A DNA stretch of 64,000 bases from an uncultured Clostridia bacterium. GTDB lineage: Bacteria; Bacillota; Clostridia; Saccharofermentanales; Saccharofermentanaceae. The DNA lies in NCBI GenBank assembly GCA_947303185.1, contig CAMYXF010000001.1, positions 1-64,000 of the forward strand, written 5' to 3'. Under the pieces are notes generated by a model. That model was not told where the DNA came from, made no database searches, and worked only from the letters and a program-made list of their open reading frames with translations. Below, one piece after another: positions 1-64,000 of this stretch (within the stretch, counting starts at the first letter, position 1; every line of letters starts with the position of its first letter). The position numbers and the translations under genes are program-made.

Positions 1-2380
1 TCCAATGCATAATGCGCATCCGGAGATGTTCCTTCTGTTACAACGTATGTCACGCCTTCAGGAATATCGCTTACCGTTACGCTCTTACCATCTGCAAGGC
101 TTGCAGTTACAACATTACCGTTAAGTGTTCCGCCTGTTACAGTTACGCCTGAAAGGCTCTTTCCTGTAGGAACTGTAAATGTAATCGTTATCGGGAACGC
201 AATCGAAGCGTCATATCCTTCGCCGCTTACATTCTTTGTTACTGTCAGGCTGCCTACCTTAGGTGCAGGTGCTGTGTACTTGTTGTTTACGGTTACAGTA
301 TCTGTATCGCCAACAGTGATTTTCTTTGTCGAGTCAGAATAGGTGTAACCATACTCTCCCGTTGTTGTATCCAACGCATATCCGTCATATGTCGCATCAG
401 TCAAAGAACCTTCTTCAACTTCATACGTTACACCATCAGGTATATTAGATATCGTTAAACTATCATTTGCAGCAAGATTTGCTGTTATAACGTTATCATT
501 GCGTGAAACATCAGAAACATTTACGCCTGAAAGGGCTACATCTGAATAGTCTTTTCCAGATTCAAGCGTAATAGTAATTGGGAACTTAGGCGAAGTCGTA
601 GGGCCTCCACTTACGTTCTTTGTTACTGTCAAGCTGCCTACAGCTGTATATGCATTCTTAAAATATGCATTTACAGTATCTCCATTAGAATTAATTGAAA
701 TATTATCTACTTCAATTGCAACATCTGTAGGATCTTCAGATGTTCCGCATGTTGTCTTCACTATATAGCTTGATGTAGTTTCACCGTTATTCTCTGTTAC
801 GGAATATGTTCCTAAAGGTACATTGTTAATAGTATAAGACGCAATACCTGTAGAATCATCAACTGTCCAACCAGAATCATTGCCGCTTACAGTCATATAA
901 TCCGCGTTACTTGCGTCCTTTACAGTAAATGTTAGATTCTGTTTTACATCATCCCAAGTTCTGCCTGTTACAGACTTATGGATTACAATACTTCCGGCAT
1001 CTTCCCTTGTATAAGTATTAGTTATTTCTACAATAGTCGGATCTCCGGCTTCTACAACTACATTTTCTCCGCCTGTTACAACAAGTGAATAACCGGCAAT
1101 CTGGGCACTTTCGCCAACACCGGTACCCTGCTCTGTCACTGTATAAGTACCAACAGGAAGATTTGTAAGAGCCTTTGTCTCATTAGCTCCAGATGTCTTT
1201 ATTTCGTAGCTGACTGAAGTATCAGCATTTGTAATTCTAAATACATACTCTTTGCTTGCAGCTTCAGAGGGTGAACCTGCAGGAAGCACCTTTCTGACAA
1301 TTATTCCTCCGGTTTGAGTAGAAGTATAAGCATTTGTTATAGAAACTGTCTTATTTCTATCTGCTTCAGCAGATGACTCAACGAGTTCGATTTCCTTATT
1401 GTTATCTCCACTAACCTCGACAGTATATCCGGTAATTGATGCAGAAGATTTGTCTTCAACTACTTTATATGTTCCAAGGGGAAGATTGTTAATAACTACT
1501 GAACCGCTTCCGGTAATCTCTTTAGTTTCTGTATGACCATCAGGATAGGTAATAATAAAACTAAACTTTTTACCATTGGAAGTATCTGCTACTCCATCAG
1601 GAGCATTAAAAAGAGATTTATTAATCGTAAGACTTCCTTTGTAGTAAACATTAGAAATATCTAATGTGCCTACGTGTGTCGAATCAACAACTGTGTTGTC
1701 TGATACTTTAGAAGTCTCAGACATAGTATATTTTTTTCCGGTTGAAACACCATTTTCTCTTATATATATCGATTCATTTACTTCTGTTACGACATAATCG
1801 CCACCTGCTACATTATTAAATGTTTTCGACCACTTAAGTGTAGTAGTATCTTTTGTCATATCAGATACAACAATATGGGCTTGATCTGCACTATTAACTT
1901 CCTGACCGTCTTTATTCAGGTATTTTCCCGTAGTTCTGTTTTGAATGATGAAATACAAAGTTGAATTGTTAATTTCTTCTTCTGTAACATCACCACCAAA
2001 AGTCTTAGTGAATGTGAGACTATTAGAACTGGTTTCATATGTATAATTATTTGTTACTGTAATAGACGGTGCTGTAGTATCACTGTTATTTACTGTAACC
2101 TTTTGATCAGGATTGCTATAAGAAGTATCAACCGTACATGATGTTCTGTTTATTGGATTATCTGGTGTATCTACTTCAGTTATTGTATATTCCTGTGCAG
2201 GGAGTCCTGCCAAAGATAACTTTCCATTTGCCGGAACTAAAACTACTTTCTGGCTATCATAAGCAGCACCATCCTGGTCATAGTACTTATTATCGGCACC
2301 TAAAACCGTGAAAGCAAAATATTCATTATCAGCAGGGTTATAAGAACCAGTAACCTTCTTTTCAATTACTAATGAAGAAT
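1..2380 (-). repeat. Array of about seven Cna-B-like domains of roughly 300-380 bp each
   Basis: Recurring K (xTxK), E (xVTExx) and N-x-Y motifs at domain start, middle and end. Near-identical DNA at 226-262 and 606-642. Confidence 0.75.
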
Positions 2381-4130
2381 CTACTTTATTGAAGAACTGA
2401 CCCAAGTCAAACTGAACACCGGACATTTTAATAAAATTAGAGTAATCTTCCCCATAATCACGGAAAACAATTCCATCGCCAGTGACTGCTTTATAATCTA
2501 CAAAGTATGTAAAATGGCCGGATGAATTAACAGCAACCTTTAATCTTACATCGATATATCCGTTTGAATTTGTTACATTGGTTCCATGGCTATTCTGATC
2601 TTCAGTTATTCTGAAGTAGAACATCTTTTCAGAAGTTTCTCCGATAGCCGTCGGCTTAGGAACATAATAGTGACTACTGGAATCCGTACATGTAAAAGAT
2701 AATATTGGGAATATTACCTCACCATTAGTCTTCGCCTTTGCCTCTTGTGGAATGCCGTACGCCCCAGTAAAATCACCGCGCTCACTGGACTCATGTTCAT
2801 ATTCCTGAATATAGAATTTATATGTTGAATCATCAGGGATTGTAACAGAAGTATTCTGAACCACCTTGGTATGAGGTGCATAATCGTTAGTAAAAGCCTT
2901 AGTTAATGCAAAGTGCATCTGGCCATAGCTATCCTTACTGGCACCCTGATATAAGAAATGGAATTCTTTTGACATTGTAAATTTGTTAGGTGTTACTACC
3001 CAACCACTTGAATTACCACCGGAAAGTCTTACATTCTGTGTTTCTGGACAAAGAATAGCACCACCAAAGTCTTCAAGTTCAATATCACTTTTTTCCATAA
3101 TGTTCCAAATAATGGACTCATTATAGTATTGTTGAACTGCTGCAGCACCAACAGGATCTCCGCCCTTTGAAACGGTGTCACCCGTGTATTCATTACCATT
3201 AACTTTAACTACTGGTTTTTTCAGTGTAAGTTCATTACCTGTATAAGCATCATCTTCAATGTTTATTACTACAACTGAAGATTCATTTTTCTCAATAATA
3301 AAACTACCGCTTTCCTGAAGATACTTTAACAATCCAGAGGCAGCATCTACGTTAATATATACAACTTTTCCATCAAAGGAGCTATCAGTCAGATCAATAG
3401 TTACCTTTGAAGATGAAGATGTTCTATCTACATAATTTGTATCTGAAGTATCTAACCGATATGCGGGATCGTTTGCTCTATCCTGAAGAAAGTAAGCCCA
3501 TCCCTTTTCAGCATCTTCTACAGGACCGTCCTTGCAAATTCTGTTTATAAGTCTATTAACATTGGATGAAGCATCAGGATTAACTGCCTGAATAAACGGG
3601 GGATTATTTTCAATTGGGCTGTATTCAGATCCAAACCATATATTTCCGTTCTGAACGTTTTGTTTAGCATTTATTGAAGGATTAAAAACTCTTGATGTAG
3701 TTGCATAATCATTGGGGCCGTATACATATTCCGGTGCCTCTAAATAAATAGCGCTAGCTTTAGTCTTGCCAAAAATAATATTTAGACTTTGGGAAGGATC
3801 ATCTGCAGTTGTGGTTAAATCCTTTCCGATAAGAAATAAGGCTGTCGAATCAACATAGTCAACATCCACGCTATCAGAATTATGAATATAATGATTAGTA
3901 GCAAAAGTAGTCTCCGTATGATTAGTCTGGATAATAGTATCAGCTACAACACCATAGTCCACCGCGCCACCAAGTATCGTAGCGTAATTTATTGCGCTGG
4001 CCGAATCATATTTAGTAGCAGCGTTTACTATATTCTTCTTACCCGTTATATTCGGATAAACTGCCAAAGTACCAAATACGACGGCGGCTGCTACTACTGC
4101 GGACGTAACCCTTTTCGCAAAATTATGCAT
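1..4130 (-). CDS. Large secreted surface protein/adhesin with at least seven Cna-B/SpaA-like repeat domains (C-terminus beyond window)
   Basis: Minus frame checked at several points (positions 4130, 2039, 650 and 5 share the same phase). Starts MHNFAKRVTSAVVAAAVVFGTLAVYP (signal peptide), with AGGAG upstream. Repeats begin SLVIEKKVTG, SLTFTKTFGG, SLTINKSLFN, GIIVRKVLPAG, SIVIHKSVTG, SLTVTKNVSG, SLTVTKNVSG and end in N-x-Y (TNNYTY, SNVYYK, TNAYTS, TNTYTR, KNAYTA, NNKYTA). Missing from the ORF track because it has no stop inside the window. Confidence 0.85.
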   Translation of the reverse strand, partial: MHNFAKRVTSAVVAAAVVFGTLAVYPNITGKKNIVNAATKYDSASAINYATILGGAVDYGVVADTIIQTNHTETTFATNHYIHNSDSVDVDYVDSTALFLIGKDLTTTADDPSQSLNIIFGKTKASAIYLEAPEYVYGPNDYATTSRVFNPSINAKQNVQNGNIWFGSEYSPIENNPPFIQAVNPDASSNVNRLINRICKDGPVEDAEKGWAYFLQDRANDPAYRLDTSDTNYVDRTSSSSKVTIDLTDSSFDGKVVYINVDAASGLLKYLQESGSFIIEKNESSVVVINIEDDAYTGNELTLKKPVVKVNGNEYTGDTVSKGGDPVGAAAVQQYYNESIIWNIMEKSDIELEDFGGAILCPETQNVRLSGGNSSGWVVTPNKFTMSKEFHFLYQGASKDSYGQMHFALTKAFTNDYAPHTKVVQNTSVTIPDDSTYKFYIQEYEHESSERGDFTGAYGIPQEAKAKTNGEVIFPILSFTCTDSSSHYYVPKPTAIGETSEKMFYFRITEDQNSHGTNVTNSNGYIDVRLKVAVNSSGHFTYFVDYKAVTGDGIVFRDYGEDYSNFIKMSGVQFDLGQFFNKVDSSLVIEKKVTGSYNPADNEYFAFTVLGADNKYYDQDGAAYDSQKVVLVPANGKLSLAGLPAQEYTITEVDTPDNPINRTSCTVDTSYSNPDQKVTVNNSDTTAPSITVTNNYTYETSSNSLTFTKTFGGDVTEEEINNSTLYFIIQNRTTGKYLNKDGQEVNSADQAHIVVSDMTKDTTTLKWSKTFNNVAGGDYVVTEVNESIYIRENGVSTGKKYTMSETSKVSDNTVVDSTHVGTLDISNVYYKGSLTINKSLFNAPDGVADTSNGKKFSFIITYPDGHTETKEITGSGSVVINNLPLGTYKVVEDKSSASITGYTVEVSGDNNKEIELVESSAEADRNKTVSITNAYTSTQTGGIIVRKVLPAGSPSEAASKEYVFRITNADTSVSYEIKTSGANETKALTNLPVGTYTVTEQGTGVGESAQIAGYSLVVTGGENVVVEAGDPTIVEITNTYTREDAGSIVIHKSVTGRTWDDVKQNLTFTVKDASNADYMTVSGNDSGWTVDDSTGIASYTINNVPLGTYSVTENNGETTSSYIVKTTCGTSEDPTDVAIEVDNISINSNGDTVNAYFKNAYTAVGSLTVTKNVSGGPTTSPKFPITITLESGKDYSDVALSGVNVSDVSRNDNVITANLAANDSLTISNIPDGVTYEVEEGSLTDATYDGYALDTTTGEYGYTYSDSTKKITVGDTDTVTVNNKYTAPAPKVGSLTVTKNVSGEGYDASIAFPITITFTVPTGKSLSGVTVTGGTLNGNVVTASLADGKSVTVSDIPEGVTYVVTEGTSPDAHYAL

Positions 4131-4253
4131 AAAATCCCATTTCTCCTAATATATAAAAATAATTTAACAGCGTAATTTTATGAACTATTTGTTAAGAAAT
4201 CAAGGAAATCACAAAAATTTGAACATTTTCCACGAAATATGCTATTAAAAAAT

Positions 4254-4284
4254 GGCTGTCCGCCAAATTGGGGACAGCCTTTTA
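4254..4284 (-). terminator. Rho-independent terminator
   Basis: GGCTGTCC...GGACAGCC stem followed on the minus strand by ATTTTTTAA; downstream of the gene ending at 4307. Confidence 0.7.
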
Positions 4285-4306
4285 ACATTTTGGGTTTTAA
4301 CTTCTC

Positions 4307-5428
4307 TTAATTGTTCAAGAGTGCGCAAACAACGATGATTGCGATGATGGCAAGAATGATAGCGACTGCAACCTTGAGAGGAGATACAGGAGCCTCACCC
4401 TTGATCTGACCGGTCTGACCGTTGATTACGATGTTGTAGACCTTTTCCTTGAACTTGAAGTTTGCGATCCAGATAGGAGCAAGAACGTACTTGTAAGTTA
4501 CCTTGGAGTAAGCTGTGTTGAAGTTGAGCTTGTCTACTCTGTCAGCACCACGCTTCTTCTTCTCCATGCTGGAGATCTCGCTGTTGAGAGTCTTCTTGAT
4601 CTGGGTCTTAGCGATATCCCATCCTTCATCAAGACCTACTGTGTAACGCTCAGCGAGGAATCCTGCGATGAATTCAGGTGAATACTTACGGAGCTTGGAG
4701 AAGTCGAACTTTGAAGCTTCCTTGATGAAGCGGTTTGTTGTCTTCTTGCTGGCATAAACTGTCTCATCGTCGATGAAGCGCTCGTAAATGCCTCTGTATG
4801 TTCTGTAAGTAGTAGTAACGTTACCGTCCTTATCCTTCTTATCGAATCCCAGTCTGATCTCATAAGGAGATGTTGTCTGTGAATCGTATGTCCAGTAAGG
4901 GAGATAAACACCGCTGAAGTTCTTAGCTTCGCAGCTCTTCTTTGCATCGTTAGGTGCAAAGAGCTTACCCTTCATCCAGCTCTTGAAGAGCTGTGCAGCC
5001 TTTTCCTTTGTAATCTCGAAAGGAACAACGCCGCCAGGTGCAACAACGTCTTCGTCGTTGTCTACAGGCATAACCTGAGTAGATCCGCAGTAAGGGCAGC
5101 ACTGAGCTGTGTCAGCAGAGTCCATGATTGTCTCGGCACCGCAGTTCTTGCAGACCAAAGACTTCTTTTCCTTACCCCAGTCAAGGCTTTCACGGTTCTT
5201 AGCAGAAGCGAAATCCAGCTCTTCTACGTCCTGACCGTTGTCCTCAGGCTTAGGAAGCGTTCTGGAATAACCGCAGAACGGGCAAGTCATGGACAGAGTT
5301 TCCGGGTCATAAACTACAGTTGCGCCGCAGTTTGGACACTTCTTGTCGGTTACGTCTTCTGTTTGTGCCGCAGTGATTACCTCAACCTGCTCTTCTGTGT
5401 TTCCCATGTTCTCTGCCATAGTGTTCAC
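4307..5428 (-). CDS. Zinc-ribbon protein with C-terminal transmembrane helix
   Basis: CPNCG...CPFCG and CKNCG...CPYCG zinc-ribbon pairs; hydrophobic C-terminus VAVAIILAIIAIIVVCALL. Confidence 0.7.
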   Translation of the reverse strand: MNTMAENMGNTEEQVEVITAAQTEDVTDKKCPNCGATVVYDPETLSMTCPFCGYSRTLPKPEDNGQDVEELDFASAKNRESLDWGKEKKSLVCKNCGAETIMDSADTAQCCPYCGSTQVMPVDNDEDVVAPGGVVPFEITKEKAAQLFKSWMKGKLFAPNDAKKSCEAKNFSGVYLPYWTYDSQTTSPYEIRLGFDKKDKDGNVTTTYRTYRGIYERFIDDETVYASKKTTNRFIKEASKFDFSKLRKYSPEFIAGFLAERYTVGLDEGWDIAKTQIKKTLNSEISSMEKKKRGADRVDKLNFNTAYSKVTYKYVLAPIWIANFKFKEKVYNIVINGQTGQIKGEAPVSPLKVAVAIILAIIAIIVVCALLNN

Positions 5429-5460
5429 CCCTTTATGTTAAATTTAATAGAATTCTCTAA

Positions 5461-7716
5461 TTAGAACTCTCTTCTTCTGCCCTTCGGATTCTCGGGTGCT
5501 TCGTTGCTGCCCTCATCGTCTCCGCCGAAGTTCTTTCTGCCGCCATTTCTGCCGGCAAATCCGCCTCTTCTTTCACGATTGGGTCTGCCCTCTCTTCTTC
5601 TGGGCTCTTCCTCTACATATCCTTCCGGCTTAGGTAAGCAGTCACGGATGGAGAGGTTGAGTCTGCCCTGTGAATCGATCTCGATGAGCTTAACGTGTAC
5701 CTTGTCACCTTCGTGGAGAACGTCTTCAACCTTCTCTACTCTGTTCCAAGCCATCTTGGAGATGTGAACGAGACCTTCCTTACCGGGGAGGAATTCAACG
5801 AATGCGCCGAAGTCCATAAGTCTTGTAACTGTACCGTCGTACTCTGTACCAACCTCAGGATCTGCAACGATGCCGTTGATGATCATCTTAGCCTTCTCAG
5901 CCTTTTCGAGGTCAGGTGTGGAGATGTAAACCATACCGTCGTCGTTGATGTTGATCTGAGCACCTGTGTCAGCGATGATCTTGTTGATGACCTTTCCGCC
6001 GGAACCGATGACTTCTCTGATCTTGTCAACAGGTACCTGCATGGAGATGATTCTGGGAGCCCACTTGTTGAGCTCTGCACGGGGTGCGGGAATGCAAGGG
6101 AGAATGATGTCGTTGATGATCTGGAGTCTTCCCTTGTGTGTCATCTCGAAAGCAGCCTTGATGATGTCTAATGTAAGACCTTCAACCTTGATATCAACCT
6201 GGATGGATGTGATACCTTCTGTAGTACCTGCAACCTTGAAGTCCATATCGCCGAAGAAGTCCTCGATGCCCTGGATATCCATGAATACGAGGAAGTTGTC
6301 GTCGTTGTCGGGATCTGTGATAAGTCCTGAAGAGATACCTGCAACAGGTCTCTTGATCGGAACGCCTGCATCCATGAGTGAGAGTGTGGAAGCGCAAACA
6401 GAACCCTGTGATGTAGAACCGTTACTCATTGTGATCTCAGATACTGTTCTGATTGAGTAAGGGAACTCTTCCTCTGAAGGAAGTACAGGAATGAGAGATC
6501 TCTCAGCGAGAGCGCCGTGACCGATCTCACGTCTTCCGGGTGATCTGGAAGGCTTAGCCTCACCTGTTGAGTAACCCGGGAAGTTATAGTGGTGAATGTA
6601 TCTCTTGTATGTCTGCTCATCGAGGCCCTCGAGCTTCTGAGCTTCGTCAAGAGGAGCGAGAGTACAGATGTTCATTACCTGTGTCTGGCCTCTCTGGAAG
6701 AAAGATGAACCGTGAACTCTGGGGAGTACGCCAACGCCTGCTGACAAAGGTCTGATCTCATCAAGAGCTCTGCCGTCAACTCTGACATGCTCTCTGAAGA
6801 GGTAATCTCTTACGACCTTCTTCTCGAGCTTATAGATAGCATCGGGTGCCCACTTTGAAAGGCCCTCTTCCTTCTCTTCGAGCATTGCTGCAACTTCTTC
6901 CTGAAGAACTGCAACGTTGCCGTCTCTTACTTCCTTGTCCTTGGAAAGAACTGCCTGACGCATTCTGTCCCAGCCGTATTCCTTAACAGCTTCGAAGATC
7001 TCTTCCGGAACGTCAGCTGACTCGTAAGTGAACTTCTCCTTACCGATCTCAGCAACGATGCTGTTGATGAACTCGCAGATCTTCTTGATCTCTTCGTGAC
7101 CTTCAGCGATAGCGTTGAGCATTACGTCATCAGGTACTTCGTTAGCGCCAGCCTCAACCATGCAGATCTTTGTGAGTGTACCGGCAAGAGTTACGTACAT
7201 GTCAGATACTTCACGCTGCTCGAGTGTAGGGTTGATGATTGTCTTACCGTCGATGAGACCGAGTACAACGCCACCTACAGGTCCCTTCCACGGGATGTCT
7301 GAAATAGCGATTGCGATTGATGTACCGAGCATAGCTGTGATCTCGGGTGAGCAATCAGGATCAACGGACATAACGAGGTTGTTTACGCAAACGTCGTTTC
7401 TGAGATCCTTAGGGAACAAAGGTCTGATAGGACGGTCGATAACACGGGATACGAGAATAGCCTTCTCGCCAGGTCTTCCCTCTCTCTTGAGGAAGCCGCC
7501 CGGGATCTTACCTACTGCATACATCTTTTCCTCGTAGTCTACTGAAAGCGGGAAGAAATCGATTCCCTCACGAGGTGTAGCACTTGCTGTTACTGTGGAA
7601 AGCACGCTTGTCTCACCGTATCTGATAAGAACGGATCCGTTGGCAAACTGTGCAATCTTACCGGTCTCGACAACCAACGGTCTGCCGGCGATTTCAGTTC
7701 TGAAAATCTTTTCCAT
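5461..7716 (-). CDS. pnp: Polyribonucleotide nucleotidyltransferase (PNPase)
   Basis: Two RNase PH domains, KH (IREVIGSGGKVINKI) and S1 (GTVTRLMDFGAFVEFLPGKEGLVHISK); AAAGGAG 6 nt before ATG. Confidence 0.97.
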   Translation of the reverse strand: MEKIFRTEIAGRPLVVETGKIAQFANGSVLIRYGETSVLSTVTASATPREGIDFFPLSVDYEEKMYAVGKIPGGFLKREGRPGEKAILVSRVIDRPIRPLFPKDLRNDVCVNNLVMSVDPDCSPEITAMLGTSIAIAISDIPWKGPVGGVVLGLIDGKTIINPTLEQREVSDMYVTLAGTLTKICMVEAGANEVPDDVMLNAIAEGHEEIKKICEFINSIVAEIGKEKFTYESADVPEEIFEAVKEYGWDRMRQAVLSKDKEVRDGNVAVLQEEVAAMLEEKEEGLSKWAPDAIYKLEKKVVRDYLFREHVRVDGRALDEIRPLSAGVGVLPRVHGSSFFQRGQTQVMNICTLAPLDEAQKLEGLDEQTYKRYIHHYNFPGYSTGEAKPSRSPGRREIGHGALAERSLIPVLPSEEEFPYSIRTVSEITMSNGSTSQGSVCASTLSLMDAGVPIKRPVAGISSGLITDPDNDDNFLVFMDIQGIEDFFGDMDFKVAGTTEGITSIQVDIKVEGLTLDIIKAAFEMTHKGRLQIINDIILPCIPAPRAELNKWAPRIISMQVPVDKIREVIGSGGKVINKIIADTGAQININDDGMVYISTPDLEKAEKAKMIINGIVADPEVGTEYDGTVTRLMDFGAFVEFLPGKEGLVHISKMAWNRVEKVEDVLHEGDKVHVKLIEIDSQGRLNLSIRDCLPKPEGYVEEEPRRREGRPNRERRGGFAGRNGGRKNFGGDDEGSNEAPENPKGRRREF

Positions 7717-7750
7717 CTGAAACTCCTTTATGAAATATAGAATTTTTTGT

Positions 7751-7835
7751 AAAGGAGGTAGTTCGTAGATTCACGGTCCGAGCAAAACCTGCCGGCTCGG
7801 TGTTCGGGCAGTCAATCTACACACTACACTCCTTC
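7751..7835 (-). promoter_or_regulatory. Structured 5' leader of pnp (nested stems plus candidate H-type pseudoknot and anti-SD)
   Basis: Minus strand: AAGGAG-U-GUAGU pairs ACUACCUCCUU; GUAGAUU pairs AAUCUAC; CUGCC pairs GGCAG interleaved with CCGAGC/GCUCGG. Confidence 0.55.
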
Positions 7836-7930
7836 TCGAACTTATTAATTATATACTAAATATGCAATAAGACAAACCGTTTTGAGAATAGTAAATGACG
7901 CTTTTTTACGAAAAATAAAACCGGGGACTG

Positions 7931-8563
7931 TTACATCTCCGGTATTGTTTTCGCTATTATCTCAGCAAGTCCTTTGTGTCCGTCGGGACCCAGATGCAGT
8001 CCGTCTTCCACAGACGGCTTGATATAGAGCTTTGCGTCAAGGAAAGCGCAGCCGTGCTTGTCGGCGACCTTCTTGTAGTATTCGGCCAGGCGCTTTGACT
8101 TATCGATGGAAACCTGGTCAAAAGAGCCCTGGAAAGGTCCTGTCAGGATATCCGTTGAGATCTCCGGCGGAGATACTACAAGGATCTTCGGAACAAATCC
8201 CTGCTTGATGTTCATTACGCTCTCTGCCTTGCTAACGATCTCATTGAGGCCGTTTGCTATTGCATCAGGAGAAGCATTGTAAACAGTCTTCATATCGTTG
8301 GTTCCGAGCATGATGACAAGATAATCAACAGGTCTGTGCGTGCAGAGGATTCCCTTGATGTAGTCGATTCCCTTCTTCCAGTCGTCATTGGGATCGTCGA
8401 AAACAGTGGTCCTGCCGTTAAGTCCTTCTTCGATGACTTTATAGCCGTCACCAAGTAGTCCCTGCAAAAGGCAAGGCCATCTTACGCTCTCGGGAAGTCT
8501 CTCACCATTAACGGGATTATGTCCGTAAGTATTTGAATCGCCGAAGCAAACTACTGATTTCAT
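7931..8563 (-). CDS. SGNH/GDSL-type hydrolase
   Basis: N-terminal GDSNTYG block, MLGTNDMK block, C-terminal DGLHLGPDGH. Confidence 0.85.
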   Translation of the reverse strand: MKSVVCFGDSNTYGHNPVNGERLPESVRWPCLLQGLLGDGYKVIEEGLNGRTTVFDDPNDDWKKGIDYIKGILCTHRPVDYLVIMLGTNDMKTVYNASPDAIANGLNEIVSKAESVMNIKQGFVPKILVVSPPEISTDILTGPFQGSFDQVSIDKSKRLAEYYKKVADKHGCAFLDAKLYIKPSVEDGLHLGPDGHKGLAEIIAKTIPEM

Positions 8564-8565
8564 GC

Positions 8566-10494
8566 TTAGTCCTTTACCGTCTTCAAGTCATCAAGCCATA
8601 CGTTTCTGGATGCGTCGGAAGGCATTCTCCAGTCGCCTCTCGGAGACAGGGATACCGTACCGACCTTAGGACCGTCAGGTACGCAGGATCTCTTAAACTG
8701 CTGAGCGAAGAAACGTCTCAAGAAGGTCTCTTCCCACTTGTAGATGGTATCTGCATCGTAAGCGCCGTCAAAGGCTCTGAGCGCCATACGGTAGATCTTT
8801 GAAGGCGTGAAGCCATATCTGATCATGTAGTAGAGGAAGAAATCGTGGAGCTCGTAAGGTCCGACTGTTTCTTCTGTCTTCTGTGAGATTTTGCCGTCTT
8901 CTGTCGGCGGAAGGAGCTCAGGAGATACAGGCGTATCAACGATGTCAGCAAGCGCCTTTGAAAGAGCCGGGCTGATCTCAGCAGTACGCTGGGACTCATA
9001 GGATACGAGGTATCTTACGAGCGTCTTGGGGATAGAGCAGTTAACTCCGTACATGGACATGTGGTCGCCGTTATATGTAGCCCAGCCCAGAGCGAGCTCA
9101 GAAAGGTCACCTGTACCGATTACGATACCGCCCTCCTGGTTTGCGATGTCCATGAGGATCTGCGTACGCTCTCTTGCCTGCGAATTCTCATATGTGATGT
9201 CGTGGACATCCATGTCGTGACCGATGTCCTTAAAATGCTGTGTAACGCTGTCAGAGATGGAGATCTCTCTTAATGTGCAGCCGTACTCTTCAGCGATATT
9301 GATCGAGTTGTTCTTCGTTCTGGAAGTCGTGCCGAAGCCGGGCATCGTAATGCCGATGATGTTCTTTCTGTCCAGACCGAGCTTATCGAAAGCGTGGATG
9401 GTTACGATGAGCGCGAGAGTGGAATCAAGACCGCCGGACAGACCGATAACAGCCTTCTGACAATTGATTGCCTTAAGTCTTGTATAAAGGCCAGCTGCCT
9501 GCATTCCGAGAATGTCCTCACATCTTGAAGCAAGGTCAGTCTTGTCCGAAGGAACAAACGGAGTTCTGCTTACCTTTCTCTGAGGCTTGATATCAGGGAA
9601 TTCCGCGTCGAATTCAACGATGTCTACGCCGTTATAGCCGGCGTTATCGGTAAAGAACGTATTGCTCCTTCTTCTGTCTGCTTCGATCCTCTCAAGATCT
9701 AGGTCAGCGTAAAGGATAGCGTCCTCATCGTTATCGTTTGCAAATCTCTTGCTCTCTGCAAGAATCTTGCCGTTCTCTGCAATAAGGTTATGGCCTGCGA
9801 AAACAAGGTCCTGAGTAGATTCTCCAAGACCAGCATCGCAGTAAACGTAAGCTGCCATGAGCTTTGCGCTCTGCATCTTAACGAGGTCTTTTCTGAACTT
9901 TGCCTTACCTATGATCTCATCAGAACAGGACAGGTTGAATATGACCTCTGCCCCACTCTTTACGTAATCAACAGACGGACTGTAAGCGACCCAGAGGTCC
10001 TCACAGATCTCAACTGCAAAGTTGAATCCGTCACAGTTAAACACTGCCCTTCCGAAGCAGATGCCTTCATCGGTCATGATGACACCTTCATCTTCATAAG
10101 GCGTGAAATGTCTTAATTCATAGAACTCTGAATGGTTGGGAATGTTCTGCTTGGGAACGATTCCGATGATGTCACCCTGGTGGATGACTGCAGCAACGTT
10201 ATAGAGCTTGCCGCCCAACTCATAAGGAAGGCCTACGATAATTACAGTATTAAGATCTGCTGTCTGGTCAGCGAGATCGTAAAGGCCGTCAATTGCTTTA
10301 TCAAGCAGAGCATTCTGCAGGAAAAGATCGCCGCAAGTATAACCGGTCAATCCCAGCTCCGGGAAAACGACAACCGCACAATCGTTGGAAGCTGCTTTTC
10401 GGGCGAGGCTTATTGTCTCAGCCACATTGTAATCAACATCACCGACTCTGACCTTCGGGCTTGCCGCCGCTACTCTGATAAAACCGTCAAGCAT
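8566..10494 (-). CDS. nadE: Glutamine-dependent NAD+ synthase
   Basis: N-terminal nitrilase-like glutaminase domain (FPELGLTGY, EICEDLW) and C-terminal synthetase P-loop SGGLDSTLAL. Confidence 0.93.
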   Translation of the reverse strand: MLDGFIRVAAASPKVRVGDVDYNVAETISLARKAASNDCAVVVFPELGLTGYTCGDLFLQNALLDKAIDGLYDLADQTADLNTVIIVGLPYELGGKLYNVAAVIHQGDIIGIVPKQNIPNHSEFYELRHFTPYEDEGVIMTDEGICFGRAVFNCDGFNFAVEICEDLWVAYSPSVDYVKSGAEVIFNLSCSDEIIGKAKFRKDLVKMQSAKLMAAYVYCDAGLGESTQDLVFAGHNLIAENGKILAESKRFANDNDEDAILYADLDLERIEADRRRSNTFFTDNAGYNGVDIVEFDAEFPDIKPQRKVSRTPFVPSDKTDLASRCEDILGMQAAGLYTRLKAINCQKAVIGLSGGLDSTLALIVTIHAFDKLGLDRKNIIGITMPGFGTTSRTKNNSINIAEEYGCTLREISISDSVTQHFKDIGHDMDVHDITYENSQARERTQILMDIANQEGGIVIGTGDLSELALGWATYNGDHMSMYGVNCSIPKTLVRYLVSYESQRTAEISPALSKALADIVDTPVSPELLPPTEDGKISQKTEETVGPYELHDFFLYYMIRYGFTPSKIYRMALRAFDGAYDADTIYKWEETFLRRFFAQQFKRSCVPDGPKVGTVSLSPRGDWRMPSDASRNVWLDDLKTVKD

Positions 10495-10544
10495 AGTAAA
10501 ACCTCCCGGAACTTACTAAATATTAATTATAGCATCTTTAGACA

Positions 10545-10573
10545 CAAAAAAGCGGTCCCGTAAGGAACCGCTT
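10545..10573 (-). terminator. Rho-independent terminator after rpsO
   Basis: AAGCGGTTCC-TTAC-GGGACCGCTTTTTT on the minus strand. Confidence 0.75.
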
Positions 10574-10598
10574 TCTTTGAAATAACCTTGGTGAAAGA

Positions 10599-10865
10599 TT
10601 ACTTTCTGATGCCGAGCTTTGCGATAAGTGTTCTGTAACGCTCGATATCAACTGCTGCAAGATAGTCAAGGATGTTTCTTCTCTTACCAACCATCATGAG
10701 AAGACCTCTTCTGCTGTGGTGGTCACCCTTGTGGGTCTTGAGGTGTTCTGTGAGGTGGTTGATCCTGTAAGTAAGAAGTGCAACCTGAACCTCCGGAGAA
10801 CCTGTATCGCCCTCAGAGAGTGCATATTCCTTGATGATAGCCTGCTTGTCGAAAGATGCTGACAT
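10599..10865 (-). CDS. rpsO: 30S ribosomal protein S15
   Basis: [56 protein letters not shown]...; 88 aa. Start reassigned from the longer ORF; SD AAGGAGG upstream. Confidence 0.96.
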
Positions 10866-10952
10866 AAATCTTTCCTCCTTAATGATAAATACGCCAAAAT
10901 CGAAGGTAAGGGTCGGAGTCTTCCGCAAAACTGCGATTAAGGCAACTTGGTG

Positions 10953-10981
10953 ATAATACCATCCAAGCCTTGATTTGTAAA
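10953..10981 (-). promoter_or_regulatory. Candidate sigma-A promoter for rpsO
   Basis: TTTACA (10976-10981), 17-nt spacer, TATTAT (10953-10958) on the minus strand. Confidence 0.5.
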
Positions 10982-10992
10982 GCGTTTCTATA

Positions 10993-11025
10993 TAAAAACG
11001 GCTGCCTTTATTCAAGACAGCCGCT
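10993..11025 (-). terminator. Rho-independent terminator after hppA
   Basis: CGGCTGTC...GGCAGCCG followed by TTTTTATAT on the minus strand. Confidence 0.7.
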
Positions 11026-11047
11026 ATTATATCAGTTTTCGATCAGA

Positions 11048-13198
11048 TTAGCCGAAAAGACGGAAGTTTCTGATGATAGGAGCGATTGTGTTAGCAACTG
11101 TGGACATGAGCTTGATGAAGATGTCCAAAGCAACGCCTACAACGTCCTTACGTGTATCACCGATCGTGTCGCCCGTAACAGAAGCCTTGTGTGCAGGAGA
11201 TCCCTTGCCGTGGCCCTTGAGCATACCCTGCTCGATGTACTTTTTAGCGTTATCGAAGGCACCACCGGAGTTACCCATGAAGATAGCTCTCGGGATAGCA
11301 ACGATTGTAGCACCTACGAGGATACCACCTACGAACTCAACGCCGAGGATTAAGCCGCCGACGATAGGAATGAGGAGCGCGAGAACTGAAGGAAGAACCA
11401 TTCTGTGGATAGCTTCCTTAGCAGCCATGGCGATCATCATGTTGTAGTCAGGCTTAGCCTTGCCGTCGAGAACTTCCTGTGTCATCTGCTTGTCGCCGAC
11501 GTCAGCCATGATCTTAGCAGCGTCGATTGTGTTATCTGTGAGGATAGCGCAGAAGTACTCAACGAGTGCGCCACCGAGGATACCACCGGCAACAACGAAG
11601 AATGAAGCGAAGTTAAGTGTCAAAGGCTGGCCGATCTCTGTGTAGTTACCAACGTAAGCCATGATGAGGGAAACTGTAGCGAATGCTGCAGAACCGATTG
11701 CGAAGCCCTTACCGATAGCAGCTGTTGTGTTACCAACTGCGTCGAGCTTATCTGTGATCTTACGTACGTCTGCAGGAAGGTGGCAAGCTTCAGCAAGACC
11801 GCCTGCGTTATCAGCGATAGGACCGAATGCATCGATGGAAACTGTAGCACCAACGAATGCGAGCATACCGAGAGCGGAGATTGCGATACCGTAAGAACCG
11901 CAGATAACGCCGGAAACGATAAGTGCAACGATGATTACGAATACAGGGAGAAGAACTGATCTTGAACCGACAGCGTCACCCTTTGTAACAACGAAAGCCT
12001 CACCCTCTGTGCACATCTCAGCAAGCTTCTGTGTAGGCTTGTGATCTGTTGAGGTGTAGTACTCTGTGATGATACCGATTGCGATACCAGCTACGATACC
12101 CATTGCGGAAGAGATCCAGGGTGAGAGCCAGCCGAACTTGAAGCCGTATGTAGCGAGGTCTGCAGCAGAAACGTCCTTACCATTGAAGATCAGGTAAGCA
12201 GCAACACCGCCGAAAACAACTGTGCATCCTGCAGAGATCCATGTGGAAAGGTCGAGTTCCTTTGACGGGTTATCACCCATCTTCTTGATGTTAGCAAGTC
12301 CGAGACCAATAAGGCATCCTACGAGACCGCAGCCTGCGAGGATTGTCGGGAAAAGAACTGTAGCATTGAATGTAGCGTCAGAAACTGTCTCTCCGTGTGT
12401 CTGATAGAGAGTAACAGCGATCATGATTGAAGCAGACATTGTAGCAACGAATGACTCCAAAAGGTCGGAGCAGTTGCCGGCGATATCATTAACGTTATCA
12501 CCGATGAAGTCTGCGATTGTGTTCGGGATTCTTGAGTCATCCTCAGGAAGGTCATGTCTGAGCTTACCAAGGATATCCGAAGAAATGTCTGCAGCCTTTG
12601 TGTAGTTACCGCCTGCTACACGGTTGAACATAGCAACGATGGAGCAGCCGAGAGAATATGTTGAAATTCTCATGACGTAGGGGTTGCATGTAAGAGCCTT
12701 AAGAATAAGACCTGAGCTTTCAGCATCATGCTTTACGCCGCCGAAGCAAAGAAGAACTGCGAGGAAGCCCAACATACCGAAGCCCTGAACTGCAAGGCCG
12801 CTGATGGAACCGCCGCAGAGAGCAACCTTAACTGTCTCTCCGATGGAAAGGCTCTCTCTTGCCTTGTTCGAAGTACGAACGTTAGCGTATGTAGCGCTCT
12901 GCATACCGAGAACGCAAACGATGGAACTCATCAAGGCACCCATGAGGAATGTGATACCGCTGGTCTTCTCAACAAAGAGTGTGAAGATAACAGCAACAGC
13001 AGCAACCACGATGGCGATGCTCTTGAACTCCGTCTTAAGGAATGTCTGCGCGCCGGAACGGATGATACCTGACAATTCGATCATGTCAGCTGTTCCTTCG
13101 GGCATCTTCTTAATACGGAAGTAATTGAACGCAACGTAGATAAGTGCAAGGAATACTACGCCGAGTACGATTAACCAGGAAGTCGAAAGTAATGACAT
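11048..13198 (-). CDS. hppA: Membrane-bound, probably K+-dependent, ion-pumping pyrophosphatase
   Basis: Multi-pass protein with conserved pyrophosphatase blocks (DISSDILGKLRHDLPEDDSRIPNTIADFIGDNVNDIAGNCSDLLESF; GNTTAAIGKGFAIGSAAF). Ala in GNTTAA is typical of the K+-dependent class. Na+ versus H+ specificity not decided. Confidence 0.92.
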   Translation of the reverse strand: MSLLSTSWLIVLGVVFLALIYVAFNYFRIKKMPEGTADMIELSGIIRSGAQTFLKTEFKSIAIVVAAVAVIFTLFVEKTSGITFLMGALMSSIVCVLGMQSATYANVRTSNKARESLSIGETVKVALCGGSISGLAVQGFGMLGFLAVLLCFGGVKHDAESSGLILKALTCNPYVMRISTYSLGCSIVAMFNRVAGGNYTKAADISSDILGKLRHDLPEDDSRIPNTIADFIGDNVNDIAGNCSDLLESFVATMSASIMIAVTLYQTHGETVSDATFNATVLFPTILAGCGLVGCLIGLGLANIKKMGDNPSKELDLSTWISAGCTVVFGGVAAYLIFNGKDVSAADLATYGFKFGWLSPWISSAMGIVAGIAIGIITEYYTSTDHKPTQKLAEMCTEGEAFVVTKGDAVGSRSVLLPVFVIIVALIVSGVICGSYGIAISALGMLAFVGATVSIDAFGPIADNAGGLAEACHLPADVRKITDKLDAVGNTTAAIGKGFAIGSAAFATVSLIMAYVGNYTEIGQPLTLNFASFFVVAGGILGGALVEYFCAILTDNTIDAAKIMADVGDKQMTQEVLDGKAKPDYNMMIAMAAKEAIHRMVLPSVLALLIPIVGGLILGVEFVGGILVGATIVAIPRAIFMGNSGGAFDNAKKYIEQGMLKGHGKGSPAHKASVTGDTIGDTRKDVVGVALDIFIKLMSTVANTIAPIIRNFRLFG

Positions 13199-13361
13199 AT
13201 ACCGGTTCCCCTCTCTTAAGAATTTGATATAGATTTAATGAAGTTTTTAGGCATAGTAGACCCATGCTTTGTATAAACCGAACAGATTATACATATAATC
13301 AAATTCTTTGGCAATCAAAACAAAGGGGATTTTTCCGTATAAATCAGCGATTTTTTAAGAT

Positions 13362-14276
13362 TTATTCCTGGATGAGGGAATCGACAAACAAATCAGGGTC
13401 GAAATCAGCAAGATCTTCAACGCTCTCGCCCAATCCGGCAAGAACAATGGGCTTGCCAGACTGGTAAGCAACAGCGATGGCTACACCGCCCTTTGCGCTG
13501 CCGTCGAGCTTTGTGATTCCAACGTAATCAAGGCCTGTTACCTCACCGAAGCCTTCTGCCTGGATAACGGCATTCTGACCTGTTGTCGCATCGATAATGA
13601 GGAGTGACTTGATAACCGCATCAGGTGCTTCTCTCTCGATAACACGTCTGATCTTAGCAAGTTCCTCCATGAGATTCTTTTTGTTGTGAAGACGGCCTGC
13701 TGTGTCTACTAGAAGAACATCAGTTCCTCTAGCCTGTGCCGCATGGATGGCATCGAAAACAACGGAAGCCGGATCTGCTCCCTCCTGCTCCTGGGCGATT
13801 ACAGCTGTTCCCGTTCTCTCACCCCATGTCTTGAGCTGGCCTACAGCTGCCGCACGGAATGTATCGCATGCAGCCATGAGGACCTTCTTGCCTTCCTTCT
13901 TATATCTTGCGGCAAGCTTGCCTGAAGTGGTCGTCTTGCCCGTACCGTTAACGCCGATCATGAGGATTATGTTGAGCTTGCCGGGTTCGATCTCGACAGT
14001 CTGGGGTTCGCCAAGTATCTCAAGCATTCTCTCCTTTACGGATGCAAGAACTGCTTCCTTGCTGTCATCACCAGTCTTACGGATATTCTCCTTGACCCTG
14101 TCCATAATGTCGTCGCTGGCCTGTACGCCGCAGTCTGCCCTGATGAGGAGTTCTTCCAACTCATCGAGCATATCCTCGTCAAAGCGTCCGCTTGAAGCGG
14201 CAAGCTTGGTAAAACTTCCGGCAAAGAAGTTTCTTGTCTTTTCGAGTCCTCTTTTAAACAGATCAGCTAATCCCAT
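13362..14276 (-). CDS. ftsY: Signal recognition particle receptor FtsY
   Basis: [16 protein letters not shown]-loop, [37 protein letters not shown]. Confidence 0.95.
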
Positions 14277-17200
14277 TATTTAAGCTCCATTGATAATATC
14301 TTGGATACGCCGCGCTCAGCCATGGTAACGCCGTACATCTGGTCGCATGCCTCCATGGTTCCCTTACGGTGCGTAACAAGGATAAACTGAGATTTTGTGG
14401 AATGTCTTCTTACGAAGTCCGTAAATCTCGTGATATTTACATCGTCCAATGCCGCCTCGACCTCGTCTAAGATGACGAACGGAGAAGGCTTCAATTCCTG
14501 AATAGCGAAAAGAAGTCCGATTGCAGTAAGGCAGCGCTCACCACCAGAAAGGAGGGAGAGATTCTGAAGTTTCTTTCCCGGGGGCTGAGCCTTGATGTCG
14601 ATGGCGCACTCAAGTACATCCTCCGAATCATCGCCGAGAACGATCTCTGCAGTACCGCCTCCGAACAGATCCGTGAAGACCTGGCTGAAGTTGCTGTTGA
14701 TCGTATCGAAGTGAGCAGTAAACTCTGATCTCATCTTGTTTAAGAGGTCTTCGATTACCTGCTCCAAATCCTTCTTTGCAGCTTCGATGTCGTCTCTCTG
14801 CTTTGTCATGAACTCAAGTCTTTCGGACAGTTCGCTGAACTCCTGCAGAGCGCCAAGGTTAACAGGGCCCAATGCCTTGATTGAATTCTTCAGTGACTGG
14901 ATCCTCTTTGTCTGCTCGCCGACCTTCTCAACGGGCTCAACGGAATCCTTGATGTTGTCGTATGTTGTCTCGTAATCTTCCCAGAGTCTGTTCTTGTTCT
15001 GGTCGATCTCGAAAATGATCTTGTCGTACTTGGATACGTGCGCATTAAGCTTAGACTGGAGGTCGCTCAAGATATTTGTGCTTGCAGAGAGTCTGTCACC
15101 GAATGACTTGATGTTCTCAGAGAGGCTGTTTCTCTTCTCATAGAGTTCAGCGATCTTCTCTTCCAATACCTTCTGCTGCTTAGCGTTCTCGTCGATCTTG
15201 GCATCAAGGTCATTGATCTCCTTGGTGATGCTGTTGACCGTATCTTTAGCTTCCTTGATTGAGGAATCAAACTTTTCTCTTCCCTGCTTGGCTTCCTCGA
15301 TCTGCTTCTTGATGTGGCTTGCGAGGTCAAGGATACCGCTTCTTTCTGTAAGCTTACGCTCTGCAAGTGAAGCAGCCTCTCTAACCTTGGCAACAACCTG
15401 CTCGAGCTTGACAGCCTGCTCTTCTGAAAGTCTCTGCTGCTCTTCGATCTCTTCCTGGAAATCAGCAAGTTCGCCGTTAATGTCGCCTTCGATACGTGAA
15501 AGCTCTTCCATATCCTCTTCAAGTCTCAACTTGGACTTGGATACGGTCTGCATATTCTCATCGAAGTTGGACAGAGTCGCTTCCGTCTCTTCGAGTCTTG
15601 TCTTTGTATTGTTGTACTCACCTTCAGCCTTAACTTCTTCAAGCTGGTAGAACTTGAGCTGTTCGCCGAGCTGTGCGAGCTCACGTCTGATGGTTCCGAT
15701 GCCGTCGTCAACTTCCTGACGCAGGTCTTCGGAATCTTCAAGCTTCTTCTCCAAATCGGCAACTGCCTTTGTGAGTGCTTCGATCTCGGCTTTTCTTCCG
15801 AGGATACCCGTACCTGCTCCGGTCTTTCTCAACGAACCACCGGTCAGAGATCCGCCCGGGTTAACGGAATCGCCTTCAAGGGTCATTACCTTGTAAGCAC
15901 GGCCTGTCTTGGAAGCGATGATTCTTGCGCTGTCTAAGTCGTGTGCAACGATGATCCTACCCAACAGGTTAGCCACGATGTCTTCAAGATCACGGCTGCT
16001 CTTAACGAGGTCTGATGCAACGCCGATATATCCGTTGACGCTCTTTGCCTTGCGCAAATCGTCGTCATCGACATATCTTGCCCTGATGTTCTCGATAGGA
16101 AGGAATGTAACTCTTCCGAGTCTTCTCTCCTTGAGGATATTGATAAGTTCGGCAGCATCAGATTCGCTCTTGGTAACCACGTTGTTGAGTGAGTTGCCCA
16201 AAGCGGTCTCGATTGCCGTCTCATACTTGCTGTCTGTATTGATGAGGTCACCTAAGACGCCTACCATGAGGCTCTTTACGGATCTGTCAGTGTCAGCTTC
16301 ATCCAACAGGCGCTTAACTGATTCCTGGTAACCTTCCTTACGTCTCTCGATGTCCTTGAGGGTCTGGAGCTTTGATTCTTCAGCAGAAAGCTTCTTGTTG
16401 TTGATCTCAAAGAACTGGTTGAGCTCTTCCTGGCGCTTTCTTAACTCCTCGAGTTTCTTATTTCTGACATCGATATCGCCACTGACATCTCCCTTGATCT
16501 TCCTGATCTCGTTCAATGCCTTCTCTTCTTCTTCGATCCTGGCAGACAGTTCGGCCTTGCCGCTCTCTGAAGCAGCCCTTGCCTCTTGCATGTCCTTTAT
16601 CTTATCGTCCAAAGCCGTGATGCCGGCCTGGCACTCGGTGATCTTTTTCCTGGTCTCGAAAAGCTCTTCCTTCTTGGCGTTTACCTTTGAATCGGCTATG
16701 CCTGCCTCTTTACGGCTGTTCTCGTATTCCTCGAACTTGGCCTGACGCTCTTTGTCGAGAGTCTCACTCAATGTCTTGGCATCGTCAGCTTCCTTAAGGA
16801 GACTGTCAGCCTTAACCTTCTTCTCATTGAGTTCGGCGGTGAGCTTTTCAACGGTCTCATCCGTCGTCTCCATGTCGGTCCTGAGTTCTTCGATCCTCTG
16901 GTTTGTCTGGTTGAGTCTTTCGATGGAGACCTTCTTATCGATCTGGGCCTCGTGCTCGATCTCGGTAAGTTCGGAGAGCTCCTGTCTTCTGTCCTCGATC
17001 TCGTTATCCAAGGCTTCGCTCTTGTTAACGATCTCGTTATTGCTCTTTCTTAACTGCTCGAACTCATCCTCACGCTCGCGGATCTCTTTCTCGAGCTGCT
17101 CCTTAAGACCGGCTGAATCGCCCATCTCTTTGTTTGCTTCAGTAATCTTATGTACGAGCAAAGAAGTCTCAAGCTTCTTGAGCTCTTCGTAGTTCTCATT

Positions 17201-17845
17201 GAACTTACGCGCTTTTCCGGCCTGCTCTTCGAGAGGTCCCTTGCGCTCTTCGAGTTCTCCTAAGATGTCGTTGATTCTGATGAGGTTCTGCTCTGTGCTG
17301 TTGAGCTTTCTCTGCGCCTCATCCTTACGTACACGGTACTTAACGATACCGGAGGCTTCCTCAATGACCCTTCTTCTGTCCTCTGACTTTGTGGAAAGGA
17401 TGTCATCGACCCTTCCCTGTCCTACGAGTGAATAGCCGTCACGGCCAAGACCCGTATCAAGGAAAAGGACAGTAATGTCCTTAAGACGGCAGTTGACCTT
17501 ATTGATCTGATACTCTGATTCACCGGACCTGTAAAGTCTTCTGGTGATGCAGATCTCAGGGAAATCGTAGTCGATATAGCCGTCGGAGTTATCGAAAGTG
17601 ATGGATACTTCGGCATAGTTCATGGAACGTCTTGCGGTAGTACCGTTGAAGATGACATCTTCCATCTTGCCGCCACGGAGCTGCTTTACGCTCTGTTCGC
17701 CCAAAACCCAGCGGACAGCGTCACTGATATTAGACTTTCCGCTTCCGTTAGGACCAACCACGGCCGTAAGACCGCGGTCAAAGTCGATACACGTATAGTC
17801 GGGGAAAGATTTAAACCCCTGAAGCTCAAGCTTTTTCAGATACAT
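14276..17845 (-). CDS. smc: Chromosome segregation protein SMC
   Basis: Walker [23 protein letters not shown], hinge, long coiled coils, signature [20 protein letters not shown], Walker [15 protein letters not shown]. Confidence 0.97.
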
Positions 17846-17928
17846 TCTATAGTCAGTTCCGTTTTATCCTAAAATAAATCACCCAAGCATTATAAACTCA
17901 AACGGTCCCTTTTTGTAGGACAATCTGT

Positions 17929-18645
17929 TCAGACGCTATCGGGATAAAGGCTCATGTACTCCTTTATGCCCTTCTCAGCGCACTTCTGCTCGGCATCCTT
18001 CTTGCTGTGGCCCGTGGCGCTTGCCAGGAGCACGTCATCCGAATAAACACTGACGTCGAATTCTTTCATGTGGGCAGGTCCGCGCTCTCCGGTCACCTCG
18101 AATCTGATCGTGTGCTGGAAACCTCTGGTCTGCGCCAATTCAAGCAGTCTGCTCTTGTAATCCAGGAAGATCTCGCCGTTAACTGCCTTCTGAACTGTTT
18201 CGGTAAGATTTTTCAAGATACATTTTCTAGCCTGTTCGAATCCGCCGTCGAAATAAACTGCCGCAATAACCGACTCAAAGCAGTCGGCAAGCGTCGAATC
18301 CTTGTCATTGCCGCCATTCTGCGCCTCACCCTTGCCAAGAAGCAGATAATCGCCCAAATGGAGCTTTCTTGCTACTTCGGCAAAAGACTTTTCGCAAACA
18401 GAGACACTTCTCATCTTTGAAAGATAACCTTCGTCAGCCTGGGGCTTGAGCTCGTAGAGCATCTGGCCTACAACGACGTCAAGTACAGCGTCACCGATGA
18501 ACTCGAGTCTCTGGTTGGACTCCCAGTGGCCTCTTCCCGTCTCGAAAACGTATGTCGTGTGGGTAAAAGCCGTCTCAAGGACTGATTTGTCTTTAAAGGT
18601 ATATCCCAGGTCTTTTTCTAATTCTGTATAGTCTGTCATAGTCAT
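17929..18645 (-). CDS. rnc: Ribonuclease III
   Basis: RLEFIGDAVLDVVV signature, STLADCFESVIAAVYFD, C-terminal dsRBD. Start likely MTMTDYTELEKDLGY, within the longer ORF. Confidence 0.95.
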   Translation of the reverse strand: MTMTDYTELEKDLGYTFKDKSVLETAFTHTTYVFETGRGHWESNQRLEFIGDAVLDVVVGQMLYELKPQADEGYLSKMRSVSVCEKSFAEVARKLHLGDYLLLGKGEAQNGGNDKDSTLADCFESVIAAVYFDGGFEQARKCILKNLTETVQKAVNGEIFLDYKSRLLELAQTRGFQHTIRFEVTGERGPAHMKEFDVSVYSDDVLLASATGHSKKDAEQKCAEKGIKEYMSLYPDSV

Positions 18646-18654
18646 ATTTACGAG

Positions 18655-18692
18655 AAACGGCTGAATGCATATCACACGCATCCAGCCGTCTA
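18655..18692 (-). terminator. Hairpin between acpP and rnc (weak terminator or attenuator)
   Basis: ACGGCTG-G-ATGC...GCAT-T-CAGCCGT on the minus strand; short U tract. Confidence 0.45.
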
Positions 18693-18733
18693 AACTTCAT
18701 AAGTTAATTCAGAGATTAATAATCTCCGGCATA

Positions 18734-18979
18734 TTAGCCCTCTGTGAGGCTCTGAATATACTCGACTGCATCCTTGACGGTAACAACCTTCTCAGCTACG
18801 TCATCAGGGATCTCGATGTCGAATTCCTGCTCCATAGCCATAACGAGCTCAACCATGTCAAGAGAATCAGCGTTAAGATCATCTACGAAAGAGGAATCCT
18901 CTGTGATTGTATCCTCATCTACACCGAGCTGATCAACGATCATCTGCTTAATCGAGTTGAAAAGTTCTTCATTTGTCAT
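18734..18979 (-). CDS. acpP: Acyl carrier protein
   Basis: [27 protein letters not shown] (phosphopantetheine site DSL). Confidence 0.95.
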
Positions 18980-19082
18980 AATTAGTACCTCCGTACGATT
19001 CTAAATAAATCCACAAACTGTTTTTAATGTAAGTTATGGTTTTTGTCAATAGGTTATTTTGACTGCCAAAGTTATTTGACAA

Positions 19083-19700
19083 TTACCCTTTCAGATATTG
19101 TTTCCCCTTTAATAGATAGTCAACACCCGAGACAATTGTCATAATAACACATATTCCGAAAAGTACATCCCCGATTATCGTAACCGGACAAATTCTGATC
19201 GGATAGCCTTCAAAGCCCAGACCGAAGATCTTCATGAGCAAAGGCTCAAACATAAGATAGATCAACGCGATCATCTGGGTGACAGTCTTTATCTTGCCGA
19301 TCATCTTGGCAGCAATTACCTCTCCCTTTGCAGCAGCGATCATACGAAGACCTGATACTGCAAACTCTCTTAAGATAATTACCATAACAGCCCAGGCTGA
19401 AAGTCTGCCCAGGTTGATGAACGCCAGCATGATGCTGATGCAGAGGATCTTATCTGCAAGAGAATCAAGGAATTTACCAAGATCGGTAATAAGGTTATAT
19501 TTGCGGGCGATCTTGCCGTCAGCCGCATCCGTAAGGGACGCAAGGATGAAAACTCCAGCTGCAACGAGCATGCCGTTGGTGTTGATGAAGTTGTTCCATC
19601 CTTCAGGCTGCCACCCGAAAATATTGACCGGCAACATAAAAAGAAGCGTAACGGGTACAAGAACGATCCTCAAGATGGAAAGCTTGTTCGGAAGATTCAT
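19083..19700 (-). CDS. pgsA: CDP-diacylglycerol-glycerol-3-phosphate 3-phosphatidyltransferase
   Basis: MNLPNKLSILRIVLVPVTLLFM start; CDP-alcohol phosphotransferase motif DAADGKIARKYNLITDLGKFLDSLADK. Confidence 0.92.
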   Translation of the reverse strand: MNLPNKLSILRIVLVPVTLLFMLPVNIFGWQPEGWNNFINTNGMLVAAGVFILASLTDAADGKIARKYNLITDLGKFLDSLADKILCISIMLAFINLGRLSAWAVMVIILREFAVSGLRMIAAAKGEVIAAKMIGKIKTVTQMIALIYLMFEPLLMKIFGLGFEGYPIRICPVTIIGDVLFGICVIMTIVSGVDYLLKGKQYLKG

Positions 19701-19781
19701 TGCAAAATTGCTCCTTTATATATTCAGAAATAATATGTCTTTTAAAAAGACACACTAATAATATACGAAATTATCCCTACG

Positions 19782-21155
19782 TCAAATCGTAACGGCGGTC
19801 ATGTCATAATCATCGGAGCAGTCCACGATCTTGGCATCTACGATCTCGCCGATCTTAAGCTCTTCTTCCTGTGAGGCAATATAAATGACAGGATCGACCT
19901 CAGGAGATTCGCCGTAACTTCTTCCAACATAGAATATTCCGTCATCGGATACGGAGCAGATAATTACCTTGGTAACGGTGCCAAGACGCTTCTTGGACTG
20001 CTCGCCCGAGATCTGCTTCTGGAGCTCATAGATCTCGTCATAGCGTCTCTGCTTTGTCTCGTCATCGATCTGGTCAGGCATGTCATAAGCCTTAGTTCCC
20101 TCTTCAGGCGAGAAAATAAAGCATCCGAGTCTGTCGAACTTCCACTTCCTAAGATTCTCCTTAAGCTCATTGAAGTCTTCTTCGGTCTCACCCGGGAAAC
20201 CGACCATGACCGTAGTTCTGATAATGCAGTCAGGCATAGCCTTCCTTATCATCTCAAGCCTTGAAGTGATGAGTTCAGAAGTATCCCTTCTGTGCATTGC
20301 CTTAAGGATCTTGTCAGATCCGTGCTGGATCGGGATATCCAGATAATGCGCAACCTTGGGATTATTAGCCATCTCTTCAATAAGGTCGGGCGTGATGCCG
20401 TCCATATAGCCGTACATAACACGGATGAGTTCGATTCCGTCTATCTCAGAAAGAGCTTTCAAAAGCTTGGTAAGGCTCCTTTCCTTATAAAGCTCAATAC
20501 CGTAGTTGGTCGTATCCTGCGCTGCAAGGACCAGTTCCTTCACACCTCTTGAAGCAATGATCTTTGCTTCTTCAACGATATCTTCCATAGGACGGGATAC
20601 AAACGGTCCCCTGATAAGCGGAATAGCGCAGAAGCTGCATCTGTTAAGACAGCCTTCACCGATCTTGAGCCATGCATATGCTTCGGTTGAAAGCTCTCTT
20701 TCTTTTACAAGATGTTTGTAGCCGCCTACGCCTGAGGTGAGGTTGATCTTCTCTGATTCTTTATCGAACTCGGAAGCAAGCTTTGCCGTGACGTCAACGA
20801 TATCGCCATAGTGAGCCGTTCCCAAAACAGCATCGACTTCGGGAAGTTCCTTAAGGATGTCTTCCGGATATCTCTGCGACAGGCATCCGGATACGATTAT
20901 CTTTTTAACATTGCCGTTCGGCACCTTGTAATCGGCAACTTCCAAGATAGCGTCAATCGCTTCCTTCTTTGCCGATTCGATAAAGCCGCATGTGTTGATT
21001 ACAACGATATCTGACTCCGGAACATCATTGATGACATTATATCCGGCCATCTTAAGCTCTGTGGACATGTTCTCACAGTCTATGAGATTTTTAGAGCACC
21101 CCAAAGCCAAAAGAGTTATCTTTACATCTTTATTTTCCAAATCAGTTTCCTCCAC
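19782..21155 (-). CDS. rimO: Ribosomal protein S12 methylthiotransferase
   Basis: LGCSKNLIDCE N-terminal motif; radical SAM EGCLNRCSFCAIPLIRGPFVSRP; C-terminal TRAM region. Confidence 0.93.
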   Translation of the reverse strand: MEETDLENKDVKITLLALGCSKNLIDCENMSTELKMAGYNVINDVPESDIVVINTCGFIESAKKEAIDAILEVADYKVPNGNVKKIIVSGCLSQRYPEDILKELPEVDAVLGTAHYGDIVDVTAKLASEFDKESEKINLTSGVGGYKHLVKERELSTEAYAWLKIGEGCLNRCSFCAIPLIRGPFVSRPMEDIVEEAKIIASRGVKELVLAAQDTTNYGIELYKERSLTKLLKALSEIDGIELIRVMYGYMDGITPDLIEEMANNPKVAHYLDIPIQHGSDKILKAMHRRDTSELITSRLEMIRKAMPDCIIRTTVMVGFPGETEEDFNELKENLRKWKFDRLGCFIFSPEEGTKAYDMPDQIDDETKQRRYDEIYELQKQISGEQSKKRLGTVTKVIICSVSDDGIFYVGRSYGESPEVDPVIYIASQEEELKIGEIVDAKIVDCSDDYDMTAVTI

Positions 21156-21249
21156 TTAACGGCTAATTACCAAACATATAAATAATATACCTTATCAACG
21201 TGATTATATAAGGCATCGCGAAAATACCAAGTATTATAACCTGAAATAA

Positions 21250-21283
21250 TAAAGCCCGCATCCGCAACTTAGGACACGGGCCT
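21250..21283 (-). terminator. Rho-independent terminator after recX
   Basis: GCCCGTGTCC...GGATGCGGGC then TTTATTATTTC on the minus strand. Confidence 0.6.
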
Positions 21284-21304
21284 TACCGGTAATTGTTCCA
21301 TTAT

Positions 21305-21766
21305 TCACTGTTCGAGATACAGTCTGAAAGCAGTTCTTGCTGCTTCTAATCCGTAACCTCTTTTGACGGCAAGCTTAATAAAATCATCTTCCCTGTCAGA
21401 AGTATCTTCGGTGGCACTTCCATATGTAGCTTCATAAAGGCTCTTACAGGTATTGATATCACTATCCAAACCTGAGACGACTTCATCGGCACAATCCGAA
21501 CTGATTCCTGCTTCAAGAAGACGCGAGTATATGTAGTGCTTGCTCTCTTGTTTTCTGCCTGAACGTGCCGCAAGAACCTTGCGCGATGCACGCATATCAT
21601 CAATGTATCCGGTATCGATCAGATGCTTAACTGCACTTGAAGCTACTGCTTCAGAATACCCCTTCTGGATAAGATAGATCCTTATCTTACCGGAAGAATA
21701 TATACCGGTTCCGATATGCCTGATCGCACAGGTCACGGCTTCCTTGGTCGAAATATTATCAGACAT
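21305..21766 (-). CDS. recX: Regulatory protein RecX
   Basis: RecX-like three-helix repeats ([34 protein letters not shown]); immediately downstream of and overlapping recA. Confidence 0.85.
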
Positions 21767-22886
21767 CGATTCCTAAAATATCGTCATCATCAGAGTCGTC
21801 TTCGGGTGCTTCAACAGCAGCGCCTGCTGCAATATCTGCATCGTCATCTTCTGCAGGCATGTAGGACTCTCTGATCTTCTCTTCGATCTCATCCTTAACA
21901 TCAGGATGGTCGATAAGGAACTGCTTGGCAGCATCTCTTCCCTGAGCGATCTTTGATCCGTTATATGCGAACCAGGATCCGCTCTTATCAATGATGTTAT
22001 TCTCAACACCAAGGTCGATAATGCATCCTTCGGATGAAACGCCCTTGCCGTACATAATGTCGAACTCAGCTTCCTTGAACGGCGGAGCGACCTTATTCTT
22101 GACTACCTTAACTCTTGTATGGCTTCCGACTACGTCTGTACCGTTACGGAGTGTCTCAACCTTTCTTACATCAAGTCTAACTGATGCATAGAACTTGAGA
22201 GCACGTCCACCAGGTGTGGTCTCAGGGTTACCGAACATAACTCCGACCTTCTCACGCAACTGGTTGATGAAGATGCAGATCGTATTTGACTTGGAAACAA
22301 CAGGAGCGAGCTTTCTTAAAGCCTGGCTCATGAGTCTTGCCTGAAGACCTACGTGGGAATCACCCATCTCGCCTTCGATCTCTGCTCTCGGAACGAGTGC
22401 GGCAACTGAGTCGATAACTACAACATCAATGCATCCGCTTCTTACGAGAGTCTCGCAGATCTCGAGTGCCTGCTCACCTGTATCAGGCTGTGACAAGAGA
22501 AGATTATCAACATCAACTCCGATATTGCCTGCATAAACCGGATCTAAAGCATGCTCTGCATCGATGAATGCGCATGTGCCGCCCATCTTCTGTGCTTCAG
22601 CAACACAGTGGAGTGCTACTGTGGTCTTACCTGAAGATTCAGGTCCGTAGATCTCAATGATTCTTCCTCTGGGAAGTCCGCCGATACCAAGTGCGATATC
22701 AAGTGTCAGAGCACCTGTAGGAATGGTATCGATCTCAACCTGTGACTTATCGCCTAAACGCATTACGGCACCCTGGCCGAACTGCTTCTCTATCTGCGCC
22801 ATAGCGGCGTCAAGAGCTTTCCTTCTCTCATCCTTGTCCTGAACCTGGGCAACTGAACCCTTAGCGGCATTCTTACTCTTAGCCAT
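21759..22886 (-). CDS. recA: Recombinase A
   Basis: [66 protein letters not shown]. Confidence 0.98.
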
Positions 22887-22909
22887 ATTGTCCTCCGAAA
22901 AATAGTATT

Positions 22910-22921
22910 GAACATTTGTTC
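22910..22921. promoter_or_regulatory. LexA (DinR)-type SOS box upstream of recA
   Basis: GAACATTTGTTC, exact match to GAACN4GTTC, 24-35 bp upstream of the recA start. Confidence 0.7.
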
Positions 22922-23171
22922 TTCATTTATGAGTTAATTCTATGTTTATGATACACTTTTGTCAACCAAATTAACCTCCGAAATTAGAACAAATACCGAC
23001 AAGACCCATTAATCGTACACAACGTTTTAAGAGTCCTTATTTTTCTTGGGATTCAGCCATTCTGAAATTGCCAAAACAGGGGTCTTATTCACAGGTTTCC
23101 GGCAAAACCCGACAAAAACCTACAAATTCTGTAATTAAACCGACAAAAAAGCCGACAAGAAATTCAGGCGT

Positions 23172-24131
23172 TTAATAACCTTTGCTCTTATCAATCAGAT
23201 TCTTTAAAGGAAGTCCCTTACCATAGTTAAGAAGATTCTCACAGAACAAATCAACATTAACATCCAATGTATGTTCCAAAGTGAGATTACCTGCCACATG
23301 AGGAGTAATGATGAGGTTCTTTGTATTCCAGAGTCTGCTGTCATCAGGAAGCGGCTCAGCCTTAAATACATCCAGAGCAGCGCCTGCAAGTCTTCCCGAC
23401 TCAAGGCTGTCAGCTATGGCATCTTCATCAACTGCAGAACCTCTGCCGACATTAACGACATAAGCACCATCCGGAAGGAGCGCTATTCTCTCACGTGAAA
23501 GGATATCCCTGGTCTCAGGAGTATCAGGCAGGCTCATTACCAGAAGATCTGTTTCAGGCAAAAGCTCATCAAGAGCATCGATCTTATACACGCGGTCGTA
23601 AGATTTATCCTCACATATTCCGCTTCTGCAAACACCGATAATGCTGCGGGGCTCAAACGCCTTTGCTCTTCTTGCAAAGCAGCAGCCTATGTCACCTGTT
23701 CCCAGAACTAAGATCCTTGAATCCTTAAGTGATCTCTGCGGCTGAGGAGCAGACCAGTTATGTTTAAGCGACTCGCTGTACGAATAATCCAGTTTTCGCA
23801 TCATCAAAAGAGATACTGCAATGATGTGCTCTGCTATGGTCACGCCGTAAGCGCCTGTTGAGTTCGTGATAAGACAGTCTTCGTTTGCGAACACACCGGG
23901 CTTCATAAGATAATCAACGCCTGCTGACGGTACGGCAAGCCACTTAAGGTTCTTATTGCGTGCGGCATTACCCATGCCAAAGCCGTAGATGATATCGCAG
24001 TCCTGATAGTCATCAGGGATCTCGGCTTCTGATTCAACGAAGAGAACACTGCCTCCGATTTCGGAAGCATTCTTCAGGATATGTTCTTTGTGGTGCTCTT
24101 TAAGCAGTTTGTTGATTACAAGTATTTTCAT
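23172..24131 (-). CDS. D-isomer-specific 2-hydroxyacid dehydrogenase family protein
   Basis: Rossmann motif VLGTGDIGCCFARRAKAF, VNVGRGSAVDEDAIADSLESGRLAGAALDVFKAEPLP, PHVAG. Confidence 0.85.
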   Translation of the reverse strand: MKILVINKLLKEHHKEHILKNASEIGGSVLFVESEAEIPDDYQDCDIIYGFGMGNAARNKNLKWLAVPSAGVDYLMKPGVFANEDCLITNSTGAYGVTIAEHIIAVSLLMMRKLDYSYSESLKHNWSAPQPQRSLKDSRILVLGTGDIGCCFARRAKAFEPRSIIGVCRSGICEDKSYDRVYKIDALDELLPETDLLVMSLPDTPETRDILSRERIALLPDGAYVVNVGRGSAVDEDAIADSLESGRLAGAALDVFKAEPLPDDSRLWNTKNLIITPHVAGNLTLEHTLDVNVDLFCENLLNYGKGLPLKNLIDKSKGY

Positions 24132-24310
24132 AATGAAGTCATAATAACATGCCTTACCTTTAAAACCATTCCCTTATAGAAAAGATGACATAAACAGTCT
24201 GATTGTTAATACGAAGTTCAAAATACTTATACAATTCTGACGAGGTTTGACTGATTTAAAATGCTATAATTTTTTCTATAAGAAATAAAATCTCTTTGGG
24301 AGGAAACCAT

Positions 24311-24916
24311 ATGAAGACAGAACTTATCAGTATTACCCCCGCCGGAACAGGCAAGGATAAAGCTTTGGAGCTTACAGAGAAAACAGGTGCTTTCTGCGGA
24401 CTCGACCATAAGTCAGCTCTCCGTCTTCGTTTACTTTCCGAAGAGCTCATCGAACTCATGCGTACCTTCACAGGCGAACTTAAAGGTGACTTCTGGCTTG
24501 AAGCAAAAGACAGTACAGTTGAAGTTCACCTGAAGACTGAGATCCCCATGGACCAACAGACAAAGAAAGAACTTCTCTCTGTATCCTCTACAGGTAAGAA
24601 CGCTGCAGCAAAGGGTTTCATGGGTAAGATCCGCGACATGATCTCAACAGCAACTCTTCCCGAAGATCCTGAGACAAAGGCCATGACAGAACAGGCACTC
24701 GGCTTAATGGCTCTCGGATGCCAGGCAGGTTCTTATTCAGGAAGCTATTCCTGGTCAATGAGCTCTTACGTAGCATCCATTGAAAAGGCAGAAGCAATCC
24801 AGGCTCAGGAAGCAAAGGACGAACTCGAGAAATCCATCGTTGCAAACCTTGCTGATGACGTCACGGTACACATCATCAACTCCAACGTTGAGATCACGAT
24901 CTACAAATCCTTCTGA
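24311..24916 (+). CDS. Protein with possible RsbW-type HATPase-like N-terminus
   Basis: ATG at 24311 after GGGAGG. ALRLRLLSEELIELMRTFTGELKGDFWLEAKDSTVEVHLKTEI resembles the N-box region of anti-sigma-factor-type kinases. Not confirmed. Confidence 0.45.
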   Translation: MKTELISITPAGTGKDKALELTEKTGAFCGLDHKSALRLRLLSEELIELMRTFTGELKGDFWLEAKDSTVEVHLKTEIPMDQQTKKELLSVSSTGKNAAAKGFMGKIRDMISTATLPEDPETKAMTEQALGLMALGCQAGSYSGSYSWSMSSYVASIEKAEAIQAQEAKDELEKSIVANLADDVTVHIINSNVEITIYKSF

Positions 24917-24940
24917 TCAGACTAAATAACTAAACATAAT

Positions 24941-24972
24941 AAAGGGGTGCCTCGATTTGAGACACCCCTTTT
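24941..24972. terminator. Bidirectional terminator
   Basis: AAAGGGGTGCCTC-GATTT-GAGACACCCCTTTT between convergent genes. Confidence 0.8.
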
Positions 24973-24984
24973 CATTGGTTCAAT

Positions 24985-25425
24985 TTAATTATCTTTCAGC
25001 CCCGGCGCACCGGATTCTTCTGCCCAGGATTTAGGGACATCGTCGATGCGGACATCTGCTATCGTGCAAATCTGGAACTTATCTTCGTAAACTATCTCGC
25101 CCGGTGAATTGGTATAAACAAGATAGTACGGATGGTTATATCTTTCGAGAAGCCAGAGGGCAGGACGGATCATCTTCATCATCTCTTCCGTATTCTCCAT
25201 CTTAAACCAGCAGATTACGGGTTCCTGGCGCATGCATGGTTCTGGCCACGGGAGATTTTCTGCAAACCATGAATCGATCTCACGGAAAAGAGAAGCATCT
25301 TCCTCATCCATCGTGTCATTCCTGATAAGGTCCCAGCACATGCTGAAGATGCCTTTTCCGGTCATGGTATTACGGGCTAATTCCTTTCCCTGTATCCTTA
25401 CGTATTTGTATTTCACGTTGGCCAT
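24985..25425 (-). CDS. Hypothetical protein (146 aa) downstream of the PP2C phosphatase
   Basis: Intact ORF with start 18 bp after the upstream stop region; no recognised family. Confidence 0.6.
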   Translation of the reverse strand: MANVKYKYVRIQGKELARNTMTGKGIFSMCWDLIRNDTMDEEDASLFREIDSWFAENLPWPEPCMRQEPVICWFKMENTEEMMKMIRPALWLLERYNHPYYLVYTNSPGEIVYEDKFQICTIADVRIDDVPKSWAEESGAPGLKDN

Positions 25426-25443
25426 ATAAGCACCTCGCGGAAA

Positions 25444-27426
25444 TCAGATCTTTTTTCGAAGTGTCAGACAATTCTTTCCGTCTTTATATTCGTACAGTAC
25501 TTCATCCATGGTCTTCTTGGTAATGAAGATTCCGAGGCCTCCGATCTCTCTATCCTCTGCTGACAAAGTAATATCAGGCTCTTCATTTGCAAGAGGGTCG
25601 TACTGTATTCCGGAGTCTTCGAAAACGATCTCGGCCACACCGTCAGTTATCTTCATCTTAATGGTAGCGTCACCTTCACCGCCCTTATCCTTATAAGCAT
25701 AATGGCAGATGTTTACATAGATCTCTTCTACGGCAACGCCGATCTGTGTCTGGGCCTTCATTGAGCTCTCGGCTGCTTCGAGCCTCTCATCTATAAAGCC
25801 CTGGACTTGATCAAGATTATTAACATCAGCTTTTACGGTAAGCTCGTCATAAACGGAATTATCAGTATTCATCGGTTCACCTCCGTGATACTTAAATGTC
25901 AGCATTGTGAGATCGTCGAACTGCGGTGCTCCCTTTACGAAGAGATCTACGCTGTATTTCATGTCGAAATCAATATCAACTGCAGATCTTTCTCCGTGGG
26001 AGTCATCGTTAAGCGATTTGAGCATCCTGTCCAGACCAAACAGTTCATTATTGCGGTTCGTCGCTTCGGCTACACCATCGGTGTAGAGGAAAATGATGTC
26101 ACCGGGATCAAGCTTTGTTTTGAATTCCTTGTACTTAATTCCTTCCATGCATCCGAGCGGAGGCGAATGCTTCTCTTTGAGAACATTGAAAGGCTCATTT
26201 CCCCTCTTGAAGATCGGATATTCATGACCAGCATTGGAATATGTAAGTTCGCCTGTGGAAATCTTTACGATACCGAGCCACACGGTAACGAACATGTTGA
26301 GTGAGTTTTTCTCACAAAGCTGGTCATTAATATTGCAGAGAATCCTGGCTGTGCTTCCTTCTTTACCCAATACGAGTGTCTGGCTCTTGAGCATTGCTTT
26401 GCTGACCATCATGTAAAGAGCGGCGGGAATGCCCTTTCCGGATACGTCGGCAATTACGAGTGCAAGGTGATCTTCATCGACCAGGAAGAAGTCGTAAAAG
26501 TCTCCGCCGACTTCCTTGGCAGGAGACATCGACGCGAAGATATCGAATTCATGTCTGTCAGGATAAGGCGGGAAAGTACTGGGCAGCATGGTTTCCTGTA
26601 TAGCAGCCGCCATGTGGAGTTCGTTTTCCTGTACGGATTTTTCCTGACCCTGAACAACGTTAAGAATACAGTAGATCAAAAGCAGCGTTATCATGTAGAC
26701 CGGACAAAGCAGCGACAGACCATAAACAAAGATGGAAATGACGCCAACACCAACCGGCACCAGTGTGTAAATGAACAGCGCAATGATCTGGTATCTCTTG
26801 AATCTTTTTCTGGTAATAATAACAAGAATAAGAGTAACGACAGTTACGGCAAACGAATAGATATACGCAATAGTAAACGTCGGGCTTCTGTGATATGTAC
26901 CACTCTCGTCTACAACAAACAGATATCCGAAGAATATATTGAGAAGCCTTACTAGAATCGCAATGCAAAGACCAATCCTGGATGCAACATCATACTTATG
27001 GCTCTGTTCCTTTTCGATGTTAAGGAACGTAAGGACATAACGCCAGAAAAGATAAACAACTATCGGTGTAACACAGTAGAATATCGTGTTGGCAGCAATG
27101 CACAACACTCTGAATTCAGCCTTTCCGTCCGTAAGCCAGCAGACCTCATCGGCATAAAGACCGACGAAAACCGTGACGATCATCATCAGGAAGTAATCAA
27201 GGTTTGCACCGTTCCATTGTTTATCCAGGACAGCACAGATGTAAAGAATGTAGCCGAGGATCATTGCACAAAGATCCATCGCAACATTCATAATAAAAAT
27301 CGGCGTCAGCTGCTCCGTATGAAGGAACAGCGCACCGCCGACTGCTAAAGCAAAACCTATCAGGAAAATTAAAGACCCCACCCAGGCCCTAATCTTAAAT
27401 CTTCTGGAATTAAGATCAACGCTCAT
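25444..27426 (-). CDS. 7TM sensor-SpoIIE-type PP2C phosphatase-HATPase fusion protein
   Basis: Seven or so N-terminal TM segments; PP2C motifs (EVGGDFYDFFLVDEDHLALVIADVSGKGIPAALYM, YTDGVAEATNRNNELFG); C-terminal RsbW-like VAVEEIYVNICHYAY...EDSGIQYDPL...IGGLGIFITKKTMDEVLYEY. Confidence 0.9.
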   Translation of the reverse strand: MSVDLNSRRFKIRAWVGSLIFLIGFALAVGGALFLHTEQLTPIFIMNVAMDLCAMILGYILYICAVLDKQWNGANLDYFLMMIVTVFVGLYADEVCWLTDGKAEFRVLCIAANTIFYCVTPIVVYLFWRYVLTFLNIEKEQSHKYDVASRIGLCIAILVRLLNIFFGYLFVVDESGTYHRSPTFTIAYIYSFAVTVVTLILVIITRKRFKRYQIIALFIYTLVPVGVGVISIFVYGLSLLCPVYMITLLLIYCILNVVQGQEKSVQENELHMAAAIQETMLPSTFPPYPDRHEFDIFASMSPAKEVGGDFYDFFLVDEDHLALVIADVSGKGIPAALYMMVSKAMLKSQTLVLGKEGSTARILCNINDQLCEKNSLNMFVTVWLGIVKISTGELTYSNAGHEYPIFKRGNEPFNVLKEKHSPPLGCMEGIKYKEFKTKLDPGDIIFLYTDGVAEATNRNNELFGLDRMLKSLNDDSHGERSAVDIDFDMKYSVDLFVKGAPQFDDLTMLTFKYHGGEPMNTDNSVYDELTVKADVNNLDQVQGFIDERLEAAESSMKAQTQIGVAVEEIYVNICHYAYKDKGGEGDATIKMKITDGVAEIVFEDSGIQYDPLANEEPDITLSAEDREIGGLGIFITKKTMDEVLYEYKDGKNCLTLRKKI

Positions 27427-27450
27427 AACCGTGAGGCCTCAAATAAGAAA

Positions 27451-27750
27451 TTACTCGATAGTTAAAATATCTGAGAATCCGGTTACTTCGAAGATTTCCA
27501 TGATCATCTCGTTAACGTTAGTAACCTTCATTCCGCCCTTCTTGGAAAGACTCTTGTGAGTAGCAAGGAGAACTCTGAGTCCTGCAGAAGAAATATACTC
27601 AAGAGCACTAAGGTCGAATACCAATTCATTAATAGTGTCGAGTACAGGGCTGAGCGCTGCATCAAGCTCTACGGAAGTATTTGTATCAAGTCTTCCTTCC
27701 AATGCGAAAACAGCTTTACCGTTTGTGATCGTCTTGTTGATATTCAGCAT
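27451..27750 (-). CDS. STAS-domain anti-sigma factor antagonist
   Basis: MLNINKTITNGKAVFALEGRLDTNTSVELDAALSPVL...LVFDLSALEYISSAGLRVLLATHKSL (phosphorylatable Ser in SSAGLR). SD AAGGAGG; start reassigned. Confidence 0.92.
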   Translation of the reverse strand: MLNINKTITNGKAVFALEGRLDTNTSVELDAALSPVLDTINELVFDLSALEYISSAGLRVLLATHKSLSKKGGMKVTNVNEMIMEIFEVTGFSDILTIE

Positions 27751-27844
27751 TTGAATACCTCCTTGTTCAGCACACATGCTTATTTTTTATATGTTTCAGT
27801 ATATCACAATAATTTTTGAACTTTCAAAACAAAGTATTAACAAA

Positions 27845-28510
27845 CTATCTCCCTTTTAATAAATATTCAGCGGATACCGGGAATTCAAAATAAGTATCCG
27901 GATATGGCTCATCCTTAAGGGTAAAATGCCACCATTCACAGTCGATCGGTTCAAAACCATTCCTCAGCATGCAGTTTCTTAATATCATCCTGTTGTTATA
28001 CTGCTCATCTGCGATGCCCCTGTAACCCGGATGTGAAACTTCACTGAACATATCAAAGGGACTTCCCATGTCAACTTCCTTGCCGGTTTTCATGTCAAGA
28101 AGTGTCAAGTCTATAGTGCTTCCCCTGCTGTGCGAGGATTTGGATGCAACATAGCCTTTGGAGAACAGTTCCTGCTTTACCAGATCAGGATAGAAGTATT
28201 CCTTCATGCGGACATCAGTATCTTCTATGCCCCACATTACGAAATGCTTTACGGCGCAGGCAGGCCTGTAGCAGTCAAACACCTTCATCCTGTAACCCTG
28301 TACATTAAGTTCGTTGCTTACTGTCTTAAGCGCCCTTGCCGCCTCTTTGGTGATTATTGCGCACGGCTGTTCATATCCGTCGATCTTATCGCCAATGAAA
28401 TTATAGGTGGAGTAATATCTGATCTCCTGAACGATCGAAGGAACATAGTCAGCAAGCAGTACAAAGCCTGAAGGGTCCATAGTTACTTTGCTTTTATAGT
28501 CTGTTTCCAT
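27845..28510 (-). CDS. D-alanyl-D-alanine dipeptidase, VanX/DdpX-like (M15D)
   Basis: YRPACAVKHF, SSHSRGSTIDLTL (SxHxxGxxxD), DCEWWHF (ExxWH). Confidence 0.85.
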   Translation of the reverse strand: METDYKSKVTMDPSGFVLLADYVPSIVQEIRYYSTYNFIGDKIDGYEQPCAIITKEAARALKTVSNELNVQGYRMKVFDCYRPACAVKHFVMWGIEDTDVRMKEYFYPDLVKQELFSKGYVASKSSHSRGSTIDLTLLDMKTGKEVDMGSPFDMFSEVSHPGYRGIADEQYNNRMILRNCMLRNGFEPIDCEWWHFTLKDEPYPDTYFEFPVSAEYLLKGR

Positions 28511-28552
28511 AAAAACTTCCTCCATGGAACCATTATAACAACAGCCGCTTAT

Positions 28553-29038
28553 TTACTTGTTAAGTAACTGTTCCAATTCTGTAAGCAATTTTGACTTCAT
28601 CGTCTCAAGTTCATCTGGAGAAGGACGGTTATCATCAGCATAGATCTCCGAAAACGGCATGCTCCAGACAGGGCCGACGCCGTTATGTCCGTAGTTGCCT
28701 ATATCCCCTTTTCTTCTGGGATAAAGATGCCAGTGGAGATGCGCATCTCCCATGCCGAGAAGCTCATAGTTCATCTTCTCGGGAGCAAATGCCTTAGCCG
28801 TTGCTTCGGCAACCATGGACATCTCCTGCATGAACTTGGTCCTCTCTTCCATATCAAGCTGAAAGAGCTCTGTATAGTTGTGATTCTTATAAAGGAATAA
28901 CGAATAGCCGTAGAAGTGCTGGTTATCACCTATAACGACATATCCGGTCTCAAGTTCTTTAACAAAATACGGATTGGTACCGTTCTTGATCATCTCAATG
29001 CGGTCGCATATCAAACACATAATCCTTTTATCCTCCAT
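28553..29038 (-). CDS. HIT-family protein
   Basis: Histidine triad AHLHWHLYPR; N-terminal CLICDRI. Confidence 0.85.
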   Translation of the reverse strand: MEDKRIMCLICDRIEMIKNGTNPYFVKELETGYVVIGDNQHFYGYSLFLYKNHNYTELFQLDMEERTKFMQEMSMVAEATAKAFAPEKMNYELLGMGDAHLHWHLYPRRKGDIGNYGHNGVGPVWSMPFSEIYADDNRPSPDELETMKSKLLTELEQLLNK

Positions 29039-29116
29039 CGTGAATTGATGATGTTCTAATTATATTGAAACATCTTTATTTTCTTCACTTGGGATAGAAA
29101 GAATATTAAGGCAATA

Positions 29117-29758
29117 TCAGATGTTCTTTTTGCGCCTTGAAGAATAAACAATGAAGTATACAGCGAGCACGCCAAGAAGGAATACCGCTGCAACCATCGT
29201 GATAATAAACCCGTTAAGACAGTATCCGGAGTATTGAGAAACAGTATTGCCGTTCGTCATATAAACATAAAATGCCATCAGAGATGAGCTAAGCACTGCC
29301 ATTGCTGCAATAAGCACCAGCAAAACCTTCCATCCCTTCCTCTTCTTAAGAGGAGTGAACTCAACCTTCTCGTGCTTATTGAGTTTTACCATCTCGTTTA
29401 TCTCTTCAATGTCTTTTTCCGTCTTAACGGAATCAAGGGCATAAACGATAACTGTAATAACTCCTACATATATAAATGCCATCCAGAAATTCGAAGGATA
29501 GAACCATCCGACGATAAAACCGAATGCGATGACGACAACGGATACGATCAGGTATTTGACCAGATACCCCACGATGATCGAGAACGAAGTCTTCTCGTCA
29601 AAAATATAGTTAATTACAGCCAGGATAAATGCCAGTCCGAAGAGCTCAAAGACAAGCTTAATCTCTTCAGTAAATCCAACTCCAGCAATCGAGAATGCGA
29701 AGACCGTCAGGATCATCAGGGCTGCAAAGATACATGTATCTCTTAATATCTTTCTCAT
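29117..29758 (-). CDS. DUF3021-like membrane protein
   Basis: Four N-terminal TM helices with YIFDEKTSFSI-type spacing; overlaps the upstream LytTR gene by 4 bp, as in LytTR-DUF3021 pairs. Confidence 0.6.
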   Translation of the reverse strand: MRKILRDTCIFAALMILTVFAFSIAGVGFTEEIKLVFELFGLAFILAVINYIFDEKTSFSIIVGYLVKYLIVSVVVIAFGFIVGWFYPSNFWMAFIYVGVITVIVYALDSVKTEKDIEEINEMVKLNKHEKVEFTPLKKRKGWKVLLVLIAAMAVLSSSLMAFYVYMTNGNTVSQYSGYCLNGFIITMVAAVFLLGVLAVYFIVYSSRRKKNI

Positions 29759-30198
29759 AGCAGCTTTCTCCTGAAAATCTTCTTTATGTCTTTAAGGTAT
29801 TTTCTTGACACGATAAGCTTCTCGCCGTTATCCAGTACGGCTTCCAAATGACTGTTCTTTATCTGCATTATCTCTTTAAGATGGGACACGTTCATAAAGC
29901 ATGTTCTAGATATCCTGACGAGGTCAGTCTCTGCAATAGAAGAATCAATGTCAGCCATGCTTCCGTCGTAACGGTAAACGTCGTTTCTTGAATAGAGGAA
30001 TATCTTGCGTTCAACGTTTTCGATGTAGTAAATGTCAGAGATATCAATGCTCACCGTCTTCCCGTCAGACTTGCCGGTGAAGCTGATGCTCATGTTCTTT
30101 ATCTTGTTGATCAGATTGTCGACCGACTTGTCATACTCGGGATATTCGACTATGACCGTAAGCGGCTGATCTTTAACCTGTCTTTGCTCTACCCTCAT
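29755..30198 (-). CDS. LytTR DNA-binding domain transcriptional regulator
   Basis: DISDIYYIENVERKIFLYSRNDVYRYDGSMADIDSSIAETDLVRISRTCFMNVSHLKEI...KLIVSRKYLKDIKKIF; no receiver domain. Confidence 0.88.
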   Translation of the reverse strand: MRVEQRQVKDQPLTVIVEYPEYDKSVDNLINKIKNMSISFTGKSDGKTVSIDISDIYYIENVERKIFLYSRNDVYRYDGSMADIDSSIAETDLVRISRTCFMNVSHLKEIMQIKNSHLEAVLDNGEKLIVSRKYLKDIKKIFRRKLL

Positions 30199-31495
30199 TT
30201 ACCTTTACCACAACAAGCTTTATCCATAAGATCATGACATCTGCTGCCAGGATCAGGATTCCTGCAAGAAAACTCCACGGAGCCCACGTAAGCGCGATGT
30301 CTTTTATTCCGGCTCCGAATATAATCGGAAAGAGTACCAGTATCAGTATCTCGGCAAGCGTGAAGAAAGATCCACAAGCGATCAGCAATCCCTTTTTCTT
30401 CATGCCCAGAGCCAATATCAGGACCACAATACCTAATACGGATACCGATGTAAATATAATATCAAACACTGTCCAAACATCACATATCAAACCTGAAGAA
30501 CGCTTTCCGGAGACTTCAGCGAAAACCGAATTGCACAGGCTGTCAGTAGTAGATGCGACATTAAGATTTGTAAGGACGCACACGCCTATCCCCTTGCTTC
30601 TCGAAAAGACCATCCTTGATGAATAGTTGGGCGTGCCGCCGGAATGACCGATAACGTCATCTTCGAACCTCTCCCAGCCCGCGTAGTAATCGCCTTCGTT
30701 TTCGAGCTCACCGATAACATAATCCATATCTTCATCAGTATTCTCGATCCACGCCTTCATCCAGTTGCCGATATCCTTAGCATCAGAATAGAAATATCCT
30801 GCAGGAATGCTTCCTTCTCTTACAGGAACCTTATACTCAAATGTATTTCTGAAGCCGAGACGTGAACCTTCAACTATCCTGTTGCTATCTGAAGGAACGC
30901 CTACTGAAGTTGAATAAAGGCCATAAGGCATCAGCAGGTTTTCTTCAATGTATTCACGGTAAGAAATACCGGTAACATTCTCTATTATCACTCCCAAAAG
31001 ATTGTAGTTAACATTGGAATATGCATACTCTTCACCGGGCTTTGTTTTAAGCTCCTTCCCTGAAATGCTTTCAGCCCATTCCTGAAGAGTCATGTCCTCT
31101 GTTGCTGACGGATAATCCGTCTCACTGTTGGTATATCCGCTTCTCTGTTTAAGAAGATCATCTACTGTTATCTCTGCTTCCGAAGATTCGTAGAAAGCCT
31201 TAAATCCTGGTATTAAATCAGACACCTTATCGTCACCTGACAACTTGCCTTCATTGATAAGTTTCTGCACTGCAAGACCCGTAAAAGACTTGGTCATGGA
31301 ACCTATCTGATAAAGGCCTTCGCTGTCGCCGTAATATGAGAATTCGCCGTTGTCGTAAACAACTACGCTAACATTATTGCATCCTGTCTTGGAACTGAAT
31401 TCAGTAACCATCGTTTCAACTCCAAGGTCCGGCGTTACCGGCGTTCCTAAGATCAATATCATGGTTAAAACTGAAACAACTATCGTTCGTAACAT
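30173..31495 (-). CDS. Beta-lactamase/serine hydrolase family membrane protein
   Basis: SxxK motif IGSMTKSFTGLA, YSNVNYNLLG, HSGGTPNYSS; C-terminal TM helices. Confidence 0.87.
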   Translation of the reverse strand: MLRTIVVSVLTMILILGTPVTPDLGVETMVTEFSSKTGCNNVSVVVYDNGEFSYYGDSEGLYQIGSMTKSFTGLAVQKLINEGKLSGDDKVSDLIPGFKAFYESSEAEITVDDLLKQRSGYTNSETDYPSATEDMTLQEWAESISGKELKTKPGEEYAYSNVNYNLLGVIIENVTGISYREYIEENLLMPYGLYSTSVGVPSDSNRIVEGSRLGFRNTFEYKVPVREGSIPAGYFYSDAKDIGNWMKAWIENTDEDMDYVIGELENEGDYYAGWERFEDDVIGHSGGTPNYSSRMVFSRSKGIGVCVLTNLNVASTTDSLCNSVFAEVSGKRSSGLICDVWTVFDIIFTSVSVLGIVVLILALGMKKKGLLIACGSFFTLAEILILVLFPIIFGAGIKDIALTWAPWSFLAGILILAADVMILWIKLVVVKVNEGRAKTG

Positions 31496-31562
31496 CAGGT
31501 ATTCATTCCTTTCCGTTTTACTCTAATGGCATAGTAACGGAACAAAAATCCCCAAACAATAA

Positions 31563-31592
31563 GAAGCCTCACTTGTTGCAAATGAGGCTTCG
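31563..31592 (-). terminator. Rho-independent terminator
   Basis: GAAGCCTCATTTG...CAAGTGAGGCTTCTTATTG on the minus strand. Confidence 0.65.
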
Positions 31593-31616
31593 TGAAATGC
31601 AATTTTGTTTAAAAAC

Positions 31617-32516
31617 TTAGAACGTAACGTTCAGATTATCAACTGTATCGATTACTACAACGCAGTCAGGATCAACACGCTGCATTATCTGTACCATGAT
31701 GTATTCGGGTACTGCAACGCATCCGCCTGTATAAGGCTTAACAGGACCGAAGCAGTGAAGGAAAATAGCTGATCCTCTGCCTGCCGTACCGTCATCGTTG
31801 AAGCTGATGTTGAGGCAGTACTGATACTGGTATTCGTAATCAACTATGTGCTCGCTGTTTTCCATGTCCAGATCAGGATAATCGTTGATGTTTACCATCT
31901 CGTTGTAACGCATGCCGTCACGCATGTCGCCTGACCAGTATATGTCGTCATCAACCTGGATATACTCCATAGCGCATCCGGGATCAGGCGCGATGCCGAA
32001 AGCTTTGTTGAAACCGTAAACGCCGACAGGAGTCTGACCGCAGCCTTCAACGTGATCTGCATCAAGGCAGAGACCGTTCTTGCCAACGTAACCGGGAGTA
32101 GAAAGTATCTGCATCCAGTTGCCGTCAGCATCACGCTCGTGCATGGAAATCGTAGCAGTGGTCTTATCCATACCGAAGCCTGCAACAACAAAGAGCTGCT
32201 TTGTATTCTCGTCCTGTGCCTGCGGGAGAGCCTTTACCCAGTCAGGAGAAGCCTGTTCATACTGGATCTGCACATGAAGTGTTTCAGAAGGTTCAACTGT
32301 TTCAGTAACCTCTGTCTGTTCTGTTTCCACAGTAGTTTCCAAAGTGGTTTCCATGGTTGTCTCCTCAAGAACAGTAGTATCTTCAGTTTCATCACCGACT
32401 CTGTGTATGTCGATATTAATATCTGTCTGGACTGTTACAACCTTGCATGATGTCATTCCGAAAAGCATACTCACAACAGCAGCTGCAGCCATTAATCTTA
32501 CAGGCAATCTCTTCAT
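31617..32516 (-). CDS. L,D-transpeptidase (YkuD)-like lipoprotein
   Basis: Lipobox LFGMTSCK; Thr/Glu-rich linker; catalytic motif HCFGPVKPYTGGCVAVPE. Confidence 0.82.
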   Translation of the reverse strand: MKRLPVRLMAAAAVVSMLFGMTSCKVVTVQTDINIDIHRVGDETEDTTVLEETTMETTLETTVETEQTEVTETVEPSETLHVQIQYEQASPDWVKALPQAQDENTKQLFVVAGFGMDKTTATISMHERDADGNWMQILSTPGYVGKNGLCLDADHVEGCGQTPVGVYGFNKAFGIAPDPGCAMEYIQVDDDIYWSGDMRDGMRYNEMVNINDYPDLDMENSEHIVDYEYQYQYCLNISFNDDGTAGRGSAIFLHCFGPVKPYTGGCVAVPEYIMVQIMQRVDPDCVVVIDTVDNLNVTF

Positions 32517-32635
32517 CTGTTTACCTCCCAAACTACTATGAAAATCAATAAATCAAATGCTTATCTGATATTCCAATTATAAACATCAACTATATCGATT
32601 ATATTAACGAAGGTGTTAATTCACTGAAAACAAAA

Positions 32636-34273
32636 TCAGGAAGCGGACTTTTTCGAAGAGCCCTTCTTAAACATACGCTTGATCTTGGCAATCCAATATG
32701 TGGCTTCTTCCATGCGGAGAACCGAAGCCATTACAAAGTAAACAACAAGTGCGATTCCGCCCTTTACCGCATCAATGGCAAGCTGGATGATCTTGCCTCC
32801 GTGTGCGGGATAAAGCTTGTTAATTATGTAAGTGACAGCAGCCATAACAGCTACGCTTACGCCGGCTTTAATAAGGAATTTGACTATACCGTGAGGCGCA
32901 AGTTCCTTATTCATGCAATATGCGACAGCAAGCATTACCATCTGACAGAGATTGGTAAATGAATATGCAAGTGAAAGAGACAAAGGTCCAACACCGAGAG
33001 ATATCATTACCTGACAAGCCATAGGATTGATCACGAGGCCTAAAATGCCCGCAAACAACGGGAGCTTGGTCTTTCCGATAGCATAAAATGCCTGGTTGAA
33101 AACGTGGATAACCGTCGCAGTCACGATAGCACTGCAGAAGCCCAAAAGAAATGTAGCAGCCGTTTGGGCATTTCTGTCAGTATAAGCAGAGTTCCACTGA
33201 TATATAGCTTTAACAACATCAAGATTCAAGACTGCGATTATCGCAGCTGAAGGAATAGTCATGAACAATGCGCTCTTCATGGAGCTTGAGACAAGGTCTG
33301 AAGCCTTTGAATAGTTCTTTGACTCATAGTCTCCTGCAAGTTCAGGCGTCATAACGGTTGTGATGGCAACAACGAATACAGTATAAGGAATCTGCCAGAT
33401 TGTAGATGCATTTCTGAATCCCCATACGCTTCCCTCATCGAAAAGAAGAGCGAAGTGATTCAGAACAACTACATTTATCTGGGTGATCGAAGCAGAGATA
33501 AGGATCGGGATCGCACGTCTGAACAGCATGAGGAATTCCCTGTCAGCAGGCTTAAAGCTGAACCTGAACTGTCTCATCTGCTTGAAGCCGAGTGAGTACT
33601 GGCAAACAAAGTAAATCGCAGTAGCTACAAGGATTCCTCCCGTTGTCATTACGAGGTTTCTCTGGGAGTTGCCACCCATTAGGAATATCGCAAGGATAAC
33701 GAGAATGTTATAAAGTACCGGGCCGAATGAAGTTATGGTGAACTTTCTGTATGCGGTAAGAATGCCGTTACAGAGAGCTGCAAGCATAATAAAGAATATC
33801 TGCGGGAACAGGAATTTGGATGCCTGTGCCGCAAGCTGCAAAACCTGTGAATCGATGTCATCGTTGCCCAGTGCATACAAAGCATAGATAGGCTCTGAGA
33901 ATATGGTGCCGAGAGTACATACGACGAGCATTACCACACATACAACGGATATGAAGATGCTTACCGTACGGATACCGTCCTTCTCCTTGCCTACCGCAAG
34001 TTTTGCGCTGAGATACGGAGCTACCGTCGAATAAATGGCACCTCCGACAAGAAGGTTATAGAAAAGGTCAGGAATATTAAAAGCAAGAGAATATCCGTCA
34101 CGGAAAATGTCTTCGCTGAATCTTGTGGATACGATGTTATCGCGGATAAGTCCGGACATCTTAACGATGATGGTTCCGAGACCTACGATAAATGCGGATA
34201 AAGCAAAGCTCATCCCCTTTTTCTTGCGCGGGGTCGTAGCAGGTTTATTCTCTACAGCTTTGTTCTCAGCCAC
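32636..34273 (-). CDS. murJ: Lipid II flippase MurJ/MviN family
   Basis: Polytopic protein with MviN motifs (GLIRDNIVSTRFS, APYLSAKLAVG, RRAIPILISASITQIN, FYAIGKTKLPL). Confidence 0.88.
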   Translation of the reverse strand: MAENKAVENKPATTPRKKKGMSFALSAFIVGLGTIIVKMSGLIRDNIVSTRFSEDIFRDGYSLAFNIPDLFYNLLVGGAIYSTVAPYLSAKLAVGKEKDGIRTVSIFISVVCVVMLVVCTLGTIFSEPIYALYALGNDDIDSQVLQLAAQASKFLFPQIFFIMLAALCNGILTAYRKFTITSFGPVLYNILVILAIFLMGGNSQRNLVMTTGGILVATAIYFVCQYSLGFKQMRQFRFSFKPADREFLMLFRRAIPILISASITQINVVVLNHFALLFDEGSVWGFRNASTIWQIPYTVFVVAITTVMTPELAGDYESKNYSKASDLVSSSMKSALFMTIPSAAIIAVLNLDVVKAIYQWNSAYTDRNAQTAATFLLGFCSAIVTATVIHVFNQAFYAIGKTKLPLFAGILGLVINPMACQVMISLGVGPLSLSLAYSFTNLCQMVMLAVAYCMNKELAPHGIVKFLIKAGVSVAVMAAVTYIINKLYPAHGGKIIQLAIDAVKGGIALVVYFVMASVLRMEEATYWIAKIKRMFKKGSSKKSAS

Positions 34274-34795
34274 TTAAGCTTTACCTTCCTTGATCAGACT
34301 TACGGCAAGTTTTAAAGCCGCAAGAACGGTTGTGGAACGTATGGTATCCCTGTCACCTTCAAAGTTCAACCGTTTACTTCCGGAAATACTCTGAGAAGTT
34401 CCTTTTGCCTTATAGCAATAACCCATATATACCGTTCCGACGGGCTTTCCCGGGAGATCTCCCGTGGGACCTGCAATACCTGTGACGGATACGGCAAGGT
34501 CAACACCCAAAACGGAGAAAGCGCCTTCAGCCATTGCTTTAGCGCATTCATCTGAAACCTCGTTATATGTATCAATGATCTCAGCGGGAACACCCAAAAC
34601 GTTCTCTTTGACTTCATTCGTATATGAGACGACAGAACCCTTGAAGGACTTTGAAGCACCGGGAACACCTACAACCGAAGAAGATATAAGGCCACCTGTA
34701 AGACTCTCGGCAAATCCGAAAGTAATACCTTCCATGGCGGAGATCTCAATCAGCTCTCCTGCCTTCAAATAGATTTCTTCGATTAATTTATTCAT
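34274..34795 (-). CDS. CinA C-terminal domain protein (nicotinamide-nucleotide amidohydrolase)
   Basis: FAESLTGGLISSSVVGVPGASKSFKGSVVSYTNEVKENVLGV, TGIAGPTG, KPVGTVYMG. Confidence 0.9.
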   Translation of the reverse strand: MNKLIEEIYLKAGELIEISAMEGITFGFAESLTGGLISSSVVGVPGASKSFKGSVVSYTNEVKENVLGVPAEIIDTYNEVSDECAKAMAEGAFSVLGVDLAVSVTGIAGPTGDLPGKPVGTVYMGYCYKAKGTSQSISGSKRLNFEGDRDTIRSTTVLAALKLAVSLIKEGKA

Positions 34796-37700
34796 TGCTT
34801 CTAGCCTGCATCTCAAGCCATTCGGTCTCTGTGATCAGGATCTTTCTGGGCTTACTGCCTTCGAAAGGTCCGATGACCTTGGCCTTCTCAAGTTCGTCTA
34901 TGAGTCTTGCGGCTCTCGGATAACCGATACCAAGTCTTCTCTGAAGAACGGATACGCTCGCGCTGCCGTTTTCGATAACGGTCTGAACTGCCTGGTTGAA
35001 CATATCGTCAACGTCAGAACCACCGCCACCTGAAGAACCGTTGCCTGAAGAAGAACCTGAAGCCTGGTCGCCTCCAGCGGTAACCCTGTCGATATCCTTG
35101 ATGATGGTCTCATCGTACATTGAGCCGTATGTCTTCTTAAGGAATTCAACAACCGTCTCAACTTCGTTATCAGAAAGGAATGCACCCTGGCCTCTTACCG
35201 GCTGGGGAGCCGTCATAGGAGCATAGAGCATGTCGCCCTTACCCAAAAGCTTCTCGGCACCGATCTGGTCAAGGATAGTTCTGGAGTCGACACCTGATGT
35301 AACGGCAAATGCGATTCTTGAACCGATGTTGGCCTTGATGACACCCGTGATGACGTCAACTGAAGGTCTCTGGGTTGCGATGAGGAGATGGATACCTGCA
35401 GCTCTTGCGAGTGCGGCAAGTCTTGAGATATATGTCTCGACTTCCTTAGCGGCAACCATCATGAGCTCTGCAAGCTCGTCGATTACGATAAGGATCAGAG
35501 GCAGATGCTCAACCTCAGGATTGTTCTTATATTTTTCATTGAAGCCCTTGATATCTCTTACCTGGCCTTCTTCGAAAAGCTTATATCTTCTCTGCATCTC
35601 CGTAACGGCCCAGTTAAGAGCACCTGCCGCCTTCTTAGGATCAGTGATGACCGGCATGATGAGGTGCGGTACACCGTTATAGATTGAAAGCTCAACGACC
35701 TTAGGGTCAACGAGGATCATGCGGACTTCTTCAGGTGAAGAATGAACGAGGATACTCGTAAGAATTGAGTTGATACATACTGACTTACCTGAACCAGTAG
35801 AACCTGCGATCATGAGGTGAGGCATCTTGGCAAGGTCGCAATAAATAGGTCTTCCCGGAATGTCTCTTCCGAGTGCAACTGTAAGAGGAGTTGCAGCCCT
35901 GAATTCCTTTGTCTCAACAAGGCCTCTGAGCTGTACTGCCGTAGGAGAATCATTAGGGATCTCGATACCGATCGCACTCTTACCCGGGATAGGAGCTTCG
36001 ATTCTGATGGAGATAGCTGCCATCGCAAGCATGATGTCATCCTGAAGTCCCGTTACTCTTGATACCTTCGTACCAGTCTCAAGCGTCAACTCAAATCTCG
36101 TAATCGAAGGACCGTGAGTTATGTTAATGACTTCAGCACTGATACCGAAGCTCTTGAGAGCCTCTTCAAGCTTATGTGCCTTAGCCTTGAGCTTTCTTTC
36201 AAGATCTGCATCTGTCTTCTGCTTAACGTCAGGAGCAAGACAGGATGTCGGTGCAGGCTTGTAGTTTCTGAGTCTTCTTATCTGGTTGCGGCGTTCAGCC
36301 TCATGCTTTCTGGTCTCTTCGGCAAACTCAATACCTGAATTAGACTGAGGTACTTTCTCCTGAGATGAAGTCTTGAGGATTCTTCCTTCAGTTCTGCTGA
36401 AGCTTTCAGTATTGTCGTTACCAGCATTGATAGTAATTCCGCTGTTATCAGCAGGAGGAGCAACAGGTGCAACAGAAGCTGTATAAGGAACTTCCTGAGG
36501 CACTCCGCCTTCTGTAAGTCTGTCGTACATTGAAGGCTTGATCCTGGGCTCTCTTACTGTACGCTCAGGCTCGGAATAATCGTATCCTGAACCTTCTGCG
36601 TCTTCGCTGATCTCATAGGGGTCTTCAGTACCGCTGTAGATATCGCCCTCGTAATCAGGTTCGGGCTTCTTTTTCAAAGATGGATCAAGATCGTAGAAAT
36701 CCTGGTTCTTATCGTTTTCAAGGAAAGAGAGTCCCTTTCTCTTTTTCTTGAGCTTAGCAGAACCGGGAACGCTTACGGGATCTGTCGTATAAGCGAAATC
36801 CGCGTCAGCTTCTGCACCCTTCGTAACATCGTATTCCTTCTCGTTGAATGTGAGCTTGCCCGGCTCCTGTAATACTGGATGAATCTGGCCGCCTGTAAGC
36901 TTCTCGACATCGGTAAATCCGGATGCTCCGTCGATCGGGAGATTTGTCATGAACGGACCCTGCTTCTCAGAAGACATGTGGACTCCGTTCTGAACGAAAG
37001 GAGATGAACCGCTTGTGCGGTTATTGGGAGAAATCATGCCGTTGTCACCGTAAGTAATGACCGTAGTACCGGCAGGTCTTCTCTGCTGCTGTCTCTGGGG
37101 ATTGGGATACGGGCTGCCATAGCCGTTGCCTGAATAGATCTGGTAATTCGGATCTCTCTGATTCTGGCTCTTGTGGCTTACGACGCTGTTATAAACTTTG
37201 CCTGAAGTCGTTGCGATGGCATGTGCTGTCTTCTTGGCAGTATCCTTGAGCGATACTCTGAATACAAGAAGGATCTGTGTAAGAAGGAAAACAATGATTG
37301 CAAGAACGCTTATCACCTTACCTGTAACCTGGAAAAGAGCTACGGCGATCGAACCGCCGATGATACCGCCTGTAAGTACCGGTCCGCTGCTTAAGGGATT
37401 GGTGATCTTAGCTGATTCAGTACCAGACTCCCACAGAAGCGACAGAGCTTTGAGCGCGGATGTCTTTCCTTCTGCGTTTTCGCAGATCTTCTCGAAATAA
37501 TCCATGTCCATTGATACGAGCGCAAGAAGAGCCGATACGGAAACAAGGAGAAGGATAATACTTCTGACTCTGATTCCGGATACGCCCTGTCTCTTCTCGA
37601 AAAAGACGTCCAATGCGACATAGAGGATATATACAGGTATTGCATATGCGGCAACACCGATAAGTCCCAAGAAAAAGCTCTTAACTGCAGCACCAATGAT

Positions 37701-37802
37701 GCCCGTAAGAGAAACAGGAAGATAGAAGATGAGAATTATTGCAATCGCAACGAAGAACAATACAATTCCCGCTGCTTCTTTGCGTGAAGTATCTCTGCTC
37801 AA
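34788..37802 (-). CDS. FtsK/SpoIIIE DNA translocase
   Basis: N-terminal TM helices, Walker A IAGSTGSGKSVCINSILTSIL, IVIDELAELMM, ATQRPSVDVITGVIKANIGSRIAFAV, C-terminal gamma winged helix. Confidence 0.95.
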   Translation of the reverse strand: MSRDTSRKEAAGIVLFFVAIAIILIFYLPVSLTGIIGAAVKSFFLGLIGVAAYAIPVYILYVALDVFFEKRQGVSGIRVRSIILLLVSVSALLALVSMDMDYFEKICENAEGKTSALKALSLLWESGTESAKITNPLSSGPVLTGGIIGGSIAVALFQVTGKVISVLAIIVFLLTQILLVFRVSLKDTAKKTAHAIATTSGKVYNSVVSHKSQNQRDPNYQIYSGNGYGSPYPNPQRQQQRRPAGTTVITYGDNGMISPNNRTSGSSPFVQNGVHMSSEKQGPFMTNLPIDGASGFTDVEKLTGGQIHPVLQEPGKLTFNEKEYDVTKGAEADADFAYTTDPVSVPGSAKLKKKRKGLSFLENDKNQDFYDLDPSLKKKPEPDYEGDIYSGTEDPYEISEDAEGSGYDYSEPERTVREPRIKPSMYDRLTEGGVPQEVPYTASVAPVAPPADNSGITINAGNDNTESFSRTEGRILKTSSQEKVPQSNSGIEFAEETRKHEAERRNQIRRLRNYKPAPTSCLAPDVKQKTDADLERKLKAKAHKLEEALKSFGISAEVINITHGPSITRFELTLETGTKVSRVTGLQDDIMLAMAAISIRIEAPIPGKSAIGIEIPNDSPTAVQLRGLVETKEFRAATPLTVALGRDIPGRPIYCDLAKMPHLMIAGSTGSGKSVCINSILTSILVHSSPEEVRMILVDPKVVELSIYNGVPHLIMPVITDPKKAAGALNWAVTEMQRRYKLFEEGQVRDIKGFNEKYKNNPEVEHLPLILIVIDELAELMMVAAKEVETYISRLAALARAAGIHLLIATQRPSVDVITGVIKANIGSRIAFAVTSGVDSRTILDQIGAEKLLGKGDMLYAPMTAPQPVRGQGAFLSDNEVETVVEFLKKTYGSMYDETIIKDIDRVTAGGDQASGSSSGNGSSGGGGSDVDDMFNQAVQTVIENGSASVSVLQRRLGIGYPRAARLIDELEKAKVIGPFEGSKPRKILITETEWLEMQARSNE

Positions 37803-38359
37803 ATTCCTAACCTCCTGGCAGCCTTGTAAAGTAATACCTGTGTCTTTGCATCGGTAATTGCGCCTTCATCAGCCATCTTAACGGCTTCTTTAAGCGGCAT
37901 CTTTACAGTAGCGATGTATTCATTCTCGTCCGGATTGCCGCCCTCATACTTAAGGCCGGTTCCGATATAAAGCGTGATGACTTCACTGCAGTAACCGGGT
38001 GTGGCTACAATGGAGCCGACACATTCGATCTTATCTGCAACAAAGCCTGTTTCTTCCGTTATCTCACGTGATACGCAGTCAAAGGGATCTTCACCCTTCT
38101 CGATCTTTCCTGCAGGTGCTTCGAGCATAACCTTCTCAAAGGGACTTCTGAACTGCTTAACGAGATAGCAGTTGCCTTCATCGTCAACAGGAAGAATGCA
38201 TGCGCCGCCGTGGTGCACAACGATCTCTCTGGTGCTCTTATCGCCTTCAGGTGTAGTAATCTCTTTTATCTCAACGGTGAAGACTCTGCCTTCGAAAACA
38301 GTTTTCGAAGATATAGTCTTCTCATACAGCATATCGTCACTGCAATTGATCTTACCCAT
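37799..38359 (-). CDS. NUDIX hydrolase, ADP-ribose pyrophosphatase-like
   Basis: Nudix box GKIEKGEDPFDCVSREITEETGFVAD. Confidence 0.9.
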   Translation of the reverse strand: MGKINCSDDMLYEKTISSKTVFEGRVFTVEIKEITTPEGDKSTREIVVHHGGACILPVDDEGNCYLVKQFRSPFEKVMLEAPAGKIEKGEDPFDCVSREITEETGFVADKIECVGSIVATPGYCSEVITLYIGTGLKYEGGNPDENEYIATVKMPLKEAVKMADEGAITDAKTQVLLYKAARRLGI

Positions 38360-38364
38360 TATTC

Positions 38365-38823
38365 TTATCCTTTACCCTCGCTGATCTTCTTCCATTCCGC
38401 AACGGCAAGAACGTCACAGCGGTTGTTAAATTCATTATCGGCATGGCCCTTAACCTTATGGAAAGTCACATTATGTGTGGATGTCAGGTCGATCAGTTCT
38501 TTCCAGAGGTCGCTGTTTGCAACCTCGGCCTTTGCGCTGTTCTTCCAGCCGTTCTTGACCCACTTGCCTATCCAGTTCTGTTCGAAAGCATTTACCACAT
38601 AAGCACTGTCGCTGTAGATGTCGACCTTGCAAGGACGCTTTAAAGCCTTAAGACCTTCTATAACGGCCATAAGCTCCATACGGTTATTCGTGGTATCGCG
38701 CTCACCGCCGGACATTTCTTTCTTGGCTCCGCCGGCCATAAGGATAGCGGCCCAACCACCAGGTCCCGGATTACCGGAACACGCTCCGTCGGTATATATT
38801 GTGACTTCGCTGATTACTGCCAT
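38365..38823 (-). CDS. rnhA: Ribonuclease HI
   Basis: YTDGACSGNPGPGGWAAIL, NRMELMAVIEGL, YSDSAYVVNA, KGHADNEFNNRCD. Confidence 0.95.
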   Translation of the reverse strand: MAVISEVTIYTDGACSGNPGPGGWAAILMAGGAKKEMSGGERDTTNNRMELMAVIEGLKALKRPCKVDIYSDSAYVVNAFEQNWIGKWVKNGWKNSAKAEVANSDLWKELIDLTSTHNVTFHKVKGHADNEFNNRCDVLAVAEWKKISEGKG

Positions 38824-38842
38824 ATATGATCCGGATCAGGGC

Positions 38843-39646
38843 TTATTTATTGCCCTTCATCTCCTGAGTCTTGTCGTAAGCTGCAGTAACTGACTTGATT
38901 ACGGCATTTCTTAAGCCGTTCTCTTCAAGTGCCATGACACCTGCAATTGTCGTTCCTCCGGGAGAACATACCATATCCTTCAATACTGCAGGATGTGTAC
39001 CTGTCTCAAGAGCAAGCTTGCCTGAACCTGCAACTGTGGCTGCAGCGATCTTAAGAGCGTCTGCTCTCTTGATACCGAGGCTTACGGCAGCATCTGCCAT
39101 AGCTTCGATAAAGAGCATGACGTAAGCAGGACCTGTACCGGAAACGCATCCGATCGCATCCAATGTATTCTCATCGCAGAGGATCGTCTCTCCGCATGTG
39201 CCGAGAAGCTTAAGAACGAACTCGGACTCCTCATCGCTCAGTCCTACGGGACATACAGCTGCTACGCCAAGTCCTACCTGTGCGGGAGTATTGGGCATGA
39301 TTCTTACGAACTTTCTGCCTTCGCCGAGGATGCCGCCGATTCTAGCGCAAGTAACTGCTGCTGCAATAGAAAGAACGATAGCGCCGGGCTTAAGGCTGTC
39401 CTTAATGCTCTTTAACGCGTCATTGAAATGGATGGGCTTTACTGCCATTAAGACATAATCAGCACCTTCAACCGCCTCGATAGCGGAAGAAGCCGCATTA
39501 ACGCCCAGATCAGCTGCACACTTCGTGCAAGCTTCCGTATATACATCAAAGCACCATGCCTCTTCAGGCCTGATGACTCCGCCTTTTACAAAACCGCCCA
39601 AAAGGGCCTTACCCATATTACCGGTACCGATAACTGCTAATCTCAT
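38843..39646 (-). CDS. proC: Pyrroline-5-carboxylate reductase
   Basis: MRLAVIGTGNMGKALLGG; GTGPAYVMLFIEAMADAAVSLGIKRADALKIAAATVAGSGKL; SPGGTTIAGVMALEENGLR. Start reassigned; AAGGAG upstream. Confidence 0.94.
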   Translation of the reverse strand: MRLAVIGTGNMGKALLGGFVKGGVIRPEEAWCFDVYTEACTKCAADLGVNAASSAIEAVEGADYVLMAVKPIHFNDALKSIKDSLKPGAIVLSIAAAVTCARIGGILGEGRKFVRIMPNTPAQVGLGVAAVCPVGLSDEESEFVLKLLGTCGETILCDENTLDAIGCVSGTGPAYVMLFIEAMADAAVSLGIKRADALKIAAATVAGSGKLALETGTHPAVLKDMVCSPGGTTIAGVMALEENGLRNAVIKSVTAAYDKTQEMKGNK

Positions 39647-39701
39647 AGAGCCGCACTCCTTATTTAATATAAATAAAGTCGAGACAATCTTAACATTACC
39701 C

Positions 39702-39730
39702 TTGACATAGTGCAAACCAACGATTAAACT
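39702..39730 (+). promoter_or_regulatory. Sigma-A-type promoter for tRNA-Trp
   Basis: TTGACA (39702-39707), 17-nt spacer, TAAACT (39725-39730), 15 bp before the tRNA. Confidence 0.6.
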
Positions 39731-39744
39731 GTTCGTTGCAACAA

Positions 39745-39819
39745 AGGGGAGTGGCTCAACGGTAGAGCAGCGGTCTCCAAAACCGCCGGTTGCGCGTTCA
39801 AATCGTGTCTCCCCTGCCA
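39745..39819 (+). tRNA. tRNA-Trp (anticodon CCA), CCA end encoded
   Basis: AGGGGAG/CTCCCCT acceptor stem, GCTC/GAGC D-arm, CGGTCT-CCA-AAACCG anticodon arm, TTCAAAT T-loop, G-CCA 3' end. Confidence 0.95.
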
Positions 39820-39826
39820 AATTTAA

Positions 39827-39862
39827 AAGGAGTTTCCAGATTGGAAACTCCTTTTTTGTTTT
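39827..39862 (+). terminator. Rho-independent terminator after tRNA-Trp
   Basis: AAGGAGTTTCC-AGATT-GGAAACTCCTTTTTTGTTTTT. Confidence 0.9.
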
Positions 39863-39893
39863 TCATTTTGTCCTCAAAACGGGATTTTACCGC

Positions 39894-40982
39894 TTAAGTC
39901 GCTGCAACAGTGGTTGCTGCGGTATCAACTGCAGATTCAGTTGCAACAGTTGCGGCAGCGCCTGTATCGGCAATGTATTCTCTGACGTCAGCTTCGTTAA
40001 GGATCTTGGCGGGAACAATATCAACAACGATGTATGCAATCTCGCCCTTCTTAACGGGAACGATCCTGAAACCGTAGTCACCCTTTACGTAGTATCTTGT
40101 ATCGCCGTTATACTCACCGAGCTTAATCAGCGCAAGATCCATCGCCTGAGTCATGTTAAGTTCAGGATAAAGTGTCTGGAATGTAGAAGACAAAAGCATC
40201 CATACGGGATTGATGTCCTCACCGTATTCGACGTAGAGTCTAATATAAGAGAGTTCACCGTCATTCTTTCTTGTAGCGCCTTCGATACCTGAATTGATCG
40301 TAGACTTGGAAGGTCCGGAAAAGAAATCAACATATGAGGGATTGCCTGTTACAGTTGCCTGATCGCCCAAAATGCTGGGTTCAACAGCAGGGTCAACATA
40401 AGGTACATTGCCGTAACGGAAATCAAGACCGCTTCCGAGAAGTGAATGTACGACCTCAGTATCGTTAAATCTTGCGTTGAACTCATCAAGGGTCATGCCC
40501 ATTGAAGGAGTAATTGCGTTAGGAACGATAAAGTAGATTGCTGCTACGATGATCGCAACGAAAACCAGCGCAATGCATGTGGGGATCATGGGATCCTGCT
40601 TGCACTTCTCAGCGAAAGGAAGAGCTCTGAACTTGGCGTTTGCTTCCCTTTCCTTAGCCTTTTTGGACATAGGCTTATTCTTTGAAGAAGATCCGGACTT
40701 TTTCGGCTTCTTCTCTTCTGTCTTTTCAGCCTTATCAGCCTTTTTAGGCTCTTCGGCTTCTTCAGCCTTATCGCCGTTGTCTTCTTCTGCAGGCTCTTCA
40801 GTCTTTACTTCATCGACAACTTCTTCAACAGCTTCGTCGATGACTTCTTCAACTGATTCGTCCTCAGCGGTTTCTTCAGAGACCTTTTCTTCGACTTCCT
40901 TGTCGATCTTTACCTTGATCTCTTCGTTGGGCTTTTTATTGTTCTGGGCAGGTTTCTTGCCCTTATTCTTAGATTTAGACAT
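39894..40982 (-). CDS. Predicted single-pass membrane protein with Lys/Glu-rich N-terminal region
   Basis: Starts MSKSKNKGKKPAQNN; acidic/lysine-rich stretch of about 100 aa; one TM helix (IALVFVAIIVAAIYFIVP); extracytoplasmic C-terminal domain. Confidence 0.65.
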   Translation of the reverse strand: MSKSKNKGKKPAQNNKKPNEEIKVKIDKEVEEKVSEETAEDESVEEVIDEAVEEVVDEVKTEEPAEEDNGDKAEEAEEPKKADKAEKTEEKKPKKSGSSSKNKPMSKKAKEREANAKFRALPFAEKCKQDPMIPTCIALVFVAIIVAAIYFIVPNAITPSMGMTLDEFNARFNDTEVVHSLLGSGLDFRYGNVPYVDPAVEPSILGDQATVTGNPSYVDFFSGPSKSTINSGIEGATRKNDGELSYIRLYVEYGEDINPVWMLLSSTFQTLYPELNMTQAMDLALIKLGEYNGDTRYYVKGDYGFRIVPVKKGEIAYIVVDIVPAKILNEADVREYIADTGAAATVATESAVDTAATTVAAT

Positions 40983-41113
40983 TTTCCAATCCTCCGGTTC
41001 AACCTGCATATTATAAAGTTAAAGTTACCCGTTGTAAAACCATTAACAAAGCAAGCCTTCTCAGAATCGTGTACAATAGAGCAGGTAGGAATTGTTTTAG
41101 GGGGATAAAACTT

Positions 41114-41818
41114 ATGTCTCATCTCATAATCTCGGGTGGGTCCAGAGGAATCGGACGAGCATGTGTCGAACTGTTCTCTGAGAATGGTTTTAAGGTCACG
41201 TCATTAAGCCGTACAGGAACTCCTGACAATGCAGTTGAAGGTGTTTTATACCTGCAGTGCGACGTCAAAGATCCTGAATCCGTCAAAAATGCCGTTGATA
41301 AAGCTATTGAAGAAAACGGTCCCGTTGACGTGTTGATTTCAAATGCCGGAATCTCTGTTTCCGGACTTGCACAGGACTTCAAGTACCAGGACTACAGAGA
41401 CGTAATGGATACGAATTTCGGCGGTCTGTTTAACCTTGCAAGTGCAGTAATTCCTTTCATGGTAAGACAAGGCAAAGGCGTTATTCTTGCTACCTCTTCC
41501 ATGTGGGGTCAGACAGGCGCATCATGCGAGGCTTTATACTCAGCAAGCAAAGGCGCCGTCGATTCTTACATCAAGGCTCTTGCCAAAGAATTGGGACCTT
41601 CCGGAATCAGAGTTAATGCTGTCTCACCCGGTGCGGTCGATACTGACATGATGAGCTGTTTCGATGACGACACCAAAAAGGTCATCTGCGACGACACACC
41701 GCTCGGCAAGTTGGGATCACCAAAAGAAATTGCTGAAGTTATGTATTTTCTTCAGTCCGAAAAGGCTTCATTCATCACAGGACAGATAATCGGCGCAAAC
41801 GGCGGTTACCTGATCTGA
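41114..41818 (+). CDS. SDR family oxidoreductase; possible EF-P 5-aminopentanone reductase (YmfI-like)
   Basis: GGSRGIGRA, NAGIS, SSMWGQTGASCEALYSASKGAVDSYIKALAKELGPSGIRVNAVSPGAVDT. Confidence 0.8.
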   Translation: MSHLIISGGSRGIGRACVELFSENGFKVTSLSRTGTPDNAVEGVLYLQCDVKDPESVKNAVDKAIEENGPVDVLISNAGISVSGLAQDFKYQDYRDVMDTNFGGLFNLASAVIPFMVRQGKGVILATSSMWGQTGASCEALYSASKGAVDSYIKALAKELGPSGIRVNAVSPGAVDTDMMSCFDDDTKKVICDDTPLGKLGSPKEIAEVMYFLQSEKASFITGQIIGANGGYLI

Positions 41819-41904
41819 TTTGAATTGTCAAATTCAATCATTTAGAATATTTGAGTTGTGTCTTTTACTGACATGAATACTATGCCTCAGAAAGGAGAGG
41901 ACTT

Positions 41905-43272
41905 ATGGCCACAAACAACTATTCAAAGATCACACCTGAGATCGTGCGTCTTGCGGAGATCTGCCAGTCTAACGCCATAGATCCGAAGCTCTACACCAAA
42001 TATGATGTCAAGCGCGGCCTCAGAGACATTAACGGTAAGGGCGTATTAACCGGATTAACAAAGATTTCCGAAGTTAACGCAACCAAGGAAGTAGACGGAA
42101 AGACTGTTCCCGCACCCGGCGAATTATACTATCGCGGAATCAACGTAAAAGAGATGATCAAGGGGCAGCCTGAAGATATGCACTGCGGTTTTGAAGAGAC
42201 CACATATCTTCTTCTGTTCGGCAAGCTTCCGAACGAACAGGAATTAAGGGATTTTAGGATTCTTCTTGCGGAATCAAGATCAAAGATGCCGAAGAATTTC
42301 TTCAGAGACGTAATCATGCAGAAGCCTTCTTCTGACCTGATGAACAATATCCAGAGAGGTGTTCTTAACCTCTACGCTTACGATACCCAGGCTGCGGATA
42401 TCTCCATCCCGAATGTCTTAAGACAGTCATTGGAACTCATATCCATCTTCCCCAGCCTTGCTGTACACAGCTACAACGCAATGCGTTACTATCTCGACCG
42501 TGATTCTCTCGTAGTTCACAGACCGAGACCTGATCTTTCAACTGCAGAGAACTTCCTCTACATGTTAAGAGCAGACAATAAGTTCACACCGCTCGAAGCA
42601 AAGATCCTCGACGTATCTCTCATGCTCCACGCTGAGCACGGCGGCGGTAACAACTCAACATTCACAACTCACGTTGTTACAAGTTCCGGCACGGATACAT
42701 ACGCTTCCGTTGTCGCTGCATTGAGTTCTTTAAAGGGTCCCAAGCACGGCGGTGCAAACATCATGGTAGTCAAGATGTTCAAGGAACTCGAGAGAAGCAT
42801 TTCCGACTGGGAAGACGACGATGAGATCCTCGCATACCTTGAGAGGATCCTCCACAAGGATGCATTCGACCGTTCAGGCGTCATCTATGGTATGGGACAT
42901 GCGATCTACTCCATCTCAGATCCGAGAGCACAGATCTTCAAGCGTTACGTTAAGGACCTCTCCGCTGAGAAGGGCCGCACAAAGGAATTCGAGTTCTATG
43001 AAAGAGTCGAAAAGCTCTCCGCAGAACTTATCGCAGCAGAGCGCAAGATCTATAAGGGCGTATCCGCAAACATCGACTTTTACAGCGGATTCGTTTATTC
43101 AATGCTCGGCATTCCTATGGAGCTCTACACTCCCCTGTTTGCCATCGCAAGAATTTCCGGTTGGTCGGCACACAGGATCGAAGAGCTCAACGGCAAGGGC
43201 AAGATCATCCGTCCTGCTTACAAGAGCGTTCAGCCTAAGGTCAAATATCACCAGATCGGCGACCGCAGTTAA
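41905..43272 (+). CDS. Citrate synthase (citrate/2-methylcitrate synthase family)
   Basis: LHAEHGGGNNSTFTTHVVTSSGTDTYASVVAALSSLKGPKHGGAN, GVIYGMGHAIYSISDPRA, SANIDFYSGFVYSMLGIP. Confidence 0.93.
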   Translation: MATNNYSKITPEIVRLAEICQSNAIDPKLYTKYDVKRGLRDINGKGVLTGLTKISEVNATKEVDGKTVPAPGELYYRGINVKEMIKGQPEDMHCGFEETTYLLLFGKLPNEQELRDFRILLAESRSKMPKNFFRDVIMQKPSSDLMNNIQRGVLNLYAYDTQAADISIPNVLRQSLELISIFPSLAVHSYNAMRYYLDRDSLVVHRPRPDLSTAENFLYMLRADNKFTPLEAKILDVSLMLHAEHGGGNNSTFTTHVVTSSGTDTYASVVAALSSLKGPKHGGANIMVVKMFKELERSISDWEDDDEILAYLERILHKDAFDRSGVIYGMGHAIYSISDPRAQIFKRYVKDLSAEKGRTKEFEFYERVEKLSAELIAAERKIYKGVSANIDFYSGFVYSMLGIPMELYTPLFAIARISGWSAHRIEELNGKGKIIRPAYKSVQPKVKYHQIGDRS

Positions 43273-43295
43273 TCTGAAAAAACAATTTGAAATTA

Positions 43296-43324
43296 GGGGC
43301 TGTCTCAAAAACGAGATAGCCTCT
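43296..43324 (+). terminator. Rho-independent terminator after citrate synthase
   Basis: AGGGGCTGTCTC-AAAAAC-GAGATAGCCTCT. Confidence 0.7.
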
Positions 43325-43387
43325 ATTTATTTGATTTGAATTGAAATCGTGCTCTCCTGATTCTTGCAATTTTTTGAAGACTAAAAA

Positions 43388-43497
43388 TCATGCAAACAGT
43401 CACAGTACACCCTGACAATTACTGTGATTATTTGATGTCTGTAAAAAGAAATCACACAAAAAGTCATAGTACACCCTGACATTTACTGTGATTTTTC
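43388..43497. repeat. Direct repeat pair I (about 46 bp units, 64 bp offset), each with a dyad
   Basis: Unit 1 43388-43433 and unit 2 43452-43497: ATCAnnCAAAnAGTCAnAGTACACCCTGACAnTTACTGTGATTnTT. CACAGTA...TACTGTG dyad in unit 1; one mismatch in unit 2. Confidence 0.85.
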
Positions 43498-43573
43498 TAT
43501 ATGAGAGTACGATGCCACGACAAAAACCACATCATATAGAGACAACGCGTTTATAACTGTTCAGTCTCTGTTT

Positions 43574-43678
43574 TTCAGTTCAGATTTCAGTTACTAACAG
43601 AAAATCAAACTGAATATTCGTCATGTTCGTACTATGTTCAGTTCAAAATTCAGTTGTTAACAGAAAACTAAACTGATT
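43574..43678. repeat. Direct repeat pair II (about 42 bp units, 63 bp offset), each with a dyad
   Basis: Unit A 43574-43615 TTCAGTTCAGATTTCAGTTACTAACAGAAAATCAAACTGAAT; unit B 43637-43678 TTCAGTTCAAAATTCAGTTGTTAACAGAAAACTAAACTGATT. TTCAGTT...AACTGAA dyad. Confidence 0.85.
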
Positions 43679-43723
43679 TTTCTCGTATTTGATCAGGGCA
43701 CTTTTGAATTTACTCAAATAATC

Positions 43724-43751
43724 AAGGGCTGCCTCGTTTGAGACAGCCCTT
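43724..43751. terminator. Terminator hairpin
   Basis: AAGGGCTGCCTC-GTTT-GAGACAGCCCTT. Confidence 0.7.
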
Positions 43752-43787
43752 ATTGGTGTGCTTTATATGGATGAAGCGACCCGGCGA

Positions 43788-44051
43788 TTAAGCCTTATCG
43801 TCTTCTTCAACCTTTCCGAAAAGGTTAAGTCTGAAGAGCATTGCTTCGTCATCAGGATCAGAGCAGGAAATCTTTGCGTTGCATACGATACCGCCCTCGA
43901 TAAGCTTCATGATACCAGTCATCTGGCTGAGCTTGCTCTTAAGATTGAAACGGTCACCTTCGTCTGTAAGAAGAATTACGTTTCCCTTGCACTCATCAAG
44001 TGCCTTCATAAGTGTTGCTACGTCAATGTTGTCTAATACAAATGCTTTCAT
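43788..44051 (-). CDS. Small protein (87 aa), possibly HPr-like fold
   Basis: Good SD (AGGAGGTATT); GDRFNLKSKLSQMTGIMKLIEGG is loosely like HPr-family sequences. Fold call is a guess. Confidence 0.6.
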   Translation of the reverse strand: MKAFVLDNIDVATLMKALDECKGNVILLTDEGDRFNLKSKLSQMTGIMKLIEGGIVCNAKISCSDPDDEAMLFRLNLFGKVEEDDKA

Positions 44052-44179
44052 ATTCTAATACCTCCTAGAGTATTTTTTTGTCCTTTTAACTTATCCCCAA
44101 GGCTTTTCCCTTGGACAGCCTAATGGTACACTTTCTCACTTTCTCAAACAATGGATTTGTTAAACAACTTGCATAATAC

Positions 44180-44222
44180 AAAGGCCTTGTTTTTGTGCAT
44201 ATTGCACATAACAAGACCTTAA
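44180..44222 (-). terminator. Long hairpin downstream of lysA
   Basis: AAGG-TCTTGTT...GTGCA-ATA-TGCAC...AACAAGGCCTT dyad. Confidence 0.55.
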
Positions 44223-44287
44223 AAACAATCAATCTGACAAATATGCAATTTCCCGTAAACGCATTGAATAAGCGCTTTTTACGGAAA

Positions 44288-45562
44288 TTACTCGCTGATA
44301 AGCTTTTTCGCGTACTCTGTGTTATCGAGAGTAGCAAAGTAATCGTTAAGAGTCTGTGCTCTTCTGATCTCCTGGACGGATCCGTCCTCCTTGAGAAGGA
44401 GTTCAGAACACCAGAGTCTGCCGTTATAGTTGTAACCCATGGCAAATCCGTGAGCACCGGCATCGTGGATTGCAAGATAATCGCCCATGTCGATTTTCGG
44501 AAGCATTCTGTCTACGGCAAACTTATCGTTATTCTCGCAAAGGCTGCCGGTTACATCGTACTTGAAATCGCAGGGTTCGTTTTCCTTGCCGAGAACGGTA
44601 ATATGGTGATAAGCACCGTAGATTGCAGGTCTCATGAGGTTTGATGCACATGCGTCTACGCCGATATATTCCTTATAAATGTGCTTCTCATGAACAGCCT
44701 TGGTAACGAGCATACCGTAGGGAGCGAGCATGAATCTTCCCATCTCTGTATAGATAGCAATATCACCCATGCCTGCAGGAACAAGAACGCGCTCAAACTG
44801 CTTTCTTACGCCCTCGCCGATCACCATGATGTCATTCTCGGAATCTTCAGGTCTGTAGCCGATACCTACACCGCCTGAGAGATTTACGAATGAGAATTCG
44901 ATGCCGACCTTCTGAGCGATCTCGACTACAAGCTCGAAAAGCTGTCCTGCGAGTGTCGGATAGTACTCATTAGTAACCGTGTTGCTTGCAAGGAATGCGT
45001 GGATACCGAACTTCTTTACGCCGTGAGCCTTAAGCTGTGTATAAGCTTCAATGAGCTGGTCCTTTGTCATTCCGTACTTGGAATCACCCGGGTTATCCAT
45101 GATGCCGTTGCTGAGCTTAAAAACTCCGCCCGGATTATATCTGCAGCTCATGGTCTCAGGGAACTGGGGACCTAAGATCTGCTCAAGGAAAGGAATGTGT
45201 GTAATGTCATCGAGATTGATGATGCCGCCCAGATTAGCGCAGAGTGCGTATTCTCTTGCAGGTGTATCGTTTGAAGAGAACATGATCGGGCCGCCGACTG
45301 CGTCAGCAAGAACAAGTTCTGCCTCGGATGAGCAGTCAAAACCAAATCCGTAGTCGTTGATGATGTCCAGAATATAAGGGTTGGGTGTTGCTTTTACGGC
45401 AAAGAACTCGTTAAAACCCTTATTCCAGGAGAAAGCTTCCTTTACGCGCTTGCAGTTCTCGCGGATGCCCTTCTCGTCATAGATATAAAACGGTGTGTGA
45501 TGTGTCTTAGCGATCTCTTCGATCTGGCTCTTAGTAACAAAAGGCTTCTTTTCCATAGTCAT
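44288..45562 (-). CDS. lysA: Diaminopimelate decarboxylase
   Basis: PLP fold type III: FFAVKATPNPYIL, GFDCSSEAELVLA, SGGVGIGYRPE, EMGRFMLAPYG, DAGAHGFAMGYNYNGR. Confidence 0.85.
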   Translation of the reverse strand: MTMEKKPFVTKSQIEEIAKTHHTPFYIYDEKGIRENCKRVKEAFSWNKGFNEFFAVKATPNPYILDIINDYGFGFDCSSEAELVLADAVGGPIMFSSNDTPAREYALCANLGGIINLDDITHIPFLEQILGPQFPETMSCRYNPGGVFKLSNGIMDNPGDSKYGMTKDQLIEAYTQLKAHGVKKFGIHAFLASNTVTNEYYPTLAGQLFELVVEIAQKVGIEFSFVNLSGGVGIGYRPEDSENDIMVIGEGVRKQFERVLVPAGMGDIAIYTEMGRFMLAPYGMLVTKAVHEKHIYKEYIGVDACASNLMRPAIYGAYHHITVLGKENEPCDFKYDVTGSLCENNDKFAVDRMLPKIDMGDYLAIHDAGAHGFAMGYNYNGRLWCSELLLKEDGSVQEIRRAQTLNDYFATLDNTEYAKKLISE

Positions 45563-45686
45563 ACCCTCTAAAAAAACATATGAGGTAAGGTAACATTTTA
45601 TTAGGCGAAAAACAAGATATTTGTGCTATATTTACCCTGGAAGAAGGGTTTTCTTCACCAACAAACATTTTATGGAGGTTTTTGAT

Positions 45687-45944
45687 ATGGATAACAGCAA
45701 TATTCCTGAAGAGTATCGTCCGATATCTATGTGGGGTTATTTCGGATATGAGATCCTGTTCTCTATCCCGATCGTAGGCTTTATCTGCCTTATCGTTTTC
45801 GCAATCGGTGCAAAGAACGTAAACAAGAAGAATTTCGCAAGATCTTACTTTTGCTACACCATCATCGTATGCTTAATCGCAATCGTAATCTTCGCCATCA
45901 TGATGGCTACAGGCGCAGCTACCGCACTTTCAGAGACATTTTAA
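45687..45944 (+). CDS. Small two-TM membrane protein (85 aa)
   Basis: TATGGAGG SD; MDNSNIPEEYRPISMWGYFGYEILFSIPIVGFICLIVFAIGAKN. Confidence 0.75.
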   Translation: MDNSNIPEEYRPISMWGYFGYEILFSIPIVGFICLIVFAIGAKNVNKKNFARSYFCYTIIVCLIAIVIFAIMMATGAATALSETF

Positions 45945-45963
45945 GTAAGGAAAGACGCTTGTA

Positions 45964-47832
45964 TCAGACGGTCTCTTCAATAACCGTCTCAATCGCGACA
46001 GGATCTTCGTCGTTATCAAAATTGCCCGTGATTCCGTAACCGGTATTCGGCACCATCTTTGAATAGACGATATCTGCAGCAAGTATCAGCAGAAGGGTCA
46101 ATGCCAATGGCAGTAAGACCCTTCTGTTTATTTTACGGATCATATTATCAAGAAGGGGCGCGAGCACGTAGATAAACGCAAGCGCGCATATTCCGAATAC
46201 GAAAAGTCCCTCTGCGCAGACCCTTCCGTTCAGATTGAGGAAATAACCGTCATAATTCCACCACTGTGCGCCAAAGAGTTCTTCCAAAGCCCAGCCGGTA
46301 AAATACTCGACCGTACCGCAGAGCGTGACCGCAGATACGAAGAAAACAAACGGTCTTTTGCGCACTCTTGTCAAAAGGGTCAGGACGATAAGTCCTCCGA
46401 CGCCGTAGATCGGGAGCCAGGGGCCGTGAAGAACGCCGCGGTTGATGAGTTTTCCCTTCATGAGGAAGTAATACAGAAGTTCCCACATCCATCCGAAGTT
46501 CGAGAAGATAAAGAACATAATTACAAGAGACAGTACTGAATAATGTCTCAGGTAATGGATGTTCTCGAGTGAAGGGATCTTACGTGTCTCAGGAATCGGA
46601 GACAATCTTGAAGGATATGACATGCCTTCTGCTTCACTCGCATAAGCCTGCATCTTCATCTTCATGGACTCACGGTTCTCATATTCGATCTCATCCTTGC
46701 TGTTCCAGAGAACAATACCAAGGTTCTTTGCAAAGAACTTCTCGTGGGGAGTATCGATGCCGTCAAGTTCAACAGCAGGCTTATTGAGGGTCTCGATAAC
46801 GTCGGAATACTTCTCTTTCAGCAATTTATCATCTGCTGTGGCAAAGAGATACTCATCGTTAAGGATCTCGGTTCCGGGGATCTTTTTGGCTTTGGCTTCC
46901 TGTCTGACCTTCGTGTAGAACTCGGTGTAGCAGCATACAAAGTAAGGGTTTGCGTAAAGAATATTGGAAATTCCCAAAGTAAAGAATCCGAGTACATACC
47001 AGCCCATAAGACTCATGAAAAGCGAGAAGACCTTCATCTTATTGCCCTTCATCATTCTCCATGACAGCTGCAAAGCCTCAACAGGCCTTACGTCAGGGTT
47101 CTCCGCAATGATATAAGGCACGAGTACCAGGCCGCAATGAATAACCGGGAAAAGACCTACGCTCATGATTCCGAAGATCTCAAGCAAAGTCTTAAGAGCC
47201 ATTACCATTGAGGCTCTTGTCCATCTCTTAACTCTTATAAGGAAAAGGTATCTTGAGAACGGCACCTTTTTATATACACGGCCTTCAAGGAAGATCCTTC
47301 GGGTCGCGGCAACAAACACGTTACGCACATAGATCCAGGTAAAGCCGGCAAACATAAGCATAAAAAACGCTATGATAAACTGGGCGATACTTTCAGAGCC
47401 GGCAAACTGTACTGTTACAGAATAGATGTTGGAGAAGATGGTATCTTCGACAACGTAGTTGATGACCTGGTTTAAGATGCCTCTCGTTCTGCCGAACATC
47501 TCATTGACCTTTTCATTCTCAAAGCTTTTGTTGTACAAAGCTTCTTCAACGCCGTTATAAATTGAGTCGGCATCCTGGTCGATCGTAACGTAAGCGTTCT
47601 CAATCCGCTTTATGTTCTGGACTCCTGTGAATTCATAAACGGCTTCTATGGAGTCGGCAATTACCTGTCTTCTTACACCGATGAGATTATCAGACGTAAG
47701 GAATTCCGACTGCATTATCAGCGCCAAAAGGCATGCAGCAACATACATCAGATAATGATGCTTGAAATTCTTTTTTGCTTCCCGCTTGAGTTCTTTACGC
47801 GAGAACCCGAATTTTCCGCTGCCTGGCTCCAG
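45964..47832 (-). CDS. DUF975-like plus CmpB-type (putative ABC-transporter type IV) fusion membrane protein
   Basis: N-terminal FSRKELKREAKKNFKHHYLMYVAACLLALIM and C-terminal LHGPWLPIYGVGGLIVLTLL...CGTVEYFTGWALEELFGAQWWNYDGYFLNLNGRVC. Frame stays open upstream of the ATG at 47748; candidate CTG start at 47832. Confidence 0.75.
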   Translation of the reverse strand: MEPGSGKFGFSRKELKREAKKNFKHHYLMYVAACLLALIMQSEFLTSDNLIGVRRQVIADSIEAVYEFTGVQNIKRIENAYVTIDQDADSIYNGVEEALYNKSFENEKVNEMFGRTRGILNQVINYVVEDTIFSNIYSVTVQFAGSESIAQFIIAFFMLMFAGFTWIYVRNVFVAATRRIFLEGRVYKKVPFSRYLFLIRVKRWTRASMVMALKTLLEIFGIMSVGLFPVIHCGLVLVPYIIAENPDVRPVEALQLSWRMMKGNKMKVFSLFMSLMGWYVLGFFTLGISNILYANPYFVCCYTEFYTKVRQEAKAKKIPGTEILNDEYLFATADDKLLKEKYSDVIETLNKPAVELDGIDTPHEKFFAKNLGIVLWNSKDEIEYENRESMKMKMQAYASEAEGMSYPSRLSPIPETRKIPSLENIHYLRHYSVLSLVIMFFIFSNFGWMWELLYYFLMKGKLINRGVLHGPWLPIYGVGGLIVLTLLTRVRKRPFVFFVSAVTLCGTVEYFTGWALEELFGAQWWNYDGYFLNLNGRVCAEGLFVFGICALAFIYVLAPLLDNMIRKINRRVLLPLALTLLLILAADIVYSKMVPNTGYGITGNFDNDEDPVAIETVIEETV

Positions 47833-47869
47833 TGTAATCCACCCCCGTCTCGGTTTATTCTAACAAAAA

Positions 47870-47900
47870 AACTGCGCAAATCTCAATCGTTTGCGCAGTT
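47870..47900 (-). terminator. Rho-independent terminator after the SDR gene
   Basis: AACTGCGCAAACGATTGAGATTTGCGCAGTTTTTTTG on the minus strand. Confidence 0.8.
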
Positions 47901-47940
47901 CTACTAATTATTTTAATTATTTATTTGTGCTTAAAGCGGA

Positions 47941-48714
47941 TTACATGCAGGTATAACCGCCGTCAACAGGGAGGTTAACGCCTGTTACATATGTTGTAGC
48001 GGGAGAAGAAAGGAAGCAGATAGCTGTATCAAGCTCACCGTCATTGCCGTATCTCTCAAGAGGGATCATTGTTCTTGCATTAGCCTGGAAGAAATCTGAA
48101 TCCAATGTTTCCTTTGTAAGAGGGCTGTAGAAATAGCCGGGGCAGATAGAGTTAACTGTGATGCCGTACTTACCCCACTCAGAAGCAAGAGCTCTTGTAA
48201 GGTTAACAACGCCGCCCTTAGCTGCGTGATAAGGTGAGCAAGGAGCAACCTTGTTTCCTACGAGACCATACATGGAAGAGATGTTGATGACTCTGCCGAA
48301 CTTTGCAGGGATCATTGCCTTCTTAGCAACTGCTCTTGCAAGTCTGAAAGTACCGAAGAGGTCGATGTCGATCTCATTCATGAACTGCTCGTCTGTGATG
48401 TCTTCTGCAGGAGCAACAGCGCCTGTGCCTGCGTTGTTGACGAGGATGTCGATTCTGCCCATCTTAGCGAGGATCTCATCGACTGCAGCGTCAACTGCTG
48501 CTGTATCTGTAATATCAAGCTTAACTGCGAGTGTCTTTACGCCGTATGTCTTCTCAAGATCAGCGCAAACCTCGTCAAGCAGATTCTGGCGGCGAGCGAT
48601 GGCTACGATATTGCAGCCCTGATTTGCAAGAGCCTTTGCCATCTGAACACCAAGACCTGTGGAGCAACCTGTGATAACTGCTACTCTACCTGTAAAATCG
48701 AAAATGTTAGCCAT
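47941..48714 (-). CDS. SDR family oxidoreductase (3-oxoacyl-ACP reductase or gluconate 5-dehydrogenase-like)
   Basis: ITGCSTGLGVQMAKAL, NNAGTGA, SPYHAAKGGVVNLTRALASEWGKYGITVNSICPGYF. Confidence 0.88.
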   Translation of the reverse strand: MANIFDFTGRVAVITGCSTGLGVQMAKALANQGCNIVAIARRQNLLDEVCADLEKTYGVKTLAVKLDITDTAAVDAAVDEILAKMGRIDILVNNAGTGAVAPAEDITDEQFMNEIDIDLFGTFRLARAVAKKAMIPAKFGRVINISSMYGLVGNKVAPCSPYHAAKGGVVNLTRALASEWGKYGITVNSICPGYFYSPLTKETLDSDFFQANARTMIPLERYGNDGELDTAICFLSSPATTYVTGVNLPVDGGYTCM

Positions 48715-48976
48715 AACTATTCCACCTTTTCTATTATTTTGGGCCGGAGCTTTCTAACTCCACAGAAATTATACATAAGCCATATCGGTTCATTAAATCA
48801 AAACTGTTTGCTTTTTCGAGCATTTTCGACCATTCCTGTGTCGTTTCCATTAACTTTTAATCTCGTTTGCAAATAAACCCCCGATAATGATTTTCAATTC
48901 ACCATCCGGAGGGCGAACTGTCTGCAAAATGGTATAATGGCGTTACTCAATAAAAATTTACAGGAGGATCATCATC

Positions 48977-49336
48977 ATGAAGTTTTTCAAAGGTAAGTGC
49001 GGAACAGTTGTAACCAAGCTTTTCGAGACCGAATGCGAAGGAGGTCCTCTTGAAGAACTTATTCCCAACACCACTGATGCTGCAGGCGAGAAGCACGTTC
49101 CCGTAATCAGCGTTAACGGTCAGGAAGTTACAGTCAAGGTCGGTGAGGTAGCTCACCCCATGATGGATGCACACTACATCACATTCGTTGCTCTTGAGAC
49201 AGACAAAGGCGCTATAATCAGACAGCTTAAGCCTGAGCAGGAGCCCGTAGCCGTATTCACGATCGGCGCAGACGAGAAGGTTATCGCCGCTTATGAATAC
49301 TGCAACCTCCATGGCCTCTGGAAGGCAGAAGCATAA
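48977..49336 (+). CDS. Superoxide reductase-like (desulfoferrodoxin family) protein
   Basis: ELIPNTTDAAGEKHVPVI...VGEVAHPMMDAHYITFVALET...AYEYCNLHGLWKA: His4Cys centre II ligands. TATAAT -10 and AGGAGG SD upstream. Confidence 0.88.
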   Translation: MKFFKGKCGTVVTKLFETECEGGPLEELIPNTTDAAGEKHVPVISVNGQEVTVKVGEVAHPMMDAHYITFVALETDKGAIIRQLKPEQEPVAVFTIGADEKVIAAYEYCNLHGLWKAEA

Positions 49337-49360
49337 AAACTAAGAACTGACGGGATAAAA

Positions 49361-50911
49361 ATGGAAAACAAGCAGATTGCAGACACAAGTAAACTTACAA
49401 GATTTGAACTGATATTTATTATATTGGCGGCAACAATAACCATTACGGCCGTATCCGCTTGTTCTCCTCTTTATCCTTATAATCCTTGGGATGACGTAAA
49501 CGTTTTCCTGGTTTTGGGACGCGGCATCATCCACGGCAAAGTCCCTTACAGGGATCTTTTCGATCACAAGGGACCTCTTCTCCACTTCATCTATGCATTG
49601 GCAGCACTTATATCCGGACGCTCATTTACAGGCGTCTGGATAATTGAGTGCATCCTGGCTTCAATTTATTCCGTTTTCTCATGGAAGATCGTAAAGCTCT
49701 TTAAAGAGACAAAGAAGCATAACATCGTGCTCATGCTTATGTTCCCCGGAATCATTTATTCCATGGGAATCTTCAACTTCGGCGGCAATGCAGAAGAGCT
49801 CTGCTTCCCTGTTTTAACGGTAATGCTTTATTTCGGACTCAAGGCCATCGTCTCAGGCGACGGACTTCCCAAAAAGAATGAAGCCGTTATCTGCGGCGTA
49901 TTAACAGGAGTTCTCTTCTGGATCAAGTATTCTTTCCTTGGTTTCGTTATAGGTTTCTGTATATATTTAATTATCATTGCGATAGCACACAAAGACTTCA
50001 AAAAGCTTGGGGCGCTTGTATGGAGATTCATTGCAGGATTCGTTCTTATCTCGGTTCCCATCCTCGCATATTTCCTGATCAATAATGCCCTTTCCGATCT
50101 TTGGGAAGCTTATTTCCGCGTTAATCTGTTTTTGTATCACGAGACCACGGCGCCCGGACTTGCAGGCATTCCTGTCATCAAGAACATTTTCATTCCGGTC
50201 ACATGCACCATCTTCACGATCAAGACGGATTTCACTTTTGGAATCTTATTGCTGTTATCAGCTCTTTCCGTTTTCTTCATCGGAAAAGAGCACCGCAAGA
50301 AAACAATTGCTCTTCTCGTGATCACATTTGTTCTTGCCGAAGGCATTATCTTCTCCAAGACCACGTTTATATACTATTACGGATATTTACTGTGCTATGG
50401 CTTCTGCATGGGCCTCATTCCCTGTGTAAGCCTCATAAACAAGCTCAGTGCAATGTACAAGAAAGATACACGTTTTGTACCGATGCTTACATCTGTTGTT
50501 CTGGCAGCAATCTATCTTTTTTCCATCGTTAATTCGAAAAACATGTATCTCATCTTTGCTCCCAAGGAGAAGCTTCCGCAGTTCCAGCTCGCGGAAACCA
50601 TCAGCCAGACACCTGATGCAAAGGTTCTTGTTTATGATTTCATCGACAGCGGTTATTTCACCACATCCGGAATCCTGCCCTCAAACAAGTATTTCTGTTA
50701 TCTGAACATCGAACAGAACTATCCTGCAATATTGGAAGAACAGGACCGTCTGATCGAGGAAGGATACTTTGACTACATAGTTACCACTTACTTCTATGAA
50801 GAAGACTGGGACAATTATGAGTATGTCCAGGAAGCAGCCGGACCTTATGTAAACTACAACCGCAATTCAGTCTACGAAGGATACAAACTTTATAAATTAG
50901 TACAGGAATAA
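49361..50911 (+). CDS. Polytopic membrane protein, GT-C/ArnT-like glycosyltransferase family (paralog 1)
   Basis: About 10-12 TM helices; GKVPYRDLFDHKGPLLHFIYALAALISGRSFTGVW motif. Confidence 0.7.
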   Translation: MENKQIADTSKLTRFELIFIILAATITITAVSACSPLYPYNPWDDVNVFLVLGRGIIHGKVPYRDLFDHKGPLLHFIYALAALISGRSFTGVWIIECILASIYSVFSWKIVKLFKETKKHNIVLMLMFPGIIYSMGIFNFGGNAEELCFPVLTVMLYFGLKAIVSGDGLPKKNEAVICGVLTGVLFWIKYSFLGFVIGFCIYLIIIAIAHKDFKKLGALVWRFIAGFVLISVPILAYFLINNALSDLWEAYFRVNLFLYHETTAPGLAGIPVIKNIFIPVTCTIFTIKTDFTFGILLLLSALSVFFIGKEHRKKTIALLVITFVLAEGIIFSKTTFIYYYGYLLCYGFCMGLIPCVSLINKLSAMYKKDTRFVPMLTSVVLAAIYLFSIVNSKNMYLIFAPKEKLPQFQLAETISQTPDAKVLVYDFIDSGYFTTSGILPSNKYFCYLNIEQNYPAILEEQDRLIEEGYFDYIVTTYFYEEDWDNYEYVQEAAGPYVNYNRNSVYEGYKLYKLVQE

Positions 50912-50914
50912 TGC

Positions 50915-52465
50915 ATGGGCAAAACTTCACTTAAAGACAACAAACTGTCTAAGTATGAGCTGATCATCCTCTGGGTATCAGCTGCTGTTACGATTACTTT
51001 CGTATCAACATGTTCGCCCCTTTATCCTTTTAATCCCTGGGATGATGCCAACTGCTTCTTTACCATAGGACGCGGTATGGTAAAAGGCCGTATCTTATAT
51101 AAAGACCTTTTCGATCACAAGGGACCTCTTCTTTATTTCGTATACGCACTGACTGCACTTATCTCAAGCAAGTCATTTACCGGAGCATGGATCGTCGAGA
51201 TCATTGCGGCAGGTACATTTGCAATATATTCATGGAAAACAGTCAAGCTGTTCGTTAACCCTTCCAAGAACTCCGTACTTCTCATTCCCGTTTTCATTGC
51301 AGTCGTTTATACGTCCAAGATGTTTAACTTCGGCGGAAATGCAGAAGAACTCTGCTTCCCTCTTATCACGGTTGCGCTGTATAAAGGCCTTAAAGCCGTC
51401 GTCAAAGGTGACGGCCTTCCCGGAAAAGCAGATGCCCTCATCTGCGGCATAATCACAGGCACTCTTTTCTGGGTCAAATACACATTCGTAGGATTCTTTG
51501 CAGGCTTCTGCCTTTTCATTATCGTAATGGCAATTAAGCGCAAGGCTTTCTTAAAGCTCTGGTCGCTTATCTGGAGATTCGTTGCAGGACTTGTAATCAT
51601 CACCATTCCGGTAATCTTGTACTTCGTTTTCACCAAGTCAATTAACTATCTTTGGGAATCCTATTTCTATGACAACATGGCCTTCTATCTCATTAAGGGT
51701 GAGTCATCAAATCCGATCACCGGAATCCCAGTCATAGAGAATATCGTGGTTACGTTCTACTGCCTTATTAATTCCTCACTGGATTACCCTTCTTTCGGCA
51801 TACTGATGCTTCTTTCCATTGCATCTTTGTTCTTCGTCGAGAAGTCCCACAAACTTAAGACCATGCTTTTGTTCCTGGGTTCATTCATTCTCGCGGCAGG
51901 ATTTGTTTTCACAAGACCGGTATACATTTACTATTACGGTTATATCCTCTGTTACGCCTTCTGCATGGCAGTAATACCCTGTGTAAAACTGTTCGTTCTC
52001 ACTGAGAAAGCAGCCGAGAAGAATCTCTCAAGATTAAAGGCAATCGTTCTTGTCATTCCGATATTTGCATTTGCATTTACGATCTTCATGTGCAAGAACA
52101 TGTATCTCATCTTCAAGTCCAAGGATTTTCTCGCGCAGTTCAGAATGGCCGAGACCATCAACCAGACAGAAGATGCGAAAATACTGACTTACGACACGAT
52201 GGATGCGGGTTTCTATACCGCTGCAGGACTCCTTCCGAGCAACAGATATTTCGGACCCGGTAAAAACCTTGAGAAGAACTTCCCTGACATTCAGGAACAA
52301 AAAGACAAGCTTATCGAAGAAGGCTACTTCGACTATATCGTAACCACATATTTCTGTGAACCTGAATGGGACAATTACGAGCTGGTACAGGAAGAAGCCG
52401 ACCTTTACATCGACTACACCGGCGAAGCAATCCTCGACGGTCACAAACTCTATAAGAGAATCTGA
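50915..52465 (+). CDS. Polytopic membrane protein, GT-C/ArnT-like glycosyltransferase family (paralog 2)
   Basis: Same length (516 aa) and collinear motifs with the preceding gene (GRILYKDLFDHKGPLLYFVYALTALISSKSFTGAW). Confidence 0.7.
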   Translation: MGKTSLKDNKLSKYELIILWVSAAVTITFVSTCSPLYPFNPWDDANCFFTIGRGMVKGRILYKDLFDHKGPLLYFVYALTALISSKSFTGAWIVEIIAAGTFAIYSWKTVKLFVNPSKNSVLLIPVFIAVVYTSKMFNFGGNAEELCFPLITVALYKGLKAVVKGDGLPGKADALICGIITGTLFWVKYTFVGFFAGFCLFIIVMAIKRKAFLKLWSLIWRFVAGLVIITIPVILYFVFTKSINYLWESYFYDNMAFYLIKGESSNPITGIPVIENIVVTFYCLINSSLDYPSFGILMLLSIASLFFVEKSHKLKTMLLFLGSFILAAGFVFTRPVYIYYYGYILCYAFCMAVIPCVKLFVLTEKAAEKNLSRLKAIVLVIPIFAFAFTIFMCKNMYLIFKSKDFLAQFRMAETINQTEDAKILTYDTMDAGFYTAAGLLPSNRYFGPGKNLEKNFPDIQEQKDKLIEEGYFDYIVTTYFCEPEWDNYELVQEEADLYIDYTGEAILDGHKLYKRI

Positions 52466-52468
52466 TTC

Positions 52469-53686
52469 TTATACCACCTGGAAAATATAGAACTTAAGAT
52501 AGTCCGTCTCCGGAACGTTCCAGAGTATCGGATGATCAGGTGCCTGTGTTCTGGCTTCAATCTGTCTTAAGCTTACGCTGGCATCCCTTGCGGCAGAAGC
52601 AAGCATCTTTCTGAAGAGTTCATCCGTCATGAAATGCGAGCATGAACACGTAGCAAGATAGCCGCCTCTGGGGAGCAGCTTCATAGCTTTGAGATTGATC
52701 TCCTTATATCCCCTGCCGGCGGAATCTACAGTGTCTCTCGACTTGGTAAATGCCGGCGGGTCAAGGATTATGTAATCGTATCTGTGATCTTTCTTTGCAG
52801 CCATGTTTGTCAGGAGTTCGAAAACATCCTCACATACATAATCGATCTTATCCTGAAGACCGTTCCTTGCTGCGTTCGCTTTAGCCATCTCCACAGCCTG
52901 TGAAGATATGTCGACACTCGTTACGTGCCTGGCACCGTTATATGCGCAATTAAGGCCGAATGAACCGGTATGAGTAAAGCAGTCAAGAACCGTCTTGTCC
53001 TTCGCGATCTTTGCAGCTGCAAAACGGTTATATTTCTGGTCAAGGAAAAAGCCCGTCTTCTGTCCGTTCTCGACATCGACAGAATACTTTATTCCGTTCT
53101 CTGTTATTTCTGTAAGACATGAGAAACCGGCGCCGCCGTACCAGCCTTTGCCGAGCTCAAGACCTTCCTTGCTTCTTAAAGCAAGATCATTTCGCTCGTA
53201 GATACCTTTAAGAGGCTCTCCTATCTCCTCAAAGACAGTCATGAGAGCTTTATAGATAACGTCTTTATTTAGCTCGATACCGAGACATGCAATCTGCGTA
53301 ACGGCTATATCACCGTATCTGTCGCATGTGAAACCCGGCATCTGATCTGCTTCGCCGTGAATTATCCTGCAGCATTTGAAGTCATCACCGGGCATTACCG
53401 TCTTGCGGTACTGGACCGCATAAAGAATGCGTCTGTACCAGAACTTCTGATCAAACACATCGTTACTGTTGCGGGATATTATCCTTACCGCGATCTTGGA
53501 CTGTGAGTTATAAAAACCTGCTCCCTGCCAGCTCGATCCTTCGAAACAGTCTACGATGCAACCATCCGTGATATCACCTTCAGACGATACTATCTCGTCT
53601 CCGTATACCCACGGATGTCCGTTCTTCAAAGACCTTGCAGCCTTTGATGTTATGCCAAGTTTGGGAAATGCTCTTTCTGACTTCAT
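52469..53686 (-). CDS. Class I SAM-dependent rRNA methyltransferase, RlmI-like
   Basis: PUA-like NGHPWVYGDEI; ENGQKTGFFLDQKYNR; DCFTHTGSFGLNCAYNGA; YIILDPPAFTKSR; CSCSHFM. Confidence 0.9.
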   Translation of the reverse strand: MKSERAFPKLGITSKAARSLKNGHPWVYGDEIVSSEGDITDGCIVDCFEGSSWQGAGFYNSQSKIAVRIISRNSNDVFDQKFWYRRILYAVQYRKTVMPGDDFKCCRIIHGEADQMPGFTCDRYGDIAVTQIACLGIELNKDVIYKALMTVFEEIGEPLKGIYERNDLALRSKEGLELGKGWYGGAGFSCLTEITENGIKYSVDVENGQKTGFFLDQKYNRFAAAKIAKDKTVLDCFTHTGSFGLNCAYNGARHVTSVDISSQAVEMAKANAARNGLQDKIDYVCEDVFELLTNMAAKKDHRYDYIILDPPAFTKSRDTVDSAGRGYKEINLKAMKLLPRGGYLATCSCSHFMTDELFRKMLASAARDASVSLRQIEARTQAPDHPILWNVPETDYLKFYIFQVV

Positions 53687-53707
53687 CTTGCCTTTACTTC
53701 TTCCTTA

Positions 53708-54193
53708 TCAAGCCCACGGATCCTGTGATTTGGGTGCTCTGATCATGGCAAGAAGCATCTGGTCTTCAATAAACCACTGGTTTGTGGAAACCTTGTGACG
53801 GAGCAGGATGTGGCGCTTTGTATCAGCTCCTGAAGATGAGATAAAGATCTTCATTCTGCCGTCGATCTCCTGGTCATAACCCTTCTCTGTCTCAACTGTG
53901 TAAGGCATTGTGGGAGTATAGTCGTTATCAGGTGATGTTCCCTTGAAGAAAGAACGTACGATGTGTTCACCATCAGCCATTCTGTCAGCGAGGAACTGCT
54001 TCTCAAACGTGGATAATCCATAAGGACCCTTAAGGTATTCGAGCATAGCATATGTCTCATCCTTGTTGACATAGTAGTGCATCATTACCGCAAGGAACAG
54101 AGCTGCACCGTATTCAGGTTCATTAAGTGATGCCTGGGGCATAGCCTTAAGCTCTTCAAGATTATTGGGAAGCTTATCGAAAGTAATGATCAT
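53708..54193 (-). CDS. Conserved hypothetical protein
   Basis: Intact ORF, start MIITFDKLPNNLEELKAMPQASLNEPEYGAALFLAVMMHYY; no family assigned with confidence. Confidence 0.65.
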   Translation of the reverse strand: MIITFDKLPNNLEELKAMPQASLNEPEYGAALFLAVMMHYYVNKDETYAMLEYLKGPYGLSTFEKQFLADRMADGEHIVRSFFKGTSPDNDYTPTMPYTVETEKGYDQEIDGRMKIFISSSGADTKRHILLRHKVSTNQWFIEDQMLLAMIRAPKSQDPWA

Positions 54194-54252
54194 AGGATTA
54201 TCCTCCATATTTCTTTATCAGTGGTTTACCCACCACAAGATTATAACATTAA

Positions 54253-54285
54253 GACCGGGCATTCGCTTGAAACATATGCCCGGTC
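54253..54285. terminator. Terminator hairpin
   Basis: GACCGGGCA...TGCCCGGTC between the 54312 and 53708 genes. Confidence 0.55.
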
Positions 54286-54311
54286 CTAATCATACGGAGA
54301 TTCCCATCATA

Positions 54312-54893
54312 TCAAACAGCACTGCGCTTCTCTGAGGGGATGTCATAAGCAGTAACGACTGCGCCAAAGTCATTGACTATCTTTTTAACCTTGCCGCTTC
54401 CCATACCGTAATTGCTGCATACGTAATTCACTGAAACATGCTCGTTGTAACGGAGGATCACGATACAGGCATTCTCAATACTGCTATTCATCAGTGAGTT
54501 TACCTTCTCCCAGAATGTACCGGCACAGACCGTGCTCTCAATTGTTTTGGTATCAATCGGAAGAAGCTTAATGCCTAGCTTTTCTTCATAGTATCTTCTG
54601 ACAAGCTCGCACGCCTTACGGACATAGCGTCTAATGGTCCTGTGCGTATAGTAAGTCTCTTTGGCAACTGTCTGCTCGGAACTTCTGGACTCAAGGTATG
54701 CAATGGCAACCTTATACTCATATTCCTTCATATTGTCCGCAGCATATGCCAGAGCATTATAAATGTTGTCTCTTATACGCGCATATATAACCGCGTGCTC
54801 TGCATATCCGTTGTCAGCCAGCTTTCTTACTGCCTTATCTATCATGTTTGGTCTTCTGAAAATGTCCTTTACCGTGCAATTAAATTCGATCAT
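54312..54893 (-). CDS. Putative HTH regulator (193 aa)
   Basis: YLESRSSEQTVAKETYYTHRTIRRYVRKACELVRRYYEEKLG resembles a sigma-region-4-type HTH. Confidence 0.55.
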   Translation of the reverse strand: MIEFNCTVKDIFRRPNMIDKAVRKLADNGYAEHAVIYARIRDNIYNALAYAADNMKEYEYKVAIAYLESRSSEQTVAKETYYTHRTIRRYVRKACELVRRYYEEKLGIKLLPIDTKTIESTVCAGTFWEKVNSLMNSSIENACIVILRYNEHVSVNYVCSNYGMGSGKVKKIVNDFGAVVTAYDIPSEKRSAV

Positions 54894-54933
54894 AAAAAAT
54901 ACTCCTAAATACCATCAAGGTTTGCTACAATAG

Positions 54934-54945
54934 AACAAACATTCG
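54934..54945. promoter_or_regulatory. Candidate LexA-like box (one mismatch)
   Basis: Minus strand GAATGTTTGTTC versus GAACN4GTTC. Confidence 0.35.
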
Positions 54946-55130
54946 TTTTCTTATGCGGTTATGATACCACCACTTGAGCCGTAAGTAAATGATAGTTTTC
55001 GAACATAAAATCAACATATTGTGTTTTGACAACCGAAAACGGTTGAATTATCTCTATTTTATATTTAGGCATTAAGATATTATTTATATTTAACAAAAAG
55101 TTTTTACTTTTGCGTCTCAAAAGCTGATTT

Positions 55131-57479
55131 TTGATGATACAATTAATGTATCAACCAATATTCGAGGGCTTTATGAGGATACGTTATCTTTCTGAGCTGA
55201 TTGTAATATCCCTAATATTGGTGGCAATGGTTATTGCTACGGTTTTGAAACGGAAAAAATTCCTTGAGAAAACCGCTTCCAGTCTTTTCAATGTTTTGCT
55301 TTCAATGATCATTCCGCTTGCAGGAAATTTTCTTGCACTGTTTACTGATCTCGACTATATAGCAGAAGCAGGTTACACCCTGATGCATCTTGGAGACTGT
55401 TTCCTGCTCTACAATCTGATGGTCTTCATCACGGATTACTGCGGTTTCAAATACAGACGTTCCTCTATACAGATAATAACGATCGTTCTTCTTTCGATTG
55501 TTTCATTATCTATATTTGTTAATCCGTTTTTCCATCACATGTTTACTACCACCTTACACACGTTGTCAGATGGAACAACCTATTTTGGCGTAACATCAGG
55601 CTGGGCAAAGCTTTTATGCTTCTGCCTTCTCGAATCATATCTTGTGCTCATGATTGCAATTCTCATAGACAAATGTCTGAAGATATCTTCCGCTTATCAC
55701 GAGCGTTACTTTGTCATTATTTTTGCGATCATTGCTTACATGGTATTCTTCTTCGCGACATTCTCTAACAGACCGGTCAACTATTCTCTCATCGGATACA
55801 TCATCTGCGGCTTCCTGCTCTTTCTCTTCACGTTCATTTACAAGCCGATTTTTATCAGAAGACAACTTGCTGATTCCGTTGTCGGAAACCACATTGACGG
55901 TATCATCTTCTACGATACCGACGTTAACGCTCTTTATGCTAATGACAGGGCCTATGAGATCCTTCATATAGAATCTGGCAATCCGGACAAATGCACCGAC
56001 AAACTGATTGAAGTAATGGGCGGCGGTGATCTCGGTGTAGATTTCGACATATCAACGCAGTTCAAGGACAGCGAAGACGGAGATTACACTTACATCCGAA
56101 TCACTCACCGTTTGATGAAGGATAATAGAAATTTGGAAGTTGGCTCCTTCTTCTCCATCCACGACAATACAGAACAGGTAAATCAGGATAAAGAAAGACA
56201 ATATCTTGCCACTCACGATCCTCTTACCGGACTTTCAAACAGAATCAGCTTTGAGGAACAGGTCAGAGAGATTATTAATGCAAATCCGAACGAAGAATAC
56301 ATAATGCAGGTATCGGATATTAACGACTTTAAACTTATTAACGATATCTTCGGCAGAGAAAAAGCAGATGAAATCCTCAAGAAGATCGGCGACGATCTTA
56401 AAGTCTTTGCACATCCGGGTTCTGCCATCTGCAGATGGAGAGGAGACATTTTCTGCGCATTCCTCAAGAAATCAACTCTTAATATCGAGGCTCTTGAAAA
56501 ACAGATCATGGATACATGGGCTTCTTCAGGAATCATCAATTCTCCCGTAATCATTCACGTAGGTATTTTTGAGCCCTCTGATGGAGATAAGAATCTTTCA
56601 GTAAGCGCAATGGTCGACAGGGCACAGCTTGCAATCTCAGGAATAAAAGATGATTTCAACCGCTGTGTTGCCTTATACGATGACAATCTCAGACAGAATA
56701 AGCTCTGGGAGCAGCAGATAACAGCTGAACTTGATGCTGCATTGAAAGACGGCCAGATCATTCCTTATCTGCAGCCCCAATATCGTGCAGACGGACATCT
56801 TGAGGGCGGCGAAGTTCTCGTAAGATGGAAGCATCCCAAGGAAGGCCTCATCCCACCTTTCAAGTTCATTCCGATCTTCGAAAAGAACGGCATGATCGCA
56901 ATAATAGACAGATACATCTGGAGAAAGGCCTGTGAGATTTTATCTGACTGGTCAAAGCGCAAGGATGGCCACGAAAATCTTAATCTCTCGATCAATATCT
57001 CACCTAAGGATTTCTACTTCATGGATATTTTCGAGGTCATTACAGATCTCGTAAAAGAATATAACGTTGAGCCAAAGCATCTGCATCTTGAGATCACAGA
57101 GTCATCCGTCATGAATAACGCCAACGAGCACATCAAGACGATCAACAGACTTCGTGATTACGGATTCACGGTTGAGATGGATGACTTCGGTTCAGGATAT
57201 TCTTCACTTAACATGCTTAAGGACATGCCTGTCGACATTCTCAAGATCGACATGGTATTCCTAGGCAAGACTGACGATTATAAGAAGTCCAAGATCATCC
57301 TTAACAGCATCGTCGACATGGCAAACAATCTCGATATGCCTCAGATCACAGAAGGTGTTGAGACCAAAGAACAGTTCGACATGCTGAAAGAAATGGGCTG
57401 CAAACTCTTCCAGGGATACTTCTTCTCAAAGCCTGTTCCTCTCGATGAATTCGAGAAGCTTCCTTTGATCTGGGAATAA
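55131..57479 (+). CDS. 7TM-degenerate GGDEF-EAL domain protein
   Basis: N-terminal TM bundle; GGDEF region ICRWRGDIFCAFL (GGDEF replaced); EAL motifs EVLVRWKHP, LEITESS, DDFGSGYSSLNMLKDMPVDILKID, TEGVET, QGYFFSKPV. Confidence 0.9.
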   Translation: MMIQLMYQPIFEGFMRIRYLSELIVISLILVAMVIATVLKRKKFLEKTASSLFNVLLSMIIPLAGNFLALFTDLDYIAEAGYTLMHLGDCFLLYNLMVFITDYCGFKYRRSSIQIITIVLLSIVSLSIFVNPFFHHMFTTTLHTLSDGTTYFGVTSGWAKLLCFCLLESYLVLMIAILIDKCLKISSAYHERYFVIIFAIIAYMVFFFATFSNRPVNYSLIGYIICGFLLFLFTFIYKPIFIRRQLADSVVGNHIDGIIFYDTDVNALYANDRAYEILHIESGNPDKCTDKLIEVMGGGDLGVDFDISTQFKDSEDGDYTYIRITHRLMKDNRNLEVGSFFSIHDNTEQVNQDKERQYLATHDPLTGLSNRISFEEQVREIINANPNEEYIMQVSDINDFKLINDIFGREKADEILKKIGDDLKVFAHPGSAICRWRGDIFCAFLKKSTLNIEALEKQIMDTWASSGIINSPVIIHVGIFEPSDGDKNLSVSAMVDRAQLAISGIKDDFNRCVALYDDNLRQNKLWEQQITAELDAALKDGQIIPYLQPQYRADGHLEGGEVLVRWKHPKEGLIPPFKFIPIFEKNGMIAIIDRYIWRKACEILSDWSKRKDGHENLNLSINISPKDFYFMDIFEVITDLVKEYNVEPKHLHLEITESSVMNNANEHIKTINRLRDYGFTVEMDDFGSGYSSLNMLKDMPVDILKIDMVFLGKTDDYKKSKIILNSIVDMANNLDMPQITEGVETKEQFDMLKEMGCKLFQGYFFSKPVPLDEFEKLPLIWE

Positions 57480-57500
57480 AACGCATGGTTAAATGCTTAT

Positions 57501-57980
57501 TTAGTGCATGCGCAGTATTTCAATAATTAATGCAAAACGGTAAGTATTGTTAGGATATACGTAGACACAATAGTGGAAATCCGTGTCATTATTCGGATCC
57601 TTCTTAACAAGCGGCAGATCATCTTGAGATACTTCATATCTTACAACAGATTTATCCTTAATATCCTTTGCATTCACTCCGGCACCATTATTGACAGCAT
57701 TTTTGACGGCCTGTCCACAGCCGGCAGGCAATGCTTGACAGAGTTTCTCTATACTACTGTATTTTTTGGTTTCAAAAGCATAGTAAGTACTGCCGTTGTA
57801 ATTGATCATGCCATATCTGTCTGAAACATATGCATATTGAGGCATACAAGCCTCCTCAGCATGTAAAATGGTATCGCTTTCTTCCATCTTGTTAATGTAA
57901 TTGGCAATCTGAACACCAAAAAAGAGAACGACAGACAGGAACAATGCCGCAACAACTATCAGCACTTTACGATTCTTCAT
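57501..57980 (-). CDS. Small membrane-anchored/secreted protein
   Basis: MKNRKVLIVVAALFLSVVLFFGVQIANYI signal anchor; start reassigned. Confidence 0.6.
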   Translation of the reverse strand: MKNRKVLIVVAALFLSVVLFFGVQIANYINKMEESDTILHAEEACMPQYAYVSDRYGMINYNGSTYYAFETKKYSSIEKLCQALPAGCGQAVKNAVNNGAGVNAKDIKDKSVVRYEVSQDDLPLVKKDPNNDTDFHYCVYVYPNNTYRFALIIEILRMH

Positions 57981-58047
57981 TTGGCTTTCCTCCCTGATAT
58001 CATTCTTGTAATCTTCACAATATACTAAATCACGTTTTATCAGCCGG

Positions 58048-58476
58048 TTAATTGGAAACATCGCCAGTATAGTACAACGTATATATGGCATTCTTTTGCT
58101 CTTCACCCATTATGGTAACGATAACACTTTCATCGCTCCAATCAACTTCCCAATTGGATTCACACATGGATTTTCCATCATTAGACAATGAAAAATCAAC
58201 ACTGCATATCTTTTTATTATTGTTATCCTTTAAAACAATCCTGCCGTCCTGAGAGCCAAACGGCCAATCAGGACTGCTTGTAGCCTGTAATTCAACAACA
58301 TACTGCCCGTTGGTCTGAGTATCCTTAGTACGTGGTATATGATCGACTATTTCTATGAGAAACGGAATAGCTGCAATATGAAGTATTAATGCTGCAAAGG
58401 TGATCAAACACGCTATAAGACAACCGTGAGATTTCGGTTTTGATTCATTAACACTTATATCTGTCTGATTGTCCAT
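58048..58476 (-). CDS. Small membrane-anchored protein, DUF5412-like
   Basis: GCLIACLITFAALILHIAAIPFLIEIV anchor and beta-rich C-terminus. Confidence 0.55.
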   Translation of the reverse strand: MDNQTDISVNESKPKSHGCLIACLITFAALILHIAAIPFLIEIVDHIPRTKDTQTNGQYVVELQATSSPDWPFGSQDGRIVLKDNNNKKICSVDFSLSNDGKSMCESNWEVDWSDESVIVTIMGEEQKNAIYTLYYTGDVSN

Positions 58477-58505
58477 ACTTAGCCTTTTTCTGATTACTCC
58501 GGAAA

Positions 58506-58964
58506 TTACAGTCCCGCACTAAATGAATAAACATTACTCTTTCCGAGTCTGTCGATTATGCCTATTTGTGAGTTATCGTAGCCCAAGCCGGGAACTATTA
58601 TGGTGCCTTCCAATTCTTCATCCGAAACCACATATCCTTTTACTGACTGAAAAAACACATCCACGACAATAATCACCATATTATCTTCAACCAGATATAC
58701 ATGGTAATGCTGAACATCATCGTATTTTTCAATTGCCTTATGTAAATAGCTGTTTTTATCAGCCAATTCATAGATTTCAGTCATTCTGATATCATACGGA
58801 GTTTCCACTTCATCGCTTGAGTAATTATCATTTACGATCGCTGCGATTTCAGTCATAACTTCTTCCCGTTTATCAAGCGGCATCATAAATTTGCAGGATG
58901 AAAGCAATACACTCACACCAAGCATAAATACCAAGATAATAATTTTCTTCTTTAATTCTCTCAT
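58506..58964 (-). CDS. Putative lipoprotein
   Basis: MRELKKKIIILVFMLGVSVLLSSCKFMM lipobox. Confidence 0.65.
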   Translation of the reverse strand: MRELKKKIIILVFMLGVSVLLSSCKFMMPLDKREEVMTEIAAIVNDNYSSDEVETPYDIRMTEIYELADKNSYLHKAIEKYDDVQHYHVYLVEDNMVIIVVDVFFQSVKGYVVSDEELEGTIIVPGLGYDNSQIGIIDRLGKSNVYSFSAGL

Positions 58965-59033
58965 TTCAATCTCCACTTACAAAAATTTACCATTCCGTTC
59001 TATTATCCTTTTCACTGTTTATACCGTATATTA

Positions 59034-59067
59034 GCCGGGAGCCTGAAATCTCCATAAGACTCCCGGC
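59034..59067 (-). terminator. Terminator-like hairpin
   Basis: GCCGGGAG...CTCCCGGC immediately downstream of the gene ending at 59074. Confidence 0.5.
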
Positions 59068-59073
59068 ATATAT

Positions 59074-60387
59074 TTATGCACCAATCGCAACCATAACGGC
59101 TGAAAAAATGCAGATAGCTATATATGAAACTGAAGTAAATAATACTCCGGCTCTGAAGTGTGGTTTGCCGCGGTGTACGGTCACGATCGTAAGACCTGCA
59201 GCAAAACCCAGTGCAAGTGTTCCCCACATCGCAAGAATCCTCTTGGGAGTGTATCCGTAGATGCTGTAGTAGAGTCCAAGCTTGCTCATTGCGATTACTG
59301 CAAAGATAATGCTCTCGAACATGAGAAGTGTAACCAGGATCTTTGCAGGTATTGCGAACTTACCGTTTTCATCTGATTTGCCAAACAGGATGATCGCAAG
59401 ATAAACGCAGCTGTTTACCGCCATGATTCCGACGAGCTCAAAGAAGCCTTCCCTTGCATAGTGTGATACCAGCATATCGTCAGGAACATTGCCTACAAAG
59501 CCGCCTAACATATACGCAATTCTCTTAACGAAGAACAGGATATAAAGAACTACAAATAAGCCTGCAGCTATGTATACGATCGTAGCTGAAACCGTCTTTC
59601 CTTTTCCCAATAGCCAGCTGAGCTTTGAAGCGACGCGCTTCTCCCTCTCACCGTCTGACTTGGCGCTTCTGGACATGAGTCCGTAAAGGTAGAAGCAGAC
59701 AGGAATTGCAAAGATCGCTCTCGGAATGATCTCATATATCTTCAGTGCACTCAGATAGTCTGAAACATACTCTGTAATTCCGTCTAGGAACATTGCGATA
59801 TCCTCGTCTATCGAAGCCATGAGACATACCGCAATGAGAAGCAGAATGAACATTACGGGGATGAAGATAATAAGACCAAGAGGATTCTTCCTTGGTGCTC
59901 TTACTTCACCTTCCACAGGTTCAGGTCTTTTAAAGCTGCTCCAGTCAGTTACAAAATTCGGGAATCCTGCAAATGACTTAACATAGAATCCGTGAATGAG
60001 GTCTGCCGGAATAAAGCCTGATGTCTTACCTCCGAGCAGTATCTCATTTGAGATAAGAACGGAATATACCGCGCAAAGATGCATTGCGAATACGGATAAA
60101 GCCTCATTAGGTCCGATCGTTGCGGTAAGACCTGAAAGATAAGTCATCACATACCAGAAGACTGTCTCATTCGACGGGTTCGTCTTAACGCCTCTCCGGC
60201 CTCTTCTTACAATCTCATTTACGGCGATGAAGAGCAGTGCGATTATCGGGTAAGCTACTGACCATGTAAGCGTGCCGCCGTCTATGAGGAACTCGTTTGC
60301 CGAAAATATCATCAGCCTTACATAAGCGTATGCTAAGGGATAGGCCAGGATTACTCCCAGCCTTTGAAATATGACTCTTTTGTCCAT
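59074..60387 (-). CDS. DUF4153-like polytopic membrane protein
   Basis: About 10 TM helices; downstream of an XRE regulator. Confidence 0.65.
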   Translation of the reverse strand: MDKRVIFQRLGVILAYPLAYAYVRLMIFSANEFLIDGGTLTWSVAYPIIALLFIAVNEIVRRGRRGVKTNPSNETVFWYVMTYLSGLTATIGPNEALSVFAMHLCAVYSVLISNEILLGGKTSGFIPADLIHGFYVKSFAGFPNFVTDWSSFKRPEPVEGEVRAPRKNPLGLIIFIPVMFILLLIAVCLMASIDEDIAMFLDGITEYVSDYLSALKIYEIIPRAIFAIPVCFYLYGLMSRSAKSDGEREKRVASKLSWLLGKGKTVSATIVYIAAGLFVVLYILFFVKRIAYMLGGFVGNVPDDMLVSHYAREGFFELVGIMAVNSCVYLAIILFGKSDENGKFAIPAKILVTLLMFESIIFAVIAMSKLGLYYSIYGYTPKRILAMWGTLALGFAAGLTIVTVHRGKPHFRAGVLFTSVSYIAICIFSAVMVAIGA

Positions 60388-60393
60388 TGGTGA

Positions 60394-60597
60394 TCAGTCC
60401 TCTCTGAACTCGAGAATGTCTCCGGGTTGGCAATCAAGTGCCTTGCAGATATCGTTAAGTGTCGAGAATCTTACGGCCTTTGCTTTCTGATTTTTAAGTA
60501 TCGAAAGGTTAGCCTGTGTTATTCCGATCTTCGCAGCGAGTTCGCCGGAGGAGATCTTACGTTTAGCCATCATTACATCAAGATTTACAATAATCAT
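60394..60597 (-). CDS. Small XRE/Cro-CI-type HTH regulator (67 aa)
   Basis: MIIVNLDVMMAKRKISSGELAAKIGITQANLSILKNQKAKAVRFSTLNDICKALDCQPGDILEF. Confidence 0.92.
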   Translation of the reverse strand: MIIVNLDVMMAKRKISSGELAAKIGITQANLSILKNQKAKAVRFSTLNDICKALDCQPGDILEFRED

Positions 60598-60615
60598 TTC
60601 ATTCTCCTCCTTTCC

Positions 60616-61068
60616 TTAAATCGTGAGGTCCATTTCTTCTTTCATTGTTATCGCTTTTGCGAAAACAACTCTGATGCTCAAAACTACCAGCGCCATAAAC
60701 AGAGCTACTACTGATAAGATCCAGCAGCCGTTCCAGATAAAGCCGCCAACAATACAGTCTAAGGCAATACCTACGAGTGAAGCTGTAATGATCGTCATGA
60801 GCTTTGTGTTCTCTCTGTCAAAGACCTTGTCCTTGCTCATGTTGTGCAGCATCTTGTACAACGGAATGAGAACCAGATAACCGCCGACGGTACCAAGATA
60901 GAATACCACAATAAGTGCGATTACAAGTCTTATATCGAAAACCTCTGCCCAGCAATAAGCTATATATTTAGTAATTACAACTCCGAAAACATCAGCTACT
61001 ACTGCCATGGCGGTGAAAAGGATAGTTGCTATCTTCGCCCACCTGAGTATAACGTCATCATATCGCAT
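60616..61068 (-). CDS. DUF2975-like membrane protein
   Basis: Four TM helices; directly upstream of the YozG-like XRE gene, an arrangement typical of DUF2975. Confidence 0.7.
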   Translation of the reverse strand: MRYDDVILRWAKIATILFTAMAVVADVFGVVITKYIAYCWAEVFDIRLVIALIVVFYLGTVGGYLVLIPLYKMLHNMSKDKVFDRENTKLMTIITASLVGIALDCIVGGFIWNGCWILSVVALFMALVVLSIRVVFAKAITMKEEMDLTI

Positions 61069-61495
61069 ATAATCTTCCTCCCTAGAAATTGAATAAGCAT
61101 GCTTTATGCCAGTATACTAACATAGGGTTTTTCGTTTTTCAAGAGTTTTTTATCGTTTTTCGATATATTTTTCTTGTTTGACATTTTCGAGGATATAAAT
61201 GAGTTTATCTGAAAATGCTGTGCGCCATATTTGCGGGCAAGCTTGAGGAGACAACTTATTCAGAGTACGAAATTAATATAATAAATATGATGGTTCACTG
61301 TATTTCTTCCTGAAATACGAAATAATGCTAAAAAGACACGTTTTACCAATGCTATATTGTCCTTTTTATCCACTCCACAGCTGATGATTTCAGCAGAATT
61401 TCAAATTAGCACCATTATCTGAACGGATTATGAAAAACGGCGATTATTTCAAAAAACTTCCAGTTTTTCAACCGTTTCTGAAATCCTATAGAAAA

Positions 61496-61520
61496 AGGCT
61501 GCCTCACATGAGACAGCCCT
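61496..61520 (-). terminator. Rho-independent terminator of the carboxylase cluster
   Basis: AGGGCTGTCTCATGTGAGGCAGCCTTTTTC on the minus strand. Confidence 0.8.
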
Positions 61521-61544
61521 GTGTTGTAAGTGTTTGCGATTTTA

Positions 61545-62942
61545 TCAGTTCCTGATCCAGTCTACACTGATCTCGCGTACATCAAGGTTATCTCTCTTCT
61601 TTATGTATTCGGGAGCAACCTGAGGGAACATTGCGCAGCTCAAGATATCCTCTTCAGACTTGGCAATACCGCTGTACTGCTCTCTGATAGATTCAAGCTC
61701 AGGCTTTAACTGGTCAGCAGGACGGCATGAGAGGACTTCGTCATCACCTATGGCCATCTTTCTGACTTCCTCATTTACCTTGCCCGGAAGCTCACCGTAT
61801 TCGCCGCGGAGAAGTCCCTTGGATTCCTTGGTAAATGTCTTATAACGACCCATGAGCGTATTGAATACAGCCTGTGTGCCGACGATCTGGCTCGTAGGAG
61901 TTACGAGCGGAGGATAACCGAAGTCTTCCCTAACTCTCGGAACCTCAGCAAGAACCTCATAAAGACGGTTCTCTGCATTAGCCTGCTTAAGCTGTGAGAT
62001 AAGGTTTGAGAGCATTCCGCCAGGTACCTGATAGATAAGCGTATTCGGATCTACGCGGAGAACCTTGGAACTGATAAGTCCCTCCTTCTCCATCTTTGCA
62101 GCAACACCTCTGAAATGAACTGCTGCATCGTTGAGCTTATTAAGATCAAGACCTGTATCACGGTCTGTTCCTGCGAGAGTGGCAACAAGTGATTCTGTTG
62201 CAGGCTGCGAAGTACCATTAGCAAAAGGAGACAATGCACAGTCAACTATATCAACACCTGCCATTGCAGCCATGAGATATACCATGGAACCTGTACCTGT
62301 CGTGTTGTGGGTATGAAGGTGGATCGGAATGGTTACCTTCTCCTTCAGTTTCTTAACAAGGCTGTAAGCATCGTTAGGAAGCAAAAGGTTTGCCATGTCC
62401 TTGATGCAGATCGTATCAGCGCCCATCTGCTCAAGTTCTATTGCCTTTTTAACGAAGTATTCCTCATTGTGCACAGGGCTTACCGTGTAGCTCATAGCAG
62501 CTTCAACCATGCCGCCGTACTTCTTTACTGCCTTGATAGATGCCTCCATGTTGCGGACATCGTTAAGCGCGTCGAAAATACGTACTACGTCGATACCGTT
62601 CTCAATTGATTTACGGCAGAATGCATCTACCATGTCATCTGCATAGTGGCGGTAACCCAAAAGGTTCTGGCCACGCAGGAGCATCTGGAGTTTTGTATTG
62701 GGCAATGCTTTGCGGAGAGTCCTTAATCTTTCCCACGGATCTTCACCGAGGAATCTCATGCAGGCATCAAATGTTGCTCCGCCCCAGCATTCAATTGACC
62801 AGTAACCGATGCTGTCCAGAACCTCGCATGCGGGCAGCATGTCTTCCAGCTTCATTCTGGTAGCTGCCTGTGACTGATGCGCGTCTCTTAAGATCGTGTC
62901 AGTGATCATCAAAGGCTTTTTGATTTCGAAAAGTTCACTCAT
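61545..62942 (-). CDS. OadA/pyruvate carboxylase subunit B-like carboxyltransferase (5S-like subunit)
   Basis: MSELFEIKKPLMITDTILRDAHQSQAATRMKLEDM; ECWGGATFDACMRFLGEDPWERLR; PIHLHTHNTTG; CIKDMAN. No biotinyl domain at the C-terminus. Confidence 0.9.
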   Translation of the reverse strand: MSELFEIKKPLMITDTILRDAHQSQAATRMKLEDMLPACEVLDSIGYWSIECWGGATFDACMRFLGEDPWERLRTLRKALPNTKLQMLLRGQNLLGYRHYADDMVDAFCRKSIENGIDVVRIFDALNDVRNMEASIKAVKKYGGMVEAAMSYTVSPVHNEEYFVKKAIELEQMGADTICIKDMANLLLPNDAYSLVKKLKEKVTIPIHLHTHNTTGTGSMVYLMAAMAGVDIVDCALSPFANGTSQPATESLVATLAGTDRDTGLDLNKLNDAAVHFRGVAAKMEKEGLISSKVLRVDPNTLIYQVPGGMLSNLISQLKQANAENRLYEVLAEVPRVREDFGYPPLVTPTSQIVGTQAVFNTLMGRYKTFTKESKGLLRGEYGELPGKVNEEVRKMAIGDDEVLSCRPADQLKPELESIREQYSGIAKSEEDILSCAMFPQVAPEYIKKRDNLDVREISVDWIRN

Positions 62943-62952
62943 CAAAGAACCC

Positions 62953-63333
62953 TCACTTAACTTCGAACAATACGTCACCACCGGCAACTGTACCGCCTGC
63001 AGTGCAGTTAACGGAAGCAAGATTTCCTGCTACGGGTGCAGTGATCTCGTTTTCCATCTTCATTGCTTCAAGAATGAGAACAACGTCGCCTGCCTTAACT
63101 TCATCACCCTCATTCTTGAGGATCTTGATGACTGTACCCGGCATGGGTGCTACGACAGAACCTGAAGAAACTGCCGCAGGCTTAGAGGCTGCCTTGGGAG
63201 CTGCAGCAACAGGTGCGGGTGCAACAGGTGCGCTCTGAACTTTTACAGGCTGTACGGGAGCTCCTGAAGCTCCGATAAGCTCAACATCCATCTCATATGT
63301 CTTGCCTTCAACTGTAATACGATATTTGCTCAT
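62953..63333 (-). CDS. Biotin carboxyl carrier protein
   Basis: Ala/Pro-rich linker, [38 protein letters not shown] (biotinylation EAMKMEN). Confidence 0.95.
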
Positions 63334-63337
63334 TTTG

Positions 63338-63508
63338 TTATTCTCCTAATTGATATTTATGATAAGAAATCTTGTTGTCTTCAACGAACTGCTCAAGACT
63401 GCTCTTCTTTACTTCCTTGAAGGAACGGACGATGACGTGATTTGTATCAACACCGTTCTCTTCTGCAATTGCAGCAACTGCCATTGCCACGATCAATGAT
63501 TCTTCCAC
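63338..63508 (-). CDS. 56-aa small protein (possible MmdE/OadG-like epsilon subunit), GTG start
   Basis: AAGGAGG 8 nt before GTG at 63508; (M)[55 protein letters not shown]. The longer ORF upstream overlaps the carboxyltransferase out of frame. Confidence 0.65.
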
Positions 63509-63521
63509 AGGCTTTTCCTCC

Positions 63522-64000
63522 TTAGAGCGGGATATTGCCATGCTTCTTATAGGGCAATGAACGTTCTTTTGTCTTAAGCATATTGAATGCCTCAGCGATC
63601 TTGGATCTTGTCTCTTCGGGAAGGATAACTTCGTCGACATATCCGTGCTCTGCAGCAATGTAAGGATTCATGAACTTGTCGTTATATTCATTGAGAAGTT
63701 CTTCCTTCTTTGCAGCAGGATCTTCAGCATTCTCGATCTGCTTCTTACCGATGATGCTTACGGCACCTGAAGCACCCATAACTGCGATCTCAGCGATAGG
63801 CCATGCATAAACCACGTCAGCGCCTGTGCCCTTGCTGTTCATCGCGATATAAGCTCCGCCGTATGCCTTTCTCATGATGAGACTTACCTTCGGAACAGTA
63901 GCTTCAGAGTAAGCATAAAGAAGTTTTGCGCCGTGACGGATGATGCCGCCGTGCTCCTGCTGTGAACCGGGCAGGAATGCCGGAACGTCAACCAGAGTAA
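63522..64000 (-). CDS. Acyl-CoA carboxyltransferase (MmdA/PccB-like) C-terminal part, continues beyond window
   Basis: [83 protein letters not shown]. Confidence 0.93.

Follow-up and report, generated by a model that had tools for sequence, protein, structure and literature searches.

A conserved leader hairpin of clostridial pnp genes and a predicted lineage-specific anti-Shine-Dalgarno switch in Saccharofermentans

The pnp locus and its leader hairpin

We analysed a 64,000-nucleotide stretch of contig CAMYXF010000001.1 from an uncultured Clostridia bacterium (the window), in which pnp, the gene for polynucleotide phosphorylase (PNPase), is preceded on the minus strand by a structured leader that sits between a GDSL-lipase gene and pnp itself (Table 1). 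The gene downstream of the leader encodes a complete PNPase, in which RNase PH, KH and S1 domains are all present, and RNase III, which is needed by the mechanism proposed below, is encoded within the window itself. The GDSL-lipase gene and an NAD synthase gene (7931-11015, minus strand) intervene between pnp and an rpsO-like open reading frame in the window; in several relatives from other families, the pnp leader directly follows the end of rpsO and a terminator-like hairpin. Since a promoter-like TTGTCT-16-TATAAT ends at 7848, the mRNA should start at approximately 7841-7838, a few nucleotides 5' of the hairpin. A transcription start downstream of 7751 is unlikely, because this consensus promoter places the 5' end just before the hairpin.

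Table 1. Features of the pnp leader and neighbouring genes (window coordinates).
Feature	Position	Strand	Remarks
pnp, polynucleotide phosphorylase	5461..7716	-	751 aa; RNase PH domains, KH, S1
pnp Shine-Dalgarno UAAAGGAG	7723..7730	-	perfect complement of 7757-7750
3' outer arm CUCCUUUA, potential anti-Shine-Dalgarno	7750..7757	-	CUCCU invariant in 29/29 same-genus leaders
Lower core helix, 3' strand CUAC	7758..7761	-	covariation analysis
Upper core helix, 3' strand AAUCUAC	7765..7771	-	covariation analysis
Apical helix, 3' strand	7773..7781	-	covariation
Apical helix, 5' strand	7804..7812	-	pairs with 7781-7773; 9/9 pairs with double-sided changes
Upper core helix, 5' strand GUAGAUU	7814..7820	-	pairs with AAUCUAC 7771-7765
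3x3 internal loop, 5' side UGU	7821..7823	-	faces GAA 7764-7762
Lower core helix, 5' strand GUAG	7824..7827	-	pairs with CUAC 7761-7758; 100% paired in 48 leaders
5' outer arm (G)AAGGAG	7829..7835	-	pairs with 7757-7751; U7828 bulged
Putative promoter TTGTCT-16-TATAAT	7848..7875	-	3' end at 7848
GDSL-lipase gene, upstream neighbour of pnp	7931..8563	-	
rnc, RNase III	17962..18621	-	TIGR02191, E = 1.5e-67

Folding places the leader (7835-7751) in a single long imperfect hairpin with an energy of -43.2 kcal/mol (z = -4.8), and none of 200 dinucleotide shuffles was equally stable. An initial annotation of this DNA had drawn an outer stem (AAGGAG 7834-7829 with CUCCUU 7757-7752, bulged U7828), a stem GUAG(U) 7827-7823 with (A)CUAC 7762-7758, and a helix GUAGAUU 7820-7814 with AAUCUAC 7771-7765, all of which we recovered at these positions. 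The intervening internal loop is small, as that annotation held, and its size differs from the proposed 2x2: it is 3x3 in the family, with U7823-A7762 able to close one pair in the window. This loop size is kept among leaders gathered by pnp homology alone, and a conserved G7813/G7772 mismatch separates the upper core helix from the apical helix.

The apex had been interpreted as an H-type pseudoknot, with CUGCC/GGCAG interleaved with CCGAGC/GCUCGG, and the window sequence does allow both helices to be drawn. GGCAG (7793-7789), however, occurs in 1 of 23 distinct CUGCC leaders, that is, in the window alone, so that the conserved or covarying loop-to-flank helix expected of such a pseudoknot is absent from these leaders. 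The same nucleotides instead belong to an apical helix, nested and supported by covariation, between 7812-7804 and 7773-7781. In leaders L002 and L012, a joint change from CCGA/UCGG to CCGG/CCGG keeps this nested helix and breaks the alternative CGAGC/GCUCG pairing, and we regard a regulatory pseudoknot as next to impossible. The short CGAGC/GCUCG alternative can be formed in 8 of the 29 leaders of the genus and may be a local variant. A minimal upstream open reading frame, GUG-UAG, following the AAGGAG of the 5' arm was also considered and rejected, as it is lost in relatives (GUAGUUAGUAG, GUAGUAAGUAG, GUAGUGGGUAG).

Conservation, covariation and attachment to pnp

Using PNPase N-termini, we gathered the regions upstream of pnp from 50 relatives in the genus and the order, and 49 of these 50 have a related hairpin in front of pnp; the element occurs with exact spacing in 48 of the 50 regions, and L031 carries one extra base. 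The shared core of these type-1 leaders reads GUAG-NNN-GUAGAUUG-apical helix and loop-GAAUCUAC-NNN-CUAC, and the consensus is completed by the G-G mismatch on top of the upper helix and by an outer stem that varies. In the type-1 alignment (A1), standard pairs fill 91.3% of cells, compared with 27-40% when the strands are slid against each other, and both sides of a pair have changed in 141 cells, compared with 47.5 in shuffles. The covariation check on related leaders that the initial annotation had proposed therefore returns a signal far above both controls. Double-sided changes occur at 11 of 20 pairs, including all nine apical pairs (columns 32-40 / 71-79), while in the upper core helix 2 of 7 pairs covary and the others are nearly invariant. 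Because the GUAG and CUAC blocks are almost invariant in type-1 leaders, covariation offers no proof of their pairing and their conservation points to a sequence-specific constraint. These observations show the pnp leader to be a real, conserved structured RNA. A DNA-binding inverted repeat is disfavoured by the compensatory changes, the G-U pairs and the variable loop length.

To examine the genomic context of the element, we scanned GTDB genomes with a strand-specific pattern that holds no pnp information, which returned at least 80 loci. Among the matches listed, 68 of 80 lie 24-93 nt upstream of a same-strand pnp start and two more are pnp leaders by sequence reading, giving 70 of 80; of these two, L074 has a PNPase-like N-terminus downstream of the element, where the available DNA runs out, and L101 has the same leader sequence as its relatives. 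The other ten of the 80 listed loci are all non-clostridial or unclassified, and those inspected are mostly GTAG-type repeats in unrelated taxa. In L092, L102, L106, L112, L114 and L125, GTAG-type tandem repeats with flanking complementary CTAC repeats imitate the pattern, and such tandem repeats of unrelated bacteria account for most of the non-pnp matches among those listed.

In a class-wide sample, a related pattern matched 12 of 118 genomes, each time at pnp (12/12). Covariance models found a single site (plus its antisense echo) in 33 of 33 type-1 genomes and in 28 of 29 genomes carrying a second type (described below); since these genomes overlap the training set of the models and the first look was limited, the counts speak to copy number and not to breadth. 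A covariance-model search over the phylum returned the window itself and two chance hits, with few candidates scored per genome, and for that reason pnp-anchored sampling was adopted. Holders of the type-1 leader include Saccharofermentans, Mageeibacillus, Ruminiclostridium papyrosolvens, R. cellobioparum, Acetivibrio straminisolvens and A. mesophilus. Attachment to pnp only is as expected for gene-specific feedback by PNPase, a reading that the sequence distribution supports.

The same distribution bears on the suggestion, also made in the initial annotation, that the leader is a ligand-sensing RNA. A riboswitch that senses a metabolite connected with RNA decay could explain the deeply conserved nucleotides and the alternative structure that sequesters the Shine-Dalgarno (SD) sequence. 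Riboswitches have a conserved aptamer, often placed before several genes of a pathway; here we find a single hairpin whose conservation, including its invariant positions, lies in helices, which occurs once per genome and upstream of pnp only among the matches listed, and which matches no Rfam riboswitch. We therefore disfavour ligand sensing as very improbable.

A second pattern, UUAGC-NNN-UA.../...UA-NNN-GCUAA (type 2), precedes pnp in other clostridial families; in a set of 109 pnp leaders from the same class, it is carried by many of those that lack the GUAG core. In 29 aligned type-2 leaders, 94.4% of cells are paired, 88 cells have changed on both sides (24.4 in shuffles) and all 11 upper pairs covary. 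Both types fit one shape, UAG-N4-UA.../...UA-N4-CUA, in which the position of the 3x3 loop differs by one pair. When this shape was searched for loosely, 42 of the 109 leaders matched, compared with 55 of 1090 mononucleotide-shuffled sequences, and chance probably accounts for a few of the 42. Among 89 leaders from the wider phylum, three matched: L309, which belongs to a genome of the window's own class, L379 from another class, which looks real, and L312, which looks doubtful. In the type-2 leaders L224, L229 and L244 (family f147), four UAG blocks at 7-nt spacing face equally spaced CUA blocks.

An mRNA that begins at the hairpin could also use it as a 5'-terminal protective stem against pyrophosphohydrolase and RNase J, setting mRNA stability without feedback. 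TATAAT lies 19-41 nt upstream of GUAG in all 29 Saccharofermentans leaders, from which it follows that the transcript should begin at the stem. By contrast, TATAAT is found at that position in 1 of 19 leaders from other families of the order, and several leaders lie behind the end of rpsO and a terminator-like hairpin; the core is equally conserved in both groups, and a protective stem would not need an invariant internal sequence. We consider this explanation improbable.

The 3' arm as a candidate anti-Shine-Dalgarno

As claimed initially, the pnp SD AAAGGAG (7729-7723) is complementary to CUCCUUU (7757-7751) in the 3' arm of the hairpin. For counting the conservation of this arm, leaders were chosen by genus membership. 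Within Saccharofermentans the CUCCU strand is constant in 29 of 29 leaders, and the 5' outer arm that faces it varies, sometimes forming one pair fewer. In an ensemble model, removal of the 5' arm lowers the probability that the SD is unpaired from 0.50 to 0.02, with a decrease in all 29 genus leaders, which are not independent of one another. In 27 further leaders with CUCCU, the modelled probability falls from 0.63 to 0.01 (27/27). The predicted effect is weaker in other clostridial leaders, which carry CCGCC, AGUCUG or other sequences at the site of the 3' arm: the probability falls from 0.70 to 0.40 in 47 type-1 leaders without CUCCU and from 0.59 to 0.37 in type 2. Swapping SD sequences among genomes weakens the duplex between arm and SD only slightly, so that coevolution of the two is weak evidence; swapped sets were as strong in 0 of 200 trials for the CUCCU set and in 6 of 200 for the genus alone.

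The proposed competition between the 5' arm and the SD for one strand thus holds for the lineage of the window, by the invariant CUCCU and the predicted sequestration of the SD, and is not general among clostridia. We consider the anti-SD switch to be lineage-specific but robust, a good prediction of the model. As a general clostridial mechanism it is not supported, since it is absent from most other clostridial leaders.

Comparison with known pnp leaders and possible mechanisms

Autoregulation of PNPase through its leader is a classic system, worked out mainly in proteobacteria and actinobacteria. The initial annotation had suggested an autoregulatory element here as well; the covarying leader and its strict attachment to pnp support this proposal. 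In E. coli, according to the available text of PMC3848588 (citing Jarrige et al. 2001), the leader stem is cut by RNase III and its 5' arm is degraded by PNPase. The clostridial leader resembles that system (Jarrige et al. 2001; Portier and co-workers) in being a long hairpin in the pnp 5' UTR, in the RNase III cut and 5'-arm erosion by PNPase that we propose for it, and, in several inspected relatives outside Saccharofermentans, in the position of pnp just downstream of rpsO. Read by eye, the E. coli leader differs in lacking the GUAG/CUAC core, and the two have no common core sequence; Saccharofermentans further differs in its built-in anti-SD and in a pnp that is separate from rpsO and has its own putative promoter.

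RNase III cuts have been mapped or predicted in Gram-positive pnp 5' UTR hairpins, which the clostridial leader resembles as far as the available source text describes them: the leader of Cutibacterium (Propionibacterium) acnes is cut in a staggered manner, with E. coli and Streptomyces cited alongside (PMC3848588), and the pnp 5' UTR of Streptococcus pyogenes is cut by RNase III with retention of a 22-nt fragment proposed to be still duplexed with the mRNA (PMC6431027). The Streptomyces intergenic hairpin is an RNase III substrate (PMC5872136), and the B. subtilis enzyme favours duplexes in which paired sites are separated by 2 bp (PMC11780869). Within the open-access literature, the clostridial core is not described in the available text of PMC6431027 and PMC3848588, whose leaders were compared by description, and the search turned up no report of cleavage, binding or expression for a clostridial pnp leader.

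A comparable entry is the Actino-pnp motif (Rfam RF01688), a conserved structured RNA that acts in cis on pnp genes of Actinomycetales (Weinberg et al. 2010, PMC2864571). Both are structured RNAs directly upstream of pnp in one bacterial group, whereas their distributions differ, Actinomycetales in one case and clostridia in the other. The RF01688 covariance model (gathering score 47.7 bits) had no match in the whole genome at E <= 10 and none in the clostridial leaders tested. An Rfam scan of the window found no family at gathering score except a tRNA, and scans of the leaders gave weak sub-threshold matches only, with neither type 1 nor type 2 present in Rfam. A strictly pnp-bound, covarying leader that spans many clostridial families is therefore absent from Rfam, and it is a known regulatory principle in a form not represented there. 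This suggests that pnp leaders with little common sequence do the same job in several lineages.

Most likely, the leader would let PNPase limit its own production. Because of the exclusive attachment to pnp, the architecture and the precedents, we favour, as rather probable, a cis-acting leader RNA through which PNPase exerts feedback on its own mRNA via RNase III. The processing steps are extrapolated from E. coli, Streptomyces, Cutibacterium and Streptococcus. RNase III would cleave the hairpin duplex, leaving the cut 5' arm annealed with a short 3' overhang, and PNPase, when abundant, would degrade this annealed arm from its 3' end. In Saccharofermentans, the freed CUCCUUU of the 3' arm could then pair with AAAGGAG and turn translation off; in other clostridia, loss of the duplex may lower translation or stability by another route, as in E. 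coli. If true, control in Saccharofermentans would end at translation, through the unmasked anti-SD, an outcome that is not described for E. coli.

RNase III or PNPase probably uses the invariant UAG/CUA pairs next to the 3x3 loop for recognition or positioning. Against the RNase III model, the invariant GUAG pairs are not obviously required by this enzyme, so that the core may be read by another protein, in its place or in addition. Such a protein, or PNPase itself as a simple RNA-binding repressor, could bind the UAG-N4-UA core and block translation while leaving the RNA uncut, as at ribosomal-protein leaders: near-invariant pairs flanking a fixed 3x3 loop resemble sequence-specific duplex recognition more than a generic RNase III substrate, the attachment to pnp is strict, and PNPase has KH and S1 domains. 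The published pnp leaders considered here are nevertheless RNase III substrates (PMC5872136, PMC3848588 and PMC6431027), and in the window the core and the SD do not overlap, being separated by approximately 30 nt or more. We judge repression by binding alone to be unlikely. More tentatively than the RNase III-dependent feedback that we favour, the leaders might form a clostridial class of their own, with two types built on one core (3x3 loop and UAG/CUA), sequence-specific reading of the duplex by PNPase or RNase III, and an off-switch in Saccharofermentans by the unmasked anti-SD. The leader provides a defined core that can be mutated, and its anti-SD switch can be tested.

A separate stretch of approximately 24 nt, GGAAAUAMUA-N6/7-UGUCGAA, occurs 31-74 nt before pnp in 17 of the 89 leaders of the phylum sample and in 0 of the 109 leaders from the window's class. 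Its carriers, from other classes, include L298, L301, L302, L311, L319, L342, L348, L353, L357 and L361. The exact pattern occurred four times in eight genomes searched, three times at pnp, and the stretch is possibly another pnp leader element.
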